A stretch of 64,000 bases of DNA from Candidatus Nitrosocosmicus franklandus (GTDB lineage Archaea; Thermoproteota; Nitrososphaeria; Nitrososphaerales; Nitrososphaeraceae), in contig NZ_LR216287.1 of NCBI RefSeq assembly GCF_900696045.1, forward strand, positions 2,275,854 through 2,339,853, in the 5' to 3' direction. Shown piece after piece: positions 1 to 64,000 of this stretch (its first letter is position 1; every line of letters starts with the position of its first letter). Under the pieces are notes generated by a model. That model did not search any database and was not told the origin of the DNA. It saw only the letters and a list, made by a program, of their open reading frames with translations. Made by a program: the position numbers and the translations under genes.

Positions 1-621
1 AGAGTTTGTCATCAAAAAGGAGTTTCTGATCATAGAATCAAAAGCTTTCTTGACCCAATTTACATACTCCTTTTTACTATTTTCATAATCGAAATTATGT
101 TTTCCTGGGTCAGTAAACATTGATTCAACCATTTGAGATGCCATTTGAGTCGGATTCTTGTAGACAATTTGAGTTGTTACGCCTATTCTTGGCTCGATGC
201 GATATTGTAATCTGCCAATCTTGAGGTGGTAGGTCAAATATTCATTATCCTCATTTTCTAACAATAACTTGGCAGATGGATAGTGACAATAGACAATCAT
301 GTTGTTAGCATTCAATGACGAATGGAAATATGGATCTATATCACCATGAGTATTAATAATCAAGTCATAATTAGTTTGATGCAAGTTACGATGAATACTT
401 TGCTCATCAAACATATCCAATATATTGATTCTTCTGATTTTCTTTACTACCGAAGCTAAATCCTTCCCAAATGCATTTTCTAATTTAGATAAATTGGGTT
501 GTTCTAGCGTTGTCAACTCAATATCTATTCCCATTTCATGCAATGCTTTCATGGTAACTAGTGTGAAACGTTCTCCACCGCCACAAGGATTTAAATTGGA
601 ATAAACAAAGTTTGCCCTCAC
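1..621 (-). CDS. Glycosyltransferase, ALG11-like N-terminal part (truncated by window edge)
   Basis: The gene enters from the left edge; 207 codons are visible and the C-terminus is missing. It starts with GTG, preceded by a purine-rich GGAAGTG that could serve as ribosome binding site. The N-terminus reads MRANFVYSNLNPCGGGERFT; a glycine-rich loop followed by GER is typical of the acceptor-side Rossmann domain of family-4 glycosyltransferases such as eukaryotic ALG11. A later NTHGDID and VYCHYPSAK also fit that family (ALG11 has a CYTHYP-like motif). By family knowledge it would transfer a sugar, often mannose, from a nucleotide donor to a lipid-linked glycan on the cytoplasmic membrane face. 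The nucleotide-binding half lies outside the window, so donor and acceptor are unknown. Confidence 0.7.
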   Translation of the reverse strand, partial: MRANFVYSNLNPCGGGERFTLVTMKALHEMGIDIELTTLEQPNLSKLENAFGKDLASVVKKIRRINILDMFDEQSIHRNLHQTNYDLIINTHGDIDPYFHSSLNANNMIVYCHYPSAKLLLENEDNEYLTYHLKIGRLQYRIEPRIGVTTQIVYKNPTQMASQMVESMFTDPGKHNFDYENSKKEYVNWVKKAFDSMIRNSFLMTNS

Positions 622-724
622 TTATTTCACTTCCTTTGTCTAATACAATCTAGTCCCTCACATGTCACACCTTTTTTTTCTTGTAGTACATACAAGGAAG
701 GGACAAAAGTTTGAAAAATCATAT

Positions 725-1150
725 TCAGACCACTTGCTCCTTGAATGATTTTTTAGGTGTTTTCTTTTCGTGTACTTGACTGACGACTGCTCTGGCTGCC
801 ACGTACGTTGATATGCTACCTAATACAGGTACGTGTACTAAGATCACTAGAATACTATTTGTAGCGAGATCATATAACTGGGGAACACCCTTTCCTAATA
901 CTCCTTGTGTTAGGACAGCATGTACCTTGGAATATACCTCTTCCAATGCGTGATACCAAGAATTAGTGATTTGTAAATGTATTTGTTGTGCCTTTGAGTT
1001 AAGGTCGCTGTTAGTTATAAACATTGAGGGAAGCATTCCCGGAATGGAGATCAATTCTAATGAAAATAAATTATGTAATAATGTTATTTTTTGAGTAATC
1101 TGATTTTTACCCATGTTGATGATTTTAGTTATAAACCCTTTCGTGTTCAT
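725..1150 (-). CDS. Hypothetical 141-aa protein with C-terminal hydrophobic segment
   Basis: I do not recognise this family. The protein starts at ATG and has a polar, Thr/Asn-containing N-terminal half followed by a hydrophobic stretch at about residues 92-118 (ATNSILVILVHVPVLGSIST) and a basic tail (KKTPKKSFK). The layout suggests an amphipathic helical region next to one membrane-associated segment, a phasin-like arrangement, but there is no sequence match I can defend. It lies about 100 bp upstream of the truncated glycosyltransferase on the same strand, and divergently from the Hsp20 gene at 1321. Protein-like composition and an ATG start support a real gene. Confidence 0.55.
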   Translation of the reverse strand: MNTKGFITKIINMGKNQITQKITLLHNLFSLELISIPGMLPSMFITNSDLNSKAQQIHLQITNSWYHALEEVYSKVHAVLTQGVLGKGVPQLYDLATNSILVILVHVPVLGSISTYVAARAVVSQVHEKKTPKKSFKEQVV

Positions 1151-1320
1151 AAAGAAACCACCATCAATAATTGTTCGATATTTGAATATATATTTTACTT
1201 CTAGTAATGGGTTTTACAATAAGTTAGAAAAAAATATAAATCTTAATTTACTATACAACTTTGGTGAACTGAAAAACGAGTAGAATACCGTTTGATAACA
1301 GGCGCTGGTTTAGGGGATTT

Positions 1321-1923
1321 TTGGATAGAAATGTTGATAATCTGATGAGAAAGGGTTTTTGGAACTCGTTTGATTTCGATCTCTTTAGGGAGTTTGAATA
1401 TATGCAAAGGGAGATGAATGCAATGTTAGATCAATTTGATAAATTTACTGCTAATCCACCTAAAGAGTTGGTACGGGAATATGAAGGCAATAATGGATCA
1501 AAGGTAAGAGAAGTCGGACCTATAATCTATGGATATTCAATGACCATCGGACCAGATGGTAGACTAAAAATACAAGAATTCGGGAATGTTAAACCAAAGT
1601 ATTCACGCTTTGAAAGCGGGACCTCCCATCCAAGGATATCTGCTGAAAGAGAACCTTTAGTGGATATTAATCTCACAGATAGAGAGGTGAAAGTTGTCTT
1701 GGAAATACCTGGAGTAAAGAAGGATAACATAAAGATAAATGCATATGATGGGATATTAGAAATAACAACTAGTGAATCACATAGAAAATATCATAGGACT
1801 CTGGAGTTGCCTGAAGAGGCAGACATTGATACCGCAAGAGCAACTTATAATAATGGAATTATAGAGATAACTTTTAACAAAAAGACCAACAAAAGTAACG
1901 GAAAGGAGATTAAAATCGACTAG
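1321..1923 (+). CDS. hsp20: Hsp20/alpha-crystallin small heat shock protein (copy 1)
   Basis: ATP-independent holdase chaperone of the small heat shock family, 200 aa. The alpha-crystallin domain occupies about residues 105-195, with ISAEREPLVDINLTDREVKV, the loop IPGVKKDNIKI and the closing GIIEITF strand visible. The N-terminal part carries a conserved block, PKELVREYE...VREVGPIIYGYSMTIGPDG, shared almost word for word with the Hsp20 at 4183, so the two are paralogues. The start is a TTG. The frame stays open for 16 codons further upstream (encoding IPFDNRRWFRGF, reminiscent of the start of copy 2) but contains no ATG, GTG or TTG, so the N-terminus is uncertain. A TATA-like atataaat lies at 1233-1240. 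Confidence 0.93.
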   Translation: MDRNVDNLMRKGFWNSFDFDLFREFEYMQREMNAMLDQFDKFTANPPKELVREYEGNNGSKVREVGPIIYGYSMTIGPDGRLKIQEFGNVKPKYSRFESGTSHPRISAEREPLVDINLTDREVKVVLEIPGVKKDNIKINAYDGILEITTSESHRKYHRTLELPEEADIDTARATYNNGIIEITFNKKTNKSNGKEIKID

Positions 1924-2568
1924 GATTCACAAAAGCTATTTGACAATATTCGATCCTTTGTAATAGGGTTTGGAAATTACTCTTTTATCCAAGTAACAGG
2001 ATTTAAAGTTAATCCAAACAACTTTTCTTTCTACCTAGTAATAAAAATCTAATATTTTAATTCCAATTTGACACTGCTTGTTCAAATTACCACGATCTTT
2101 TATTATAGAACATTTGATGAATATGTAGATGTAATTGTTTGATGCGATTATCAAAATGATGACGAAGGGTCTATCATATACCATATTTTGCATCGGTAGG
2201 TTATGGCTGTATTGAGCTTTAAATACAGTACCTAATTGTTAGTGTAGCTTATTTCATTATTTGATGCATTTATCATCATATCTTCCTAGTAATACGCTCT
2301 GAATATAATGTCTGTGTTGTTAATCATATCAAATGTCTTTGCATGATTATATCTTTGAGAGGAAGAAAGGTTTCTATACTATGAACCATGAATAAATAGA
2401 CAAAAGGCAGACTCACCAGAAACTGTTTGGAATAAAATTCTATTTGGGTAATAACTTGACAGAATTTGGAGAAGGCTGAATAAAGTTTATGGCTATATTG
2501 AATTTACATGATAGTTATTAGATATATTCTGAATAAAAAATAAAAAAAGACGACTGAGTTACTTTAAA
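1924..2568. other. Gene-free stretch
   Basis: AT-rich spacer between the 3' ends of two convergent genes. I see no coding stretch, RNA gene or strong hairpin in it. Confidence 0.6.
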
Positions 2569-2865
2569 TTAATCATCGTCTTGTCCTAAATCCCGCTCAA
2601 GCTGATCTTCTACATCACCTAGTAAATTATCTGATGTGTCGATGTGGTTCAAAGCACCTGTTAGATTGTTGTTTTGTAATTCAGCAATTGCTTGGTCTAA
2701 CGATGACTTTATCTGTTCAATATCCTCTACGCTAACCTCCGTTGTTTGCGAAGTTGTTGAATTCTGTTGGGCCAAAACGGGGGAATTTGCCATCAGATTT
2801 GGGAATAACCCTAGAAAAATTGCAACAATACCTATAGTCATAATAATATTTTTTTGCTTTACCAT
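2569..2865 (-). CDS. Small secreted helical-hairpin protein
   Basis: The 98-aa product has a classic signal peptide: KQK, a hydrophobic core to about residue 25, and cleavage near VLAQQ. The mature part is a Thr/Ser-rich linker followed by two predicted helices, IEQIKSSLDQAIAELQNNN and LTGALNHIDTSDNLLGDVE, and an acidic tail ending in DDD. The pattern L-D-x-A...N...G-A-x-N-H-I-D...L-[LI]-G recurs in the small secreted protein at 39168, so both belong to one family. The single conserved His and the acidic tail could bind metal, as in small metal-binding proteins of ammonia-oxidising bacteria, but that is speculation. Confidence 0.75.
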   Translation of the reverse strand: MVKQKNIIMTIGIVAIFLGLFPNLMANSPVLAQQNSTTSQTTEVSVEDIEQIKSSLDQAIAELQNNNLTGALNHIDTSDNLLGDVEDQLERDLGQDDD

Positions 2866-3351
2866 ATAAGACAGTAGATTTTCATTGTATTTAAGGTCTA
2901 TTTACTGAAATACCGTATCAATAATAATTTGAAACTTTTGCATTTAATATATATTATTATAATAAATTTAGCAGACGGGGCTCAATAAAGTTGAAATTAA
3001 ATACAGTTTGATAACTAATCCCCTTTAAATATAAACAACCCAATTCATATGAAAAATGCTTTTATGCATCTGCCACACGAGATAGAATCTGTATTTCCAA
3101 ACTGCTCTTTTAACAACTCCATATTTTAGCACGATTTACTTTAATTTAATTCAGTATTCAACTGCTGGTAGTATTTTTTATTCATGCTGAAATCGAGAGA
3201 ATTTTTTTAATGCCATCATTTTTAGTCTTTATCCACAGTCTACCTCAGCGTATATTGATTCTTAGATGTTTTAGAAATGTGGGTCAAACATCTCTATGCT
3301 AATTAACGAATTAGATGTATATACAATGATGCCATATTTTGGGTATCGACC
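2866..3351. other. Gene-free stretch before the insertion sequence
   Basis: Holds the promoter side of the secreted-protein gene ending at 2569 and otherwise AT-rich sequence without a supported gene. Confidence 0.5.
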
Positions 3352-3359
3352 CAGACAAC
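3352..3359. repeat. Left 8-bp target site duplication of the IS
   Basis: cagacaac directly abuts the left inverted repeat and is repeated exactly at 4027-4034. Confidence 0.93.
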
Positions 3360-3376
3360 GGCTCTGTTCAGTTAAC
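3360..3376 (+). repeat. Left terminal inverted repeat of the IS
   Basis: Seventeen bases, ggctctgttcagttaac, matching the right end with one mismatch. The transposase stop codon (TGA, complement of 3368-3370) lies inside this repeat. Confidence 0.93.
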
Positions 3377-3973
3377 ATGTTTTATTTCATTGTTATGATA
3401 GTCTACAAAGAGCCGCAGCCAATTCCGTACATGCTTTAACTTGCAGTTCTTTATTCTACAAGGAAAGTAATCATCGAAACTTTCGGTTCTATCCTTGATA
3501 TATTGCATCGTTCTTTCGATTACACTTTTCTCGTAAGAAGAATGAATATGGTGATCGAGTTTGAGAAACTGACAAGCCATGGGATACCAAGTCCCACCAT
3601 CTGTAGAAACTGGGTGCTTTCCATGAACTTTGATCAAATTAGAAAGATATCTTTCTGCAACAAACATGTTTCTCTCTTTGGATATAGAAAGTGCGAGGAT
3701 CTGTCTGTTTGCAGGCTCTATCGCCACCCAAAGCCAGATGTATTCTGACCCTACCTTCAACATTGTCTCGTCTACAATATATTCTAGAATTCTTCTTCTT
3801 GATGCTTTCAATTTTTGAGGCCTGTATTTTTGAATCCAATTCCAGATGGAGACATGGTTTCTTTTATACATCTGAGACAATCTTTCCGAGGCTTTTCTTA
3901 AAGATAAACCTGAAAAGTACAAATGTAAGCCATAATACACATACCTTGAAGGTGTTCTGTTTCTGCTAATCAT
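3368..3973 (-). CDS. IS6-family DDE transposase
   Basis: Cuts and joins the element's ends during replicative transposition. At 201 aa it is short compared with bacterial IS6 transposases and similar to archaeal ones. The N-terminus has a helix-turn-helix-like stretch (SLRKASERLSQMYKRNHVSI, residues 23-42). The catalytic triad can be read as D68 (YIVDET), D125 (VSTDGGTWY) and E153 (SVIERTMQYIKDR), with the usual K/R residues after the glutamate. The ATG start lies at 3971-3973 and the stop is inside the left inverted repeat, so the gene uses almost the whole element. No frameshift or internal stop is present, so it is probably active. Confidence 0.92.
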   Translation of the reverse strand: MISRNRTPSRYVYYGLHLYFSGLSLRKASERLSQMYKRNHVSIWNWIQKYRPQKLKASRRRILEYIVDETMLKVGSEYIWLWVAIEPANRQILALSISKERNMFVAERYLSNLIKVHGKHPVSTDGGTWYPMACQFLKLDHHIHSSYEKSVIERTMQYIKDRTESFDDYFPCRIKNCKLKHVRNWLRLFVDYHNNEIKHVN

Positions 3974-4009
3974 AAAAGAAATAGGACATCTTCAAGCTAT
4001 AGGTTTATC

Positions 4010-4026
4010 GTTAAATGAACAGAGCC
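4010..4026 (-). repeat. Right terminal inverted repeat of the IS
   Basis: Read on the minus strand it is ggctctgttcatttaac, differing from the left end at one position. Confidence 0.93.
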
Positions 4027-4034
4027 CAGACAAC
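4027..4034. repeat. Right 8-bp target site duplication of the IS
   Basis: Exact copy of the cagacaac found at 3352-3359, directly after the right inverted repeat. Confidence 0.93.
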
Positions 4035-4148
4035 AGACTAAAAGTTCTAGTAATTTCTGACATCCTTCATGAGCTTTTCAGCATCCTTTTCTACCGAGGT
4101 TCTAACCATTACCTATCCACTTAAATAGATTACATTATGTAAGAAATA

Positions 4149-4156
4149 TTTATATA
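4149..4156 (+). promoter_or_regulatory. TATA box of the second hsp20 gene
   Basis: tttatata is centred about 30 bp before the ATG at 4183, placing transcription start within a few bases of the start codon (nearly leaderless mRNA). A second TATA-like cttaaata lies at 4120-4127. Confidence 0.7.
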
Positions 4157-4182
4157 TTGTAAAATGTATTACATATAGTACA

Positions 4183-4851
4183 ATGAGTGATAAAGATATA
4201 ATTCCAAATAACTGGTTCGACCGGTTCTTCAATCTCCCATTTGGAAGAAGAGGACGAGGATTATTCCCTGTATGGAATACAAGAGATATGCTAAGTGAGT
4301 TTGATTACATACACGACGAAATGAATAGAATGTTTGATGCCTTTAACAATTTCACAAGTAATGCACCAAAGGAACTCGTTCGAGAATATGAGACAAAAGA
4401 TGGAAAGAAAGTCAGAGAAGTTGGTCCTATAGTATATGGGTATTCTATGACTATTGGTCCAGATGGAAAGCCTCATGTAAGGGAATTTGGCAATGTCAAA
4501 TCTCCTCTCAACAATGAAGTACAAATTCTAGGACCACAAGCAGGACACCCGTCTCAAATTTCTGCAGAAAGGGAACCTTTAGTTGATGTCAATACTACGG
4601 ATAAAGAGGTTAAAGTAATACTTGAAATGCCTGGCATCAAAAAAACCGACATTAAGATAAAAGCATATGACTCTAAAGTTGAAGTAACAACAGCAAAGGA
4701 TGCTCAGAGAAAATATCATAAAATCGTAGATCTTCCAGAACAAGCAGATCTCGAAACCGCAAAATCGGTATACAACAATGGAATATTGGAAATAACCTTT
4801 GACAAAAAGAAGGATGATAAACCAGCAGGGAAGGAAATTAAGGTAGACTAG
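4183..4851 (+). CDS. hsp20: Hsp20/alpha-crystallin small heat shock protein (copy 2)
   Basis: Holdase chaperone, 222 aa, paralogous to the gene at 1321. The N-terminal region contains Arg/Gly-rich sequence (PFGRRGRGLFP) and a helix FDYIHDEMNRMFDAF. The conserved block PKELVREYE...YGYSMTIGPDG follows, then an alpha-crystallin domain from about residue 125 with MPGIKKTDIKIKAYD and GILEITFDKK. The C-terminal KPAGKEIKVD matches the KSNGKEIKID of copy 1. The ATG start is preceded by a well-spaced TATA box, and a pyrimidine/T-rich tract follows the stop. The IS6 element sits 157 bp upstream and may affect its expression. Confidence 0.95.
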   Translation: MSDKDIIPNNWFDRFFNLPFGRRGRGLFPVWNTRDMLSEFDYIHDEMNRMFDAFNNFTSNAPKELVREYETKDGKKVREVGPIVYGYSMTIGPDGKPHVREFGNVKSPLNNEVQILGPQAGHPSQISAEREPLVDVNTTDKEVKVILEMPGIKKTDIKIKAYDSKVEVTTAKDAQRKYHKIVDLPEQADLETAKSVYNNGILEITFDKKKDDKPAGKEIKVD

Positions 4852-4860
4852 ATCCCAATC

Positions 4861-4892
4861 GCCTCTTTCTCTCTCCCTTCCTCTTTTTTTTA
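4861..4892 (+). terminator. Pyrimidine-rich, oligo-T terminator after hsp20
   Basis: A C/T-only tract ending in eight T's starts about 10 bp after the stop at 4851. Archaeal RNA polymerase terminates at such T-runs without needing a hairpin. Confidence 0.55.
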
Positions 4893-5118
4893 GCTTGCGT
4901 ATGTACGATATTTCCACTGGTATTAGAGCAAATTATTTGGTAATTTTAGATACCAATTTAGTATAGTTTGTGATAATCTTATACACAATTAGAGGCTTTT
5001 TAATTATTTTAATGACTTTTTATATCTAGATTGTTTTCTTTAAGACATTCCAATTTACCGTATTGGATCTGTATACAGAGATTTTTAAAAAAATAAATGA
5101 TGTGGAATTTCAAATAGA

Positions 5119-5795
5119 CTATTCAGCGTCGTTTAAGGCTATATCGTTTACTGTTTCAGGCTCAACCAACTTTGCATATAGTTGATATGAGACAAGGAAC
5201 GGCTCTCCAACCGGAGACCATAAACCTACAGCTCCTGCTACAAACGGCATTGATGCAGAATAGTACGGAGTAGATGTTCCATAGTCAGGTTGAATACCTC
5301 CAATGATTTGAGGGGTAACTTCTGTCAAGTTATGAACTGAAGGAGTTGCAATATCTAACCAATTTGGAGCTGATATTCCAAGTTGATCTATTAATTGTGA
5401 GAGGGTGGCATTATCGATCCTCGACTGACTTAGGAAGCCAATTTCTACAGGACTGGTCGCTGAATAAGTCAATACACCAGAATAGATCTTACCATCATCC
5501 CTATGTGTTAAAATGGGTGCTACTTGGGCAGTTTCATTTTCATATCCAAAAGACGACATTATCCCTTGTCTATAGATTATTTCTTCTGATTCATTTTCGA
5601 TATTCTGGGCTGCATTATTATCTGCAATGTCTAGAGGAACACTCTGAGCAAACACTGTCCAATCTAGTGTTTTTGAGAAAGTGATCCTCTCACTGTAGTC
5701 ATTGTTTGTAATTAACGAGGCAGAAGCCAAAGTTAACCCTAGCGCCAAAGCAAAAAAAACAAAGTATTTAGTAATGAATTTCTTGTGGCAATCAT
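5119..5795 (-). pseudogene. Secreted protein with signal peptide interrupted by an A8/T8 homopolymer frameshift
   Basis: The mature part (codons from 5748 down to 5119) is intact but begins only at a TTG, giving MALGLTLASAS without a charged N-region. Just upstream in another frame an ATG at 5793-5795 encodes MIATRNSLLNTLFF and runs into a stretch of eight T's (minus strand; A's at 5752-5759). One extra T would join the two into one signal peptide. A TATA-like cttaatta (plus 5823-5830) is correctly spaced for the ATG. The protein ends in a Tyr/Pro-rich region; a strand GVLTYSATSPVEIGFLS resembles part of the proteins at 23803 and 24537. Function is unknown. It is a sequencing error, a phase-variable tract or a young pseudogene. 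Confidence 0.6.
5752..5759. repeat. Poly-A8 homopolymer at the frameshift
   Basis: Eight consecutive A's (T's on the coding strand) lie exactly where the ATG-initiated frame and the downstream frame of the secreted protein must join. Confidence 0.7.
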
Positions 5796-6159
5796 TTTGC
5801 GTTATTTGATAATAATGGTAAGTAATTAAGTTTTATCCATTGTCGATTCGAGATTCCTTAACAAGTAAAGATGATGTTGAATTGTAATTGTAATACTAGA
5901 AAGAGCTTTGCTATATCATAATTGATTCAAGGATAACCAAAAAATAATATATATTACATTTTCACATTTTAGTTTTATGATATTATTTAACACATGAAAA
6001 CAATACAAAATTGTAAATATCACTTTTAGCTTAATAATGTCAGGTGATGATGTGAGATGGATTCGTCCAGAACACAGAGTCATACGAGAAAACCATTCTC
6101 CATGAAATACGCCTCCTAGGACCATATGGAAATCACAAATCCTCCTCATGGCTTCTGTT

Positions 6160-6228
6160 GAGACCAAGAAGGTATTCAGCTATTATGCCCTGTTTGATCT
6201 GTTTCTATACTAGACCTTCTTGGATCTC
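6160..6228. repeat. Inverted repeat, 10-bp core
   Basis: gagaccaagaaggt (6160-6173) and accttcttggatctc (6214-6228) are complementary over ten consecutive bases, then four more after a one-base bulge, with a 40-nt spacer. Function is unknown. Confidence 0.5.
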
Positions 6229-6451
6229 TTTTAAGATACTGTCACAAAGGTTGAGGTATATTTGAAATTATTACTAGTACTTTGTATAATGTAACGTAAT
6301 GTAATTATTCATTCTACTTATTTTAAGAGGATGTTCTTTGAGTATAACATCCAATAATAACGATTGACTGACTATATTGACGAACGCAATATCTTGTTTA
6401 ACATAAAATAGTATATATGAACATAGTTATCCGTTAAAGAGCAATTAAAAT

Positions 6452-6459
6452 CTTATAAA
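6452..6459 (+). promoter_or_regulatory. TATA box of the Cache-protein gene
   Basis: cttataaa is centred about 28 bp before the ATG at 6484, predicting a leaderless mRNA. Confidence 0.7.
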
Positions 6460-6483
6460 TAACAATAACCATGAGTTAACGCA

Positions 6484-7452
6484 ATGTTAAAAAAACTCCA
6501 ATCTAGGGCATCAACTTTGTCCTCCACAATACTCTTATTAAGCTCGTTTATGGCTGTCTTGTTCTTTCTAACGATACCCGTTATGGATGTTTTCTCACAA
6601 ACAAATGACTCTATGATACAAAACGATGTGCTTCTTAGTTCCGATGTTAATGGATTTCAGCAGTCAAATGGTCCAAACACCGAACTACTAGATAATTTGG
6701 GACTTTCTACAACCTACCAATCGGTAGAACGAGAGATATCTCAAGTCATGAACCTTGCACATCAATCGATGAATTTAACGAATTCCTTTGGAACCTTTCC
6801 TTTGGCGAATATAACTGCAGATATGCAGCAACAATATCAAGGAATTGCTAGTGATCAAGATACAGAAAGAAGAAACGAAGCAAAAACCCTTCTTGCAACA
6901 AATCCCTACTTGTCGTTCATAGGGATGACGCTTCCAAATGGAGATACTTATTTTAGTGAACCGTTCTTTCCTTCTCAGACAAATAGTTCCAAACATAACT
7001 ATGGATATAGAGAACACATAAACGGTGCGATGGAGTCGAAAAGTCCATATTTAAGTAACGTCATCACTGCTGCATCGACTGGGAAACCTCTTGTTGTTTT
7101 GGCTAGCCCAATTTATTCAGGAAAACAGGCAAACGATACTCTTATAGGGGTATTAGCACTTGGGTTGAATCTAAGTCAATTTGATGAATTGTTAAAAGCA
7201 GAGTCTGTTGGCAAGAATGATACTAGACTACTTCTGCTAGATAATAACGGCACTAAAATAGCTGATTCGCAATCTAATAATACCAGTAAATTAGAATCCT
7301 TCAAGGACTTGCAAAGTTTTGAAAATGCTAAAAACGGAGAAGTAGGTTCTGTCGTGGAAAGCATTGATGGAAAAAATGTGACAATTTCTTATACACCACT
7401 TAGCTTTGCTCAATCAAAATGGATACTGCTATCAATGACTCCTAAAGAATAA
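6484..7452 (+). CDS. Secreted/membrane-anchored Cache (PDC-like) sensor protein without output domain
   Basis: The 322-aa protein has an N-terminal signal or anchor segment (about residues 13-35, TLSSTILLLSSFMAVLFFLT) followed only by an extracellular sensor domain. The PDC/Cache signature is clear: NPYLSFIGMTLPNGDTYFSE, then YGYREHINGAM, SPYLSNVITAASTGKPLVVL and the closing GVLALGLNL and LLLLDNNGTKIADS blocks. In chemoreceptors and kinases this fold binds small ligands, but here no kinase, HAMP or methyl-accepting domain follows and there is no second membrane segment. It may hand a signal to a separate partner or act as a binding protein. A 325-aa paralogue lies at 19210. The start is supported by the TATA box. 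Confidence 0.85.
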   Translation: MLKKLQSRASTLSSTILLLSSFMAVLFFLTIPVMDVFSQTNDSMIQNDVLLSSDVNGFQQSNGPNTELLDNLGLSTTYQSVEREISQVMNLAHQSMNLTNSFGTFPLANITADMQQQYQGIASDQDTERRNEAKTLLATNPYLSFIGMTLPNGDTYFSEPFFPSQTNSSKHNYGYREHINGAMESKSPYLSNVITAASTGKPLVVLASPIYSGKQANDTLIGVLALGLNLSQFDELLKAESVGKNDTRLLLLDNNGTKIADSQSNNTSKLESFKDLQSFENAKNGEVGSVVESIDGKNVTISYTPLSFAQSKWILLSMTPKE

Positions 7453-7469
7453 TAACATCTGAATTCTCT

Positions 7470-7510
7470 AAATTTCTATTTTTATTTTTGGCTTTTTGGT
7501 TTATCTTTTC
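7470..7510 (+). terminator. T-rich terminator after the Cache-protein gene
   Basis: Several T4-T5 runs (tttctatttttatttttgg and following) start about 20 bp after the stop at 7452. Confidence 0.45.
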
Positions 7511-7620
7511 GAAATACATAATACGATGACAGGGAGTATTTGTTTTTGAATTTAAAAGATACTGCTATACTTACAAGTGACGAATCATGATGAGCAAAAA
7601 AAATCATTAAAAAGAATTCA

Positions 7621-7854
7621 TCATTTTAGTATCTCCAAATTCGTCATAGAATGTCTGTGTAGGTGTGCATGGTCATAACATAAATACTCCGAACAAACAC
7701 TACATTTGCAGATTACTTTGTTAGAACATGGCTCTGTCATGCATCTTAACGATTCTCTTTCTTTCACGCTTGTCGAAATACTCGGATTCTTGCTTCCAGT
7801 TGTATATCTATCAACAAGTGTGCTAGATGACGATGTCTTTGACATGCCTATCAT
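7621..7854 (-). CDS. Small Cys/His-rich zinc-finger-like protein
   Basis: A 77-aa product whose C-terminal half is dense in likely metal ligands: CMTEPCSNKVICKCSVCSEY then LCYDHAHLHRHS. The order C-x4-C-x5-C-x-C-x2-C-x4-C-x2-H-x3-H suggests one or two zinc sites of a B-box or cross-brace type. The N-terminal half is Ser/Thr-rich and probably disordered. An ATG starts the frame, and the minus strand has a good TATA box (atataaaa on plus, 7872-7879) about 22-27 bp before it; Met4 is an alternative start. The partner (DNA, RNA or protein) cannot be told. Confidence 0.65.
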   Translation of the reverse strand: MIGMSKTSSSSTLVDRYTTGSKNPSISTSVKERESLRCMTEPCSNKVICKCSVCSEYLCYDHAHLHRHSMTNLEILK

Positions 7855-8075
7855 TCTTCTGTGATATTTGTTATATAAAAATATTAGTATAAAAAATTAT
7901 ATATCATTGTATTGGTTTAAAAAAATTCTATTTTTGTTTTAAGGATTTAAATTGATTCTCCGTCCGTCTGGCTCTACCAGAGCATGATATATACTCTCTC
8001 TATCTCTACGTTTGATAAAAGGTTTACATAATCAAGTTTTAATATTACCTTGTAACTGTTATTGCTGAAAATTGC

Positions 8076-9155
8076 ATGAATGTTAATACTAAATCAACTT
8101 CAATAGATAATAACAAGCTTGAGAAATTCGTCATGAAGTCTGTTGAAGATATGGGAAGTAGTGTAAATGCATTGATGATCATGCTAGGTGATAGATTAGG
8201 TCTGTATAAAGCCCTACAGCAATACGGTCCTCTAACATCAGAAGAACTTGCCCAAAAGACCGAAACCTCTGAACGTTACATAAGAGAATGGCTTGCAAGC
8301 CAAGCTGCTGCGGAATATATTACATACGATTCAGCAAATAGAAAGTTTGCACTGCCGCCTGAAAATGCAATGGTTTTGGCAGACGAAAATAGCCCTGTAT
8401 TTATTATGGGGGGTTATCAGTTGGTAAGATCATTATTTAAGGACGAAGACAAATTTGCAGAGATATTCAAAACAGGTAAAGGGTTTAGATGGGGTGAACA
8501 TCATCATGACTTATTTGAAGGAACTGCAAGGTACTTTAAGACTGGATACCTTAGTAATCTGGTCCAATCATGGATACCTTCACTAGAAGGAATGGAGGAA
8601 AGACTAAAGAAAGGCGCAAAGGTTGCTGACATTGGATGCGGCTACGGTATTTCTACCACAATAATGGCAAAATCTTTTCCTAACTCGCAGTTTTATGGCT
8701 TTGATAATCATGCACCGTCAATAGAGATTGCAAAGGAAAATGCTGTAAAAGAAAATGTAAAAGCTAATACAAATTTTCAGGTAGTCTCTGCTACAGATAA
8801 TTCTATAGGTAGCGATTATGATTTAGTCGCCTTTTTTGATTGTCTTCATGATATGGGTGATCCACTTGGATCTCTCAAGTTAGCAAGACAATCTCTAAAG
8901 AGTGATGGAGCTTGCATGATTGTCGAACCCCTTGCAAACGATAGATTAGAAGATAATCTGAATCTAAATGGCAAAATATCTTATGCAGTTTCATCTGTCG
9001 TGTGTGTTCCAAATTCTCTTGCCGACAATGGTCCTGCATTAGGTGCTCAGGCAGGTGAACAAAAGATAAGGGACCTTGCACATGAAGCGGGGTTTTCGAG
9101 ATTTAGGCGAATTGCTCAAACTCCTTTAAACATCGTTTATGAAGCCCGAGCCTAA
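8076..9155 (+). CDS. SAM-dependent methyltransferase with N-terminal winged helix
   Basis: A 359-aa class I methyltransferase. Residues about 20-100 form a helical/winged-helix dimerisation region (LGDRLGLYKALQQYGPLTSE, then TSERYIREWLASQAAAEYIT), as in O-methyltransferase-like and Rv2258c-type enzymes. The SAM-binding domain starts at about residue 185 with VADIGCGYGISTTIMAKSFP, followed by an acidic motif II (FYGFDNH) and FDCLHDMGDPLGSLKLARQS. Such enzymes methylate small molecules or unknown metabolites; the substrate is not apparent. A TATA-like ttttaata near 8036-8045 fits the ATG. It is a single gene with no operon partner. Confidence 0.85.
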   Translation: MNVNTKSTSIDNNKLEKFVMKSVEDMGSSVNALMIMLGDRLGLYKALQQYGPLTSEELAQKTETSERYIREWLASQAAAEYITYDSANRKFALPPENAMVLADENSPVFIMGGYQLVRSLFKDEDKFAEIFKTGKGFRWGEHHHDLFEGTARYFKTGYLSNLVQSWIPSLEGMEERLKKGAKVADIGCGYGISTTIMAKSFPNSQFYGFDNHAPSIEIAKENAVKENVKANTNFQVVSATDNSIGSDYDLVAFFDCLHDMGDPLGSLKLARQSLKSDGACMIVEPLANDRLEDNLNLNGKISYAVSSVVCVPNSLADNGPALGAQAGEQKIRDLAHEAGFSRFRRIAQTPLNIVYEARA

Positions 9156-9646
9156 ATCTTTATTTTTATTCTTGGTTGATTAGTCGACTAAGGTGATCTG
9201 TTCAGATGGATAATAGAATAGGATTGTGTCTATATTCAATGACCGTATAGATTGAAAATTTGAATTCGTATAGCAATAGACATCATGACGCATTCCTGTG
9301 ATACATATATTATGTAATTCCATTGAAAATGGGCATTAATTAAGACACTTTGTATTGATTGCTTAACTATGGAACTTTTATCAATTTCCAGATTGAATGA
9401 TTCAAGTATCGCTAATGATAATTGGCTTGAAATAAAAATAGGCTGTCATTTTAGAAAAACAGGAAATCTTCTTTGTTCTTGTGAATATTGAAAAATGATT
9501 ATGAGGAGAAGGAAATTGTAATCTCTCATTTCAAATTATTGAAAAGGTATTTTGAAAACAATGAGTCAATTTGTTGAATATCGAATTCTAAACTATGACC
9601 TCTATGTATAAAAATAACACACAATATATTCAAATAGATTATCGAT
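9156..9646. other. Gene-free stretch
   Basis: Contains a T-rich tract right after the methyltransferase stop, a perfect 12-bp palindrome ttagtcgactaa (9180-9191), and a TATA-like tgtataaaa near 9605-9613 for the downstream permease. No gene seen. Confidence 0.5.
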
Positions 9647-10732
9647 TTGCAGAAAAAATTTACTATTGGTATATCTTTAATTGCAATTTACCTTGTTATT
9701 CTTTTTACTGTTCCTTCTCTTGTATTTGAAAAGAGTGTTACTCCCATAATTGCTGGTATTACCATAATCATGGTGGCAGTTTACGTCGTACTTGGACTTG
9801 ACATTCTCCATAGGACGATTATTGTAATGTTTGGGGCAATTATATCCATTGTATTAGCTATTATTCTGGGATCTCTTTACGCTGAAGATAGCCTGCATTT
9901 TGTTATAGAATCCGTAGACTTTAACACCATAGGTCTCTTGCTTGGGATGATGATTTTGGTTGCAGTACTTGGAGAGACGGGTGTATTTCATCAAATCGGA
10001 ATAAAGCTAGGCAAGATTAGCAAGGGTAACGTCTGGACACTAATGGTATTGTTATGTACCTTTACAGCTGTTGCATCAATGTTTGTTGACAATGTCACAA
10101 CCATATTGTTAATGGTTCCTGTTACCCTCTCTATAATGCGAACTTTGGGACTAAACCCTTTTCCCTTCATTGTGGCTCAAGTTCTAGCTTCAAATATTGG
10201 GGGCTCTGCAACCCTGATAGGCGATCCTCCGAATATCTTAATCGGATCTGCTGCAGGTATCGATTTTAATTCCTTCCTGATATATATGGGACCCACTATT
10301 GCAGTGACTTTTGTATTTTCTTTATTGTTATTAAAACTCTTTTTCAGAAATGATCTGAAAAACGCCCAAAAAATTGAACAGCAAGAAGATATCCAAGATT
10401 TGATGAATAGGGATGAAAATGTAATAGTAACACATCATAAGGGGTTGCTTTTAAAATCCATGATCGTTATAGTGGGTGTAATTATTCTATTTTCCTTGCA
10501 AACTATAACACATTTGGAGGTATCAATAGTGGCAATAGGTGGAGCAGCCGCCCTATTAGTCATAGCTAGAGTTCCACTAGAAAAAATATTACATGAAGTT
10601 GATTGGGCAACTTTATTATTTTTTGTAGGTCTGTTTGTCATAGTAGGAGTAGCCGAACATGCAGGACTCATAAACATACTTGCAAATTTGGCTATCAATA
10701 TAACTGGAGGTGACCCATGGTTAACTTTATGA
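9647..10732 (+). CDS. ArsB/NhaD/citrate-type permease, N-terminal part (split gene)
   Basis: Integral membrane permease of the ion transporter superfamily (ArsB, NhaD, CitMHS). About nine to ten hydrophobic segments are present, and the family signature SNIGGSATLIGDPPNILIG is at residues 182-200, preceded by the DNVTTILLMVPVT helix (148-160). A normal member is a single protein of about 420-480 aa; here the frame stops at residue 361 after GGDPWLTL and the rest continues in the overlapping frame from 10717. The TTG start is forced by an in-frame stop 12 bp upstream. Substrate could be arsenite, Na+/H+ or an organic acid. Either a one-base indel or two coupled half-proteins explains the split. 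Confidence 0.85.
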   Translation: MQKKFTIGISLIAIYLVILFTVPSLVFEKSVTPIIAGITIIMVAVYVVLGLDILHRTIIVMFGAIISIVLAIILGSLYAEDSLHFVIESVDFNTIGLLLGMMILVAVLGETGVFHQIGIKLGKISKGNVWTLMVLLCTFTAVASMFVDNVTTILLMVPVTLSIMRTLGLNPFPFIVAQVLASNIGGSATLIGDPPNILIGSAAGIDFNSFLIYMGPTIAVTFVFSLLLLKLFFRNDLKNAQKIEQQEDIQDLMNRDENVIVTHHKGLLLKSMIVIVGVIILFSLQTITHLEVSIVAIGGAAALLVIARVPLEKILHEVDWATLLFFVGLFVIVGVAEHAGLINILANLAINITGGDPWLTL

Positions 10733-11085
10733 TAACATGGCTGTCAGCTATCGCAGGTTCATTTATTGATAACATTCCATTTACAACTACAATGATACCA
10801 CTGGTTCATTCGTTACATACAGATCCAACTATTGCAGCAGCTTTTGGTAGCGGTAGCAGATATGAGTTTAGTCCATTGTGGTGGGGTTTTGCATTGGGAG
10901 CAGACTTGGGTGGTAACGGAACTTTGATAGGATCTAGTGCTGGCGTAGTAGCCGCTGGGTTAAGTCAAAAGTTTGGACATAACATATCTTTTACAAGATG
11001 GTTCAAAATAGGATTCCCATTTATGCTGTTGACCCTTGCGGTTGGTAATATAGTCCTTTATGCATTGCTTTTGTTTGTTTATTGA
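10717..11085 (+). CDS. ArsB/NhaD/citrate-type permease, C-terminal part (split gene)
   Basis: Encodes the last three or so membrane segments of the permease begun at 9647. SFIDNIPFTTTMIPLV (residues 15-30) and GADLGGNGTLIGSSAGVVA (61-79) are the second inverted-repeat copy of the signature seen in the first part. The frame overlaps the first by 16 bp with a -1 offset, and an ATG is available at 10717. Sequence conservation runs straight across the junction (…LTL|MITWLSAIAG…), as expected if one base has been lost or gained near the tttatgata at 10729-10737. Translational coupling of two subunits is the alternative. Confidence 0.8.
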   Translation: MVNFMITWLSAIAGSFIDNIPFTTTMIPLVHSLHTDPTIAAAFGSGSRYEFSPLWWGFALGADLGGNGTLIGSSAGVVAAGLSQKFGHNISFTRWFKIGFPFMLLTLAVGNIVLYALLLFVY

Positions 11086-11240
11086 AGAAAGGGACATAAT
11101 TATTTTTTTATTAATATTTCAAAACAGCCGCCAAATAATAAAATATTCGTATAAAATGATGTAATGAATTACATATGGAATAAACCCATATCTAATATTT
11201 TGTAAAAATTTAATAAACGTGGTGAAAATTATAATTAGGG

Positions 11241-12647
11241 GTGAGGGATGCTAGGTATGTTTTGTTATTTGTTGCCATCTTAAGCGTAATTTTCTTAACT
11301 AGTTCCTTGGGAGCTGAGAATGGATTCTCTGTGTTAGGGCTAATTCCCTTTGCTAATTCTTCGACATCTTCAACATCATCAGGTACTCCACTAACTAGTT
11401 CTCCGCTAGAATTGCTTGTGCAGGATTTTGCTGTAATTATGATAGTTGCTACAGTAATGCTGTTTATTACCTACAAACTAAAACAATCTGCAGTTATTGG
11501 ATATATTATTGCAGGTATGATTATTGGCCCGTATACTCCTCCTTTCTCACTTATATTCAATATTGATACTCTAAATGCCTTTGCAGAGCTTGGCATAATA
11601 ATGCTGTTATTTGTAATTGGAACTGATTTTCCGATCAAACGATTAAGATCTGTTGGACGAATTTCTGCGATTGTAGCCGTAGCAGAAACTTTGGGAACAC
11701 TTTTGTTTACATTCATTGTTGCACAGATTCTAGGATTCTCCTATTTTGATTCTTTATTCATTGCGCTAGCGTTGTCTATCACAAGTACTGCAGTTACAAT
11801 AAAAATATTAGAAGAGCTGAATATGATAAGAGATCAATCTACAACTTTACTACTTGGTATATCAATAGTCGAAGACATTCTTGCAATCACAATTTTAGGT
11901 ATATTACAATCAGTAGCTGCACAAGAAGGTGATGTATCTATTGTAAATGTCGTAACATCAATTTTAATTGTTGGTGCATTTATAGGCGGCACTCTAGTAA
12001 TTGGTTCAAGAATCGTTCCTAAATTGGTTGATAGGTTAAGTAAAGTCAATGATTACGCAATGATACTGATCTCAATTTTGGGCCTGGCTTTCTTTTTATC
12101 CTTTTTAGCACAATCTATTGGACTGTCAGTTGCAACAGGTGCCTTCTTGGCTGGTGTGCTTATAGCTGAGGCAAAAAGCGCGTCTGTTGCCCGTGTAATT
12201 ACTACACCGCTAAGAGACATGTTTGCTGCGTTGTTTTTTATTTCCATAGGCGCACTTATGGATATATCCCTGGTACCTGCCTTTCTGATACCTGCAATAA
12301 TTCTTGTCGCCGTATCAATTGTTTCAAAATTTGGCATAGTGAGTGGCATGCTATCATTGGCCAAATATGGATCGACTACAGCTGTTAGAACAGGAATAGG
12401 GATATCTGCTGCAAGGGGGGAATTATCTTTGGTTGTAGTCAAAGCTGGACAGGACGTTGGAGCTATTTCCAATTCGGTTTTTCCCGTATTAGGTGTAGTA
12501 ACCATTCTTACTACATTTTTGACTCCTTATTTTCTAAAATTGGGAAAGCTTGTCAAGTTTTCTTCTGATTCTACTGATGGCACTTCTACAACAAAAACGC
12601 CTACCAAATCAAATAAAGACGACGAACATCCTCCAAAATCAACCTAA
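11241..12647 (+). CDS. Kef-type (CPA2) monovalent cation/H+ antiporter
   Basis: A 468-aa membrane antiporter exchanging K+ or Na+ for H+. About twelve transmembrane helices follow a Ser/Thr-rich extracellular segment (residues 38-54). CPA2 hallmarks are LGIIMLLFVIGTDF (117-130), the unwound STAVT region at 182-186, and the acidic pair E211-D212 in GISIVEDILAI that carries ions. The C-terminus is a short Ser/Thr/Lys-rich tail, so no TrkA-N regulatory domain is fused. The start is GTG within a Shine-Dalgarno-like aggggtgag. It follows the split permease by 155 bp on the same strand; the pair may work together in ion homeostasis. Confidence 0.92.
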   Translation: MRDARYVLLFVAILSVIFLTSSLGAENGFSVLGLIPFANSSTSSTSSGTPLTSSPLELLVQDFAVIMIVATVMLFITYKLKQSAVIGYIIAGMIIGPYTPPFSLIFNIDTLNAFAELGIIMLLFVIGTDFPIKRLRSVGRISAIVAVAETLGTLLFTFIVAQILGFSYFDSLFIALALSITSTAVTIKILEELNMIRDQSTTLLLGISIVEDILAITILGILQSVAAQEGDVSIVNVVTSILIVGAFIGGTLVIGSRIVPKLVDRLSKVNDYAMILISILGLAFFLSFLAQSIGLSVATGAFLAGVLIAEAKSASVARVITTPLRDMFAALFFISIGALMDISLVPAFLIPAIILVAVSIVSKFGIVSGMLSLAKYGSTTAVRTGIGISAARGELSLVVVKAGQDVGAISNSVFPVLGVVTILTTFLTPYFLKLGKLVKFSSDSTDGTSTTKTPTKSNKDDEHPPKST

Positions 12648-12798
12648 TAAGTAGATGGACGTATATGTATGTGTGCTTGACACCCGAAAATGAATGAAAA
12701 TGCTGACCTGTTGATAACCTCAAAATTTTATTTGGATGATGACACTGATAAAGAATGAACAACACAATTGAAATGGTCAAAAACGATTTGACAGCGAG

Positions 12799-12806
12799 TT
12801 TATAAG
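12799..12806 (+). promoter_or_regulatory. TATA box of the 101-aa Cys-rich protein gene
   Basis: tttataag lies about 20-24 bp before the ATG at 12823, consistent with a leaderless or very short leader transcript. Confidence 0.5.
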
Positions 12807-12822
12807 ATACCTGTATGATTAA

Positions 12823-13128
12823 ATGACAATATCCCGAATGTCTGATAAAAATTCCGAATTGGATACTCTTGATGCTGGTACCATGGAGTTTATGAAATGG
12901 CTGGCAAACAAAGATACAAATTCTGAAAATACTTTGATAATAGTTAAAGACTATTTTGATAATAAATATGTCATTTTGTTTGACAAGAGCATTTTAAATA
13001 ATGTAATTGTAGCTTATAGGGAAGGTATGCCATATTGTGTGACCTGTAATACTGATGATTGCGGTCATGTGGGTTTTGCAATCTGTTTAAAGCAAGACTA
13101 TGACCGAGATGATCAAGCGATATTTTGA
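12823..13128 (+). CDS. Small protein with C-terminal Cys/His cluster
   Basis: 101 aa, family not recognised. The N-terminal two thirds is an alpha/beta region (AGTMEFMKWLANKDT, then LIIVKDYFDNKYVILFDKS). It is followed by YCVTCNTDDCGHVGFAICL at about residues 71-89, where C-x2-C-x4-C-x-H forms a likely zinc site. An N-terminal sheet with a Cys/His loop recalls small nucleic-acid or adaptor proteins, but no function can be assigned. The composition is clearly protein-like and a TATA box precedes the ATG. Met6 is an alternative start. Confidence 0.75.
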   Translation: MTISRMSDKNSELDTLDAGTMEFMKWLANKDTNSENTLIIVKDYFDNKYVILFDKSILNNVIVAYREGMPYCVTCNTDDCGHVGFAICLKQDYDRDDQAIF

Positions 13129-13418
13129 TTTATTCTTGTTTTATTAACTTATGTTTGGAAGTCCGTGGTTTAAAATCTACTTATCTGGGTTCATCTTTTA
13201 AATCAAACGTTCTATACTAATTTAACTAGCTTTATTAGACCTGCCAGTACTGATTTTAACGCTATTTCAGAACAAATAAGTAATCAGATAAACCGGCTCT
13301 GACAAATCTTTTAGAACGTTATTTTTTACTTTGGTATGGTATTTAGATCTATTCCCACGAACCATAACCTTCGCAATCCTGCAAAACCTTCAAGGATTTA
13401 CAAACCAACTTTACAGGA

Positions 13419-13826
13419 TTAATTCTTCAATTCGTTATTGATCATTTCTCGTAGTTCTGAAAAACGAACGGGTTTTTGAAGTAGCCTGTCAATCTTGGCC
13501 GCATTGTAATCGGGATGATTTTTCAAGTCAACAATATCAAAGGCTGTCATTAAGAATATCTTGATTTTATCATTTTCTTCTCTAATTTTTCTTGCCAATT
13601 CTATTCCACAAATTCCTGGCATACGCATATCGGTAATTAATATTGAATGGTTATCTGGTGTTTCTTTAAAATATTCTAATGCTAATAAAGGATCAGAGAA
13701 AGATATTGCATCGTAACCCACATTTGTCAAAAATGTCTTAAATAAAGAAGCCAACTCCATTTCGTCATCTACTATTACTATCGAATGCGATGAAGATGAT
13801 GATGGATTTGCATCTTTTAGAGACAC
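13419..13826 (-). CDS. CheY-like response regulator, single receiver domain
   Basis: A 135-aa stand-alone receiver domain. The acidic pocket is D20-D21 (IVIVDDE), the phospho-acceptor D66 (LITDMRMPG), the switch Thr94 (FLMTAF) and the conserved Lys118 (LLQKPV). No DNA-binding or enzymatic output follows, so it would act by protein contact, as a phosphate relay or as partner of a kinase. The cytoplasmic histidine kinase at 15610 is the nearest candidate, transcribed in the same direction 1.8 kb upstream. The start is GTG. Confidence 0.93.
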   Translation of the reverse strand: MSLKDANPSSSSSHSIVIVDDEMELASLFKTFLTNVGYDAISFSDPLLALEYFKETPDNHSILITDMRMPGICGIELARKIREENDKIKIFLMTAFDIVDLKNHPDYNAAKIDRLLQKPVRFSELREMINNELKN

Positions 13827-15609
13827 TAAAGTCTTTACTATTTAAATTTATTTAACCTTAACTATGTAAATCTCGTAATACACTATTTCGCCATGCTTCT
13901 ACGCATAAACATTTTTGATACCCTTACAATCAGGTCACATGCAAAACGTTTTTGCAAACAAGATATCAAGATTATGAGACTTATCTTTCACAGAAAGCGC
14001 ATTTCAGTTTTTCTTAATCTGTTGTTTCTCGAAAAATTATCTGTTTTTTTGTCACCATATTTATTTATGATCGGCGCTAGAATTTGCCAAAAATCTCTCA
14101 TTTGATTTTTATAGAATATAAAAACTAACCAAATTTAGATGCAGTAAGGGTGAACTATTTCTTGGATACGTCACGCCTTCACATTCTTGAGAAGATATAT
14201 TTTATATAGCAGATATCCGATTGATTTTCCTTTTAAATTATTATTCTATTGACTATATAATTATACTCCGATTTTCTAGAATTTCCTTCCCATATAATGC
14301 TGCTGTATTGCATTGTAACTTGTGTTTTCTATTTTAAGAGTAGGCTGAAACATTTATCTAACAATACTGTTGTCATCGCTTGAAGGTGTTATTCTTGGTT
14401 ACAATTTTATTTTATTTTATTTTCTTTTAGTTGTGTTATCTATTAAGACAACAGTTTCTATAATTAGGTAATTTATTTCTTGGTTGATCATTGGATGTAT
14501 AATGAAATAACTCTTCTCGTTTATTCTTTCCTGGTATATGGTTCTTACTGACAATTATATTTTTTGTAGATATGCGTGTTCCAATCATGTCATGTTAGTA
14601 ATAATGTTGGTCATTAACTTTTAGTTAGCGAGCTAGAGCAGAAGGAGAAGAGCAAAGTGGTCGTGTTAATGGGAAAGAAATATTCTACGACTTAGTTGAG
14701 CGAGATTAGAATAGAGGCAATATGTTTAGAAGAGTACATAGCTAACGCCTCTATTCTTATGCATATATTTTTTATCTTCCCGGCCCTTGTGTCAAGTCTA
14801 GAAGATATAAATTATTATATATCATACTATAAAAGATGTGATCATTTGGGTATCCGTATCACGTCGATTTGCAAGAATGCCTTATGCATGTGGTTCTCGA
14901 TTCAGTAAAGAAGCACTTGACACATTCTAAAAAGACCCCGGGTAACTAATTATTGTACCATTTTGATACCTATGGATGAATGAAGTTTCCAGAGATCTTG
15001 ATCGTAATTATTCTGTAAATAGACTGGTCTATAACCGTATAAATTAGAACATGTTCCTGTTTTCCCCGCTTAGCTGGATATATGATTTTATTTTTATTCT
15101 AGACATACAAATCGTGCTCATTAACTTCCAAAATTCTTTCTGAATTTCTGGGTTTTAGTGCCACTAGAATGCCGCATTGTAATTTGCATTATATGATTTA
15201 GGGAAACAAAATACTGTTACTTGGTTTAGTCATGACCTTGACCGAAAATCTCATACACTAGTATATATTGTCTCTACCGAACTTATCGGTAGATAGATTT
15301 AATGATACATAGATATTTTCCACCTGATCGAGATCCATACATCAGTCAATCATTCGTTCTCTTATACTCTAGTTCATGTAGATAAGGAACCTTTCTAATA
15401 TTGCACAATTCTCTAATTTTGAATGATAACTTTTGTGAGTCTATTTCAAGAATTTTGATTTATATCACTTGTCTTTATCTTGACGTAATTCGTAATGTTT
15501 AAGAAGTAATTTTTACACTGTAGAAGATCCATTCAAATATAGAAGTAATATAGTTATGCATATATAGTAACGATCTAAATCCTATTTTGTAAGGTTCTCA
15601 TCTTATGTG
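13827..15609. other. Long gene-poor stretch with one strong hairpin
   Basis: About 1.8 kb without a supported gene. Two open frames of 70 codons (13893-14105 and 14696-14908) have no protein-like features. It holds the hairpin at 14708-14757, an (atttt)n-like run near 14403-14423, and a short decayed-looking coding fragment near 14626-14706 (reads RAEGEEQSGRVNGKEIFYDL between stops). Confidence 0.5.
14708..14757. repeat. Hairpin with perfect 11-bp stem
   Basis: agaatagaggc (14708-14718) and gcctctattct (14747-14757) are exact complements separated by 28 nt. A T-rich run follows (tattttttat at 14764-14773), so on the plus strand it could end a transcript or be a small RNA. Confidence 0.6.
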
Positions 15610-17517
15610 TTAAATCAACTTTGGTAAACTGAATACAAAAGTAGAGCCAGGTCTGCCCAAATTATTATATGCCCATATCTTACCACCGTGAGCCTCAACA
15701 AGATTCTTGGAAATGTAAAGTCCTAGTCCCGTGCCGATATCAGAATCAGAAACGAATTTTTCAAATAGCTTTGGCAATACATGTGGAGAAATGCCTTTAC
15801 CACTATCGGATACTTTTACAAAGATATTTTTATTTTCTTCACATGTATTTTTCTGACCCAAACTTTTTTCTCTAATTGTGATATCTATTTTATCATTTCG
15901 ATTTGAGAACTTTATTGCATTTCCCACAATATTAATGACGATTTGATGCAATCGAGATTTGTCCGCATTTACTATCATCTGCCCATCAATACCATCGCTG
16001 ATGAGGATGATATTGATGTTTTTATCCCTTATTTTTTGATTTAATTCGATATTAATCGATTCCTTGATCTCTTTAACTAAATCCAGTCCTTCCTTATGTA
16101 GCGACAGACTATTATATAGATTAGATTCAATTCTTGAAACATCTAGAAGTTTGCTTATGAGGTCGTCTAATCGTGCAGAATTTCTAGAAATGATTTCAAA
16201 ATGTTTTTGTAGATGAGTAATGGTTCGATTTAATTGATTATCTGATTTTATCTTTGGATTTTCTAAAAGATCACCAAAAACCTCTGCATCTAATTCCGCA
16301 TATCCCATTATTGCTTGGGTTGGAGTTCTTAGTTCATGTGCTGCCGTATTGATAAATTCTCTTTCCATTTCTTCACTTTCTACTAATTTTTCATTAGCAA
16401 TTCTTAGGCTATCGGAGATTTCGGTTTGTGCCCAAAGAGTTTCAAAAATTGATAGATATGAATTTACTGTGGGTTTGCTTGTTGAAAATGTTGTAAAACC
16501 AATAGCACCTTCAAATTTTTCTTTGGTATCATCTTTAACTTCAATTGTTATCAAGTTTTTTCTGTCTGTAATCAAGACGATTGAACTGATGCTTTGTTGT
16601 CTTACAATCTCTCTTATAGCAATATTTGCAATACTGTTAACTTTTTCTTTTGAGTATTCTAACAGGAGTATTTCTTTGAGTACATCCACAAAAGGACAAA
16701 GAATTCTAATTTGGAAATTAGGTTGATTTTTGAGTTTAAATAAATTAAATAGGCCGATTTCAGCTTGTCTTTTTACAGAATTTAAAGAAGGAAAAATGAT
16801 CAGTATTTCTTCTTGAGCATTTTCAAGTACTTCTAGAAAAATATTTTTTATTTGAAGTTGGTTTTCAAATACCTTCGTATATTCGTCTTCAACACCCATT
16901 ACTATCTGGTCTACTCTTTGTTTTGCATCTACGCCGCTTCTCCACATTTCCTCAAAGAATAATTGAAAATGTTTGATATACAGGGGTTCTGTGCTGTACA
17001 AGATGTTGTCAAACATTTTACCCTGGTCCATTTTTTCAATCGTGCCTTGAAACTGCTTATCAGATACTGCAAAACTCATGGGTGGTAGATTATTTACATG
17101 TCTTATTTCTATACCGATGTTTAGAAATTTATTTATGAGGTCTATCTGCTCATTATTCTTATCAATATGTGTTATCCATCGAACAGCCCCTTTTGCCTTT
17201 CCTTCTTTGTATTTTGATAGAAGGTCTACATAAGCATTAAAGAGATCCTTGTTTTCGTAAATCATCTTTAAACCACCTATGGTAGAACAATTCGATATTC
17301 CATTATCGCTTTTGCTCACTATGCCTAAAATGGTTGAATATACATCTACGGGATTATCAATAATCCTAGTATCTACTTGCAACAATCTTTTCGGTTCAGT
17401 CGAGTGTTGAATTTGGTTAGATGAGTATAAATTTTTATTAACGTCTAACGTAAGGCTGTGATTCTCTACGTCTATCTTCCTATTATTTCCATCTATCTCT
17501 CTATCAGAATTTAACAA
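15610..17517 (-). CDS. Cytoplasmic histidine kinase with N-terminal PLD/TrmB-like sensor region
   Basis: A 635-aa kinase without membrane segments. Residues about 45-365 form a sensor region with two similar alpha/beta blocks (GAVRWITHIDKNNEQ...GIEIRHVNNLPP at 110-146 and EEILIIFPSLNSVKRQ...FQIRILCPF at 236-276), resembling the PLD-like effector domain of TrmB-type proteins. The HisKA domain carries the phospho-acceptor H394 in TAAHELRTPTQAIMGYAEL. The ATPase domain has an N box (IVGNAIKFSNRND), G1 (VSDSGKGIS), F box (LFEKFV) and G2 (GTGLGLY). The start is TTG. The partner regulator is unknown; CheY-like proteins at 13419, 54952 and 59484 are candidates. Confidence 0.93.
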   Translation of the reverse strand: MLNSDREIDGNNRKIDVENHSLTLDVNKNLYSSNQIQHSTEPKRLLQVDTRIIDNPVDVYSTILGIVSKSDNGISNCSTIGGLKMIYENKDLFNAYVDLLSKYKEGKAKGAVRWITHIDKNNEQIDLINKFLNIGIEIRHVNNLPPMSFAVSDKQFQGTIEKMDQGKMFDNILYSTEPLYIKHFQLFFEEMWRSGVDAKQRVDQIVMGVEDEYTKVFENQLQIKNIFLEVLENAQEEILIIFPSLNSVKRQAEIGLFNLFKLKNQPNFQIRILCPFVDVLKEILLLEYSKEKVNSIANIAIREIVRQQSISSIVLITDRKNLITIEVKDDTKEKFEGAIGFTTFSTSKPTVNSYLSIFETLWAQTEISDSLRIANEKLVESEEMEREFINTAAHELRTPTQAIMGYAELDAEVFGDLLENPKIKSDNQLNRTITHLQKHFEIISRNSARLDDLISKLLDVSRIESNLYNSLSLHKEGLDLVKEIKESINIELNQKIRDKNINIILISDGIDGQMIVNADKSRLHQIVINIVGNAIKFSNRNDKIDITIREKSLGQKNTCEENKNIFVKVSDSGKGISPHVLPKLFEKFVSDSDIGTGLGLYISKNLVEAHGGKIWAYNNLGRPGSTFVFSLPKLI

Positions 17518-17817
17518 AATGCTGTTAGACGTTACATAATATTTTTCATCTGATAAAAATATTTGTTAAAGAATCTTGTAACGACGTGCCTTTTTGCCAA
17601 TTTGAATTGCTAAAGAATTTGCAATTACTATATAGTGCCTTCATAAATACTCTTGAGATGTTAAATTTACTTTACAATGTTTTGTAATGATTCTCTACCC
17701 TATCTTCTAATCCAATAAAGCATTATTCTCTGCAACTATATATCTAAATTGATAGCCATAAATCAATGGGCCTTTTAATTAAATTATTTCGCAATGATGG
17801 GTAGGCTCTTTTACCTT
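17518..17817. other. Gene-free stretch
   Basis: Upstream region of the histidine kinase. AT-rich, no further feature seen. Confidence 0.5.
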
Positions 17818-18360
17818 CTATTCCTCATCGCCATCATCTCCTCCTCCACCACCACTACTATCATCGCCATCATCTCCTCCTCCACCACCACTACTATCAT
17901 CGCCATCATCTCGACCAACACTCTCTGCTATTTCCCCTCCAGAAATTCTTAGAAAATAGTCTGTTGATTGTTCATCCTTCCACTTCAGGGTAAATTCATA
18001 GCCCTCAGCTTCGCTCCTAATAACCTCATCGTCTATTTGTAAAGTAAATGTAGATTTATCACCAGCGCTAATAGTAGTAGGATCTGTACCACTTGATTCG
18101 TGTCCTACAATTCCACTATCATTGTAAAAAAGCGCAGATATTTCAACTGATTTTGCAGTGTGAGTTCCATTATTTAAGATCTCGCCAACAAGCTGATCAA
18201 CAAAAGGGTTGTTATAATACTGTTGATTAAGCAATATCATATCAAATTGTTTTATGTTCTGTTGACCCAAGACATCTATATACTGACTTTGATTTAATAC
18301 CAGCAAAGTTGATAACACAAACGCTAATCCAAAAATCTTAATATTTAGCATTAATCTCAT
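17818..18360 (-). CDS. Secreted FxLYD-like protein with acidic/Gly repeat tail
   Basis: 180 aa. A signal peptide (KIFGLAFVLSTLLVLNQS, about residues 7-24) precedes a beta-sandwich-like domain at about 48-145. Its motifs VGEILNNGTHTAKSVEISAL, FYNDSGIVG and DKSTFTL are typical of FxLYD-type secreted domains (compare ITGTITNNSTS in the protein at 20684). The C-terminus is low complexity: two copies of a 12-residue unit (DDGDDSSGGGGG) ending in DDGDEE. This acidic tail may bind divalent cations or the cell surface. Function is unknown. Confidence 0.8.
   Translation of the reverse strand: MRLMLNIKIFGLAFVLSTLLVLNQSQYIDVLGQQNIKQFDMILLNQQYYNNPFVDQLVGEILNNGTHTAKSVEISALFYNDSGIVGHESSGTDPTTISAGDKSTFTLQIDDEVIRSEAEGYEFTLKWKDEQSTDYFLRISGGEIAESVGRDDGDDSSGGGGGDDGDDSSGGGGGDDGDEE
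17826..17912. repeat. 36-bp tandem repeat, about 2.4 copies
   Basis: Unit 1 is 17826-17861, unit 2 is an exact copy at 17862-17897, and a 15-bp partial third unit runs to 17912. Being a multiple of three, it can expand or contract without breaking the reading frame of the secreted protein. Confidence 0.9.
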
Positions 18361-19209
18361 TTTAACTTACAAAATAACTACCCAGTAGAAAAAACTTTTA
18401 TTGATATTTTTGTGTTCAAAAATTCAGTTATCCCCAATATCATCAAATCATATTCTAGTTGTCATGCTGGGGCAGAATTTTCTAGTGATTTACTATAAAT
18501 GGATCACAATGGTGACTAATAGGCGGTCTTACGGGTTGCTAGTTTGTCTTCTTTGTTGGATAACGACTATGAATGGGGATAAATTGGTTGATTTCTAATT
18601 GTCCGCAGCTTATGGAGTCGATAGTACTCATTTTGGTTTGTTTGTTGTACTTGTAATAGGAGAGGAATTATTTTTTTTTGGTTATTTCAAAATTTCGGCT
18701 AAGAATGAGAACTTATCAGAGAATTAATTTGCCATAGACCTAATTTGTTATATTGTACACCATGATCAGATTCTTTGAAACATCAGTTCAAGAGTTTTTT
18801 TGCAAAATCCTACATCTTCCTACATATACTTCCTCTCTGAATTCAAAGTTTAACTGAAATAGAATAAAAACCGCCCAACAAACAAAAAAATTGATAATTA
18901 GGATGTTATTAGCAATAGATATTGTCGAATAAAGTTTATAGAGCATATTCATATATGATAAAATAAATAGTAATCCCCTCGTGTCGATCCTTACATTAAG
19001 ATTTACTTCATTCAATTGACTGTTATTTCTATTTTGATATTGTAATCAGGTAAAGTGAATTTAATTGCAAGTTCCAACAGTGAAATTAATGTATGGGGAT
19101 ATCGATCATGTTCGATGATTATTATGGTTGTTAATGCCTATACTTTACATGCTGTATACTTACATCGAAATAGTCTTTATATTTACATACAGGGTAATAA
19201 GGTTAAAGA
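18361..19209. other. Gene-poor stretch with one doubtful small ORF
   Basis: A 75-codon open frame at 18788-19015 on the minus strand (TTG start) would encode two hydrophobic segments, but its composition is ambiguous and only a weak TATA-like element precedes it. No other feature seen. Confidence 0.4.
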
Positions 19210-20187
19210 CTAATTATCGCCGATAAAGTTATTACTGCTATTCCCAATAGGATGCATCAAGAGAATTGCCCATCTGTTTTGAAGAGTATCCATAGGATAG
19301 TACGAAACAAGCATCATTTCTTGGTTTACCTTCTCAAGGAGAGAGCCAGACTTTCCCTCTATGGCATTCCGATAGCTCTTTAAATTGGAAAATGATTCGT
19401 TGTCGTCTACAAAATTCCTTATTTCAGAATCTGCTATCTTTGTATCATTAGAATCAACAAGCACCACTCGTTGACCTTGAGGTATATTATAGGACTGAAG
19501 TTCTTTATTTAGCATGTCTAGATTGATAGAACCTGCTATGATTCCTGTCAAATTGCTTCCTTCATTAAAATTACTATCGCTATTTGCAAAAACTGGAACT
19601 GCTATGATCGCCCGCTTTAGGCCAGAAGAAGTAGAGGTTATTATGTCTCCCAGATATGTATCATTAGAAGCTCTTGCCCCTTTGAAATATTCGCGGAACC
19701 CAAGATTATTCTTTGTTTGGTTACTTTGTAAGGAATAAGGCTCCATAAAGTATGTGTCACCATTGGGAAGAATGAACGATATTCCTGCAATTACTGGATA
19801 ATAAGAGATTACTTTCTGTGCAATTATTCTTTTTTGTATGTCTGAATCAGATGGGATGCCGTGAAGTGAATCCATAGTTGTATTTAATAACTTGGTATTG
19901 GGCATAGATTTCATTTCAGGCATGTTACTTGCAAATTCTAACATGGAGGCTGCTCCTTGAAGTTTACTTTCTAAACTGTAGGCTAGTATCTTTAGGATTA
20001 ATAGATTGTTATTATTACTAGTGGTTAGATTATTCAAATTAAAGTCTGTTAGGTTGATAAGAGTATTGTTTGCAGAAATTGAAAAATCATTATATGGTAC
20101 TGTTATTAGTATCAATAAAGTGGTTAAAGTAAAAAAGGATAGTATAGTTACTAATGTCGATCTTTCTGAATAAGATTTCAAATTCAA
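19210..20187 (-). CDS. Secreted/membrane-anchored Cache (PDC-like) sensor protein, paralogue
   Basis: 325 aa, same architecture as the protein at 6484. An N-terminal hydrophobic anchor (about residues 12-30, VTILSFFTLTTLLILITVP) is followed by a single extracellular Cache region. Shared blocks are YYPVIAGISFILPNGDTYFM, NLGFREYFKGARASNDTYLG, GIIAGSINLDML and RVVLVDSNDTKIADSEI. The C-terminus ends at the domain (RWAILLMHPIG) with no signalling module. Sequons are abundant, suggesting an N-glycosylated exterior protein. Ligand and downstream partner are unknown. The nearest signalling gene is the histidine kinase at 15610, which itself lacks an extracellular sensor. Confidence 0.85.
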   Translation of the reverse strand: MNLKSYSERSTLVTILSFFTLTTLLILITVPYNDFSISANNTLINLTDFNLNNLTTSNNNNLLILKILAYSLESKLQGAASMLEFASNMPEMKSMPNTKLLNTTMDSLHGIPSDSDIQKRIIAQKVISYYPVIAGISFILPNGDTYFMEPYSLQSNQTKNNLGFREYFKGARASNDTYLGDIITSTSSGLKRAIIAVPVFANSDSNFNEGSNLTGIIAGSINLDMLNKELQSYNIPQGQRVVLVDSNDTKIADSEIRNFVDDNESFSNLKSYRNAIEGKSGSLLEKVNQEMMLVSYYPMDTLQNRWAILLMHPIGNSSNNFIGDN

Positions 20188-20683
20188 GTATGCTATTTTA
20201 AAATAATCCTGCTTATTAGTTGTTCTACTATAGTTCTAGATATTTTGGTACATAGGGTGACTACCTATAAAAAGAGTGAATATTTTGGCTAATGTTGCTG
20301 ATACTTTTCTACCATAAATAGGAGGACTAAAATCATTCCTTTACTCTGTGATTTCATTTTTGGTATTGCAAATATTCCCGACTTTCTATCTGCTGTTAAT
20401 CACTATTAATTAAGAAATTCATATCTATTACTAACTGATCATGATTTTCAGATTGTAATATTATTGTATCTTGTTCCGTCTCTTAATCTGTCACCTAACT
20501 TTCTAACAAGCTAGCGAATTTAATCGATGAGATTGTGCAACTGGTTATTTTATTAAAAATCCATATGCCATTAATTTGAAAGGTGGTACCAAAATGTAAT
20601 TTGATTAACTCTATTATTTTCGTATTTTTATACAAACCATACACAGAGAAAATTTAATTAGCTTCTTCAAATTAGAGAGGATT
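20188..20683. other. Divergent intergenic region
   Basis: Separates the Cache paralogue from the secreted protein at 20684. It holds a TATA box (tttttata, about 20624-20631) for the latter and otherwise AT-rich sequence. Confidence 0.5.
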
Positions 20684-21172
20684 ATGAAAGAAATCTTTTC
20701 TATAATACTCGCTACTCTTGGTTTGATTCTAACCACACCTCTTGCATATGGCCAACAATCACTTGATTCTGGAACATCTGCAGACATTGATACTTCATTG
20801 AATCAAACTATGAATACTACTGCTACTACTACTGGTGAAACTACGCCTGAGGCTACCATAGGCAAGAGTGAAAATTTTACCATTACTGACCTTAGATTCC
20901 GAGCAGAATCAAATCAGATAACGGGGACCATCACAAATAACTCTACAAGTCAACAATCTTACATTACTATTTATGCAGTGCTTTTCGACAAGGATGATTC
21001 TTTCCTTGGGATTGCAGAAGGAAGACCGTTAGTAGAATCGCTTCCGCCGGCTGACAATTCACCATTTTCAGTAGATCTATTCACCGGATTTGGACTTTAT
21101 GCAATGCCTGAGGAAGTAAAGGCTGTTGACCATTATACCATCTATGTAAGAGGATATGATCCGCTATTTTAG
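20684..21172 (+). CDS. Secreted FxLYD-like protein
   Basis: 162 aa with a signal peptide (EIFSIILATLGLILTTPLAYG, cut near GQQ), a Thr/Ser-rich linker to about residue 62, and one beta-sandwich-like domain. In that domain ENFTITDLRFRAESNQITGT, ITIYAVLFDKDDSFLG and PFSVDLF follow the FxLYD pattern (own-strand repeat, aromatic-x-leucine-tyrosine-like core). It is probably surface-exposed and glycosylated; the role is unknown. Unlike most genes here it has a leader of about 30 nt and a Shine-Dalgarno-like gagagg five bases before the ATG. A more distant relative is at 17818. Confidence 0.8.
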   Translation: MKEIFSIILATLGLILTTPLAYGQQSLDSGTSADIDTSLNQTMNTTATTTGETTPEATIGKSENFTITDLRFRAESNQITGTITNNSTSQQSYITIYAVLFDKDDSFLGIAEGRPLVESLPPADNSPFSVDLFTGFGLYAMPEEVKAVDHYTIYVRGYDPLF

Positions 21173-21632
21173 AGGAAAACAATAAACCACTAGATGGAAA
21201 ATAGTAGTTTGTGGTAACCCTTATCGGGTATCAATTTTCTTATTTTTTATCTTCTTGTGATTGCTGAGCGGTATAATATTTTATATGCATAATCTAATTT
21301 CTTGGATCTTGAAAACTAGATTCTCTGACTAGGTTTTCAAAAATATTTATCCCTGAATCAAGTCAAGGCCAAGACTTTGCAACCAGACTTAGTTTTTACA
21401 TTATGAGATCGAAAGTGTGAATCATCAATTTTAAGAATGTGGTAATAAAGTATTTCCTTTTGAGTTACAGCATTTTTTTTCGATGTTTGAATATTAGTTC
21501 ATGTTACTTTACACCCTATGTTTAGAGTATAGGTTTCAATTCGATGTCCTGGTGGATTGAAATATTTGATACAAAAAGGTTAGCAAAGGATTAATTTACT
21601 GATGTGGTTCAGTCCTTAAAAGATATAACAAA
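21173..21632. other. Gene-free stretch
   Basis: Contains only the presumed promoter of the M32 peptidase (ccttaaaa at 21613-21620). Confidence 0.5.
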
Positions 21633-23132
21633 ATGAGATGCGAGAATCCAGTCATGAATCAGATCCTCGATGCTTATAAACCCATGTGGTCGCTAAAGCA
21701 TGCGGTATCCCTGATGAGTTGGGATTTTGAAACTTTTATGCCTCGAGAAGGGACTGAAGGAAGAGGAGTGGCCGATTCTCAACTTCACATGTTACATAAA
21801 GATTTACTGCTAAATAGCGAATTTATTGGTCTAGTCGATAGTGCAAAAAAACAGGAGAATCTTGGTGACCTTGAAATGGGCATAATAAGAGTAATCGATA
21901 GGGAAATAACTAAACAGGTCAAGTTACCCAGGGAATTGACCGAAGCTGAGTCCTTGGTAAGAATAAGAGGGAACATGGCTTGGAGAGAGGCTAGGGCAAA
22001 ATCTGATTTTAAAATGTACGAACCCCATTTGAAGAAAATGATAGAGATAAAAAAAGAAATAGCAGCAAGATGGGGGTACGAAAACCACCCATATAATGCA
22101 CTTTTAGATACCTTCGAAGAGCAGCTTACAGTAGATGACTTGGATAAAATATTTAGTGTATTAACACCTCGTATCCAAAAACTTTTGAAAAAACTTGTTG
22201 ATTCAAAAAGCCAGTTTTGTAAAGAGAGCAATCTTGCGAAATTAGAATATGATATTCAAAAAGTGGACGAATTAAATCATGATATCCTTAATCTTTTGCA
22301 ATATGATATGAGGCGTTTTAGAATGGATACTTCTACTCATCCATTCACTGAAACTATGGGGCTTGATGATGTTCGAATAACCACTAGGTATGAAGGAGTT
22401 GATTTCAAAAAGTCGATATTTAGTACCATTCATGAGGCTGGTCACGCCTTATATAATTTACAATGCGACAAATCATTGTCTTTTACTCCTATTGAGGGAG
22501 GAACATCGCTTGGACTTCACGAATCTCAGTCAAGGTTCTGGGAGAACATTGTGGGTAGAAGTTTACCTTTCGTTCAATTGATATCTCCACTAATTAGAAA
22601 GAAAGTGAATTTTGCAAATCAAACTACTGATGACGAGCTATATTTTTATTTTAATAATGTCAGGGCTGATTATATTCGAGTTGATGCCGATGAGGTTACT
22701 TATAATTTACATATAGCGATAAGGTATGAAATAGAGAAAAGGATATTTGAAGACAGCCTCAGCGTTTCTGAGATTCCTGAATTTTGGAATGATAGGATGG
22801 AGCAGTTGCTTGGTGTGAGACCACCTAAGGATTCATTGGGAGTCCTTCAGGATACACATTGGAGCAGCGGTCTCTTTGGGTATTTTCCTACGTATACTTT
22901 GGGCAATTTAGTTTCAGCTATCATTGTTTCTAAAATGCAGAAAGACTTGGAAAACTACAACGAGGATATCAAAACCGGTAATTTTAATTCAATCAGAGAA
23001 TGGCTGCGATCAAAAATACATCAATATGGATCTACTTATGCTCCTAAAGTGCTTCTTAATAACAGTCTAAATGAAGGTTACAATCCTGATTACTTTATTA
23101 CTTATCTTGAGAATAAATACCAAACTCATTGA
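21633..23132 (+). CDS. Carboxypeptidase Taq family (M32) metallopeptidase
   Basis: 499-aa zinc carboxypeptidase that removes C-terminal residues from peptides in the cytoplasm. The metal site is H267-E268-x2-H271 in STIHEAGHALYN, with E297 in LHESQSRFWEN as the third ligand. Further M32 marks are the STHPF motif (235-238 region), DDVRITTRY, YNLHIAIRYEIE and GVRPPKDSLGVLQDTHWSSG near the C-terminus. Length equals the family norm. Met8 at 21654 may be the true start: the TATA-like ccttaaaa at 21613-21620 predicts transcription to begin near 21643. Confidence 0.96.
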   Translation: MRCENPVMNQILDAYKPMWSLKHAVSLMSWDFETFMPREGTEGRGVADSQLHMLHKDLLLNSEFIGLVDSAKKQENLGDLEMGIIRVIDREITKQVKLPRELTEAESLVRIRGNMAWREARAKSDFKMYEPHLKKMIEIKKEIAARWGYENHPYNALLDTFEEQLTVDDLDKIFSVLTPRIQKLLKKLVDSKSQFCKESNLAKLEYDIQKVDELNHDILNLLQYDMRRFRMDTSTHPFTETMGLDDVRITTRYEGVDFKKSIFSTIHEAGHALYNLQCDKSLSFTPIEGGTSLGLHESQSRFWENIVGRSLPFVQLISPLIRKKVNFANQTTDDELYFYFNNVRADYIRVDADEVTYNLHIAIRYEIEKRIFEDSLSVSEIPEFWNDRMEQLLGVRPPKDSLGVLQDTHWSSGLFGYFPTYTLGNLVSAIIVSKMQKDLENYNEDIKTGNFNSIREWLRSKIHQYGSTYAPKVLLNNSLNEGYNPDYFITYLENKYQTH

Positions 23133-23217
23133 ACCATGATTGGTAAAAGAGGTATGTCTCCCAGATATCGGATTTTTTGTAGGATGCGATGCCGAAATTG
23201 AAAATCACTAGAATACT

Positions 23218-23225
23218 TTTATATT
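23218..23225 (+). promoter_or_regulatory. TATA box of the 123-aa membrane protein gene
   Basis: tttatatt is centred about 30 bp before the ATG at 23252. Confidence 0.6.
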
Positions 23226-23251
23226 TTTTACGAAGAAAGTAATTAGAACGA

Positions 23252-23623
23252 ATGATCTCTCATATTCAAATAACGTTAATTATTTTGGTCACCATTATAG
23301 CAACTGGTTTAGTTGCAATTCCGTTTGGAAATCCTAATTTTGTTGATAGGGCGATTATTTTGGAATTATCCTTTGTAACTCTATTCGTATTGATATGGAA
23401 AGGGTACAATAAAGCATTGTATGCATGTATTCCTCTAGCTGCTTTCGTTATTATTGGCAATAGTCTTGCTCCGCCACATGTTAATACGATGATGACTTTT
23501 TCCAATCCACTCAATGCAATCGTCTTAATTGTCGGTGGGTATATTCTGCAAATTGCACTGGTAATTGCAAGTTTACTGTCTATATTAAATATGAGATCAA
23601 GGCGAATAACTTCTCTAAACTGA
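23252..23623 (+). CDS. Small integral membrane protein, about four TM helices
   Basis: 123 aa, family not recognised. Hydrophobic segments at about residues 5-25, 33-48, 55-72 and 88-112 predict four membrane helices, and the C-terminus is short and basic (NMRSRRITSLN). No catalytic motif is visible. The gene follows the M32 peptidase by 119 bp but has its own well-placed TATA box, so it is probably transcribed separately. Confidence 0.7.
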   Translation: MISHIQITLIILVTIIATGLVAIPFGNPNFVDRAIILELSFVTLFVLIWKGYNKALYACIPLAAFVIIGNSLAPPHVNTMMTFSNPLNAIVLIVGGYILQIALVIASLLSILNMRSRRITSLN

Positions 23624-23771
23624 GATATAATGTTGTTATTATTTACGGTATTTTTTAACCGGGTACTACCTCTACTACTAAAAACATAATTATCTACCTT
23701 CGAGGCGTTTTTGTAATCCTTGTAATGCAGGTTCTTTTTTGTCCTTGGTTGTTAATTAGATTCAATAGCTT

Positions 23772-23779
23772 TTTTATAC
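23772..23779 (+). promoter_or_regulatory. TATA box deciding the start at 23803
   Basis: ttttatac is centred about 28 bp before the ATG at 23803, which makes this codon rather than the in-frame ATG at 23725 the likely start. Confidence 0.65.
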
Positions 23780-23802
23780 TAATTGATTATTGGTTTAGAT
23801 AT

Positions 23803-24342
23803 ATGTATTCCACTTTATTTCTCTTCATTGTTTCATTGTTTGGCGCAAGTATGTTGTTATCCAATTTTGAACATACATTAGGACAAACCACAACTGGTGA
23901 ATCTACGAATCCGAGTCTATATAATTTAGTTACAAACTCTTTGAATTTAACTGAACCTGTATATCAAGCCTACTCAGCAACTTTTGTTGGATCTAAAAAT
24001 CTGTCAAGCGGATCGCCCTTGATAACTGAAGACTATGCTATTGAAAAAGCCGTTATGAAAAATGTGGGCAATGTAACTAATAATATGACATTTATAAATA
24101 CTCACTTACCAGATGGTACAATTCAAAGTACTTCAAGAGGTACAATAACATCCGAGGACGGACACAATATTGGTTGGATCTCTTCAGATATTGGAATAAT
24201 TAATGACCAGGGTGAATTATTTCATGGTATTATCCAATATGAGGTAACAAATAGTTCAACGTTTTCATTTTTGAGTAATATGACGGGTATCGACAAGCAA
24301 ACCCCTGAGATAAAAAGAACAATTTGGCTAATAGAAAAATAG
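23803..24342 (+). CDS. Secreted protein of unknown function (related to 24537)
   Basis: Read from ATG 23803 it has 179 aa, the same length as the protein at 24537. A hydrophobic signal segment (YSTLFLFIVSLFGASMLLS) comes first, then a mature part of beta-strands. N..NLTEPVYQAY, ITEDYAIEK, LPDGTIQST and SSTFSFLSN match corresponding blocks in the convergent neighbour, so the two are diverged paralogues. Sequons suggest an N-glycosylated exported protein. The frame is open to 23725 but the promoter position favours 23803. Function is unknown. Confidence 0.75.
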   Translation: MYSTLFLFIVSLFGASMLLSNFEHTLGQTTTGESTNPSLYNLVTNSLNLTEPVYQAYSATFVGSKNLSSGSPLITEDYAIEKAVMKNVGNVTNNMTFINTHLPDGTIQSTSRGTITSEDGHNIGWISSDIGIINDQGELFHGIIQYEVTNSSTFSFLSNMTGIDKQTPEIKRTIWLIEK

Positions 24343-24536
24343 CAAATAGAAAATCATGCATTGAGGGATATCCTAATTTATTCAAATAAAATTAGATGGT
24401 CGAGGATACTAGTAGTGTAGTTAGGCAATGGTCAACGGAGCAGAATTAATAGCATAGGAATACATACATGGTAAATGGGTTTAATCATCCTATTCGTTTC
24501 AAACCGTCTCTCTGGTCTAGTCAATAATAAGCCAGA

Positions 24537-25076
24537 CTATCCAACTTTCCACATCAGAAACGTCCCCGTTCCATTGTTGTTAACTTGATCCTTATAAATG
24601 GCTATTGAATTGCTAAGAAAAGAGAATTCGCCTACTGCTTTGTCTTCGAAAATCGCTACACCGGTACTATTAAAAGTACCGTTTGAATTATATTTACCAA
24701 TGGCATAAAAATCATATAATACTGTGTTACTGCCATCGGTAGAGAATTTAGTCTTTCCTTGGAGATATGAAGTGTCATTGTTCCTAAGGGTTTCTGAGGC
24801 ATTGCCCTCAACAGTAATGTTTATAGTACCATTAAGAATTCCTTGTCCAGTGAAATTCGAATAACTGGTTTTATTTTCAAGTCCTGGCTTTCCGCCTTCT
24901 ATATAATAATTTTCTACTAGAAACGGCCTTTCCAAATAAAGAGATTCTGTGAAATTCATGCTGTTATCCAATGCCTGTGCGTACTTTGCAGAAAGTGCTA
25001 CAAAACCAGAGAGTGTTACAAGTCCCGCAATGAACACCCATGATAAAGTGATATTACTTTTGGATTTTAGTTTCAT
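24537..25076 (-). CDS. Secreted protein of unknown function (paralogue of 23803)
   Basis: 179 aa with a standard signal peptide (KLKSKSNITLSWVFIAGLVT, cleavage near AQA at about residue 35). The mature domain has many sequons and alternates short strands; NFTESLYLERPFLVENYYIE, ILNGTINITVEG, FNSTGVAIFED and GEFSFLSN correspond to blocks in the protein at 23803. The domain reads like a lipocalin- or ligand-binding-type barrel, but I cannot name the family. The two genes converge with a 194-bp gap, so they form an inverted pair of paralogues. Confidence 0.72.
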   Translation of the reverse strand: MKLKSKSNITLSWVFIAGLVTLSGFVALSAKYAQALDNSMNFTESLYLERPFLVENYYIEGGKPGLENKTSYSNFTGQGILNGTINITVEGNASETLRNNDTSYLQGKTKFSTDGSNTVLYDFYAIGKYNSNGTFNSTGVAIFEDKAVGEFSFLSNSIAIYKDQVNNNGTGTFLMWKVG

Positions 25077-25504
25077 ACCAGAGACTTGATATCATTAGAT
25101 TATTAAGTTTGCGATATACTGTAATCAATGATATGGTCTGTCTCTCCTGTGTATATTGGTCGGAGTTAAAAGATCATATGTGTTATTAAGATTTCACAGA
25201 TTTCAAAAATTCATTATTGGAAACAATTATGGATCAAAATCATGCGGATCCGTATATCAATATATGTATTTAGAGTATCGAGCAAGTGCTCAAATTAATT
25301 AGATTGTATTATTTTGGGTTGTCACCCAGTACAGATTCTGAAAGCTTATTTACTGATCGTTATATTTTATTTCCATGGCTAACCTAAAAACACATTTTGT
25401 AGCCGACATAGTACATTATTTGCAAATGTAAGAACGTTCCATAGTGACTTTTATGTGTGAGCAAAAGTGGAGTAACAACCAAAAGAAACAGGTATTTAAA
25501 TAGA
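25077..25504. other. Gene-free stretch
   Basis: Between the promoter side of the secreted-protein gene and the 3' end of the O-methyltransferase. No feature seen. Confidence 0.5.
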
Positions 25505-26527
25505 TTATCCTTTTTTTATTGCTTCAACTATGCCTATCATTTTTGATCTGGGGTAGTGAGACTGAATATACTTCCATCCTGATTTGCTTAAAATTGAATC
25601 GAATTCCTGTATTGTTCTTTCTCTACCTGTAGTAACACACATCATGTGTATGTCAAATAATTTGGAGAAGTGAGGTGTGCTTGCATCAGGTATTATGTGT
25701 TCAACAATAAATATTCTGGCTTTGTCGGGGGAAGCCTTATGGATGTTTGAAAGTATTTGGATACATTCATCATCATTCCAATCATGAAGAATCATTTTCA
25801 TTATGTATAGTTCTGCTGAAGGGACTTGATTAAACATATTACCTTCAACATAATTACATCGAGCTTGCAAACCCGTTTTATAGATCCAAGAGGATTTTTG
25901 ATTCTCTACCACTGGCGTTAACTCTAGTATTGTGCCATTCAGATGATTGTACTTTGAATACAAATGACTTGAGAGATGTCCTTGGCCACCACCAATTTCA
26001 CAAATACGAGATATATTGGAAAAGTCATAATTATCAAGTGCCTCTAAAACCATGGCCGTATGAGCTGCTGAAAAACTACTCATTGCGTCATTGAAAATCT
26101 TTGAATACTCTGAGTTTTTTGTAGTATACTCAAAAAGATCAATTCCGTATTCTAAGGAGAAAGCGTTCTGCTTTCCATCTTTGATCATTTGAGGCAAATG
26201 CTTCCATACTTGATAATGTTCTGGTCCTTCCTCAAGTAGCAATACTCCTTGAAGGGTTTGGGGGTGGTCCTTTTTTAATAATTCTCCATATGAGGTGATG
26301 GAAAATTTTCGATTGTTTTTTTCTTCTTTCGCATAACCCAAAGATGCAATTGATCGAAGTATACGATATGTCATCGCCTCGTTGAGATTTAAATCCTGTG
26401 CAATTTGGCGTACGTCTGTGGGATTAGTTGTAAGGTAATCAAATAAGCCGATCTTGGCACCGGCATAGAGTATTTGACTTTTCCATCTTCCAAATATGAT
26501 GTTTATAGTATTGTCAACTTCTGACAT
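25505..26527 (-). CDS. O-methyltransferase family 2 (acetylserotonin O-methyltransferase-like)
   Basis: 340-aa SAM-dependent methyltransferase. Residues 10-100 are the winged-helix dimerisation domain (SQILYAGAKIGLFDYLTTNP, MTYRILRSIASLGYAKEE). The catalytic domain shows ICEIGGGQGHLSSHLY (about 175-190), GTILELTPVV, YVEGNMFNQVP and ILHDWNDDECIQILSNIHKA, the last being the diagnostic LHDWxDxxCxxIL motif with the catalytic-base His. Family members methylate hydroxyls of aromatic or polyketide-like small molecules; the substrate here is unknown. ATG start with a TATA-like element at about 26556-26563 on the minus strand. Confidence 0.92.
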   Translation of the reverse strand: MSEVDNTINIIFGRWKSQILYAGAKIGLFDYLTTNPTDVRQIAQDLNLNEAMTYRILRSIASLGYAKEEKNNRKFSITSYGELLKKDHPQTLQGVLLLEEGPEHYQVWKHLPQMIKDGKQNAFSLEYGIDLFEYTTKNSEYSKIFNDAMSSFSAAHTAMVLEALDNYDFSNISRICEIGGGQGHLSSHLYSKYNHLNGTILELTPVVENQKSSWIYKTGLQARCNYVEGNMFNQVPSAELYIMKMILHDWNDDECIQILSNIHKASPDKARIFIVEHIIPDASTPHFSKLFDIHMMCVTTGRERTIQEFDSILSKSGWKYIQSHYPRSKMIGIVEAIKKG

Positions 26528-27062
26528 ATTATGTATGTTATTTCAATAAGCCGGGCTTTTTATTATCTTTTGATCCAATCAGATGGATTTGTTACATGGG
26601 AGACGGTAGAATTTCTAGAACTTTTCCTATATGCTTTGGCTGACTTGTCATTTTTTTAATCTCAGATTATTATCAAGACTGATATAGTCTGTTTCTCCCT
26701 AGTACGCTCTTGACGTATCGTATCGTACCATACTATCCACAATTTCTATCTAATTTGCTAATTGTTGAAGAAAACATGTCTTTAAACAATAATTACCTGG
26801 CAATTTCGTATTTTATACATTTGTCGTTTTAAACTCCACTCTTATCCTGGTGGATTATCTTTTTACTAGATATACGATATCGTAAATTAATCATCCCGTC
26901 CTATTTTAGGAATTAAAATTGATTTATTGTTTTTCTTATTAGATAGTAATGAAAATAAATAAAGGATTTGGCTTTAATACATTTTAGCTATTAAAATTAA
27001 ACTAACTTTTTAATCCTAACAGTTATTTAGTTACTTGGATTCGTTCTTTTACCCAATCTGAA
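26528..27062. other. Divergent intergenic region with a palindrome
   Basis: Holds tacgatatcgta, a perfect 12-bp palindrome at 26873-26884, and a related cgtatcgtatcgta run near 26714-26727. They could be operators, but no regulator is identified. No gene seen. Confidence 0.45.
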
Positions 27063-27725
27063 ATGGTGAATATATATGGCATAAGCAAGTTTCATATCAA
27101 GATATTTACTGACGCTGTATTTGGAGTTGCTATTACTATGTTAGCAGTTGAACTTAAAGTTCCCCACCTTGGGACTGGCACTACGTTACTGGGCAGTGGG
27201 GAATTTGGAGAAATTGCCACCACTTTCGTTTCTTATTTAACGACTTTTGTTATACTAGGTACGTATTGGATCACCTATCATGCAGTCTTTAACCCTATCA
27301 GACGTACTACTGATTTAATGATCTGGTTAAATTTATCATTTCTAATGCTTATCGCAATAATCCCATTTTCGATAAGATTAATGAATGAGTATAATAATCA
27401 ACATTCATTCATTTTTTATTCGGTAATTCAAATCTTGACGGGACTTGTACTGTTCCTCATGTGGAAACATGCAATGAAAAAACAGCTCGTAATCGCTGAT
27501 GAAAAAGAAAAAGATGGCAAGGAGACTCGATTAAATGCTACTATAATACAGCTTACTTATATTAGGACTGCAATTATACCTACTGCCTACTTGGTTTCAA
27601 TGGCAATTTCCTTTATTGATCCAGATATAGCAACCATATTTCCGCTGATAATTATTGTACCTGTATCAATTCTTCTGCGATTAAGATACAAGAATCATGC
27701 GCAACTTCATGCTCAGGAGGTTTAA
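27063..27725 (+). CDS. TMEM175/DUF1211-like ion channel protein
   Basis: 220-aa membrane protein with six predicted helices. The first helix carries the family signature, here IKIFTDAVFGVAITMLAVEL, a variant of R-x3-FSDxxFAIAxTLL. YWITYHAVFNPIRR in the loop after helix 3 and a conserved WLNLSFLMLIAIIPF follow the family plan. Archaeal and bacterial TMEM175 proteins are tetrameric K+-permeable leak channels without a P-loop. Here the signature Ser is Thr (FTD). A second member with the canonical FSD is encoded at 44501. Confidence 0.88.
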   Translation: MVNIYGISKFHIKIFTDAVFGVAITMLAVELKVPHLGTGTTLLGSGEFGEIATTFVSYLTTFVILGTYWITYHAVFNPIRRTTDLMIWLNLSFLMLIAIIPFSIRLMNEYNNQHSFIFYSVIQILTGLVLFLMWKHAMKKQLVIADEKEKDGKETRLNATIIQLTYIRTAIIPTAYLVSMAISFIDPDIATIFPLIIIVPVSILLRLRYKNHAQLHAQEV

Positions 27726-28294
27726 TAATGTCATCTTTTAAATCGGGTGTGATTATTGAAAAGAGTGGTGTTAGTATTTGATCAATATTTTGTTCTTTTC
27801 AATATTTATCACGCTTTTTCAGAGAATTATGCAGCATCAAATTGTCTGTTGTAACTCAAATATTTTCATCTATGAATGGAATCATTATTTTTAGTTCTCA
27901 AATTTGCTATGGCTATTATTCTTTTGAATTTTACGTAATATTTTGTCTATTCCTAAAGACTTTCATTAACGAAAAATTATTCTAAACAAACGGTTTCCAT
28001 GCATGAATTCCTACTAAGGTAACAATAATTTTGCCAATAATAATAGACATATTTTATTATGACAATAAAAAATATTCGATATGAGTAAGAAAAAAAGATT
28101 TATTTAAAATTTTGTAATATGGTAGAAAAGATTCCATTAAGTTTTGCCTACCTGGATGATTCTTTTCAATTCAGTCTACATTAATCAGAAACAATAAGTT
28201 AGGAGTATTGAATGCATGCATGGTTTTATAATACTTGTTGATTAATATCTAGTATGATTGCCTGTGAAGAATACTGTAATCCCGTTCCACGAAA
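27726..28294. other. Gene-free stretch
   Basis: AT-rich; no coding or structural signal recognised. Confidence 0.5.
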
Positions 28295-28657
28295 ATGACA
28301 ATTGAAAAGCATAAACACACACCAAGCATAGCCAATTCATCCCGAAAAGGAAAATATGCCACTTCAACTGAAAACCGTCGACTAATGTGGGAATACGTAA
28401 TTTGGCCCCTGGTATTAAAACTTAACAGGAATTATTTCACACCCCGGGAATATCATGATAAAAGAAACCAAGTGTCGGCAGAAAAGAATATTCCGATTAC
28501 GAAGATGGCTGGAGGCATAGTGTCTCTTTTGGTTAAAGGAATTATCTTTCAAGATGGAAAATACTATTCGATCCATTACAAATTGATACCTTATATGAGG
28601 AAAAAAACCTGTTTAGATTACGAAACAGTACTCAGAGAAATACGGTCAAAAAAATAA
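28295..28657 (+). CDS. Small winged-helix-like hypothetical protein
   Basis: 120 aa. A basic, disordered N-terminus of about 25 residues precedes a helical region. In it WEYVIWPLVLKLNRNYFTPR, KNIPITKMAGGIVSLLVKG and the hairpin IIFQDGKYYSIH have the order expected of a winged helix (two helices, recognition helix, wing). The tail is basic (REIRSKK). A DNA-binding role is plausible but inferred from layout only; I do not recognise a named family. Confidence 0.65.
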   Translation: MTIEKHKHTPSIANSSRKGKYATSTENRRLMWEYVIWPLVLKLNRNYFTPREYHDKRNQVSAEKNIPITKMAGGIVSLLVKGIIFQDGKYYSIHYKLIPYMRKKTCLDYETVLREIRSKK

Positions 28658-29559
28658 TAGACTAAAAGTTGTAGGGGTAAAATTAAAAAGAGATAGAAAT
28701 TGTAGTCCGAATCTGAGTTCATCATTAATGGTGCTGTAGATATTTGATTTGTCATGATATGGTGGTTGTTTTATCTCTAAATACAAATTTCTTAATATTG
28801 ATTATAATTTAAACCTGATGATTTATTGACGAACAAGTAATGGCTCTCTCTCTCTGTCTCAAGGCGTGAAGTGAGGCCAAAAATTGTTCAAATTCCTTCA
28901 GGATTTGAAGTATTCTTTTTTAAGAATGTTACTATCATAACAACATTATATTGTGATGCATTTTTAGATGTCTGTAATCATTTAACGTATTTATACAAAG
29001 AATTCATCCTTCTCCTGTAATTAGGCTAAATGTTTTGTCTGAATCGCTGATGAGAATCTATGTTATATCGGGGTTTGCTTTTATGTCCATACTACCTACC
29101 TTTTTACTCCAAATTTCATTAATTAAATGAAATGATTGCTAGAGGTGTACATTGAAAATTCTGTGTCCATATTGTATCATATTATAGGAAACATTGCAAG
29201 AACGTCAAATCCAACAATTAAAGCATCTATATTTTCTATGGGTGAATCGTCCATTGTCTAATGGCAGGTGTATGGAGATGGGTTCGCTCTTCTTCTCTTA
29301 CACAATTGCCGTTTCCCCAATGCATTACCTATTTTTGTGATGATTCAATCAGGATAAAAAAAAGAATAAGGAATCAAAATGGTTTTTTAACGAATTCTAT
29401 CGCTTTATCTAATTAGTCATATCATGGAATTAAAAAATAAATTAACGTGTTGTTTTTTATAGATACAATAATTCATCAAATTTCATTCTGATCTTGATTC
29501 TTTTTGAGGTGTTTATCGTGTTTCTTGATATCGAAAAGTAGATATAAATTCTGTTTTTT
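28658..29559. other. Gene-free stretch
   Basis: About 900 bp. A short CT run lies at 28845-28857. An open stretch of about 41 codons ending near 29260 on the plus strand has no start better than TTG and is not supported. Confidence 0.5.
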
Positions 29560-30369
29560 TCATGCTTTAGTAATTGTTTTTACGATCTCCATGGCCTCCT
29601 TATTACCTCTCTTTAATTCATTTCTCAATGAATGTTTGATTATCCATTGAGTATTTACATCCTGAGATTCTGACCATTTTTTTAGCAATTTAATTCCAAT
29701 GTCATAATTATCTTTTAGTATATCATTGATGTTATTAGCAACCGATTTTTTCACAAACAGTGATTTATCGTATTTGAGATTTTCAAGTATAGGAAGAATT
29801 GGCTTGGGGTCTAAGATAAATTGATCAAGCTTTTTAGCCCAAGGAAGCCTTGGTCTTAAACCTTCGGAAGATAATCTTCTTACATGAACGTTTGAATCGC
29901 ATGACCATTTTAACATCAATGCTAGCATTTTATTTGAATATTTCACGATGAACGGACGAACAGCATATTCTCCTGTGCTGCGCTGTGTAATTTGATAAAT
30001 AGCATTGGTCGACGTCTCAAAGTTGTCTAACCCGTAGGTTTCTACATAAAATGAAATCGGCATTATCCAATATCCTTCCCTAAACATTCCCGTCTCATTT
30101 GGATTAGGTGGTCCCAGAATGTTAATCAAGATATTTACTACATCTGGATATCTGAGTGGTAGATACTCATACAGATTTTCGGTAATTAGCTTTATCCGAT
30201 CCTTTAGTTCTAAATCATTTACCCTTTTATCTACCGAATTGATGAAATCTTGTCTTTGAAACGATGGGTATACTTTGGAGATTTTGCCTGCAAGCAGTAT
30301 CGCAAGCTCCTTTCCGTAAAAATCTTTAAGTTTTGTAGATTTGTTATCTTTTCTTAAATCTCCAACCAA
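29560..30369 (-). CDS. AlkD-like DNA alkylation repair / HEAT-repeat protein
   Basis: 269 aa made of helical HEAT-like repeats. The block SCDSNVHVRRLSSEGLRPRLPWAKKLDQF (about 157-185) is characteristic of the DNA-alkylation-repair HEAT family (COG4335/AlkD relatives). Repeats such as YDKSLFVKKSVANNINDILK and QDVNTQWIIKHSLRNELKRG follow. AlkD-type glycosylases excise N3- and N7-alkylpurines without base flipping. Whether this distant member keeps the catalytic aspartate and tryptophans cannot be decided by eye, so glycosylase activity is not certain. TTG start. Confidence 0.82.
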   Translation of the reverse strand: MVGDLRKDNKSTKLKDFYGKELAILLAGKISKVYPSFQRQDFINSVDKRVNDLELKDRIKLITENLYEYLPLRYPDVVNILINILGPPNPNETGMFREGYWIMPISFYVETYGLDNFETSTNAIYQITQRSTGEYAVRPFIVKYSNKMLALMLKWSCDSNVHVRRLSSEGLRPRLPWAKKLDQFILDPKPILPILENLKYDKSLFVKKSVANNINDILKDNYDIGIKLLKKWSESQDVNTQWIIKHSLRNELKRGNKEAMEIVKTITKA

Positions 30370-30570
30370 AGTTATTTCTAAATCATGATAAAATGTCTAA
30401 ACCCTTAAATCTTATTCATTGTAAATGAAACGAACGTATCTATTTATTTTGCCATTAGTTTTAGAATCTAATCAAACTACTATCTCTTATTTGTCTTTTG
30501 AATTGTATTTTATTTTCTCTACTCCATCATCCTTATATTGGCCCGGTAAAGTGTAAAATAACCATAGGTA

Positions 30571-31602
30571 ATGAATAATAATTCACCTGTTGAAAATAAT
30601 TCTCATTTTGAGCTTGCATCTGACCTTACAATCAATAGATTGGTGAACGGGATGTGGCAAGTTGCAGGTGGGCATGGATACATTGACCACGCAAAGGCGA
30701 TTGATGAAATGCTAAGATATCATGAATCTGGATTTACTAGCTGGGATCTTGCTGACATATATGGACCAGCTGAGGATTTTATAGGACACTTTCGAAAAAG
30801 ATTGTCTGAGATTAAAGGAAACGAAGAGCTTTCCAAAGTTCAAGCCCTTACAAAGTGGGTACCTCGTCCAGGCAAAATTACAAAGTCAATAGTTAATGAA
30901 AGCATACAAAGTTCATTAGATCGAATGGGGGTTGAATCCCTTGATCTCTTGCAATTTCATTGGTGGGACTATGATAATCCATACTACATGGATGCACTTA
31001 GTTTTCTCTCAGACTTGCGTGATGAAGGAAAGATAAAACATGTAGGATTGACGAATTTTGACACCGAACATTTACAAATAATACTTGATGCAGATACACA
31101 AATCTTATCCAACCAAATTCAGTACTCCATAATTGATAGAAGATCTGAGAAAAAAATGGTTCCGTTTTGCGAGGAACACCATATTAAGATTCTTGCATAT
31201 GGGACACTTTGTGGAGGACTTTTAACTGAAAAATTTCTTGGAAGAGAACAAGAGCCATCTGGATATGATCTAGATACCTTAAGTTTGCAAAAGTACAAAA
31301 AAATGATCGATCGCTGGGGTGGTTGGAAACTGTTCCAAGAGTTGTTATCTAATCTAAATGATATAGCGCAAAAACACCAGGTAACTATAGCCAATGTAGC
31401 TACTAGATATATTTTGGATAAATCTTGCGTTGCAGGAGTTTTAATAGGTGCTAGACTTGGTATTACAGACCATATAAACAGTAATTCTCAGGTCTTTGAT
31501 TTTGTCTTGGACCGTGATGATTATGCGAAAATAGAGGATGTCTGTGAAAAATCAAATGATTTATTTGAGGTCATAGGAGACTGTGGCGATGAGTATAGAT
31601 AA
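30571..31602 (+). CDS. Aldo/keto reductase
   Basis: 343-aa NAD(P)H-dependent oxidoreductase with TIM-barrel fold. The catalytic tetrad is D59 and Y64 in SWDLADIYG, K95 in ALTKW and H130 in LLQFHWW. The AKR signature GLTNFDTEHLQIIL and the cofactor-binding region SCVAGVLIGARLGITDHI near the C-terminus are also present. Such enzymes reduce reactive aldehydes and ketones. A TATA-like cttatatt at 30532-30539 fits a leader of about 8 nt before the ATG. Confidence 0.94.
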   Translation: MNNNSPVENNSHFELASDLTINRLVNGMWQVAGGHGYIDHAKAIDEMLRYHESGFTSWDLADIYGPAEDFIGHFRKRLSEIKGNEELSKVQALTKWVPRPGKITKSIVNESIQSSLDRMGVESLDLLQFHWWDYDNPYYMDALSFLSDLRDEGKIKHVGLTNFDTEHLQIILDADTQILSNQIQYSIIDRRSEKKMVPFCEEHHIKILAYGTLCGGLLTEKFLGREQEPSGYDLDTLSLQKYKKMIDRWGGWKLFQELLSNLNDIAQKHQVTIANVATRYILDKSCVAGVLIGARLGITDHINSNSQVFDFVLDRDDYAKIEDVCEKSNDLFEVIGDCGDEYR

Positions 31603-31688
31603 ACACTGATATCTTCTACAGCGATCTGGCTTAGTCAAAACTGACTTATCTAGAAAATCTTTGTTCTTGTGCCTGAATTACGACAAAA

Positions 31689-31696
31689 CTTAAATA
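31689..31696 (+). promoter_or_regulatory. TATA box in front of a 32-codon ORF
   Basis: cttaaata preceded by an A-rich BRE-like aaaa is centred 27 bp before the ATG at 31719, the same spacing as at confirmed genes in this window (for example 43484-43491 before 43514). Confidence 0.55.
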
Positions 31697-31718
31697 CTTA
31701 GATAACGATATTGCTGTT

Positions 31719-31817
31719 ATGTGCATAAAATGTGAATTAGTGGCAATAATTCGCAAACAGGCTAACATGCGTATCTCAAAGTCAACGGGCCGACAAGAAA
31801 TTACGCTGTGCTCCTGA
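31719..31817 (+). CDS. Candidate small protein with CxxC motif
   Basis: A 32-codon ORF starts MCIKCELVAIIRK and ends ITLCS, with cysteines at 2, 5 and 31. Its ATG is exactly at the transcription start predicted by the TATA box at 31689-31696. The region is richer in G+C than its surroundings. It also overlaps a potential RNA stem (31771-31838), so it may instead be a non-coding RNA. Either reading needs expression evidence. Confidence 0.4.
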   Translation: MCIKCELVAIIRKQANMRISKSTGRQEITLCS

Positions 31818-31838
31818 TAACACCCGTTTCAGAGATAC
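31771..31838. ncRNA. Candidate structured RNA (two coaxial stems)
   Basis: gtatctc (31771-31777) pairs with gagatac (31832-31838), and acggg (31785-31789) with cccgt (31823-31827), separated by an asymmetric internal loop. The geometry is like a pseudouridylation-guide hairpin, but no ACA box follows on either strand. Structure was judged by eye only. Confidence 0.3.
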
Positions 31839-31948
31839 CTTCAATATTCCTAAAATGCAGACTATTTACTTATAATTAAGAATCACAATCATGATGAATA
31901 GCATCTGAAAGAAATGCTTTTTCACGAGTAGTGTGTGTGGTAAATATC

Positions 31949-32359
31949 ATGAATAATGTAATTATGATTTCCGCCGTGACCCTTGCAATAAAGAATATGA
32001 AAAAGTCTTGTAGTTTTTATACTAGCATACCCGGCTTTCAGATTATTTACGGTGGTTCTTCAAATGACTCTTTTACATCATATCAGATTGGTAAGGATAA
32101 TAAAGTTACATTTCTAAACTTGGAGTTAAAGAAATTTTCTGATGCTAATAAGCTGTATGAGAACCACAGAACAAATTTTGGTAGAATTATTTTTTATACC
32201 GATAGTGTAGACAATCTCTATGCATATTTTAGTACTAATAAATTCATTTCAAATTTAATTCTAATTGAATTTGAACCTATTAATGCGCCCTGGAAAGAAC
32301 GATATTTTCATATACGTGATCCAGATGGTTATCAACTATCTTTTGCCCAACCGATCTAG
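31949..32359 (+). CDS. VOC (glyoxalase/dioxygenase-fold) protein
   Basis: A 136-aa single vicinal-oxygen-chelate domain of paired beta-alpha-beta-beta-beta modules. SAVTLAIKNMKKSCSFYTSI opens module one, and the closing YFHIRDPDGYQLSFAQP is the classical VOC C-terminal signature with its metal-binding Glu/Gln position. Members include glyoxalase I, dioxygenases and resistance proteins; substrate and metal are unknown. The frame is open from a GTG at 31931, but the ATG at 31949 starts the domain more naturally. Confidence 0.88.
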   Translation: MNNVIMISAVTLAIKNMKKSCSFYTSIPGFQIIYGGSSNDSFTSYQIGKDNKVTFLNLELKKFSDANKLYENHRTNFGRIIFYTDSVDNLYAYFSTNKFISNLILIEFEPINAPWKERYFHIRDPDGYQLSFAQPI

Positions 32360-32544
32360 ATCTGCTTGTTAGATACTAGAGGTAAAATTTTGAGAATTGT
32401 TAAGATTATCTCTTTTTTTACTTCTCTTTAATATTTGATTTCTAAAAATAACCAAAAGATATCCACTACCTCGAATTTGATTTTCTTTGTTGCAACCTAT
32501 TGCGTTTGTAGCTGATAAGCAGAATACTAAGAAGTATAATAACT

Positions 32545-33570
32545 TTGGATTGTAGTAATCATTTATTGCAACATCCTATAACTAAAAATAGAGTACCCTT
32601 CTCAGTGCTTGATTTGGTAATGGTAAATACTGATGGGTCACCAAGTCAATCTATGCGAAATAGCCTTGACCTTGCTCAACATGTAGAAAATTGGGGTTAT
32701 TCTCGGTACTGGTTGGCAGAGCACCATAACATAAAAGGCATTGCAAGTGCTGCCACTTCTGTACTAATTGGTTTTATCGCAGGTGGGACTAGTAAGATTA
32801 AGGTCGGGTCTGGTGGAATAATGCTTCCAAATCACAGTCCGTTAGTTGTTGCGGAGCAATTTGGAACTTTAGAGTGTTTATACCCTGGGAGGATAGAGCT
32901 TGGTTTAGGCCGTGCACCCGGCACAGACCCATTGACTGCTATGGCATTAAGACGTGGCAATTTGGAAAAATCCGAAGATGAATTTCCAACTAATTTGAAG
33001 GAATTGCTCGATTATTTTAACCCAACAAGGCCTGACAAAAAAGTGAGAGCCAACCCTGGAGAGGGATTGGATATTCCAGTTTGGTTGTTGGGATCTAGCA
33101 TGTTTAGTGCTCGGCTTGCCGCTGAGTTGGGGTTACCATTTGCATTTGCAAGTCATTTTGCACCTACCTATCTCGAATCTGCTGTCAATGCATATCTTGA
33201 AAATTTCCAGCCCTCAAAATATTTGAAACGTCCATACGTCATGGCTGCAGTAAATATATACGCGGCTGATAGCGACAAAGAAGCTAAACGGTTGTTTACA
33301 TCAGTACAGCAGATGGCATTAGGAATGATTCGAAGAAATCATACTCTTTTACAGCCACCTGTAGATGATATGAGTAATTTATGGGATTCGCTCGAAGAAT
33401 ATGCTGTAAAGGAGAGATTAAAATATTCCTTTGTTGGAGACTCGTGTACAGTTAAAAAAGGTCTAAAAACCTTCCTCAATCGAATCCACGTTGATGAAAT
33501 AATGGCTGTTTCCCATATATACGATCATGTTGCACGACTACGCTCGTTTGAAATACTTGCATCGTTGTGA
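32545..33570 (+). CDS. LLM-class flavin-dependent monooxygenase (luciferase-like)
   Basis: 341-aa TIM-barrel oxidoreductase using FMN or F420. The MsnO8-type signature is clear: [71 protein letters not shown] and [20 protein letters not shown]. Such proteins oxidise or reduce unidentified small substrates. An F420-type NADP reductase is encoded at 50696, so F420 could be available. The start is TTG. Confidence 0.93.
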
Positions 33571-34343
33571 TACTATGTCAAATACTCATCTGAGTCCTTT
33601 AGATTTCTAATATATATCTATATACACAGGTTAATCCAACAATTTATGCATTAGTATCTAAGTAACACTAAAAGTGTTTTGGACAATGATTTTTTATTTG
33701 GTTTTTCAATCTGAAGCTCGGTAATGAAGTTTGCCACAAGAATAAAAAAAATTTGGTGATTGCTAAAAGACTATTCTATTCTTATTTCCCTTATTAGTTA
33801 TATCAAGTTAAATTAAAAGAATCTTTTTTTGAGGTTCACCTTGCTTATGCAAAATAGTAGAATTTGATATTTTTATTATTTCAATTTAATGGTTTGCAAG
33901 TGTACCAAAAAATTATCAAATTTCTTTTAGATTACATAGTATCAGATGTTATAATTATGCGTCTAAAATCCTTTAGACGACAAATCATCCCTATTCAATA
34001 GTAGTAGTAGTAGTTAATTTTTGCATGATGTAGAACCAACAAGAATAAAAATTTATGAAAAAATATGGGATTAAAACCATGTAATCTATTAAAATTTTTG
34101 GATATTTCTATATTAATAAATGCCCGTAACTTGGATTAGAATTACTTTTCCATATAATATCGACTCATAAGAAATAGATGAATCCAAGATAATTAATTCT
34201 AACTAATAAATCCTTTATGATATTATCAAAAGTTTTTGATTAAATGCCAAGAAAGTCAAAAATATTCTTATATATCTAAACATGATGATGATATAACATC
34301 CTGTTAATATAGTAGTTCTACGTATAGTATCTATTCAACACAT
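33571..34343. other. Gene-free stretch with a compact hairpin
   Basis: Holds the hairpin at 33960-33979 and a (tag)n microsatellite at about 34003-34015. No gene seen. Confidence 0.5.
33960..33979. repeat. Perfect 8-bp stem with 4-nt loop
   Basis: cgtctaaa (33960-33967) and tttagacg (33972-33979) are exact complements around the loop atcc. It is isolated in an intergenic region, so operator or small-RNA element are both possible. Confidence 0.5.
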
Positions 34344-34874
34344 ATGACTGTGGAATTGCAGGATTTCATCAAGTTTCTCCATGAAAATAAGATGATAAAC
34401 ATACACGATATGTTAAAAACCGACGTAAGTGGTATTATAAATCGATTAAAGCTACAAAAATATGTTTATTTGGCACAAACAACGCTAAAAAACAATTTTG
34501 GATACGAATTTAATATATATAATAACGGTCCTTATTCACCCGAGCTGGCTAATTATTACTACGAAAAGATGGACTTAAATGAAAAATTTATGGACAGAAA
34601 CGATAATGCATCTCAGACTATTGACCCTGCCTTCGCAACTAGGTTTATGGAATTGTATAAAGACAAGGATGCTAATTGGTTAGAAGTTGCAGCTACTCTG
34701 ATAGATAGCACAAACTATTGTGAAAATGAACGCGAATCACTTGACAAAGTCTATGCTATTAAATCAAAATATGATAGCAGCTTCATAGACAATACATTAG
34801 ATGAATTAAAAGAAAAAAGCTTGGTTCACTATGCGTCTGGTATCAAACTGAACGGTATATTTTCTATATTCTAA
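34344..34874 (+). CDS. Panacea/YwgA-like protein (DUF4065-related)
   Basis: 176 aa. The central motif RLKLQKYVYLAQTTLKNNFG followed by FNIYNNGPYSPELANYYYE matches the KLQKLxYxA...xGPYSxEL hallmark of the Panacea/GepA-SocA-related family. Members act as antitoxins or adaptors, and archaeal ones often stand alone. The rest is helical (FATRFMELYKDKDANWLEVA). No toxin-like partner is adjacent: the gene is alone between 0.8 kb and 1.5 kb of non-coding DNA. Antitoxin activity is therefore only a family-based guess. Confidence 0.72.
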   Translation: MTVELQDFIKFLHENKMINIHDMLKTDVSGIINRLKLQKYVYLAQTTLKNNFGYEFNIYNNGPYSPELANYYYEKMDLNEKFMDRNDNASQTIDPAFATRFMELYKDKDANWLEVAATLIDSTNYCENERESLDKVYAIKSKYDSSFIDNTLDELKEKSLVHYASGIKLNGIFSIF

Positions 34875-34892
34875 TATAAAATGGCGTTTTGC

Positions 34893-34924
34893 ACTGGCCG
34901 AAGCAAGATGCCGGATTTGCCAGT
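34893..34924 (+). terminator. Stem-loop after the Panacea-like gene
   Basis: actggc (34893-34898) pairs with gccagt (34919-34924), with an inner ccg/cgg. A T-rich tatcttttttga follows at about 34937-34948. Confidence 0.5.
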
Positions 34925-35594
34925 CAAAAATATTGTTATCTTTTTTGACTTGGAATAATGTGGCCGACCTCTGGTATATAATTATAAGATAGATAGATAA
35001 ACGGGATTATTTTATAAAGTTTAATGTGATGATTTACAGAGGACCATATTTTCTATTGTGGATGTTGACTTATATCACACTACTAAAGAAATCATTAATT
35101 AGTTGGATTAGATGTAGTGGCAATACGACCTCTTTAGTAATTATTATTGTCATTACTCAAAATCAGAAGGAATTGATTACCTGGTAAGTTCTTGATCGAA
35201 TGATTTGCAGCAGCTTCAGTTTAAATTTATCGAATACGAGATTATAGATATTACTATTATTTGCTTACTAGATAATTCAAATCTCTGTCTTTATTAATCC
35301 AAGATGGCGATGTTTCTTGAATAATTACGGGGTGAATTGATATTTGCCTAAACCAAAGACGTGCTCCATTATTTGATCTGTATTATAGAAATAATTTGTT
35401 TAATCACTATTATGTTAAACATCTATTCGGCAAGGCTAGTAAGAAGTGACTATGTTTTTTGCTATAGATATTTAATCACCATTCCATTCCCAATAATAAG
35501 ATGGTGGGTATGCACCTATCTAGCGATGGATTAACGAACATTGAAACCTTATCGCTGTTAAATAATATGATGTAAATCAGTACTTGACAATCTA

Positions 35595-35750
35595 ATGTTT
35601 GATGAGAAGAATAACAAAGGTGGCAAAAAAATACCCGAAGGTGATTTGGAGAGACAAAGGATTATCGATAAAGGAGGGACTCAAAAGTACGGAGCTGACA
35701 ACCAACAAAAAACAAAGGACAAAAATATTTTGATCGATTCAGAACATTGA
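35595..35750 (+). CDS. Candidate 51-aa hydrophilic peptide
   Basis: The ORF starts MFDEKNNKGGKKIPEGDLER and ends ILIDSEH. It is strongly hydrophilic, with Lys/Asp/Gln-rich sequence and a KGGTQKYGADNQQKTKDK stretch, recalling small stress-type disordered proteins. A TATA-like gttaaata at 35557-35564 is placed for a leader of about 8 nt. The amino-acid usage is unlike random AT-rich translation, which would be rich in Ile, Phe, Leu and Tyr. Confidence 0.5.
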   Translation: MFDEKNNKGGKKIPEGDLERQRIIDKGGTQKYGADNQQKTKDKNILIDSEH

Positions 35751-36338
35751 CGCTTTATGGATACTCTCATCGATTAAAATTTTCCCTATCTAGCCATTAA
35801 AGTAATGATACTAACAACAGGAATCTTCTTTGAGACTTGTAGTTAATTTTCTTTGATCTATTTACAATTTTATTCATAATACATACTAGTTTCTTTAACC
35901 TAACTTGGAATCCATATTTTTCAGAACAAATAGTAGCAAAATCTGTATTCTTTGTTGTTCTGGAGATAAGTAAATGTTCTAATCATCTAATCCGATACTC
36001 TGATAATTTGGTGTAGGGCCAAATATTATAGTTCAACGATCAAAATAATCGTTCAGATGCTATTACAACAGAAAAATCTTTTGAATACTCTTTGATTTCT
36101 CAAGGAGTTGTGGACTCGAATATGTACCATTGCAGCATAACGGTCGACATCTATAACTTATCCTAAAAAATCTGATTTGGATATTTCCTATAAATTACAA
36201 CAATGCAAACTTACAGTTTCTTTAGCGAGTTTACTCCTTGTAAGTACAAGATACTTTAGGACAACTCTTATCGCTTAAAGTGGACTATGATAAATCTATC
36301 TATGAAATAAGCTAAAATATTTCATTAAATTGCACTGG

Positions 36339-37793
36339 CTAGTCAGCAGAAGATTTTAAACCTTGTTTGCATATATGGTCCCATGCTGCTAACCTGATTG
36401 ATGATATGCCAGTCTTAAACGGATAAGCTCCTTTCCCGTCGAAAGTAATGGGATTAACCCATTCGTGTAACATATTTTGGTTTATTTTATTAGGTGAAAT
36501 AAATTTCGAAAACAAACTTTGAAAATCTTCTATTTTACCATATCTGTATCTAGAGATCATTTCAATCCCTGTAATCCATGCCCAGAAGGTATGATTATGA
36601 TATTCATTGGCCTTGAGAACCCAAGGTCCTGTTTTAGTTATCTCTCTTTCTGTTACTAGTGGGATTTCGTTCTTCCAGATTCTTTTCTTAAGAGAATCAA
36701 GAGTACGCAGTGCCCTGTTAACTGATTCTGAATCTATTACCTTTTCATGGACTTGAGTCTTTTTTCCATGGATTTGACCATCCTCTTTGAAAGAAGTCTC
36801 GTCACTACCTTCGGTCAGGGCCACAAGATACAATGAAATGTCCTGCGTTACAAATCTGTTATGCATTTTTTCGTCTAAATGTAAATCCGCATCCAAAAGA
36901 TCTACGTAACATTGATCATCTTCTGACCACAAGATTTGTTCTACTGCTAATATGGCTCTTTGGGCCATTTCTTTAATTTTCATGGCATTAGATTGATCTC
37001 CAACCTTTAGCAGTAGATTAGAAAGACTCTTTAAAGCGAGAATCCAACACGCCTGACTATAAACGACCTTTCCTGTACGAAGTAATGTATCCATCCAATC
37101 TTCATTGTGTTTTTGTTCCAACAGTCCATCACCATCCACATCTCTACTTTGTAAATATTTAACTGCCTTTAGCATGCGGGGGATTAAATAAGTAGACAGA
37201 TCGGAAAATGAGTTTTCAAAAAATGGGCCTTTTCTATCAGTCGGGTTGACATCCCTGGTTTTAACTGAAATGTTATGGGATAACTTATCAGTATTATTAC
37301 TTTCTTTCTGTATGTCCATTGATTTGCTTAGTATCCACGAGGTGGCGTGAATCATTAATGCCGTAGAATCAATATCGGGGTTTTGTCCATATATCTCACA
37401 AAATCCTTTTTCATAGTATATTGTGGTAGGAAGAGCACCTTCGAATCTAATCAATGTGTTCTCTTCGACAATATTGGATCTAAAATCTAACTCAGGGGAA
37501 CCTCTTCCGTACAGTAGGGGTTTACCCTTTGCTTTACTAAATTCGAGAACCGCTGGAGAAGCCTCTGTTCCTATTTGATGTGACCAAATCATGGCAATTT
37601 GCTTTACTGCTGTCCTCAAATCTCCGGTTAAAAATTGATCTAATAAAATGAATGCTGCATCCCTTGCCCAAATTGCCTTGTAGTATCCACCTGGGTTAAT
37701 ATCATTGTCAGTTTGAGGATTAGTTTGTCGTAGAAACTCTATACAGTATTCATCGATTATCTTTGAATCTATATTCTGAACTATTCCATCCAC
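36339..37793 (-). CDS. Six-hairpin glycosidase (glycogen-debranching C-terminal-like)
   Basis: 484 aa with the alpha/alpha-barrel glycosidase pattern. GGYYKAIWARDAAFILLDQF (35-54) is the WxRD substrate-pocket motif. SRDVDGDGLLEQKHNEDWMD resembles the D-x-D-G-x-G-L-[IV]-x...D-W-x-D motif of amylo-alpha-1,6-glucosidase/GDE_C and GH15/GH63-type enzymes. EYHNHTFWAWITGIEMISRY near the C-terminus fits the second catalytic region. There is no signal peptide, so it probably acts on cytoplasmic storage polysaccharide or small glucosides. The exact substrate cannot be told. Short for a complete debranching enzyme, which would have an extra N-terminal domain. Confidence 0.82.
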   Translation of the reverse strand: MDGIVQNIDSKIIDEYCIEFLRQTNPQTDNDINPGGYYKAIWARDAAFILLDQFLTGDLRTAVKQIAMIWSHQIGTEASPAVLEFSKAKGKPLLYGRGSPELDFRSNIVEENTLIRFEGALPTTIYYEKGFCEIYGQNPDIDSTALMIHATSWILSKSMDIQKESNNTDKLSHNISVKTRDVNPTDRKGPFFENSFSDLSTYLIPRMLKAVKYLQSRDVDGDGLLEQKHNEDWMDTLLRTGKVVYSQACWILALKSLSNLLLKVGDQSNAMKIKEMAQRAILAVEQILWSEDDQCYVDLLDADLHLDEKMHNRFVTQDISLYLVALTEGSDETSFKEDGQIHGKKTQVHEKVIDSESVNRALRTLDSLKKRIWKNEIPLVTEREITKTGPWVLKANEYHNHTFWAWITGIEMISRYRYGKIEDFQSLFSKFISPNKINQNMLHEWVNPITFDGKGAYPFKTGISSIRLAAWDHICKQGLKSSAD

Positions 37794-38501
37794 TATACCG
37801 ATACCTAATCATTCCGGAAATTTAAATAGCTTTCGGAAAATCTTTTCTGATTATTATTATGATATATTTTTATAATCATGTTGTAAGTATCCTCCTATCA
37901 GCAAATTTTGACTGGAAATACTTTTTTTTCATAAAAATTATTACCCATATAGGATTATAGTGCTAAATATATGATACGAAATACTAACATGTCTTTATAA
38001 TGCGTAGACAGGTATAGCGTATTCGTTTACCGATTGGAGATGGTACCATATTTCAATGGATATCGAGAATGGTACTCGAGATTCGGGTCTGACTAGAATG
38101 TAGAACCAGAATGTTGTGACATGGAAATTTTCATGCCGATTTTTGAGTATATTCTTCTAAAAATATCTATTAATTATTTCAAGCAGAGAGCACAAGCAAC
38201 TTAGAGGGTCTATCACTATTGTATATATATGGAATTCAGGTCTTTTATGAGTAACCATATAGTCAAAAGAATTTTGGCTTTCTACAAAACAAACTATTTT
38301 CACTGTGGTTACATATGAATATCAAAATCTATTATAAATGCCAAATTAAAAACCGGCTCTCATTCAAATGTCTACCCTAAGCAAGAAGAAAATACCACTA
38401 TTTTGAAACTATACAGTATATTCTAATCATAAAAATATAGCAGAAAATTATACTAGTACTAAACTAAGTGTTATATACAAGTAAATAAAATATAAGAGTG
38501 C
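37794..38501. other. Divergent gene-free region
   Basis: Separates the glycosidase from the Met-rich peptide gene. Only the TATA box at 38471-38478 is recognised. Confidence 0.5.
38471..38478 (+). promoter_or_regulatory. TATA box of the Met-rich peptide gene
   Basis: ttatatac is centred about 27-28 bp before the ATG at 38502, predicting a leaderless mRNA. Confidence 0.7.
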
Positions 38502-38696
38502 ATGAACAAGTTAAATCTTTTCGTAGTTTTAACCATAGTTGCCGCAGCATCAATGTTTGGTGCAACAGTTACTCCAGCTCTAGCACAAGATAATATGACC
38601 ATGGCCATGGACAATTCAACAATGCCAATGGACCATGGTAACATGACCATGACCATGGACAATGCTACCGACATGGCCGGTAATACAACACAATAA
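38502..38696 (+). CDS. Small secreted methionine-rich peptide
   Basis: 64 aa. A signal peptide (NKLNLFVVLTIVAAASMFGA, cleavage at ALA-Q near residue 28) releases a mature peptide of about 36 residues made of repeated M-x-M units: DNMTMAMDNST, MPMDHGNMTMTMDN. About ten Met and one His occur with four to five sequons. Met-x-Met clusters are known Cu(I)/Ag(I) ligands in periplasmic copper proteins, so copper buffering is a reasonable hypothesis for a copper-dependent ammonia oxidiser; this is inference. A strong TATA box and a downstream T-rich terminator support a real, well-expressed gene. Confidence 0.75.
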   Translation: MNKLNLFVVLTIVAAASMFGATVTPALAQDNMTMAMDNSTMPMDHGNMTMTMDNATDMAGNTTQ

Positions 38697-38708
38697 GTGA
38701 AATAGAAA

Positions 38709-38733
38709 AATTTTATTTTAATTTTTTTTTGTA
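38709..38733 (+). terminator. Oligo-T terminator after the Met-rich peptide gene
   Basis: Runs of T4, T4 and T9 begin about 13 bp after the stop codon. Confidence 0.55.
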
Positions 38734-39138
38734 TTTGAAATTTTACTAAAATAGAAGAGTAATCATTTTTAAACTAAATATGGTAATTAATCATATTCAC
38801 TAAGATTAGCTCCAGATTTCACTCTGGCCACTAATATGACGAAAAAATATATTTTTTTGAGATCTAATATTTCATAAATAAACAAATTTTGACTTTGTCA
38901 TAATCAAATATAAATTACAGATGTTATTAGTTTAGGTAGATCTAGACTCGATATTGGCAACAAGGGTAAAACATGTCCTAATAATTATTTTATGAGGATC
39001 CATTTGAAATTTTAACATACAGCAAAGTTAATGCTCTTTACACTGCCGTTTATTCAAGAGGATTTTCATTGTTACTTTATAAATACAAAGCGATGATATC
39101 CTTATACAACCAAAAATCTTTATGGACTCGAATAATCT
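38734..39138. other. Gene-free stretch
   Basis: AT-rich spacer; nothing recognised. Confidence 0.5.
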
Positions 39139-39146
39139 TTTAATAT
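39139..39146 (+). promoter_or_regulatory. TATA box deciding the start at 39168
   Basis: tttaatat is centred about 26 bp before the ATG at 39168, favouring it over the in-frame TTG at 39162. Confidence 0.6.
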
Positions 39147-39167
39147 ATGGTTTTATGATATTTGTTT

Positions 39168-39428
39168 ATGAATTATAGGTCTCGAATAACATTGGGTATG
39201 GCAATCGTCATTTTCGTTGTCGTTACTAGTATAGGAAGCGGTATTTTTCAGGTGTCATTTGGGACATATTGTTTTGACTGTCCTGGGGCTCAGTTTCATT
39301 TGGACGAAGCAAAAAAATCTATGGATAACGGAGATTATGATGGCGCAAAGAACCATATCGACCAAGCAAAACAATTGATTGGACAGTCAGAGAATTCCCA
39401 GTCTTCAAATAACAGTGCTAATGGTTAA
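39168..39428 (+). CDS. Small secreted helical-hairpin protein (related to 2569)
   Basis: 86 aa from the ATG. A basic start (NYRSR) and hydrophobic core (ITLGMAIVIFVVVTSIG) form a signal peptide. The mature part has YCFDCPGAQFHLDEAKKSMD then DYDGAKNHIDQAKQLIGQ, a two-helix unit with the L-D-x-A...G-A-x-N-H-I-D...L-I-G pattern of the protein at 2569, and a Ser/Asn-rich tail. A CxxC pair (YCFDCP) just after the signal could form a disulfide or bind metal. Function is unknown. Confidence 0.72.
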   Translation: MNYRSRITLGMAIVIFVVVTSIGSGIFQVSFGTYCFDCPGAQFHLDEAKKSMDNGDYDGAKNHIDQAKQLIGQSENSQSSNNSANG

Positions 39429-39971
39429 GAGCGGATTCGTTTCAGTGAAATACTAACCTTGGATATTCAACCAATCTAAATATTGTTCCATTGTACTATT
39501 TTTTGCTGTTCCTTTGTTTTTGATCCTTTTTTGTTTTGGATTTATTAATTCGTTGCTTTTTGGTGTTGTTGTAGAAATAAACTTTCCACATCTGTTTATT
39601 GCGAAATTGGTCAACACACAAATAGTGAATATACGCAGTAAAGTCTTTATCTAAACTGGTTTGAACTTTTGGTTAAAGGCATATGTTATGGAATTGATAT
39701 TCTGTTCTAGATTGTCTCATCAATATCCTGTATTGTTTTGCTTTGTGAATTTGTTCTGAGGCTGCTGATACATACTGTTATAATACCTGGAATCAAATTT
39801 TTCAATTTTACCAATCAGCTATACCAAAGGAAGTTCCTTTATTCAAAGGTGGTAAGGAGTAATAATTCTTTCTTAATTCTTTTACCCGCCTTTTTCATTC
39901 GGTTTGCATCTTGTTTTTGAGCCTGCCAAAGTTCTTATGTGAAACCATTGGATACTGATCTTGGCAAAGTG
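39429..39971. other. Gene-free stretch
   Basis: A 60-codon open frame at 39738-39920 is hydrophobic AT-driven translation and not supported. No other feature recognised. Confidence 0.5.
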
Positions 39972-39979
39972 ATTATATA
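39972..39979 (+). promoter_or_regulatory. TATA box of the CHRD-protein gene
   Basis: attatata is centred about 27 bp before the ATG at 40002, predicting a leaderless mRNA. Confidence 0.7.
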
Positions 39980-40001
39980 GTAGATTATTGTCAATAGATG
40001 G

Positions 40002-40505
40002 ATGAGAACTAAAAATATTACAGACTTATTTTTAGCCATGGGATTAGTATTAGGAGGCGTATTTGTTTTATCTTCAATTACAGATGTCGCAACCGTGTTC
40101 GCAAATCACGAATTTTCTGCAAATCTAACAGGCCAAGAGGAAGTTCCACCTGTTGATACTCAGGCAACCGCAGAGGCTATATTCGTACCTATCGCACCTG
40201 CTAACGAAACTATTGACTACTTCTTGAATTCTACTAACCTCTCGGGAGTAACACAAGGACATATACACAGTGGTGAAAAAGGAGTAAACGGTCCTATTGT
40301 GGTAACATTGTTTAGCTATAATACTACACAGGATGCAGTTTCTGAAAATGGCACAATTACCGCAGATAATTTGGAGGGACCATTGCAAGGTAAAACAGTC
40401 GCTGATTTGATATCTGCAATGAAAAATAGCAGTACTTATGTAAACTTCCATACCGAACAAAATCCTGAAGGAGAAATCAGAGGTCAATTAAACACCACGA
40501 GTTAA
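40002..40505 (+). CDS. Secreted CHRD-domain protein
   Basis: 167 aa. A signal peptide (LFLAMGLVLGGVFVLSS, residues 9-25; cleavage near FANHE) is followed by one CHRD domain. The hallmarks are FSANLTGQEEVPPVDTQATA at the start, VTQGHIHSGEKGVNGPIVVT in the middle and YVNFHTEQNPEGEIRGQL at the end. CHRD domains occur in chordin and in many microbial exported proteins; their function in prokaryotes is not established. The conserved His residues could bind metal. A TATA box and a downstream T-run frame the transcript. Confidence 0.93.
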   Translation: MRTKNITDLFLAMGLVLGGVFVLSSITDVATVFANHEFSANLTGQEEVPPVDTQATAEAIFVPIAPANETIDYFLNSTNLSGVTQGHIHSGEKGVNGPIVVTLFSYNTTQDAVSENGTITADNLEGPLQGKTVADLISAMKNSSTYVNFHTEQNPEGEIRGQLNTTS

Positions 40506-40520
40506 CAAAATTATTCACAA

Positions 40521-40543
40521 CCTTTTTTGTGACCTTTTTTTCT
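40521..40543 (+). terminator. Oligo-T terminator after the CHRD gene
   Basis: T6 and T7 runs about 20 bp after the stop at 40505. Confidence 0.5.
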
Positions 40544-40749
40544 GATGTTCACAAGCGCTAAAAAATCAATATTCTTTTCGTTTCTTTTTTGATTTATACT
40601 ACATAGATTTAGCAATTAATTAGTTTTAACAGCATACATAACGTTTATATTATGTAATAATAATTACACGTTGTAAGAGAAATTATAGTTAATAGTAATA
40701 TTACACCATTAGATTTGATCAATAGATTTTCTGAATTCTCGTAATTTTA

Positions 40750-43179
40750 TCATCTCTGATAAAATACTCTAGTTACTGAATCGTAAGTCTTCTTTAGTAT
40801 CTCTAAATATCTTTTCTTGTCATAATTAGGGTTATTTTTATTAATTAATTCTATGGGTGTGGCTCTGTTTAAATAATTCTTACTATAAAAATCAGTAATG
40901 ATGTATTTTATCTGTTCTCCTGCATGTAAATGCGTTCCCCCTTCGGCTAATTTCTTTAGTACACAATTTTCTATAGTTTTTCTGTCCTCACAATCATTGC
41001 TGTTCTTCGATATTCTTTTCGTAAATATCAAATCGGTATAGTTAACTTTTCTAGAGATTAACAGACTCTTATATTTTTTATAGATTGTTTCTAAGTGTGG
41101 TATTTTCTTTATTATCTCATTAATATTTTCACAACCTGCCATAGTATTTACTAACTCTTGTTGAAAATTTATAAAAAACACGGGGGTGTCATGTCTTCTT
41201 GCCTCAATTCCTCGCATTTTTATGGTTCCATCATCAAATACTCCAAAATATCGATTTAGAGCCGGTAATGTGGGACTAGATTTTGAATAATCAAAAACAA
41301 TCCATTTGTAGACTCCTTCAAATGAGATTGAAAAATCTGTTAGTTCTTCTATTTCTGATTTTAAATCTTTCAGCCTTTTCTTCGAATATGCCATTTTCTT
41401 TACGTCTTTTATACTTGAAGTTTTAAGTTGAAGTTCTCTTTCTTTAACCCAAATTGAATCTACAATACCATGAATTATTTCAAATCCATGTCTTTCTGCA
41501 ATTTTTGACGTAATCGATAATAAATCTCTGGCAAAAGCACATACTGCTATATGCGCATCTATTCGTCCAAACTTTGAATTACTAAATCCTAAGTATCCAA
41601 AAGAGGTAACAAGAATCCATTTCAATGCTGTTTGTCTATTGTCATACCGATCTCTTAATTTCATATGACTGTCCGATTGATTGTTGCAATTATTTTTTCT
41701 GTATTTGTATTCTAAACGTCTGTCTAACACAGTTTTTAATGACAGTGGAACTATTCCTGTTCTTTTTTTACATATGTGATAAAGATGCTTTAATTCTGGA
41801 ACCCGATCTTTTGATTCCGATTCCGATTCCGATTCCGGATTACAGCAACTACAATTGATTGTATCAGAAGATATATTCTTTTTTAACATGATGTTTGGAT
41901 ATAATGATACAAAGTCAAATTCTGCTACATTGTCGTATGCTCCTGGTTTTGATTCAAAGATGGATCCTCCTTTGTCCGACTTTAATAAATCAGAGAACGA
42001 TTTAAATACTTCTGACGTGGTGGGCTTCCAAGGAATTAAAATATCATTTTTTTGGGCATTATAAAAATATAAACTACTAAGACATTTGCCTATTGTGGAT
42101 CTAGATGCTATTTGCATAGGTATTCTACATATTCTGCTTAACTCGGTCAATCCATCCAAACCGTTATCTTTGTAAATAAATGAGTTATTGATGTCAATAT
42201 GAGTTCTACCGTATAAGAAAAACGGCCGAGGTCTAAAATACACTCTGCCATAGGAGAAAAATGATGATGAAGAATTGGATCCACCTTCAGTATCTGTATT
42301 TAAAAATAATTTGTTCTTTTTTAAAATATATTCGATATTGGCTTCTCTGCTTAGATTTGCTAGTAATTGATTTTGAACTTTATTTACCTTGGCTCTATAT
42401 AATAGATGTGGGAATAGAAATTGATCGCCTCCCGTAGTAAGAATTATGTCCGGATCGATTCTATTAATCTCGTAAGCAAATTCTAATATCGTTTCCAATT
42501 CGTTTTCTTTAAATACATAAAATGCGTCCTTAATTGGGACATCATTATTAAAAACCAGAACTTTTATCTTTAAAATTTCATCTCTGATGTTATTCAATAT
42601 TGATCTTTTTTCTGAAATCAGTTCAAATGACAGAAACTTTAGCTCTGGTATAGCATATTCGAATGAATCGATATTGTCATTTTTGTCATTACTTATTTGA
42701 TATTCTTTAAATCCTTCTAAATTCTCCTCCGTATTACGTTCTATGTTGTATATCCCCATAGGATATAGTTCCTTTTCATATAAAAATGCCTGTTCAGGTG
42801 ATATATCCACATTGTATAAACGATAGTGTCCAAATCGGATAGAAAGTTTTTCAATTCTTTTTGCTAAATTTAATATATTAAATGAATCAGCCAAAGTTAA
42901 CTTTAAAACTTCTTTCTTATTTTTATGGTTGTTACTAATTGAAGGAGGATACTCGTATTTAGTTTCAAAATTATAACTTTTGATCATTGACAGGATTTTG
43001 TTGTCATCTAGTAATGCTAATAGGTCTTTTTTTAGATTCGATGCAACGTATATTGAAGGTGACCATGGATATTCTAATCTTTTTATGCCTCCTTTCTGCT
43101 TAATCCATAATACCATTTGATCTTTTATATGATGTATATCAAACAGCCAACCATTTACAGTAGGTCTCATTGTATTCAC
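40750..43179 (-). CDS. Family-B DNA polymerase with altered exonuclease and motif C residues
   Basis: 809 aa, the family-B length. Motif A is intact (D422 in FDFVSLYPNI) and motif B is recognisable (ALKWILVTSFGYLGFSN, 518-534). Motif C, normally YGDTDS, reads HGIVDS at 570-575, so the first metal-binding Asp is Ile and only D574 remains. The proofreading domain also looks degraded: Exo I is LSFELIS (183-189) instead of LxFDIET, and Exo II is ILTTGGDQFLFPHL, lacking the usual N and final D. It may be a translesion-type, regulatory or inactive paralogue of the replicative enzyme. A (gattcc)4 repeat encodes ESESESE between motifs A and B, near a CSCC cluster. Alternative start at Met4. Confidence 0.9.
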   Translation of the reverse strand: MNTMRPTVNGWLFDIHHIKDQMVLWIKQKGGIKRLEYPWSPSIYVASNLKKDLLALLDDNKILSMIKSYNFETKYEYPPSISNNHKNKKEVLKLTLADSFNILNLAKRIEKLSIRFGHYRLYNVDISPEQAFLYEKELYPMGIYNIERNTEENLEGFKEYQISNDKNDNIDSFEYAIPELKFLSFELISEKRSILNNIRDEILKIKVLVFNNDVPIKDAFYVFKENELETILEFAYEINRIDPDIILTTGGDQFLFPHLLYRAKVNKVQNQLLANLSREANIEYILKKNKLFLNTDTEGGSNSSSSFFSYGRVYFRPRPFFLYGRTHIDINNSFIYKDNGLDGLTELSRICRIPMQIASRSTIGKCLSSLYFYNAQKNDILIPWKPTTSEVFKSFSDLLKSDKGGSIFESKPGAYDNVAEFDFVSLYPNIMLKKNISSDTINCSCCNPESESESESKDRVPELKHLYHICKKRTGIVPLSLKTVLDRRLEYKYRKNNCNNQSDSHMKLRDRYDNRQTALKWILVTSFGYLGFSNSKFGRIDAHIAVCAFARDLLSITSKIAERHGFEIIHGIVDSIWVKERELQLKTSSIKDVKKMAYSKKRLKDLKSEIEELTDFSISFEGVYKWIVFDYSKSSPTLPALNRYFGVFDDGTIKMRGIEARRHDTPVFFINFQQELVNTMAGCENINEIIKKIPHLETIYKKYKSLLISRKVNYTDLIFTKRISKNSNDCEDRKTIENCVLKKLAEGGTHLHAGEQIKYIITDFYSKNYLNRATPIELINKNNPNYDKKRYLEILKKTYDSVTRVFYQR
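41813..41836. repeat. Hexanucleotide repeat (gattcc)x4 inside the polymerase gene
   Basis: Four perfect units encode alternating Glu-Ser in a loop between polymerase motifs A and B. Copy-number change would keep the frame. Confidence 0.85.
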
Positions 43180-43483
43180 CGAGTGTTAGTTTGCTTGGTA
43201 GTCGAAAAAACACCGTTTATCCAAGAAGAATAAATTAATTTGTATATCAAATTTTGATCGAGTTTTATTAGTGGGGTATTTTCGAATTTAATTTGATATT
43301 TCATTAGCATATTAATGAATGTTGTAACATGTTTATAACTATTACCATGTGTATTAATATCCTATACTGTATACTATAATGTTAATTCTGCAATTAGCAT
43401 TTAAATTGCATTTCGGTCACTCAAGATAACAAAAATAGTATCAATACAACCGATAGACATTTTTCTATCAATACAGAGGTCAT
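43180..43483. other. Divergent promoter region
   Basis: Separates the polymerase and the SIMPL protein. No gene recognised. Confidence 0.5.
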
Positions 43484-43491
43484 CTTAAATA
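43484..43491 (+). promoter_or_regulatory. TATA box of the SIMPL-protein gene
   Basis: cttaaata is centred 27 bp before the ATG at 43514, predicting a leaderless mRNA. Confidence 0.7.
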
Positions 43492-43513
43492 TTCGAACAC
43501 ATCTTAACAAACA

Positions 43514-44341
43514 ATGCTGAGTAAATTCAAAAATTTGAATAATGGGAATTGTAGCGTTGTGATTATTTTGCTAGTTGGGGTGAGTTTTGGATTTGTAACT
43601 CTTACACTCTTTAGCATGGAGTCTGGTAAGGTTTTTGCCCAAGCCAACGTTTCTAACATGCCCAATAGCACTCATTTTGAACCTCCCAATAACAATACTA
43701 ATAATAATACATTATATGTCTCAGGGACTGCTACGGGCAAAGTTAGTACTGATTTGGTAACAATATCTGTAGGTGTTCAATCTACCAATATGACAGCAAC
43801 CGATGCCTTAATTTCCAACTCCAAAATAGTAAATGAAACTATCTCCAATTTAATTGCCAACGGAGTTAAGGAAAATGAGATTAGCACTTCTCAATACACT
43901 ATTCAACCTAACTATAATTATTCGGAATCCGGGAATATCATAAATACGGTTGGTTTTACCGTTTCTAATATATTAACTATCCAGAGTCCTAACCTCAAAA
44001 ATATTTCACTTTGGATCGATTCTGCGGTGTCTGCGGGAGCTAACACTATAAATGGAGTAGATTTCAAAGTTTCGGATCAATTACTAGAAAATGTTAGAAA
44101 TACACTAATTGAACAAGCGATTGTAAATGCAAAGCAAAAAGCAGAGATTACCGCACGGGCGATTGGTGCCTCCATTATGGGTATTAAATCTATATCGATT
44201 AATACAGATGGATTCTCCCCTATACCTTTTGATGAACAATTTATGCAAAAAGCTTTTACCTTTGAGGGGTCATCAACACCCATCATCCCCGGAGAACAGG
44301 AAGTTACAATCAACGTCCAGATAGCTTATAAGTTTAGGTAA
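43514..44341 (+). CDS. Secreted SIMPL-domain (DUF541) protein
   Basis: 275 aa. An N-terminal hydrophobic segment (CSVVIILLVGVSFGFVTLTL, about 13-32) exports the protein. The SIMPL domain follows from about residue 68: LYVSGTATGKVSTDLVTISV, a helix with SNSKIVNETISNLIANGVKE, STSQYTIQPNYNYSESGNI, VGFTVSNILTIQ and ARAIGASIMGIKSISI, ending in QEVTINVQIAYKF. This matches the YggE/BP26-type plan. Such proteins are periplasmic or surface oligomers linked to oxidative stress or channel-like assemblies, with no firm function. Confidence 0.93.
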   Translation: MLSKFKNLNNGNCSVVIILLVGVSFGFVTLTLFSMESGKVFAQANVSNMPNSTHFEPPNNNTNNNTLYVSGTATGKVSTDLVTISVGVQSTNMTATDALISNSKIVNETISNLIANGVKENEISTSQYTIQPNYNYSESGNIINTVGFTVSNILTIQSPNLKNISLWIDSAVSAGANTINGVDFKVSDQLLENVRNTLIEQAIVNAKQKAEITARAIGASIMGIKSISINTDGFSPIPFDEQFMQKAFTFEGSSTPIIPGEQEVTINVQIAYKFR

Positions 44342-44500
44342 CTATTCAAATACTCCATTTTTTTGGTCGACTTATGGTGTCTTGGATAGATGGTCATGTC
44401 CACTTTATTAAAAAAATTTTATTCCAATTAATAATATGGACGAGCCTGTTGATAGTCTTATTGCAAACAAAACGTCTGGTGTTGTTAGCAAGTTATCCAC

Positions 44501-45142
44501 CTAGTGTTTGAATTTATGCCGGATCAATATATAGATTGGTATGATGACTAACCAACAATATTGTGCTGCAGTTAGACTAATAAATGAAGTTAATAAGGCT
44601 AAAAAAAATACAATTGGTATAATGCTCAGTTGAACTAACATTCCTTTTTTGTATAATGGATGTGTATTTTCATCAATTGCTTTTATCCGACTTGCATACC
44701 ACCATATTAGTAACATCAGTCCACTTGTAATTATGACTACTGTATAGTAAATTAAGTAGGCGATCTGATATTCGTTAAATGAGATAACCAAGGACGTTGA
44801 TATTGACAAAATAGTAATTAGCAGTAAAAAAATTAGATTTAGATGCACAATTGTAATATGTGATTCTTTTATGTGATTGAATACTTGATGATAAGAAATC
44901 CAGAAAAGAGCTATAATAAAGAAACTTAAAATATATGTTTCTAACTGAGGTATCATGTCGACGAGTTCTTGAACAAGTTGTTGTTCAGTGAGATTTGATT
45001 CAAGATCGGGAATGTCAACCGTCAAGGCCATCAAGGTTAGTGCAAAAGCAAATACTGCATCACTAAAAGTGACCATGTGTTCTAATTTAATTTTAGGAGC
45101 GAAAGCCTTGGACGACACACCTAATAATTCATTTTGAATCAT
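44501..45142 (-). CDS. TMEM175/DUF1211-like ion channel protein (second copy)
   Basis: 213-aa six-helix membrane protein. The signature in helix 1 is canonical here: HMVTFSDAVFAFALTLMALT, with the FSD triplet that lines the pore of bacterial and archaeal TMEM175 K+ channels. FFIIALFWISYHQVFNHIKE and LNLIFLLLITILSIST follow as in the copy at 27063, so the two are paralogues about 17 kb apart. They could form separate or mixed tetramers. ATG start. No neighbour suggests a specific pathway. Confidence 0.9.
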   Translation of the reverse strand: MIQNELLGVSSKAFAPKIKLEHMVTFSDAVFAFALTLMALTVDIPDLESNLTEQQLVQELVDMIPQLETYILSFFIIALFWISYHQVFNHIKESHITIVHLNLIFLLLITILSISTSLVISFNEYQIAYLIYYTVVIITSGLMLLIWWYASRIKAIDENTHPLYKKGMLVQLSIIPIVFFLALLTSFISLTAAQYCWLVIIPIYILIRHKFKH

Positions 45143-45576
45143 GATCTATTTAATTTTATTAATGAGATGACAGAATGAATATACTGCTGGACTCTATTCA
45201 AAGTTTAAAGAATATAGACACTACGTGTATGACTATTTTGAAAAACTCTTCTCAACTATGGGCAAAAAGCCGATTTGAATTGCAAATTGGGTGAATAAGC
45301 ACAGTATGCATAGGACCGAAAATTTTCGTTCCACTCAATAGATAAAAAATAATGATTATGCTCACTTACTTTATTACACGTATTTGAACTAATTCTAGAC
45401 GAAACTATAGCACAAAAATCGCTCCGATCGATTATGGTTGTCGTTTACTAAATTAAAGGTAGATAATTTACAAAACTCATTGTATTTGAACAAATTTGGT
45501 TTATTAGATAAAAATTAAAACTTGATAATATCTGATTATATACTCTTATTGATTGGAATGAATTTTCAATCTCCAA
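45143..45576. other. Gene-free stretch
   Basis: Upstream region of the channel gene and downstream region of the winged-helix protein; no feature seen. Confidence 0.5.
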
Positions 45577-46173
45577 TTAAAACGAATCAAATCCTCCCAT
45601 ATCCATTCCTCCAAAGTCTGCGTCACTAAAGTCTCCACCACCGTCGTCTGATGCGGCGCCAGTATCTTCAGCACCTGTAGTACCAGACTCGCTTCCTTGA
45701 GCTTCAGCCTGAGTCGTTTCCGCTGGAGTCATTGACATTCCCATAAATGACATCATAGATGTAAACATTACCATATTTATTAATCCAGAAAATAACATCA
45801 TGGGCATCCAGGCTCTATTATCTTCCATATAGCTTTGCAGTTGGGCCTTATTACCTGTCTCGTATAACTGCTGCATATATTTTGATTTGTTAGATAATTC
45901 TTGTTTTTTTGATTCTAAAACCTTGAATCCTACATCTGTAGCATAAACTTCTATTTTCTTACCTCCAAAGAATCCTTTTTTCTCATTAATAAAAACTAAT
46001 TTCTGAGCTTTTAAATCATTTACAATCAATTCTACTTCGTCCTTTGATAACCGAGTCATTTTTGCTATATCTCCTATTTTCTTGACCCCTCTTGATATTG
46101 CATCCAAAACCATGAAATGATTTGGACTTTGCTCTTGAGAACCGTTTGGAGGCATACGTGTATATGAATTCAA
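45577..46173 (-). CDS. Winged-helix protein with Met-rich hydrophobic segment and acidic/Gly tail
   Basis: 198 aa in three parts. Residues about 18-80 form a winged helix (FMVLDAISRGVKKIGDIAKM, RLSKDEVELIVNDLKAQKLV, then the wing KKGFFGGKKIEVYATDVG). Residues about 115-150 contain WMPMMLFSGLINMVMFTSMM and SFMGMSM, a Met-rich hydrophobic stretch long enough for one membrane helix or a helical hairpin. The tail is disordered and acidic with GGG and GGMDMGGFDSF. It could be a membrane-associated transcription factor or an anchor with a repurposed winged helix. No partner is adjacent. Confidence 0.72.
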   Translation of the reverse strand: MNSYTRMPPNGSQEQSPNHFMVLDAISRGVKKIGDIAKMTRLSKDEVELIVNDLKAQKLVFINEKKGFFGGKKIEVYATDVGFKVLESKKQELSNKSKYMQQLYETGNKAQLQSYMEDNRAWMPMMLFSGLINMVMFTSMMSFMGMSMTPAETTQAEAQGSESGTTGAEDTGAASDDGGGDFSDADFGGMDMGGFDSF

Positions 46174-46424
46174 AAATATTTAAATCTTAGCGAAAACAAA
46201 ATTACAAATCCATTTTAGGAAAAATAGTTGAATACCCTCTTTTTAACTCGTATTGTTAATCGATTTAATTTATTGCCTCAATCAAAGCCGAGGTAAAACT
46301 GCATGTTAGTGTGAATTTATACCTCGATTTTTGAATCATGTTGGCGAATATTTATTTGAATATATAGATGAACCTTACAGAAAGTAACTTATTTGTTTTT
46401 ATTGGATCGTACAAAAGTAAACAA

Positions 46425-47243
46425 ATGAAGGCTGTAATTCCAGCTGGAGGATTGGGAACGCGAGGAAAACCTTTCACAGATTATTGTCCAAAAGCCATGA
46501 TCCCAATAGATGGAAGACCAATAATAGATCATGTAATTAGGTACATTTGCAAGTTTTCATCTATTTCTGAAATCATAATTGTTTGTGAATTTGATTCGTT
46601 TGGTAAACAGATCATTAACTATTTTGAAGGAAAGGAAAACCTAATTGGAAAAAAAATCCGATTTATTGAAGATAAGAAAGGTGGCACTGGAGGGGCATTG
46701 CTTCAATGCCAAGATCTTTTGAGAAACGAATCTTGCTTTCTGATATGGTATACTGATAATCTTTGTGCGATTGATTTGGATGACATGTATAAAAAATTTG
46801 AATTTTTGGGGATTGGTATGCAAGAGAATCATGCTTTGGGAATGATTGTGACCAGGTCTAGGCGTTACGAGGAAACAGGTAGGGTATTGATCAAAAGACG
46901 CAACACTGATAACATTTACACAATACAATCCTTTATCGAAAAACCTGTGATAAATCTGGAGTATCCTGAAGCACTAGGAATATATCTTTTTAGTCAGAAA
47001 ATCTTTGATGTATTATTGCAATATGTCAATTCAAATACTTCACAATCCTTTGATTTGTCTGCAGATATCTTGGCAGCCACAAGACCAGATCTACAGTCGA
47101 TGTTATACAGTTATGATATAGACAATTCTCAAAAGGAATGGATCGATGTTGAATCTCCTACTTCTATATATAGGAACGCGAAACGCATAAAAACTATTCT
47201 CAAACAGATGAATGCCGTAAGAGATCAAGCAATGATGGATTAA
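46425..47243 (+). CDS. Sugar-phosphate nucleotidyltransferase
   Basis: 272 aa when started at the ATG at 46425, which opens with the family's usual N-terminus MKAVIPAGGLGTRGKPFTDY. The frame is open from 46368, but a TATA box at 46347-46354 places transcription start downstream of that codon. Other marks are CPKAMIPIDGRPIIDHVIRY, FIEDKKGGTGGALLQC (Gly-rich base-binding loop), FLIWYTDNL and VESPTSIYRN. The enzyme would couple a sugar-1-phosphate with an NTP (RmlA/GalU-like), feeding glycan synthesis, and could supply glycosyltransferases such as the one at 1-621. Sugar and nucleotide are unknown. No C-terminal acyltransferase repeat domain is present. Confidence 0.9.
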   Translation: MKAVIPAGGLGTRGKPFTDYCPKAMIPIDGRPIIDHVIRYICKFSSISEIIIVCEFDSFGKQIINYFEGKENLIGKKIRFIEDKKGGTGGALLQCQDLLRNESCFLIWYTDNLCAIDLDDMYKKFEFLGIGMQENHALGMIVTRSRRYEETGRVLIKRRNTDNIYTIQSFIEKPVINLEYPEALGIYLFSQKIFDVLLQYVNSNTSQSFDLSADILAATRPDLQSMLYSYDIDNSQKEWIDVESPTSIYRNAKRIKTILKQMNAVRDQAMMD

Positions 47244-48160
47244 ACTTTTTTCGAAATCATCGAATTATATTATTTTGGTTAGATACAGATACGTTAATTT
47301 GATTGATAAAGTCGATTGATTCATATTCTATGCTTTTTAAGTTGGCAAGCACAAGTCAGAAAGTAATAAAAGTAGAATTGGCTGATAATTACTGGAATGC
47401 TTTACCATTGGTATAATTGCTTAAGCAGATGCTATTTTACTGAATCTAATTACTATGTCAATTATGGTAATCTACATCATACCTTACTCATTATTTTTTT
47501 GTGTCGATAAAGTATTGAACTTTGCGGCAACTAATCCGAAAACCGTTAATCCAGCTCTAGTCTAGTATCATGATATTCAAGACATTAATGTAGAGTTGTG
47601 TTTCTTGGGATACTGTTCCTGTTATGACGCGCAATCCTCACACTTCAATTTATTATGGGATATAGTTTCCAGTAACTGAACCCGTAGAAACAATGCTCAG
47701 TAGTACTTTGCGTTGTGATAATCTGCTATCTGAAAACAAATGTTAAATAAAGTCCATCTAATCCTATGCAGCTTTTGTCTAGTTATCAAAGAACAAGACA
47801 CATATAGAATGATAAATGTTACTTAGGGACCTATTTAATTTAAGCTTTATTCTATATGATACATAATACATCTTACTTTTACGGGTAACATATGTTCATG
47901 ACCATATTCGGATGAGTTCGATTTTGAAGAAAATAAAGAAAACCGCTAATGGTATTTTCTATATCAAACGACTGATGAATGTAGGTCGTTTATTTTGTGA
48001 TATCCAAACTGGTGATCTATAATCTTATTTCAAACTATAATCCAAATTTCCATTTCTTATATTTTTGTTGATAGTACTCTATCAATCAAAAATTGGTCGA
48101 TTTGTATATTTATTTTACTATTAGAGCTAATAAAACTGAGTAAAATATTTCTTTATAGGG
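47244..48160. other. Gene-free stretch
   Basis: About 0.9 kb. A 28-codon ORF from 47330 (MLFKLASTSQKVIKVELADN…) has no promoter and is not called. No structure recognised. Confidence 0.5.
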
Positions 48161-48168
48161 TATATAAA
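48161..48168 (+). promoter_or_regulatory. TATA box of the dodecin gene
   Basis: tatataaa is centred about 29 bp before the ATG at 48194, predicting an almost leaderless mRNA. Confidence 0.7.
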
Positions 48169-48193
48169 GTATAATATTTAAAAAATTGATATA

Positions 48194-48409
48194 ATGACAC
48201 ATGTGGCTAAGATTATTGAAATTGTAGGGGCTTCTCCAACAAGTTGGGAAGATGCAGCGCAGGTGGCACTAGCTGAGGCCAAGAAAACAATTCATGGTAT
48301 AACGGGTATTGAGCTAAAAGACATGACTGCAAAAGTAGATTCTAATACCGGGAAAATAACCCAATACCACTCGACTGTAAAAATAGCATTTGGGGTAGAA
48401 CATTCCTAA
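48194..48409 (+). CDS. Dodecin (flavin-binding storage protein)
   Basis: 71 aa, the standard dodecin length. One helix (WEDAAQVALAEAKKTIHGI) packs on a three-stranded sheet; KIIEIVGASPTSWEDA, GIELKDMTAKVDSNTGKITQ and YHSTVKIAFGVE follow the family plan. Dodecins form hollow dodecamers that bind and quench riboflavin, FMN or lumichrome. The tryptophan in TSWEDA is the residue that stacks on the flavin in archaeal dodecins. The stop codon overlaps that of the convergent membrane-protein gene by four bases. Confidence 0.95.
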   Translation: MTHVAKIIEIVGASPTSWEDAAQVALAEAKKTIHGITGIELKDMTAKVDSNTGKITQYHSTVKIAFGVEHS

Positions 48410-49275
48410 TTCTTTTTTATATTCTTGGGTCTTGTGTTTGTATTATTACTGTTTGTGTTACCTGCATCGGGCAAAAATGCTAGATAACTTATTCTTACAA
48501 TAAAGGCAATCCCGAATAACAAATACCCTAAATTATAAAACAAATCGGATAGATAGGTGTTTTCATCACTTAGGATACGAAAGAGATCATTAAATCCAAA
48601 AATAACGTCTGCAACAAAGAAAATTATTCCCCCCATGGATATAAAAATCCAGAAATTATGTCCCTTGTTTAACGAGATTGTTCTTCCCCTAAGATAAAAT
48701 ATGATCGAACCCATTACTATAAACAGATCAACAATTGGGTAGACAAATAATAAGGTGAGATCTGCTTCGCTGCCACTAAAGGAATGGATGTCGTACACAA
48801 AAATTGAAACATACAGGATATAAAATGCTACTAGAGAGAACGTAATAATGGCGCTTAAAATGTAAGCAAGCTCTATTTTGTAAACTTTATTCATTAGCCA
48901 TAAGAAAGCGAAGAAAAAGATATATCCCATAACATAAAATAAATCCGCAAACGAAGGGTACGCATCTATTTGAAGGTAACCATTGATGTAGCCATACAAT
49001 ATCTCAGCGATAAACCAGCATGAAAATGACAAGAGAATAAATAATTCTCTATTGTTAATTTTGCCTATAGAATTTGAATATTTTAATATAAAAATTAAAC
49101 TCAAGCCAGAAAGGATACCTGATGACAAAATATTTGCAATATTATAATTACCAAAATTTCCTGAAAAGTATAAAATAAATGCGCATGTCTCAACAACTAT
49201 AAAAAATATTAAAACCGATTTTATCGACAAATTGCGAATCAAACTTGAATTGATTAAATTAGTCAAGATTCGCAA
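48406..49275 (-). CDS. Integral membrane protein, about nine TM helices
   Basis: 289 aa, family not recognised. Hydrophobic helices run through the whole chain (for example SVLIFFIVVETCAFILYFSG, ELFILLSFSCWFIAEILYGY, FADLFYVMGYIFFFAFLWLM). The tail is Asn/Lys-rich and cytoplasmic-looking (NTNSNNTNTRPKNIKKN). A motif PSFADLFYVMGYIFF and FNDLFRILSDENTYLSDLFY recall membrane sensor domains found before GGDEF or kinase modules, but no output domain follows. Start is TTG. It converges with dodecin, and both stops overlap. Confidence 0.7.
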   Translation of the reverse strand: MRILTNLINSSLIRNLSIKSVLIFFIVVETCAFILYFSGNFGNYNIANILSSGILSGLSLIFILKYSNSIGKINNRELFILLSFSCWFIAEILYGYINGYLQIDAYPSFADLFYVMGYIFFFAFLWLMNKVYKIELAYILSAIITFSLVAFYILYVSIFVYDIHSFSGSEADLTLLFVYPIVDLFIVMGSIIFYLRGRTISLNKGHNFWIFISMGGIIFFVADVIFGFNDLFRILSDENTYLSDLFYNLGYLLFGIAFIVRISYLAFLPDAGNTNSNNTNTRPKNIKKN

Positions 49276-49608
49276 TTTTACTAATATCTAAGTTACAGTC
49301 TCATGAATATATTACTTTACAGATAAGAAATTGTCAATAGGTATAACTATGAATAAAATGCTATCAAACTCTAAGAAAATTTTTGTAATTTCACTCGTCA
49401 GAAAATAATTTAACAGTTTTTAATTTGGTTTTACTTTTATTTCTATCCATTCATTAATTCAGTTGTATTCATACTCTAGCAAAAACTATGGGCATAATTG
49501 AAAATTGTTTGACTAGACTAGTTATTCTAAAAACCTTCTTTCTAAAAAAGTTAATAATGTTATAAGATTTGAAATCAAACCAACCATGGTTTTTAATGAA
49601 AAGATAGA
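49276..49608. other. Gene-free stretch
   Basis: Promoter side of the membrane-protein gene. Nothing else recognised. Confidence 0.5.
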
Positions 49609-49818
49609 TTATCTAAAGAATAAACGTTCTTGATAAGACCAATCTCTTGTCTCTGGCCTAATTTTCCTTACACGAGAAGGTTCATCCCACCAACCCATCA
49701 ATCCTTTGCATTGACTGCATCTAAGTTCGGTTCTTGATCCACTAATTTTGTAAAACTCGATTGTCTTTGACTTGTCTGTTCCAAAACGATTGCAGTTGCA
49801 ATACTTAATCCAATGCAA
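49609..49818 (-). CDS. Small zinc-ribbon-like protein
   Basis: 69 aa. Two cysteine pairs, IKYCNCNRFG and ELRCSQCKGLMG, are 24 residues apart, as in a zinc ribbon; the rest is basic and aromatic (WWDEPSRVRKIRPETRDWSY). The start is TTG. On the minus strand a TATA box (cttttata on plus, 49843-49850) is centred about 28 bp upstream, giving the leaderless spacing seen at other genes, which supports this small gene. Function is unknown; nucleic-acid or protein binding is typical for such folds. Confidence 0.62.
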   Translation of the reverse strand: MHWIKYCNCNRFGTDKSKTIEFYKISGSRTELRCSQCKGLMGWWDEPSRVRKIRPETRDWSYQERLFFR

Positions 49819-50695
49819 TATAGTTTGGTGTGGCCAAAATTGCTTTTATACATTCTGAATCATTGATTAGTGGATTTAAGATTATGGAATAATACTAACA
49901 AATAGTTAATAATATGTTTTAGGAGTACACACCTCTCTTGAGAAATTGTTGTCTGTTAATTAATGTAAGGTAATCTGAGTACGGGTAATAATGCTATTAT
50001 CAAATGAATTTGCCTCTCATCTAAATAATTTGATTGGAATTCTGTCCAAATCCATATAAAATAAATTATTATTTCAACATGTGTCCGCCATTGGTTTCTT
50101 TTTTATTTTGGAAGTTAATTCACATGGGTTAAATAGACTATTATCTAAGAAATGCAATTCTGTCACGTGCTATTGAGGTACGGAGAGCCAATACAATCTT
50201 GCCTGTCATGTACTCTTTTCAGTATGATGAAAGTAAACATCAACCTTCAGAGAAATCAAAAATCCGCTAATTGTATGATCCTATTTATTGAAATACTTTT
50301 CCATCTTGTTAGAAAAGATCTCTGGATGATTGTTAGTTTCTTTATACAATTTCTAGACTCTATTTACTTTCGTTCAAAAGTAGCGATCACGAATTATTCT
50401 TTTTTGTTAAAATGACACTAGTGCTCATGACTATGCATAGGCAAGTATGGTGAACCTCAAATCTTTGTTATATTTCCATTATTACATCATTATATATTAT
50501 CATGATAATAGGGGTGAAGAGTCTACCTACATAATTTTTTAAACAACATGCATTTTATGAACTCGATTAAACTTGGGTTATCCAAGATGTCAAAACACGA
50601 ATTGCTCAATAATTCCATATCCAACTATTGTACTATTGCTGATCGTACTATAGTATTGCGATTTGATAATTTTACACCAGGTTATACTAAGAGGC
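49819..50695. other. Gene-poor stretch
   Basis: An 87-codon open frame at 50152-50415 has no motif and no well-placed promoter and is not called. No RNA or repeat recognised. Confidence 0.5.
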
Positions 50696-51349
50696 TTATT
50701 TTTTTAATAACTTAAAAGCATGGTTTCCGGAACCTGACTTAATATAGTAATTTATCCAGATCATTGCTAGTGGTTCTAACAGTCTACTTTGGTCAATACC
50801 GCCTAGGTCTATTGTTTCCCACCCAAATGGTTTGGTAAGTATTTCAATTACTTTGTTTTTTGCGTCCTGTGAATTGCCGCAAATAAACATTGTGGGTGGA
50901 CCACATGGAAAATCTGGTCTGATCATATGTGGGTTTCCTATGATGTTGAATGCCTTTACCACAAAGGAATCAGAAAGGATCGATTGAATTATTTCTCCTG
51001 CTGATTTATCAAATCCAATTGATAGTCTTGGGGAACTGTTGTCTGTAAAATCTAGCGGATTAGTAGTATCGACAACTATCTTATCTTTAAAATTGGTCGG
51101 AATTGCTAGATCAATTGCGTTTTCAGTTCCACTCCATAGTGTTGCGATTATTATTAAATCTCCAAATGCTGAAGCTTCTGCAAATGTTCCTACAAAGGCC
51201 TTATCCTTGTTGGTTGCTTCCTGTAGCCATGATTGGATCTCTTTTTTTTCGGGGTTCCTTGTTCCAATCATTACGTGATGGCCCAAATCGATACATCCGC
51301 TTCCCAATCTACATCCAACTTCTCCTGAACCTATTATTCCAATTTTCAT
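50696..51349 (-). CDS. npdG: F420-dependent NADP reductase-like oxidoreductase
   Basis: 217 aa with an N-terminal Rossmann fold (KIGIIGSGEVGCRLGSGCID), the arginine that favours NADP (GTRNPEK), and the NpdG/FNO pattern: DLIIIATLWSGTENAID, KIVVDTTNPLDFTD, SDSFVVKAFNIIGNPHM, PTMFICGN and DLGGIDQSRLLEPLAMIWIN. Family members transfer hydride between F420H2 and NADP+. Some homologues are ferric or metallo-reductase domains, so the electron partner is not proven. The luciferase-like enzyme at 32545 might use the same cofactor pool. ATG start, single gene. Confidence 0.88.
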   Translation of the reverse strand: MKIGIIGSGEVGCRLGSGCIDLGHHVMIGTRNPEKKEIQSWLQEATNKDKAFVGTFAEASAFGDLIIIATLWSGTENAIDLAIPTNFKDKIVVDTTNPLDFTDNSSPRLSIGFDKSAGEIIQSILSDSFVVKAFNIIGNPHMIRPDFPCGPPTMFICGNSQDAKNKVIEILTKPFGWETIDLGGIDQSRLLEPLAMIWINYYIKSGSGNHAFKLLKK

Positions 51350-51588
51350 AATTACAGCTTACGTTTGTTTATCAAAACTTAAATCTTTTTAATTAAAATG
51401 TCGTAATAGTAAAGGACGTCTTTTTTTTACAATAATTTGACATTCAAATCTTTGTTGAAAATAATGGTAGTATTCCAATATGTAACGGGCTCTTTCATTA
51501 AGTCATTCATTATTGATTGCTCAAAGGGCATACTTGGTAAGGAAGTTTTTATCCAGACAAAAATTCTTAAAATAAAGATTATCATGCT
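51350..51588. other. Short intergenic region
   Basis: Contains a T-run on the plus strand at 51421-51429 and the presumed promoter of the reductase; no gene. Confidence 0.4.
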
Positions 51589-52092
51589 TTATACTTTCAA
51601 GTTGTAGTTGATTTCTTCTAATAAAATATTGATATGACTAATATGTGTGCCATTCCAATACACTTTCAGACAATTAGTACATCTATAGGCAGTGTCGATA
51701 TGGTCAAACACATTGTAAGGTATCTCCTTAATTACAGAGTTCTTATTAACAGTATAGAGAGAGCCGTTACACATCCCACATCGGGTTAATGAATTAGGTA
51801 ACAAATCTATATGCTTTATTTGACAGCCTTTTAGCAATTCAATTAATATACCTGTTTCATCAATCCGTGATGGTAAGATTACTAGAACTCCTTTGCTTTT
51901 TAACCTATGATAAAGTTGCCTATCCTTAGTAACTAGAATTCTCTTCTGTTGGAGAACCTCTTTGATCAAAAGATCATCGCTTATATTTGACTCATACTTG
52001 GTATCAAAACCAAACAATCTTAGCTTCTTTGCAATGTTTCCTAGCATAGCATCAATAACAAAAACCGGGTGATTGTTGTATGCGAGACTCAT
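51589..52092 (-). CDS. Mut7-C RNase-domain protein with zinc ribbon
   Basis: 167 aa of the Mut7-C (PIN-fold RNase) family. FVIDAMLGNIAKKLRLFGFD at about 11-30 is the family's N-terminal signature with the first acidic residue. ILVTKDRQLYHRLKSKGVLV supplies the second acidic and basic positions. The C-terminal half carries two CxxC pairs (RCGMCNG and RCTNCLK) for one zinc. These proteins are predicted RNases, possibly in rRNA or tRNA processing. The YjbQ-like gene lies just upstream on the same strand, so the two probably form an operon. Confidence 0.92.
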   Translation of the reverse strand: MSLAYNNHPVFVIDAMLGNIAKKLRLFGFDTKYESNISDDLLIKEVLQQKRILVTKDRQLYHRLKSKGVLVILPSRIDETGILIELLKGCQIKHIDLLPNSLTRCGMCNGSLYTVNKNSVIKEIPYNVFDHIDTAYRCTNCLKVYWNGTHISHINILLEEINYNLKV

Positions 52093-52131
52093 TATTCTTG
52101 TATGTAATATATTATTAAATTAATATGCAAC

Positions 52132-52551
52132 CTATTCTCCGATAATTTGTATAATAATTTTTCTTTCTCTTGATCTTGTGTCCAATTCAATTAATATTGT
52201 CTGTTGCCATATTCCCAGACATAGTCGACCATTGATAAATGGAATTGTTAAACCCGGACCAATTAAAGATGAACGAATATGTGAATGACCATTCCCATCA
52301 TGCCATGCTTTGTCATGCTCATAAATAATCCCTTTGGGAACAATTTTATCTAGAGTTTTTGAAAGGTCCTTCTTCAAGCCTGGTTCATACTCTATTGTTG
52401 TGATTGCTGCAGTAGAGCCAACGACAAAAACAGTGACAATTCCATTTTGTAATGTACAATCATTAATTGTTGCAGCGACTATGTCTGTTAAATTGATAAT
52501 ATCGTTTTCTCCGCGGGTTTTAGTTGAATATTCGCTAGTTACTATCGGCAT
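52132..52551 (-). CDS. YjbQ/UPF0047 family protein
   Basis: 139 aa when started at the ATG at 52551; the frame is open from a TTG at 52572. An A/T-rich TATA-like element on the minus strand (plus about 52575-52586) is spaced for the ATG. The family marks are GIVTVFVVGSTAAITTIEYE, YEHDKAWHDGNGHSHIRSSL with several conserved His, and GRLCLGIWQQTILIELDTRS. E. coli YjbQ has weak thiamine-phosphate synthase activity, but the true role is unsettled. It is 39 bp upstream of the Mut7-C gene and probably cotranscribed. Confidence 0.93.
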   Translation of the reverse strand: MPIVTSEYSTKTRGENDIINLTDIVAATINDCTLQNGIVTVFVVGSTAAITTIEYEPGLKKDLSKTLDKIVPKGIIYEHDKAWHDGNGHSHIRSSLIGPGLTIPFINGRLCLGIWQQTILIELDTRSRERKIIIQIIGE

Positions 52552-52816
52552 TTGAGAAATTGAGAAATACAAATTTATTTAAATTTATTTTTGATTCAAA
52601 GTCTTTTGTGTTTCATCGATCTTTACTAATCTTATAATTTTAGTGTTAAAGGATAGCAATAGACATGCGTATCAGTAATGAGTAAAAAATACTTCGAAAT
52701 TCTTGCCTATTTTTTGACAGATATTTGATTGAATTTGGTTAGTACATTCAACCTATTTGAAAACTTCAGTTTAATGTATTTATGATTTATAAATCACGAC
52801 TTGTCAAAGAAGAGGC

Positions 52817-54064
52817 ATGCTTTCAAATGTTGGAAACTCCAGAAAAAACAATGACAATAATCTTATAATCAAACCATATGAATTGAAGAAAAAAATGGAT
52901 GATGGGGATGATTTTATGATTTTAGATGTAAGAACCAAGCAAGAACATGATATGTGGTCCATCTCGTACGACAAATATCGAGATTCTATGCTGATTCCGA
53001 TTGATACGTTAATGTCTATGGAATCGCTAAAGAAACTACCAAAGGACAAAGAAATTATTACTTACTGTGCACATGGACAGCGTTCATCCTTTGCAGCAAT
53101 GGCGTTATCTTCAATGGGATATAAGGTCCGTACTGTCGAGGGGGGTATATCCGAATGGAGCAATATATATGATGTAACTGAACTCGAAATTGAAAAGACA
53201 ATTCCTCTACGAATTTGGCAAATCAGACGCATTTCAAAAGGGTGTATGAGTTATGTCATCGCATCTACAGAGGAAAAAAATGCCGTGGTATTAGATCCTA
53301 CATGTAGTATTGATAGTGTCATCGATGATCTAATAACTAACCACCAGCTTAAAATTTTAAATATAATTGATACTCATATGCATGCGGATCATTTATCTGG
53401 TGCCACGAAAATTGCTTTAAAATACAAGGCTCAGCTTAACATTAGTTCCGTAGAAAAATATGTTCTAGAGGATTTACCCGCAGAAAATCATTTAGTAATT
53501 AACCGTCTTAACGAGGGAGATAAAATAAGAATTGGAAATGGATTCTATTTAGAGGCTATTCATTCCCCGGGTCATACTGAAGGAAGTATGAGCTTTACTT
53601 TGGATCTCTACAATACCACAGAAGGGGATAACCATAAACTAGATACAACAAACAATTTTCGTAATCATTCTTTATTGATTTTCACAGGTGACACTATATT
53701 TGTCAATGGAGTTGGAAGGCCAGACTTGCACAACAAGGCACAAGAATTTACCTCCAATCTCTATCAGACATATAGTAATAAACTTTTCAGTCTGCCAGAT
53801 GATACTATAGTTTTGCCATCACATTATAGCGAAACCTTTGAACATGATAAACCTATATTTAACACTTTACGATCAATAAAATTGAAATTGGGAAATATTA
53901 CGCAGTCAGAGAACAGTTTTTCAAAATACGTCTTGGCAAATATTCCTCTGCAACCGATGAATTACGATAAAATCGTAAAAATAAATAAAAATCTCATATC
54001 CTGTGAGAATGTATTATTCAGAGATTTAGAAGCCGGACCTAATTCATGTGGAATAAGAACCTGA
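52817..54064 (+). CDS. Rhodanese-metallo-beta-lactamase fusion (persulfide dioxygenase-like)
   Basis: 415 aa. Residues about 15-120 are a rhodanese domain with catalytic C84 in ITYCAHGQRSSFAA. Residues about 130-350 are an ETHE1/glyoxalase II-type hydrolase with H187, H189, D191 and H192 in DTHMHADHLSG, then HSPGHTEGS, LIFTGDTIFVNGVGRPDL and LPSHY. ETHE1 enzymes oxidise glutathione persulfide to sulfite using Fe(II), and fused rhodaneses transfer sulfane sulfur. Domain order here is rhodanese first, the reverse of the common bacterial fusion. It probably detoxifies sulfide-derived persulfides. The gene is divergent from the YjbQ-Mut7-C pair. Confidence 0.93.
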   Translation: MLSNVGNSRKNNDNNLIIKPYELKKKMDDGDDFMILDVRTKQEHDMWSISYDKYRDSMLIPIDTLMSMESLKKLPKDKEIITYCAHGQRSSFAAMALSSMGYKVRTVEGGISEWSNIYDVTELEIEKTIPLRIWQIRRISKGCMSYVIASTEEKNAVVLDPTCSIDSVIDDLITNHQLKILNIIDTHMHADHLSGATKIALKYKAQLNISSVEKYVLEDLPAENHLVINRLNEGDKIRIGNGFYLEAIHSPGHTEGSMSFTLDLYNTTEGDNHKLDTTNNFRNHSLLIFTGDTIFVNGVGRPDLHNKAQEFTSNLYQTYSNKLFSLPDDTIVLPSHYSETFEHDKPIFNTLRSIKLKLGNITQSENSFSKYVLANIPLQPMNYDKIVKINKNLISCENVLFRDLEAGPNSCGIRT

Positions 54065-54951
54065 TAACACTCTATATCGATAATTCTTTGTAATGGTGAA
54101 ATAGCTATAACTATGAGTGAATCTCTAATAGGCAAAGAGGTAATTACAATAGTGATTATCACATATAGCATTGTTTTGATTAATGCATCTAATTTAGATC
54201 ACAATTTATATGTTAATTACTATGAATATATTGGGAAGTATCTATTACTATTATGTTACTAAACTTCTTATCCTACAAGTAAACAAGTCGATTAATTTGA
54301 TTCTAACCTGATGGTTACTTTGTCTCGTCTATACCATGGCGACAATTATTTGAAGTGATTGTGTCTATTTACAACAGTATATGCATTTCATAGTTACAAT
54401 ATGTGATAATAGATTGCTAATTCTGGTACTGGTGTGTATTTCCTGGCTGAAAGAGGCAGATGAATGGAAATTTTATCGAACCTATGTGGAGTATTAGAGG
54501 GAAATAACTTTATTTCGCATAGAAAACATCTCAATACGTTTGGAATAGAACAATATCTAAATTAATGGTTCCTGTTATTAAATTTGATAGGTGCTTTAGC
54601 TGACATATCTTAATATGCAAAAGCTATTGCCAACTACTAGATTCCTTATTTTAGTTTGTCTATATAAATAGCCAAGTGGTTTAGATTGATACTTTAGGTT
54701 AGTTGATGTTTTTAACAACATACAAATAATTGTCAATTTTTTGTAACATACTCAAATATATTACAGTTTTAGCTATATTTTGGCTTTTTTCTGAAACTTT
54801 TGATTACATGGTTTAATATGAATTGCTCTTCCTAATTCACTATGATTTTGGAAGAAACTAAATTTAATGATATTAAGAGTTACTAATTAGCTAACATTAA
54901 ATTAATGGTTTATTAACCATGCTATACTAAATTAATACAGACTGTAGGATA
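54065..54951. other. Gene-poor stretch
   Basis: A 49-codon frame at 54113-54262 (MSESLIGKEVITIVIITYSI…) could be a one-helix membrane peptide with a TATA-like tctatatc at 54071-54078, but support is weak. The rest is AT-rich. Confidence 0.4.
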
Positions 54952-55506
54952 ATGTCTATCGAATACTTGCAATATGTTGCATCAATGGGTCGCAATAATA
55001 GTAGAGGCAAAAAAGGTAAAAGGTTAACAAAATTACCATATAAAGATAAAGATTCATCAATACATTCTAGCAACCCATTTAGAGATAATTCTAGCAAGTA
55101 TAAAACTGACCGCCACGAGCTAGGTCAAAAGAAGAAATCAATTTTGGTAGCTGAATCAGATCCAGGAATCCTTTCAATTATGAAACACTATCTTAATTAT
55201 CTTGGTTATGATTATGATGCATTTAATACTGGTTATGAAGTATTAGATTTTTTATATAACTCAAATACAAGTAAAAATAAAAAATATGACATCATATTAC
55301 TCGATACTCATTTGGATAAGATATCTGGATTAGCTGTCGCAAATGAAATACGTAAAAGAAATTCATCCCAACGTATAATGATAATGAGTACCGCTGCAAA
55401 GGAACATCTTCCACACGAGCTTATCAAAAGTGCTAAAGTACATGATGCTGATTTATTTACAAAACCGTTCAGACTTTCGGAACTACTCTGCTCACTTGAT
55501 CACTAA
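54952..55506 (+). CDS. Response regulator receiver protein with basic N-terminal extension
   Basis: 184 aa. The first 60 residues are basic and disordered (NNSRGKKGKRLTKLPYKDKD), possibly contacting nucleic acid or membrane. The receiver domain follows: SILVAESDPGILSIMKHYLN with E68/D70 as acidic pocket, phospho-acceptor D118 in IILLDTHLDK, switch Ser/Thr in IMSTAAKE, and Lys171 in LFTKPF. No output domain follows. It is an orphan: no kinase is adjacent and it has about 0.9 kb of non-coding DNA upstream. Slight divergence in the acidic pocket (ESD instead of DDD) may affect phosphorylation. Confidence 0.92.
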   Translation: MSIEYLQYVASMGRNNSRGKKGKRLTKLPYKDKDSSIHSSNPFRDNSSKYKTDRHELGQKKKSILVAESDPGILSIMKHYLNYLGYDYDAFNTGYEVLDFLYNSNTSKNKKYDIILLDTHLDKISGLAVANEIRKRNSSQRIMIMSTAAKEHLPHELIKSAKVHDADLFTKPFRLSELLCSLDH

Positions 55507-55599
55507 AGTATATTTTATTGTCGTCAAACTAATTTCATGGTTCTCCCATTAACCAGTACTAAAATTTTATAAACGAGTATTAGAACGAAATCTGAGAGG

Positions 55600-56061
55600 G
55601 TGAAGCGGATGGGTCTACATGCCATTGAAAAGGCGGGAGAACTTGCTGATCAAGTGTCTATTGCAGTCAAAAAATCTAGTGGTAGTTTGGTCCCCGTTTA
55701 CTACAAATTGGAAGAAATATTGGTTGATTATAGAAAACGTGGTATGGACGTTGACTTAGTCATGCCTGCACTCTTTGAAGTAGATTTAGAACATAACCGA
55801 ACAATTCCTGATGGTAGATCTATCTGGGTAGCATATGCTGATGTATTACATGATGATCTTTGTCATCCTTCAGGGAGCATCCATAACCTGGTAAAGTCTG
55901 GTGGTTCAATTACTGGCACATCTTTGATTCAATTGATACTAGAGAAGCTAAAATTACCCGAAAGTTCAGCTTTGTTGATTGCTCCTATAGCTGCTAGCAT
56001 ACTGGGTCTTGGGGTAAATGCGTTTTGTATGCATCATAAAGAAGATGAGAATAATTCTTAG
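55600..56061 (+). CDS. Hypothetical 153-aa protein
   Basis: I do not recognise the family. A mixed alpha/beta N-terminal region (EKAGELADQVSIAVKKSSGS, VYYKLEEILVDYRKRGMDVD) is followed by IWVAYADVLHDDLCHPSGS, with a His/Asp/Cys-containing loop that could bind metal. The hydrophobic C-terminal helix ALLIAPIAASILGLGVNAFC ends in MHHKEDENN. The GTG start at 55600 lies about 4 nt after the transcription start predicted by ttttataa (55565-55572); the ATG at 55609 is an alternative. It is 94 bp behind the response regulator but has its own promoter. Confidence 0.68.
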   Translation: MKRMGLHAIEKAGELADQVSIAVKKSSGSLVPVYYKLEEILVDYRKRGMDVDLVMPALFEVDLEHNRTIPDGRSIWVAYADVLHDDLCHPSGSIHNLVKSGGSITGTSLIQLILEKLKLPESSALLIAPIAASILGLGVNAFCMHHKEDENNS

Positions 56062-56452
56062 GCGATTACTGCTGCACGGTGGCTATCTTCTCAACTTGTT
56101 CTTTGAATTTGGGAATTCACTCATATATAGTTACTCGTTTTGGGCGCGACATTTTTCATAAATTCACTCATGGTTAAGTTTTTTGCTCTTTGCATCTTTG
56201 GTTTCACGCTTCTACGACTCTAAGTTGACGTTTGCTTTGCCTCTGGCTTTCTTTAAGTTATCACATAAGATCGTGACAAAAATTTGAGTCCGTTAACTTG
56301 TTTACAGGATTGTCGGAATTTTCTACTGCAATTAAGACATTAAATAACAATTCATGTTGAATAACAATTTCTGACTATTGATTAGATTGTATTATAAACC
56401 ATTACGCCTATATACTAATCACATCATTGTAACATGACCTGTTTGAATTATG
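56062..56452. other. Gene-free convergent region
   Basis: Separates two convergent genes. Nothing recognised. Confidence 0.5.
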
Positions 56453-57535
56453 CTAATGACTCTCCAAAATTTTGGTTTCAGGATTTTTGTGAGAAATATA
56501 TTTGGATAAACCTCGCATATAGTTGCCAGCAAATGTAGTAATGGGTTGAGAAGAATACCATATACAACCTAGAACCTTGCAATCATGACAAGTTCTTGCA
56601 ATATCCCACTGGGGAGCACTCCATATTTCATCAATACTGTGGGTCAATAGATTGTATGTATTTTCTGCGTCTTTGAATTTCCAGCAAGGTACAAGAACTG
56701 ACCCATCTCCATTAACAAATACGCTTTTCCATACTCCGCATTCATCGAAAAGTACATGACCGTATTCAAGAATTTGTTTAAAGTACAGATCAGGAATCAG
56801 GATACGAGGTCTTTTTTTCCTCTTTGAATAATCTAATATACTTTCACATATTTTATTCATGGTTTTTCTATCTGGAAGAAGCGAATAGTTTACATCCGAT
56901 CTGTCTTCTACAAAGGTCAAGGAAACAGCATCGGATCCCAATTCTGTTGCCTTATCAAAGTAAGATTGATCGATGAACTCTTCTGTATTAAATTTGGTAA
57001 TTACACTATTAAAGTAATGAGGAACATGATGTTCTGTCAGTAAGTGAATGTTTTTTACCACTCTGTGAAAAGTCTCTTTGTTGACTCCACGTACTTTGCA
57101 ATAAGAATCCTCAAATACTGAATCTATACTACATGTAATAAATTGAATGTATTCTCTGAGGTGTTCTAGATCTAATTTATGTAGTAATGAACAGTTGGAA
57201 ATGAGCGTAATAGGCATTTTGATATCGTAAAGATGTTTTACTAATTCCATAAAATCAGGACGAGATGTTGGCTCTCCGCCTTCTATTATTGACCAGATGC
57301 AGTATTTGGAGGTCTTATCAAATATGGTTTTCCATTGTTCAGTTGTAAGATCATTGTTCTTTGCTAATCTGATCTGATTTATCTTATCTGAATCACCAAA
57401 GGGACACATGGGACAATAGTAGTTACAATAGTGAGTCAAACTATAAACAGCAATCAATGGACGTTTTTTTTGTACGATTCTGTTTCCAGCCCAATTGCCT
57501 AATAGTTTTAGAGTTCTAATTGTATCGACAACCAT
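56453..57535 (-). CDS. Radical SAM protein with SPASM-like C-terminus
   Basis: 360 aa. The radical-SAM cluster motif is C37-x3-C41-x2-C44 in HYCNYYCPMCPFG. SIIEGGEPTSRPDFMELVKH supplies the GGE SAM-binding motif, and ISNCSLL and ITCSIDSVFEDSY follow the barrel. The C-terminal region has further cysteines (ECGVWKSVFVNGDGSVLVPC, then TCHDCKVLGCIWYS), as in SPASM/twitch domains holding auxiliary Fe-S clusters. Such enzymes modify peptides, cofactors or lipids. No substrate peptide gene is obvious next to it. ATG start; the leader is strikingly purine-rich on the coding strand. Confidence 0.93.
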   Translation of the reverse strand: MVVDTIRTLKLLGNWAGNRIVQKKRPLIAVYSLTHYCNYYCPMCPFGDSDKINQIRLAKNNDLTTEQWKTIFDKTSKYCIWSIIEGGEPTSRPDFMELVKHLYDIKMPITLISNCSLLHKLDLEHLREYIQFITCSIDSVFEDSYCKVRGVNKETFHRVVKNIHLLTEHHVPHYFNSVITKFNTEEFIDQSYFDKATELGSDAVSLTFVEDRSDVNYSLLPDRKTMNKICESILDYSKRKKRPRILIPDLYFKQILEYGHVLFDECGVWKSVFVNGDGSVLVPCWKFKDAENTYNLLTHSIDEIWSAPQWDIARTCHDCKVLGCIWYSSQPITTFAGNYMRGLSKYISHKNPETKILESH

Positions 57536-58160
57536 ATTCTAATAGATCTAAAATGGATAAATAATGTTGTTGTCTTCTTCTCCTATTTCATCTTCTCCTT
57601 CTTCTTTGTATGTTTATTTTAACCTTTCAATACTCTGTATTTAAATTAATTACTGGGCGATTACAATAGGGATCATAGTACCACTATCCTAGGAATTATG
57701 CTTCTAGAAACATGTTCTTTACATGTTGAGTCAAACAACTGAAACAAGAATAGGGGAGTATCACAACGTGTAAGCCTAAACAAAATAGCGTATGTCCTAA
57801 TTATATTAATTTGCTATACCCTCATTACTTTGTGAACCATAAAATTTGGCATCAACTTTGTCAATAAAAAAATGAAATTTGGCTAGATCAATTTTACTCC
57901 TGAAGAATCAATTTTGCTTAAAAACTGGGGCATTATGGCTTGCACGATGTATGGATTTTTTTTACACCGCGAGGTGAAGACAAATAAACCCTTGTTCTGG
58001 GACAATTTTGAATAATTTTATTACCTTTCCTATGAGAAGTTTCTCATTTAAGGCTTTACCACTATATCTACATTTTTGTTGAATATTTAGAGTCTAAGTA
58101 CGTTGTTTTTCAAACAAAAGTCCAACTCTTATGAGGCATCCCATCATTATTTCATGTTAT
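57536..58160. other. Gene-free divergent region
   Basis: Contains a pyrimidine-rich tract at about 57570-57610 on the plus strand (purine-rich leader for the radical SAM gene). No gene recognised. Confidence 0.5.
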
Positions 58161-58168
58161 GTATAAAA
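58161..58168 (+). promoter_or_regulatory. TATA box of the dps gene
   Basis: gtataaaa is centred about 29-30 bp before the ATG at 58194, predicting a nearly leaderless mRNA. Confidence 0.65.
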
Positions 58169-58193
58169 ACTTTTTTCACCATTATAATTCATC

Positions 58194-58697
58194 ATGCTTA
58201 AGAAACAAGTTAATGAAATGAAAGAAAATGTGGATATTGGTATTGAATTGGAAAATCGAAAGGGGGTAGTAGGTATCTTAAATATGTTATTAGCAGATGA
58301 ATATCTCCTTTACACCAAGACTAGAAATTATCATTGGAATGTAGTAGGAAAGGATTTTAAAGAAAGACATGAATTTTTTCAAGAACAATATGAAAAATTG
58401 GATGAAATGGTCGATGAAATAGCTGAGAGGACCCGACAATTAGGGGGCTTAACTGTAGCAACGATGAATGAGTTCCTTCAGATCGCACATTTGAAGGAAA
58501 ATCCAGGTGAATACCCATCTGACATGAAAATGATTTCTAACCTACTAAAAGACCATGAAAGTACGATAAAATTTTTGCGTAAAAGTGCTGACGAATGTGA
58601 GGAGAAATATAATGATATGGGTACAAATGATTTTCTAATAGGTCTAATGGAAATCCATGAAAAAATGGCCTGGATGTTAAGGTCCCATTTGGACTAA
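58194..58697 (+). CDS. dps: Dps ferritin-like DNA-protection protein
   Basis: 167 aa, the usual Dps length. The inter-subunit ferroxidase ligands are all present: H47 (RNYHWNVVG), H59 (ERHEFF), D74 and E78 (DEMVDEIAERTRQLGG), with the same spacing as in characterised Dps proteins. Dps dodecamers oxidise Fe(II) with hydrogen peroxide and store iron, preventing Fenton damage. The N-terminus is Lys-rich but short. Single gene with a clear TATA box, probably induced by oxidative or iron stress. Confidence 0.95.
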   Translation: MLKKQVNEMKENVDIGIELENRKGVVGILNMLLADEYLLYTKTRNYHWNVVGKDFKERHEFFQEQYEKLDEMVDEIAERTRQLGGLTVATMNEFLQIAHLKENPGEYPSDMKMISNLLKDHESTIKFLRKSADECEEKYNDMGTNDFLIGLMEIHEKMAWMLRSHLD

Positions 58698-59125
58698 ATC
58701 ATCGATATAATTTTTGACGGACTCGACTAGTACAGTCATTTTTACTAGGATTTGGTTTCCTTAATGGAATCCAATTGCGCCTAAAAGTACAAGAAAAGTA
58801 ATCGTAATTAAACAATTTTGTTTCTACACCTTGTCTCAAAATTAAATGGGTGTAATAGCAAAGAAAGCAGGGAAATGTCACCATCATTAATTAATTCTTT
58901 GTAAATCCAAAAAATTACAAATTTATTTTGTTGGATGTGAAGGATAAAAGAAGATGACCTTCTAGAATTAATTAGTAAGAAACAAGCAAAACAGATCAAA
59001 TTAAAAGGTATTATTGCAAGTATCGGATAGATATAAAATTCTAAATAATATTGTCTTCTTTTTCATTCAAAGATAATTCTTTAGTTGTAGACGACAGTCA
59101 ATACAAGTGACAAAATATTTTAACA

Positions 59126-59230
59126 ATGGCCATATTATTATCAACAATGGAAAGAAAATGGAAAATTATTAATGGTATTGCAGTAGGTGCCTTTATACTT
59201 GCGGCTCTATATTGGATAGCCAATGCTTGA
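59126..59230 (+). CDS. Candidate 34-aa single-helix membrane peptide
   Basis: The ORF encodes MAILLSTMERKWKIING followed by IAVGAFILAALYWIANA. A basic loop before one clear membrane helix ending at the stop is a typical small membrane protein layout with the N-terminus inside. Too short to assign a function. The upstream TATA-like element is weak. Confidence 0.45.
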   Translation: MAILLSTMERKWKIINGIAVGAFILAALYWIANA

Positions 59231-59453
59231 CATATTTTCTTTGTTACATAGACAAGATTTTTTTCAGTAGCTGCCAATCAGAATCTAAAATCGTCTCTAC
59301 CATATATTGACCATGTGTGATCCAAATAGCTTTCAATTCCTTCTTTTAAATATGCATCAAATGTAAACTACAACCTGATAAATTCTCAAATAAAACAACA
59401 CATTATTTTTTCTAAATTTGATTTTGTATACTCGCTAGACCTTTCTGACAAAT

Positions 59454-59461
59454 CTTTATAA
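59454..59461 (+). promoter_or_regulatory. TATA box of the frameshifted response regulator
   Basis: ctttataa is centred 27 bp before the ATG at 59484. Confidence 0.65.
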
Positions 59462-59483
59462 TTACGTTAGGACTTTATTCAAA

Positions 59484-59886
59484 ATGGAGCACCTTAACAA
59501 AATAACTCGTAACCCACCGAAAGTTGTTATGGTATGTGAAGATGGGATAGATCTTTTAGATTTATATTCTAATGTTCTAGAGTTACGATTTGGAGTAATT
59601 AAGGTCAGTTCTGGCTGTGATTGCATAAATAAATATGTTGAACAAAAGACCAATGGTTCTAATGTTGATCTGCTCTTCTTAGACTATAAACTTGGGGATA
59701 TGTTGGGAGATGTGGTTGCTAGACGAATAAAAGAACAATTGTATCAAGATTATCTTGATATCTGCTTATGAGTTGGATGAAAAAATAAAGAACGATTTGG
59801 TTGAAAACAAGTATGTTGAAAAAATCCTCCAAAAACCGATCAAAATGCGCGAACTAATACAAGAAGCGATTGAGATGATTTGTTGA
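59484..59886 (+). pseudogene. Response regulator receiver protein with a frameshift
   Basis: The first frame (59484-59771, 95 aa) holds the first half of a receiver domain: VVMVCEDGIDLLDLYSNVLE with the acidic pair E19-D20 and phospho-acceptor D67 in LLFLDYKLGD. It then stops shortly after helix 3. The missing half continues at 59752-59886 in the +1 frame: ILISAYELDEKIKND with the switch Ser, and KILQKPIKMREL with the conserved Lys, ending normally. One extra base near 59750-59757 explains the split. With the shift corrected, the protein is about 133 aa. It may be an assembly error, a recent mutation or recoding; the promoter is intact. Confidence 0.85.
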
Positions 59887-60620
59887 AAAATATGTATTCT
59901 GATCGTTTATAAAACACGCAAGTGTGTACCTGTAAACTTGCTTTGCATGCTGATCTACAAATTGTCGTTATCAGGCCTGTATCTTTTGCCTTGGGATGGT
60001 CGGTCTAATTTTCTACAACCATAAAGGTAGGTAGCTTTCACGTCAAAAATGTTATTAGATTATTATAACAATTTTTCAAGGGAAAAATCAGTAGTAATAT
60101 TCGACTGAATAATCAACATAAGAAGTCATACATTATCTTGATTACGGTTATTCCAAATTACAGTATCTTGCATCAATCATCTTATTTCAATAGTACTAAA
60201 TAGGTCAGCAGATCTATTTCCATTCTATCGATTTCCTGAATCTAGAAAAGATAGTGAACTATGATTTGTCATTAGTCTTTATTCTACCTCAGTACGTATG
60301 AAACTGTGGATAAATCAGAACTATCATAATTTAGGTTATCTCAATCTTTCTTCCTGTGATATAAATCTAATATTAAATTCTAGGATTGAAAAGAGACCAA
60401 GACCAAAATTGCCTTAGTTTAGTTTAGTTTTTGTCTCATTTATTTATCATTAATCAAGTTATCCGGTATTCTTCAAGAGGTCGAAGATCCCATTAAGGTA
60501 ACTTACCTCTTATGATCTATCATTTTCTAAAAAAGGTAATGAAAGTTTGTTTTGTTGCTATGGTTGCGGAGTAGAAGAAGAAGAAGAAGAAGAAAATGAA
60601 GTATTGGTGGATATGGGACT
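59887..60620. other. Gene-free stretch
   Basis: About 0.7 kb. A (gaa)x7 microsatellite lies at 60574-60594, just downstream of the SPFH gene on its strand. No gene recognised. Confidence 0.5.
60574..60594. repeat. (gaa)x7 microsatellite
   Basis: Seven perfect trinucleotide units. On the minus strand this is a pyrimidine (ttc) tract after the SPFH stop and may assist termination. Confidence 0.8.
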
Positions 60621-61673
60621 TTATTGACTCGTAGAAGTAGGTGAATTATTTGCTAGTGGAAAAGAACTAGTTCTGGAATTCGAGTCAGAACCCCCAAGGG
60701 GGATCTCAATGAAAGGGATGCCTCCTAAATTATTTGCACCACCTTCAGCACCACCACCGCCAGTAACAAGGGGTAGCTTTCCATCCCATTTTTGTGCATG
60801 TAGCCATTTAAGATATTCACTACTATTCCTTAGTTGTGCATCAATTATTTTTATAGCCTCGGATTCTCCTTGGGCTCTAAGGATGTTGGCTTGTCTTTGA
60901 CCTTCTGCTGAAGCTATATTGGCTTTTTGCTCCCCCAATGCGCGAGCTTCTGTTTGTTGAGCTTCAATTTGTATTCTACGAAGCTCATTTTGTGCTTGGA
61001 GCGCCCTTTGCTCTGCTTGAACCTTTGCTTCTACAGACTGGATGAATTGATCCGAAAACTGAAAGTCGGTGATGGAAATTGTGTCCACAATAATATTATA
61101 TGGCCTGAGTCTGCCCTCAATTTGCTCTTCAATTTCTGCTTTCACCTTATCTCTCAGTGTAATGAGTTCTTCTGCATTGTATCTAGCGGTCACCTGTTTC
61201 ACAGATTCTTGAATAGTAGGAACTATTATTCTATTGGCAAAATCAACTCCTACTTCTTTATATAATATGGGTACAGCGCTTTCATCTAACCGGTAGTTCA
61301 ATGCCACCTCAGTCGCGACGTTCTGAAGATCTCTTGATTGTGAGGTGGTACTTTCTACAAGCAATTTAGTTCGAACCTCCATTTGTACTATTGTGTCTCT
61401 AAATGGCACCACAAAATGCAAACCCTCGCTTAATGATACCGAAGTGTCTACAGCTCCAAATTTCAATAACACTCCTCGATTACCAGCCTCCACTATCTTT
61501 AGACTAGAGGTTAAAATTACAAATATTATTACAACTGCTATTACTGCTAGTATGGCGATTTTTAACGGACTGGATGATCTAAATCCACCACCACCACTCC
61601 CGTCGACATTTTCCAATGGTTCTCCGTCTGGAGTAAACCTCCTATTTCGTTTCGATCTAAAAAAATCAACCAT
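60621..61673 (-). CDS. SPFH/prohibitin-family membrane protein
   Basis: 350 aa. A basic, Gly-rich cytoplasmic start precedes one membrane helix (IAILAVIAVVIIFVILTSSL, about 39-58). The SPFH domain follows, with VEAGNRGVLLKFGAVDTSVS, SEGLHFVVPFRDTIVQMEVR and VALNYRLDESAVPILYKEVG, then a coiled coil (VEAKVQAEQRALQAQNELRR, IEAQQTEARALGEQKANIAS, AEGQRQANILRAQGESEAIK). The order matches prohibitin more than stomatin. These proteins form large ring scaffolds that organise membrane domains and control membrane proteases. No NfeD partner is adjacent. The C-terminus is Gly/Ser-rich. Confidence 0.94.
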   Translation of the reverse strand: MVDFFRSKRNRRFTPDGEPLENVDGSGGGGFRSSSPLKIAILAVIAVVIIFVILTSSLKIVEAGNRGVLLKFGAVDTSVSLSEGLHFVVPFRDTIVQMEVRTKLLVESTTSQSRDLQNVATEVALNYRLDESAVPILYKEVGVDFANRIIVPTIQESVKQVTARYNAEELITLRDKVKAEIEEQIEGRLRPYNIIVDTISITDFQFSDQFIQSVEAKVQAEQRALQAQNELRRIQIEAQQTEARALGEQKANIASAEGQRQANILRAQGESEAIKIIDAQLRNSSEYLKWLHAQKWDGKLPLVTGGGGAEGGANNLGGIPFIEIPLGGSDSNSRTSSFPLANNSPTSTSQ

Positions 61674-62161
61674 ATATTTATCTAATTATCCTAAATTTTA
61701 TATAAACTCTAAGCATGGTATATGGTTGCCAGATTTTTTAAATGATATATAAAATCTCAAGCAAAACATTTTTAGTCTGTAAAAGCGATACTTCGATACC
61801 TTCTAATCACGAATTCGAATATAGTTGATATAATGATTTCACAAAGAACATCATTATTTATTTGATAAGAAAACATTTCTTCAGTTCGAGGTTTATTTTG
61901 ATATCGTATTGATCTGTGATACCTAACAAACCAGTATTTTGCAAATAAATTGAATCTAAATCTTTTTGTAATTCTTGAGGTAGTTTTTGATTATCCTTTA
62001 TTTGCACGCTTGATTGATGAAATAAATTCATAGAATAATCGTATCATCTATCCTGAAAATATAATATTTTGTGCTTCAGCATCCATTAAAAACCGTTAAA
62101 ACATGTCGCAATAATTTTCAAAATTTCTGCTTCAGTAATAATTCCTAGTATAGAAAAAAAT
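61674..62161. other. Gene-free stretch
   Basis: Promoter side of the SPFH gene and 3' side of the methyltransferase. Nothing recognised. Confidence 0.5.
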
Positions 62162-62806
62162 TTAATTTTTATATCCAACCAAAAGAGCTATTTCGTACCA
62201 CTTCCACAAACAATCTACTTCTATATAGCCAATATCTCTAAACATTTGAAGTTGTCTTTCTACAGACAATGTTTTGTCAGACTTTTCCTCTCGTGATAAC
62301 GGTTCTCCCATGAGGTCAAAAAATTTTATATGATTTCTAGTAGATACGGAGACAACGTGGTCTAAATTGCAGAATATCCCAAGTGGATTCAATAGTTCGT
62401 ATATTTCCTCATACAATTCGAATTTTCTTTTATGTCTTAAATGGTGAATTGCGAAACTGGATATCACTGTATCGAAATAGCCTAGATCGGGTAAGGGGTC
62501 ATCCAAATCATGTTTTATTATTTTGACAGATTGATCGTTCTTAAAATAACTTTCAAGTGCTTGTAACATTGGAGGCGAGATATCCAGTGCTGTAAATTCG
62601 ATATCTGATCTGCCTTTAAAATATTCTTTGATTAGTTTAATCATCCTCCCATCTCCTGACCCTAAATCTAGAATCCTTTTAGTGGTGTCCGGGATACTTT
62701 GTAACAATACTTGCTCCCCTGGAATTCTATTTGAGTATGTGCTAACTCTGCTCAAATAATGTAATGCTTTGTTTGGATCAGACCATTCTTGAGAAGATGT
62801 GAACAT
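62162..62806 (-). CDS. Class I SAM-dependent methyltransferase
   Basis: 214 aa from the ATG at 62806; the frame is open to 62857, but those 17 extra residues are hydrophobic and atypical. Motif I is RILDLGSGDGRMIKLIKEYF, motif II FTALDISPPMLQALE, then VKIIKHDLDDPLPDLGYFDT and VISSFAIHHLRHKRKFELYE (post-II/III), with NPLGIFCNLDHVVS as the fifth strand. The pattern is a small-molecule or lipid-type methyltransferase (Methyltransf_25/UbiE-like). Substrate is unknown and no operon partner is seen. Confidence 0.9.
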   Translation of the reverse strand: MFTSSQEWSDPNKALHYLSRVSTYSNRIPGEQVLLQSIPDTTKRILDLGSGDGRMIKLIKEYFKGRSDIEFTALDISPPMLQALESYFKNDQSVKIIKHDLDDPLPDLGYFDTVISSFAIHHLRHKRKFELYEEIYELLNPLGIFCNLDHVVSVSTRNHIKFFDLMGEPLSREEKSDKTLSVERQLQMFRDIGYIEVDCLWKWYEIALLVGYKN

Positions 62807-62857
62807 ATGTCTTGTTGGTTTATTCACAAATATAATGATTAATTGATGGCATCGCAA

Positions 62858-64000
62858 CTAGAATAATCGACAAAAGAAAAGGAATGTACGGGAGTAGGAT
62901 GTATTTAGAGTAACATGCTACTCCTCAGTGCCATTTCGGCCTTCAAGATTAATAGGTTTCTGGTTTGTGCCGAATTATTTTGTATATGGATAAGTAGTTT
63001 GCGGTATAAAATATAGTCAAACATTATATTTATACTATGATAGTTACATGAGGATTAAACTGGAACTGATAAATGAATCGTAATCGTTAAAGATTGAGAA
63101 AATTTCCATCACACCAAGGCGATGATTATTCTTGATATTATTTAAAGCAATTTGCAAAATATCTCGGAATTATGTTGAGTGATAACTAGGTAGAGACTAT
63201 TTCTCTTAATAAATACTTTATAGACAAGTAAAATATTGACTAGCATAGACAATATCATAGTTTTTGAGTTTTTTCAGATGAATTGCTTTCTACAAGTCGA
63301 GTCCTACGGACAATAAATATAAATTCAAATTCTTTTACTTTGTAATGATAAAACACAGTCCTACGAATGTTAATATTTAAAGATTGTGTGTAAACTAGAA
63401 AAAGAGGTACTGACTATTAATCGATGAATTGTGATTTAACTAAAGCAAACAATATATACAAACATGAATGAAAGCTCTTGTATTCTGTATGAACATGTGA
63501 TGATAGTAGATCATGGGAGTATTGATTATCTTTTATTAAAAGGATGTCTTCATTATTCAAAATGGCAAAAACTGGCACAAAAATATACTGATTTGATTTA
63601 TAGGTTCTATATTTACTATGTTGGTAAAAGGGAATAGGAGATAACGTTCAAAATAATTTTCGTATATCTTTGTTTATGATATCTGTGTTACCTTATCAGA
63701 AATTAGTTCTTTTGATTTGAAACAAGAATGAATATCTCTTGATTTGTATTTCAAATACTGTCATCTCATTTTTAAACACAAATAGATTAGAGAATTATTG
63801 AAAGTAATATATAAACAAATAATTCCTAGTAGTCAGAAGAATAGGTTAAATCTTGTCTAGATAGGGGTTCAATTCACAAGCCTCCCCACTTCCTCCTACT
63901 ACATCATCTATGCTTTGTAAGTATCATTCTCTAAGTATGGTTTACTCTTTGTTTACCTTTTTGTTCAGTGATAATTTATTAACTGGAAATTCAATAACGA
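62858..64000. other. Gene-poor right end
   Basis: About 1.1 kb. One 57-codon frame at 63464-63637 (MNESSCILYEHVMIVDHGSI…) is possible but has only a weak promoter. No tRNA or repeat recognised. Confidence 0.45.
63464..63637 (+). CDS. Possible 57-aa small protein
   Basis: The ATG frame encodes a mixed, mildly basic peptide (YLLLKGCLHYSKWQKLAQKY in the middle). A weak TATA-like gatttaac at about 63433-63440 is near the expected distance. Not recognised and low confidence. Confidence 0.25.
   Translation: MNESSCILYEHVMIVDHGSIDYLLLKGCLHYSKWQKLAQKYTDLIYRFYIYYVGKRE

Follow-up and report, generated by a model that had tools for sequence, protein, structure and literature searches.

The window, a stretch of 64,000 nucleotides from the genome of Candidatus Nitrosocosmicus franklandus (one contig, C1, of 2,836,447 bases), carries a gene of a family B DNA polymerase, polB2, at positions 40750..43179 on the minus strand (C1:2316603-2319032). 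The open reading frame has a GTG start and no internal stops and encodes a protein of 809 aa, full length as the initial annotation had stated, with Pfam matches to DNA_pol_B (4.4e-33) and DNA_pol_B_exo1 (5.2e-07). Its named relatives, with 78% and 77% identity, are encoded in MAGs of Candidatus Nitrosocosmicus. Upstream of the gene, on the same strand, are a leader ORF of 44 codons (43176..43310), a TATA box TTATAAA (43332..43338), and a palindrome-like promoter box ATACACATGGTAA (43342..43354).

Motif A, EFDFVSLYP (residues 420–428; 41896..41922, minus strand, as for all motifs below), with the catalytic D422, and motif B, RQTALKWILVTSFGYLG (515–531; 41587..41637), in the KWILVxSFGYLG form common to Dpo2, are both intact by alignment, in agreement with their functional appearance noted earlier. 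Motif C, HGIVDS (570–575; 41455..41472), is of the PolB2-type HxxxD form (H570, I572, D574): as had been noticed, one aspartate is missing, with I572 in place of the first Asp and the second one, D574, retained. A canonical DTDS was not found anywhere else in the 809-aa protein. The YxGG motif of PolB1 and PolB3 is replaced by a D(K/R) motif, D402-K403-G-G (41965..41976), the column of D402 being occupied by Tyr in PolB1/PolB3. The alteration of Exo I and Exo II was also borne out by alignment: the degenerate Exo I, FLSFELIS (182–189; 42613..42636), has E186 at the canonical Asp and I188 at the canonical Glu, and the degenerate Exo II, LTTGGDQFLFPHL (247–259; 42403..42441), has L255 at the catalytic Asp and G250 at the Asn. 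In Exo III, I330 stands in the canonical Asp column; this position is slightly ambiguous, with D329 adjacent. Two further features had been regarded as oddities. The Glu–Ser run is an incidental, species-specific 6-bp tandem repeat (GATTCC ×4.2; 41813..41837, minus strand), which is not conserved and was not seen in relatives. The C-S-C-C cluster (443–446; 41842..41853) is real but family-wide: C443, C445, C446, and also C470 do not vary among 20 members of the family. Structure prediction from three sequences (the window's, L033, and L034) gave a pLDDT of 31 and a pTM of 0.21 and was discarded.

The published marks of PolB2 are a single motif C Asp with a conserved His, the D(K/R) motif, and lost Exo I/III (PMC7544198, PMC8764526). 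In the alignment with PolB1, PolB2, and PolB3, the motif C and Exo columns of the 809-aa protein matched PolB2; the YGDTDS, DIE, and NGDDFD motifs of PolB1 and the YGDTDS, FDIEV, and FDWPYL motifs of PolB3 were absent from it. H570, I572, and D574 were invariant in an alignment of 20 proteins from families of Nitrososphaerales, where motif C reads H-(G/A)-I-(V/I)-D-S across the order. Among the H570-bearing sequences of a wider alignment, D574 was present in 43/43, D402 in 42/42 that could be scored, and the Exo II Asp in none; the middle position of motif C was I or L in these 43 sequences, with H and D invariant. Phylogenetic analysis placed the family of the 809-aa protein and Dpo2-type polymerases in one group (SH-aLRT 96), with DxD-type PolB2 next to it in a basal position (support 95) and PolB3 and PolB1 outside. 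The Dpo2-type references of the tree were assigned by operon context and motifs; their genes sit in PPB2(MGRT)-PolB2-iRadA operons. PMC11791011 likewise describes DxD-type PolB2 as branching basally. Judged by its motifs and its position in the tree, the 809-aa protein is an ordinary member of PolB2 (Dpo2-type). The initial annotation had taken the polymerase for anomalous; the altered residues are what defines PolB2, and none of them is peculiar to this gene. A known family accounts for the motif anomaly, and a false lead is removed.

Each of the 14 other genomes of the genus encodes a homologue. PolB2 is encoded by most of the Nitrososphaeraceae examined and also in several further families within the order, and profile matches extend to many more families of the phylum. 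A survey of 2014 lists PolB2 only for Crenarchaeota, Euryarchaeota, and one aigarchaeon (PMC4104785), and full-text literature searches brought up no publication dealing with PolB2 in Nitrososphaera or Nitrosocosmicus. Other Nitrososphaerales (L043–L047) have DxD-type PolB2 with decayed exonuclease motifs, and some genomes with this type, e.g., G022 and G035, also encode the HGIVDS type. A 1589-aa open frame matching B-family polymerase was observed in another genome (L076; G025 C1:2680.2-2685.0 kb). Horizontal transfer of polB2 was considered from its low synonymous divergence (pS of 0.44 to a neighbouring species, with most neighbours at 0.48–0.72 and PolB1 at 0.77) and rejected; this value is not exceptional because the pS of RadA is 0.41.

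That the gene is a decaying pseudogene or a polymerase recently acquired with a mobile element (casposon or virus) has a negligible probability: PolB2 fragments with stops and other kinds of B-family polymerases do occur in the genus, but the frame is intact here, pairwise dN/dS of polB2 is about 0.15–0.30, the tree follows the order, and the gene is present in 14/14 other genomes of the genus. The dN/dS values and the conservation across the order also uphold the earlier view that the gene is under selection.

Dpo2 of Sulfolobus islandicus and S. solfataricus belongs to the same clade and shares the HxxxD, D(K/R), and KWILVxSFGYLG motifs and the absence of a usable exonuclease (PMC8764526, PMC7390963). 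It is a robust polymerase without exonuclease activity which extends mispaired and lesion-containing termini (PMC8764526), and it is damage-inducible and responsible for targeted mutagenesis (PMC7390963). By homology, the same function would be expected for the 809-aa protein, i.e., an exonuclease-free polymerase probably extending primers past DNA damage. The loss of proofreading and altered synthesis proposed in the initial annotation gain support from membership in PolB2 and from the published biochemistry of Dpo2 (PMC8764526). There are also differences: the Sulfolobaceae-type proteins compared have 541–596 aa vs. 809 aa in the polymerase of the window, and the latter has a fuller exonuclease-like domain and the CxCC...C cluster.

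Catalysis would proceed through D422 and D574, and the missing first Asp would presumably be offset by H570, by D402 of the D(K/R) motif, or by both. The Asp of D(K/R) has been proposed to stand in for the missing motif C Asp (PMC7544198), and the first motif C Asp can be dispensed with as a metal ligand (PMC8764526). An older view of an inactivated PolB2, held in PMC4104785, would make the polymerase catalytically dead and retained as a scaffold or regulator, as the missing first Asp of motif C and the missing Exo residues might suggest. This is highly improbable, since D422, K520 of motif B, D574, and D402 are invariant in the family alignments, and purified Dpo2, whose motifs are in the same state, incorporates nucleotides as actively as the replicase Dpo1 (PMC8764526). 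Among the roles proposed earlier, translesion synthesis or a repair niche is supported by PolB2 membership and by the biochemistry and genetics of Dpo2 (PMC8764526, PMC7390963), while an inactive scaffold is not favoured. A second, canonical B-family polymerase and PolD, both of which the initial annotation suggested seeking, are present: PolB1 is encoded at C1:7774-9129, and the large subunit of PolD, as well as a Y-family polymerase, elsewhere in the genome.

The published model has Dpo2 assembled with iRadA and a trimer of PPB2 (PMC11791011), and PolB2 of the window would likewise act within a PolB2-iRadA-PPB2 complex. All three families of this mutasome, as described in PMC11791011 and PMC4104785 (arCOG07300), are also encoded in this genome. 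Linkage to iRadA and PPB2 is usual for PolB2 in the literature, though not defining. Unlike in Sulfolobus, polB2 does not adjoin these genes, and neither was found beside it within the 64-kb window; the operon genes are not linked in this genome, while they are linked in the congeners G011, G005, and G004. The iRadA gene is located at C1:446.6 kb; its product (profile E 2e-16) has no Walker A motif (no GxxxxGK[ST]) and no significant Pfam match, so its assignment rests on the family profile and on synteny in relatives. A RadA-like protein of 200 aa encoded at C1:2376.1 kb (L057) was rejected as iRadA; it is RadB-like because its Walker A motif is intact (GERGSGKT). Its gene adjoins an Lsm-like gene.

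Profile searches revealed PPB2-PPB2 fusions at C1:1437.4 and 2533.4 kb (E 6e-25 and 1e-19, respectively). The protein encoded at C1:1437.4 kb starts with MGRSIPSFR and contains two PPB2 domains, with E 3e-31 for the whole protein. In the PPB2 pair, one domain has the MGR(T/S) N-terminus and the other lacks it, which corresponds to the duplicated PPB2 in the available text of PMC11791011; the fused form is not named for the mutasome in that text. The arrangement differs from the published mutasome in the dispersal of the genes and in additional solo PPB2-PPB2 paralogues. The latter have the box promoter and no adjoining iRadA or PolB2 genes (C1:2533.4 kb, L175; L178/L179 in G013; L184 in G009).

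In other Nitrososphaerales, the gene order is iRadA-PPB2(MGRTIPSFR)-PPB2b-PolB2. The same iRadA-PPB2-PPB2b-PolB2 order was found in the congener G004, where a DUF72 gene adjoins polB2; in G011 and G005, a fused PPB2 pair lies between iRadA and PolB2; in G006, iRadA adjoins PPB2-PPB2 and PolB2 is located elsewhere. G005 has two copies of PolB2. Decayed copies were found in G003 (iRadA, then PPB2 with stops, then a PolB2 fragment), in G010 (iRadA with damaged PPB2 and PolB2 fragments), and at the 1,437-kb locus of the genome under study, where a decayed iRadA precedes the intact PPB2-PPB2. These gene orders and reading frames demonstrate, at the level of sequence, the dispersal of mutasome genes and the presence of decayed copies. 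The ancestral state was probably a single iRadA-PPB2-PPB2b-PolB2 operon; in Nitrosocosmicus the two PPB2 genes would have fused and the operon would have been duplicated, complementary losses then leaving single genes at separate loci.

Comparison of upstream regions revealed a common promoter element at the separated mutasome genes: a 13-bp palindrome, WTACRCWGSGTAA, is followed by a TATA box and by an ATG at a constant distance of 44 nt from the start of the box. This layout fits leaderless transcription. The box at polB2 has one mismatch to WTACRCWGSGTAA, and its palindrome is weaker than those at iRadA or PPB2; no other box-like site of the window is accompanied by both a TATA box and an ATG at +44. 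The polB2 box of G008 has three mismatches. Three exact boxes are present in the genome of Ca. N. franklandus; one precedes iRadA and another the locus with decayed iRadA and PPB2-PPB2. In 15 genomes there were 54 exact sites (59 strand-wise matches vs. 10 for the reversed control), and 26 of the 54 preceded iRadA, PPB2, or PolB2 at a distance of at most 650 bp, with 0.06 expected; the genomes are related, and binomial figures for this enrichment overstate independence. The box was derived from five genomes, and enrichment was recounted in nine others, where 14 of 31 boxes preceded mutasome genes and none did after the sites were shifted by 2–5 kb. About half of the boxes precede other or no recognisable genes. 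The box was not found at PolB2 operons of other genera and is therefore, as far as seen, a trait of the genus.

The ATG of the leader ORF of polB2 lies 44 nt from the start of the box, and its stop codon, TGA, shares nucleotides with the GTG start of polB2 (minus strand). The leader ORF of polB2 in G003 matched the N-terminus of iRadA and the C-terminus of PPB2-PPB2, in operon order (each score was reached in 0 of 300 shuffles), and those in G009 and G013 matched the C-terminus of PPB2; apparently, the intervening genes were deleted, which brought polB2 next to the operon promoter. No match to iRadA or PPB2 could be detected for the leader ORF of the window, which was not accepted as a remnant of them, such remnants being confined to G003, G009, and G013; with the support from relatives, it is possibly a scar of deleted operon genes.

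These data suggest that the gene very probably encodes a bypass polymerase of the PolB2/Dpo2 type, whose partner genes were dispersed from one operon, each keeping the operon-type promoter; the separated genes are probably still expressed together. If, on the contrary, PolB2 had lost its partners and occupied a new niche, the distant iRadA- and PPB2-like genes would serve otherwise. The absence of both genes next to polB2 in the window, the activity of purified Sulfolobus Dpo2 alone, and the divergence of iRadA, far greater than that of PolB2 between species (47% vs. 79% identity with the nearest species, so that co-adaptation is not obvious), speak for it. It is nevertheless improbable, given that both partner families were matched in 15/15 genomes of the genus (some of the genes fragmented) and that the dispersed genes have a common promoter.

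The retention of dispersed genes with a common promoter makes a damage-responsive regulon plausible, with DNA damage as the trigger by analogy with Sulfolobus. Tentatively, a sequence-specific regulator may bind WTACRCWGSGTAA beside the TATA box and, when DNA is damaged, co-induce polB2, iRadA, PPB2-PPB2, and a few small proteins in an SOS-like manner, this dispersed regulon having arisen by operon duplication and complementary loss. Alternatively, the promoters could be alike merely as duplicates of a core promoter of common ancestry, with neither a dedicated regulator nor a regulon. The promoters of iRadA and polB2 are indeed similar well past the box (GTAATA-TTATAAACATGTT), as would follow from descent of both from one operon promoter. 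However, the promoters of PPB2-PPB2 paralogues have the box in common and little else, and the palindrome is the best-kept part of the element and also precedes unrelated genes; common ancestry without a regulator is thus somewhat unlikely. In Sulfolobus, damage regulation through an Orc1/Cdc6 homologue, as cited in PMC11791011, would likewise co-induce polB2, iRadA, and PPB2, whereas in Nitrosocosmicus the element is a palindrome of 13 bp that immediately precedes TATA. In bacteria, Pol V (UmuD'2C-RecA) and the polB2 operons associated with LexA similarly combine a damage polymerase, a RecA-family partner, and a palindromic operator; Pol V, however, is of a non-homologous polymerase family, and the LexA of the bacterial operons was not identified in Nitrosocosmicus.

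The scattering of mutasome genes in a soil ammonia-oxidising archaeon, with a very similar and precisely spaced promoter retained, is new here. It indicates that an operon of a protein complex can split with the promoter kept for each piece, intermediates being found among living species. The proposed regulon, if true, would be an SOS-like circuit new for ammonia-oxidising archaea, and the candidate operator sequence provides a handle for finding their damage-response regulator.

A protein of 130–175 aa, with perhaps a ribbon-helix-helix N-terminus and a C-terminal Cys/His motif, is encoded divergently from iRadA in many genomes (L071 3858-4328, L069, L070, L182, L185, and L188; C1:2564.6 kb in the genome under study). 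It belongs to a multi-copy family without a Pfam match and is a possible candidate for the regulator. In several genomes, the start of a conserved basic peptide of 32–34 aa (MNKKKQMIKLKIISRSPYLMGIRKRIRIHSEK) is 44 nt away from the same box (L256, L259, L262, L264, L247, and L271), and short leader ORFs resembling that of this peptide precede iRadA. At 3368-3973 of the window lies a short ORF resembling a transposase (of the DDE type, judged by eye), and a similar one occurs near the PolB2 operon in L036.
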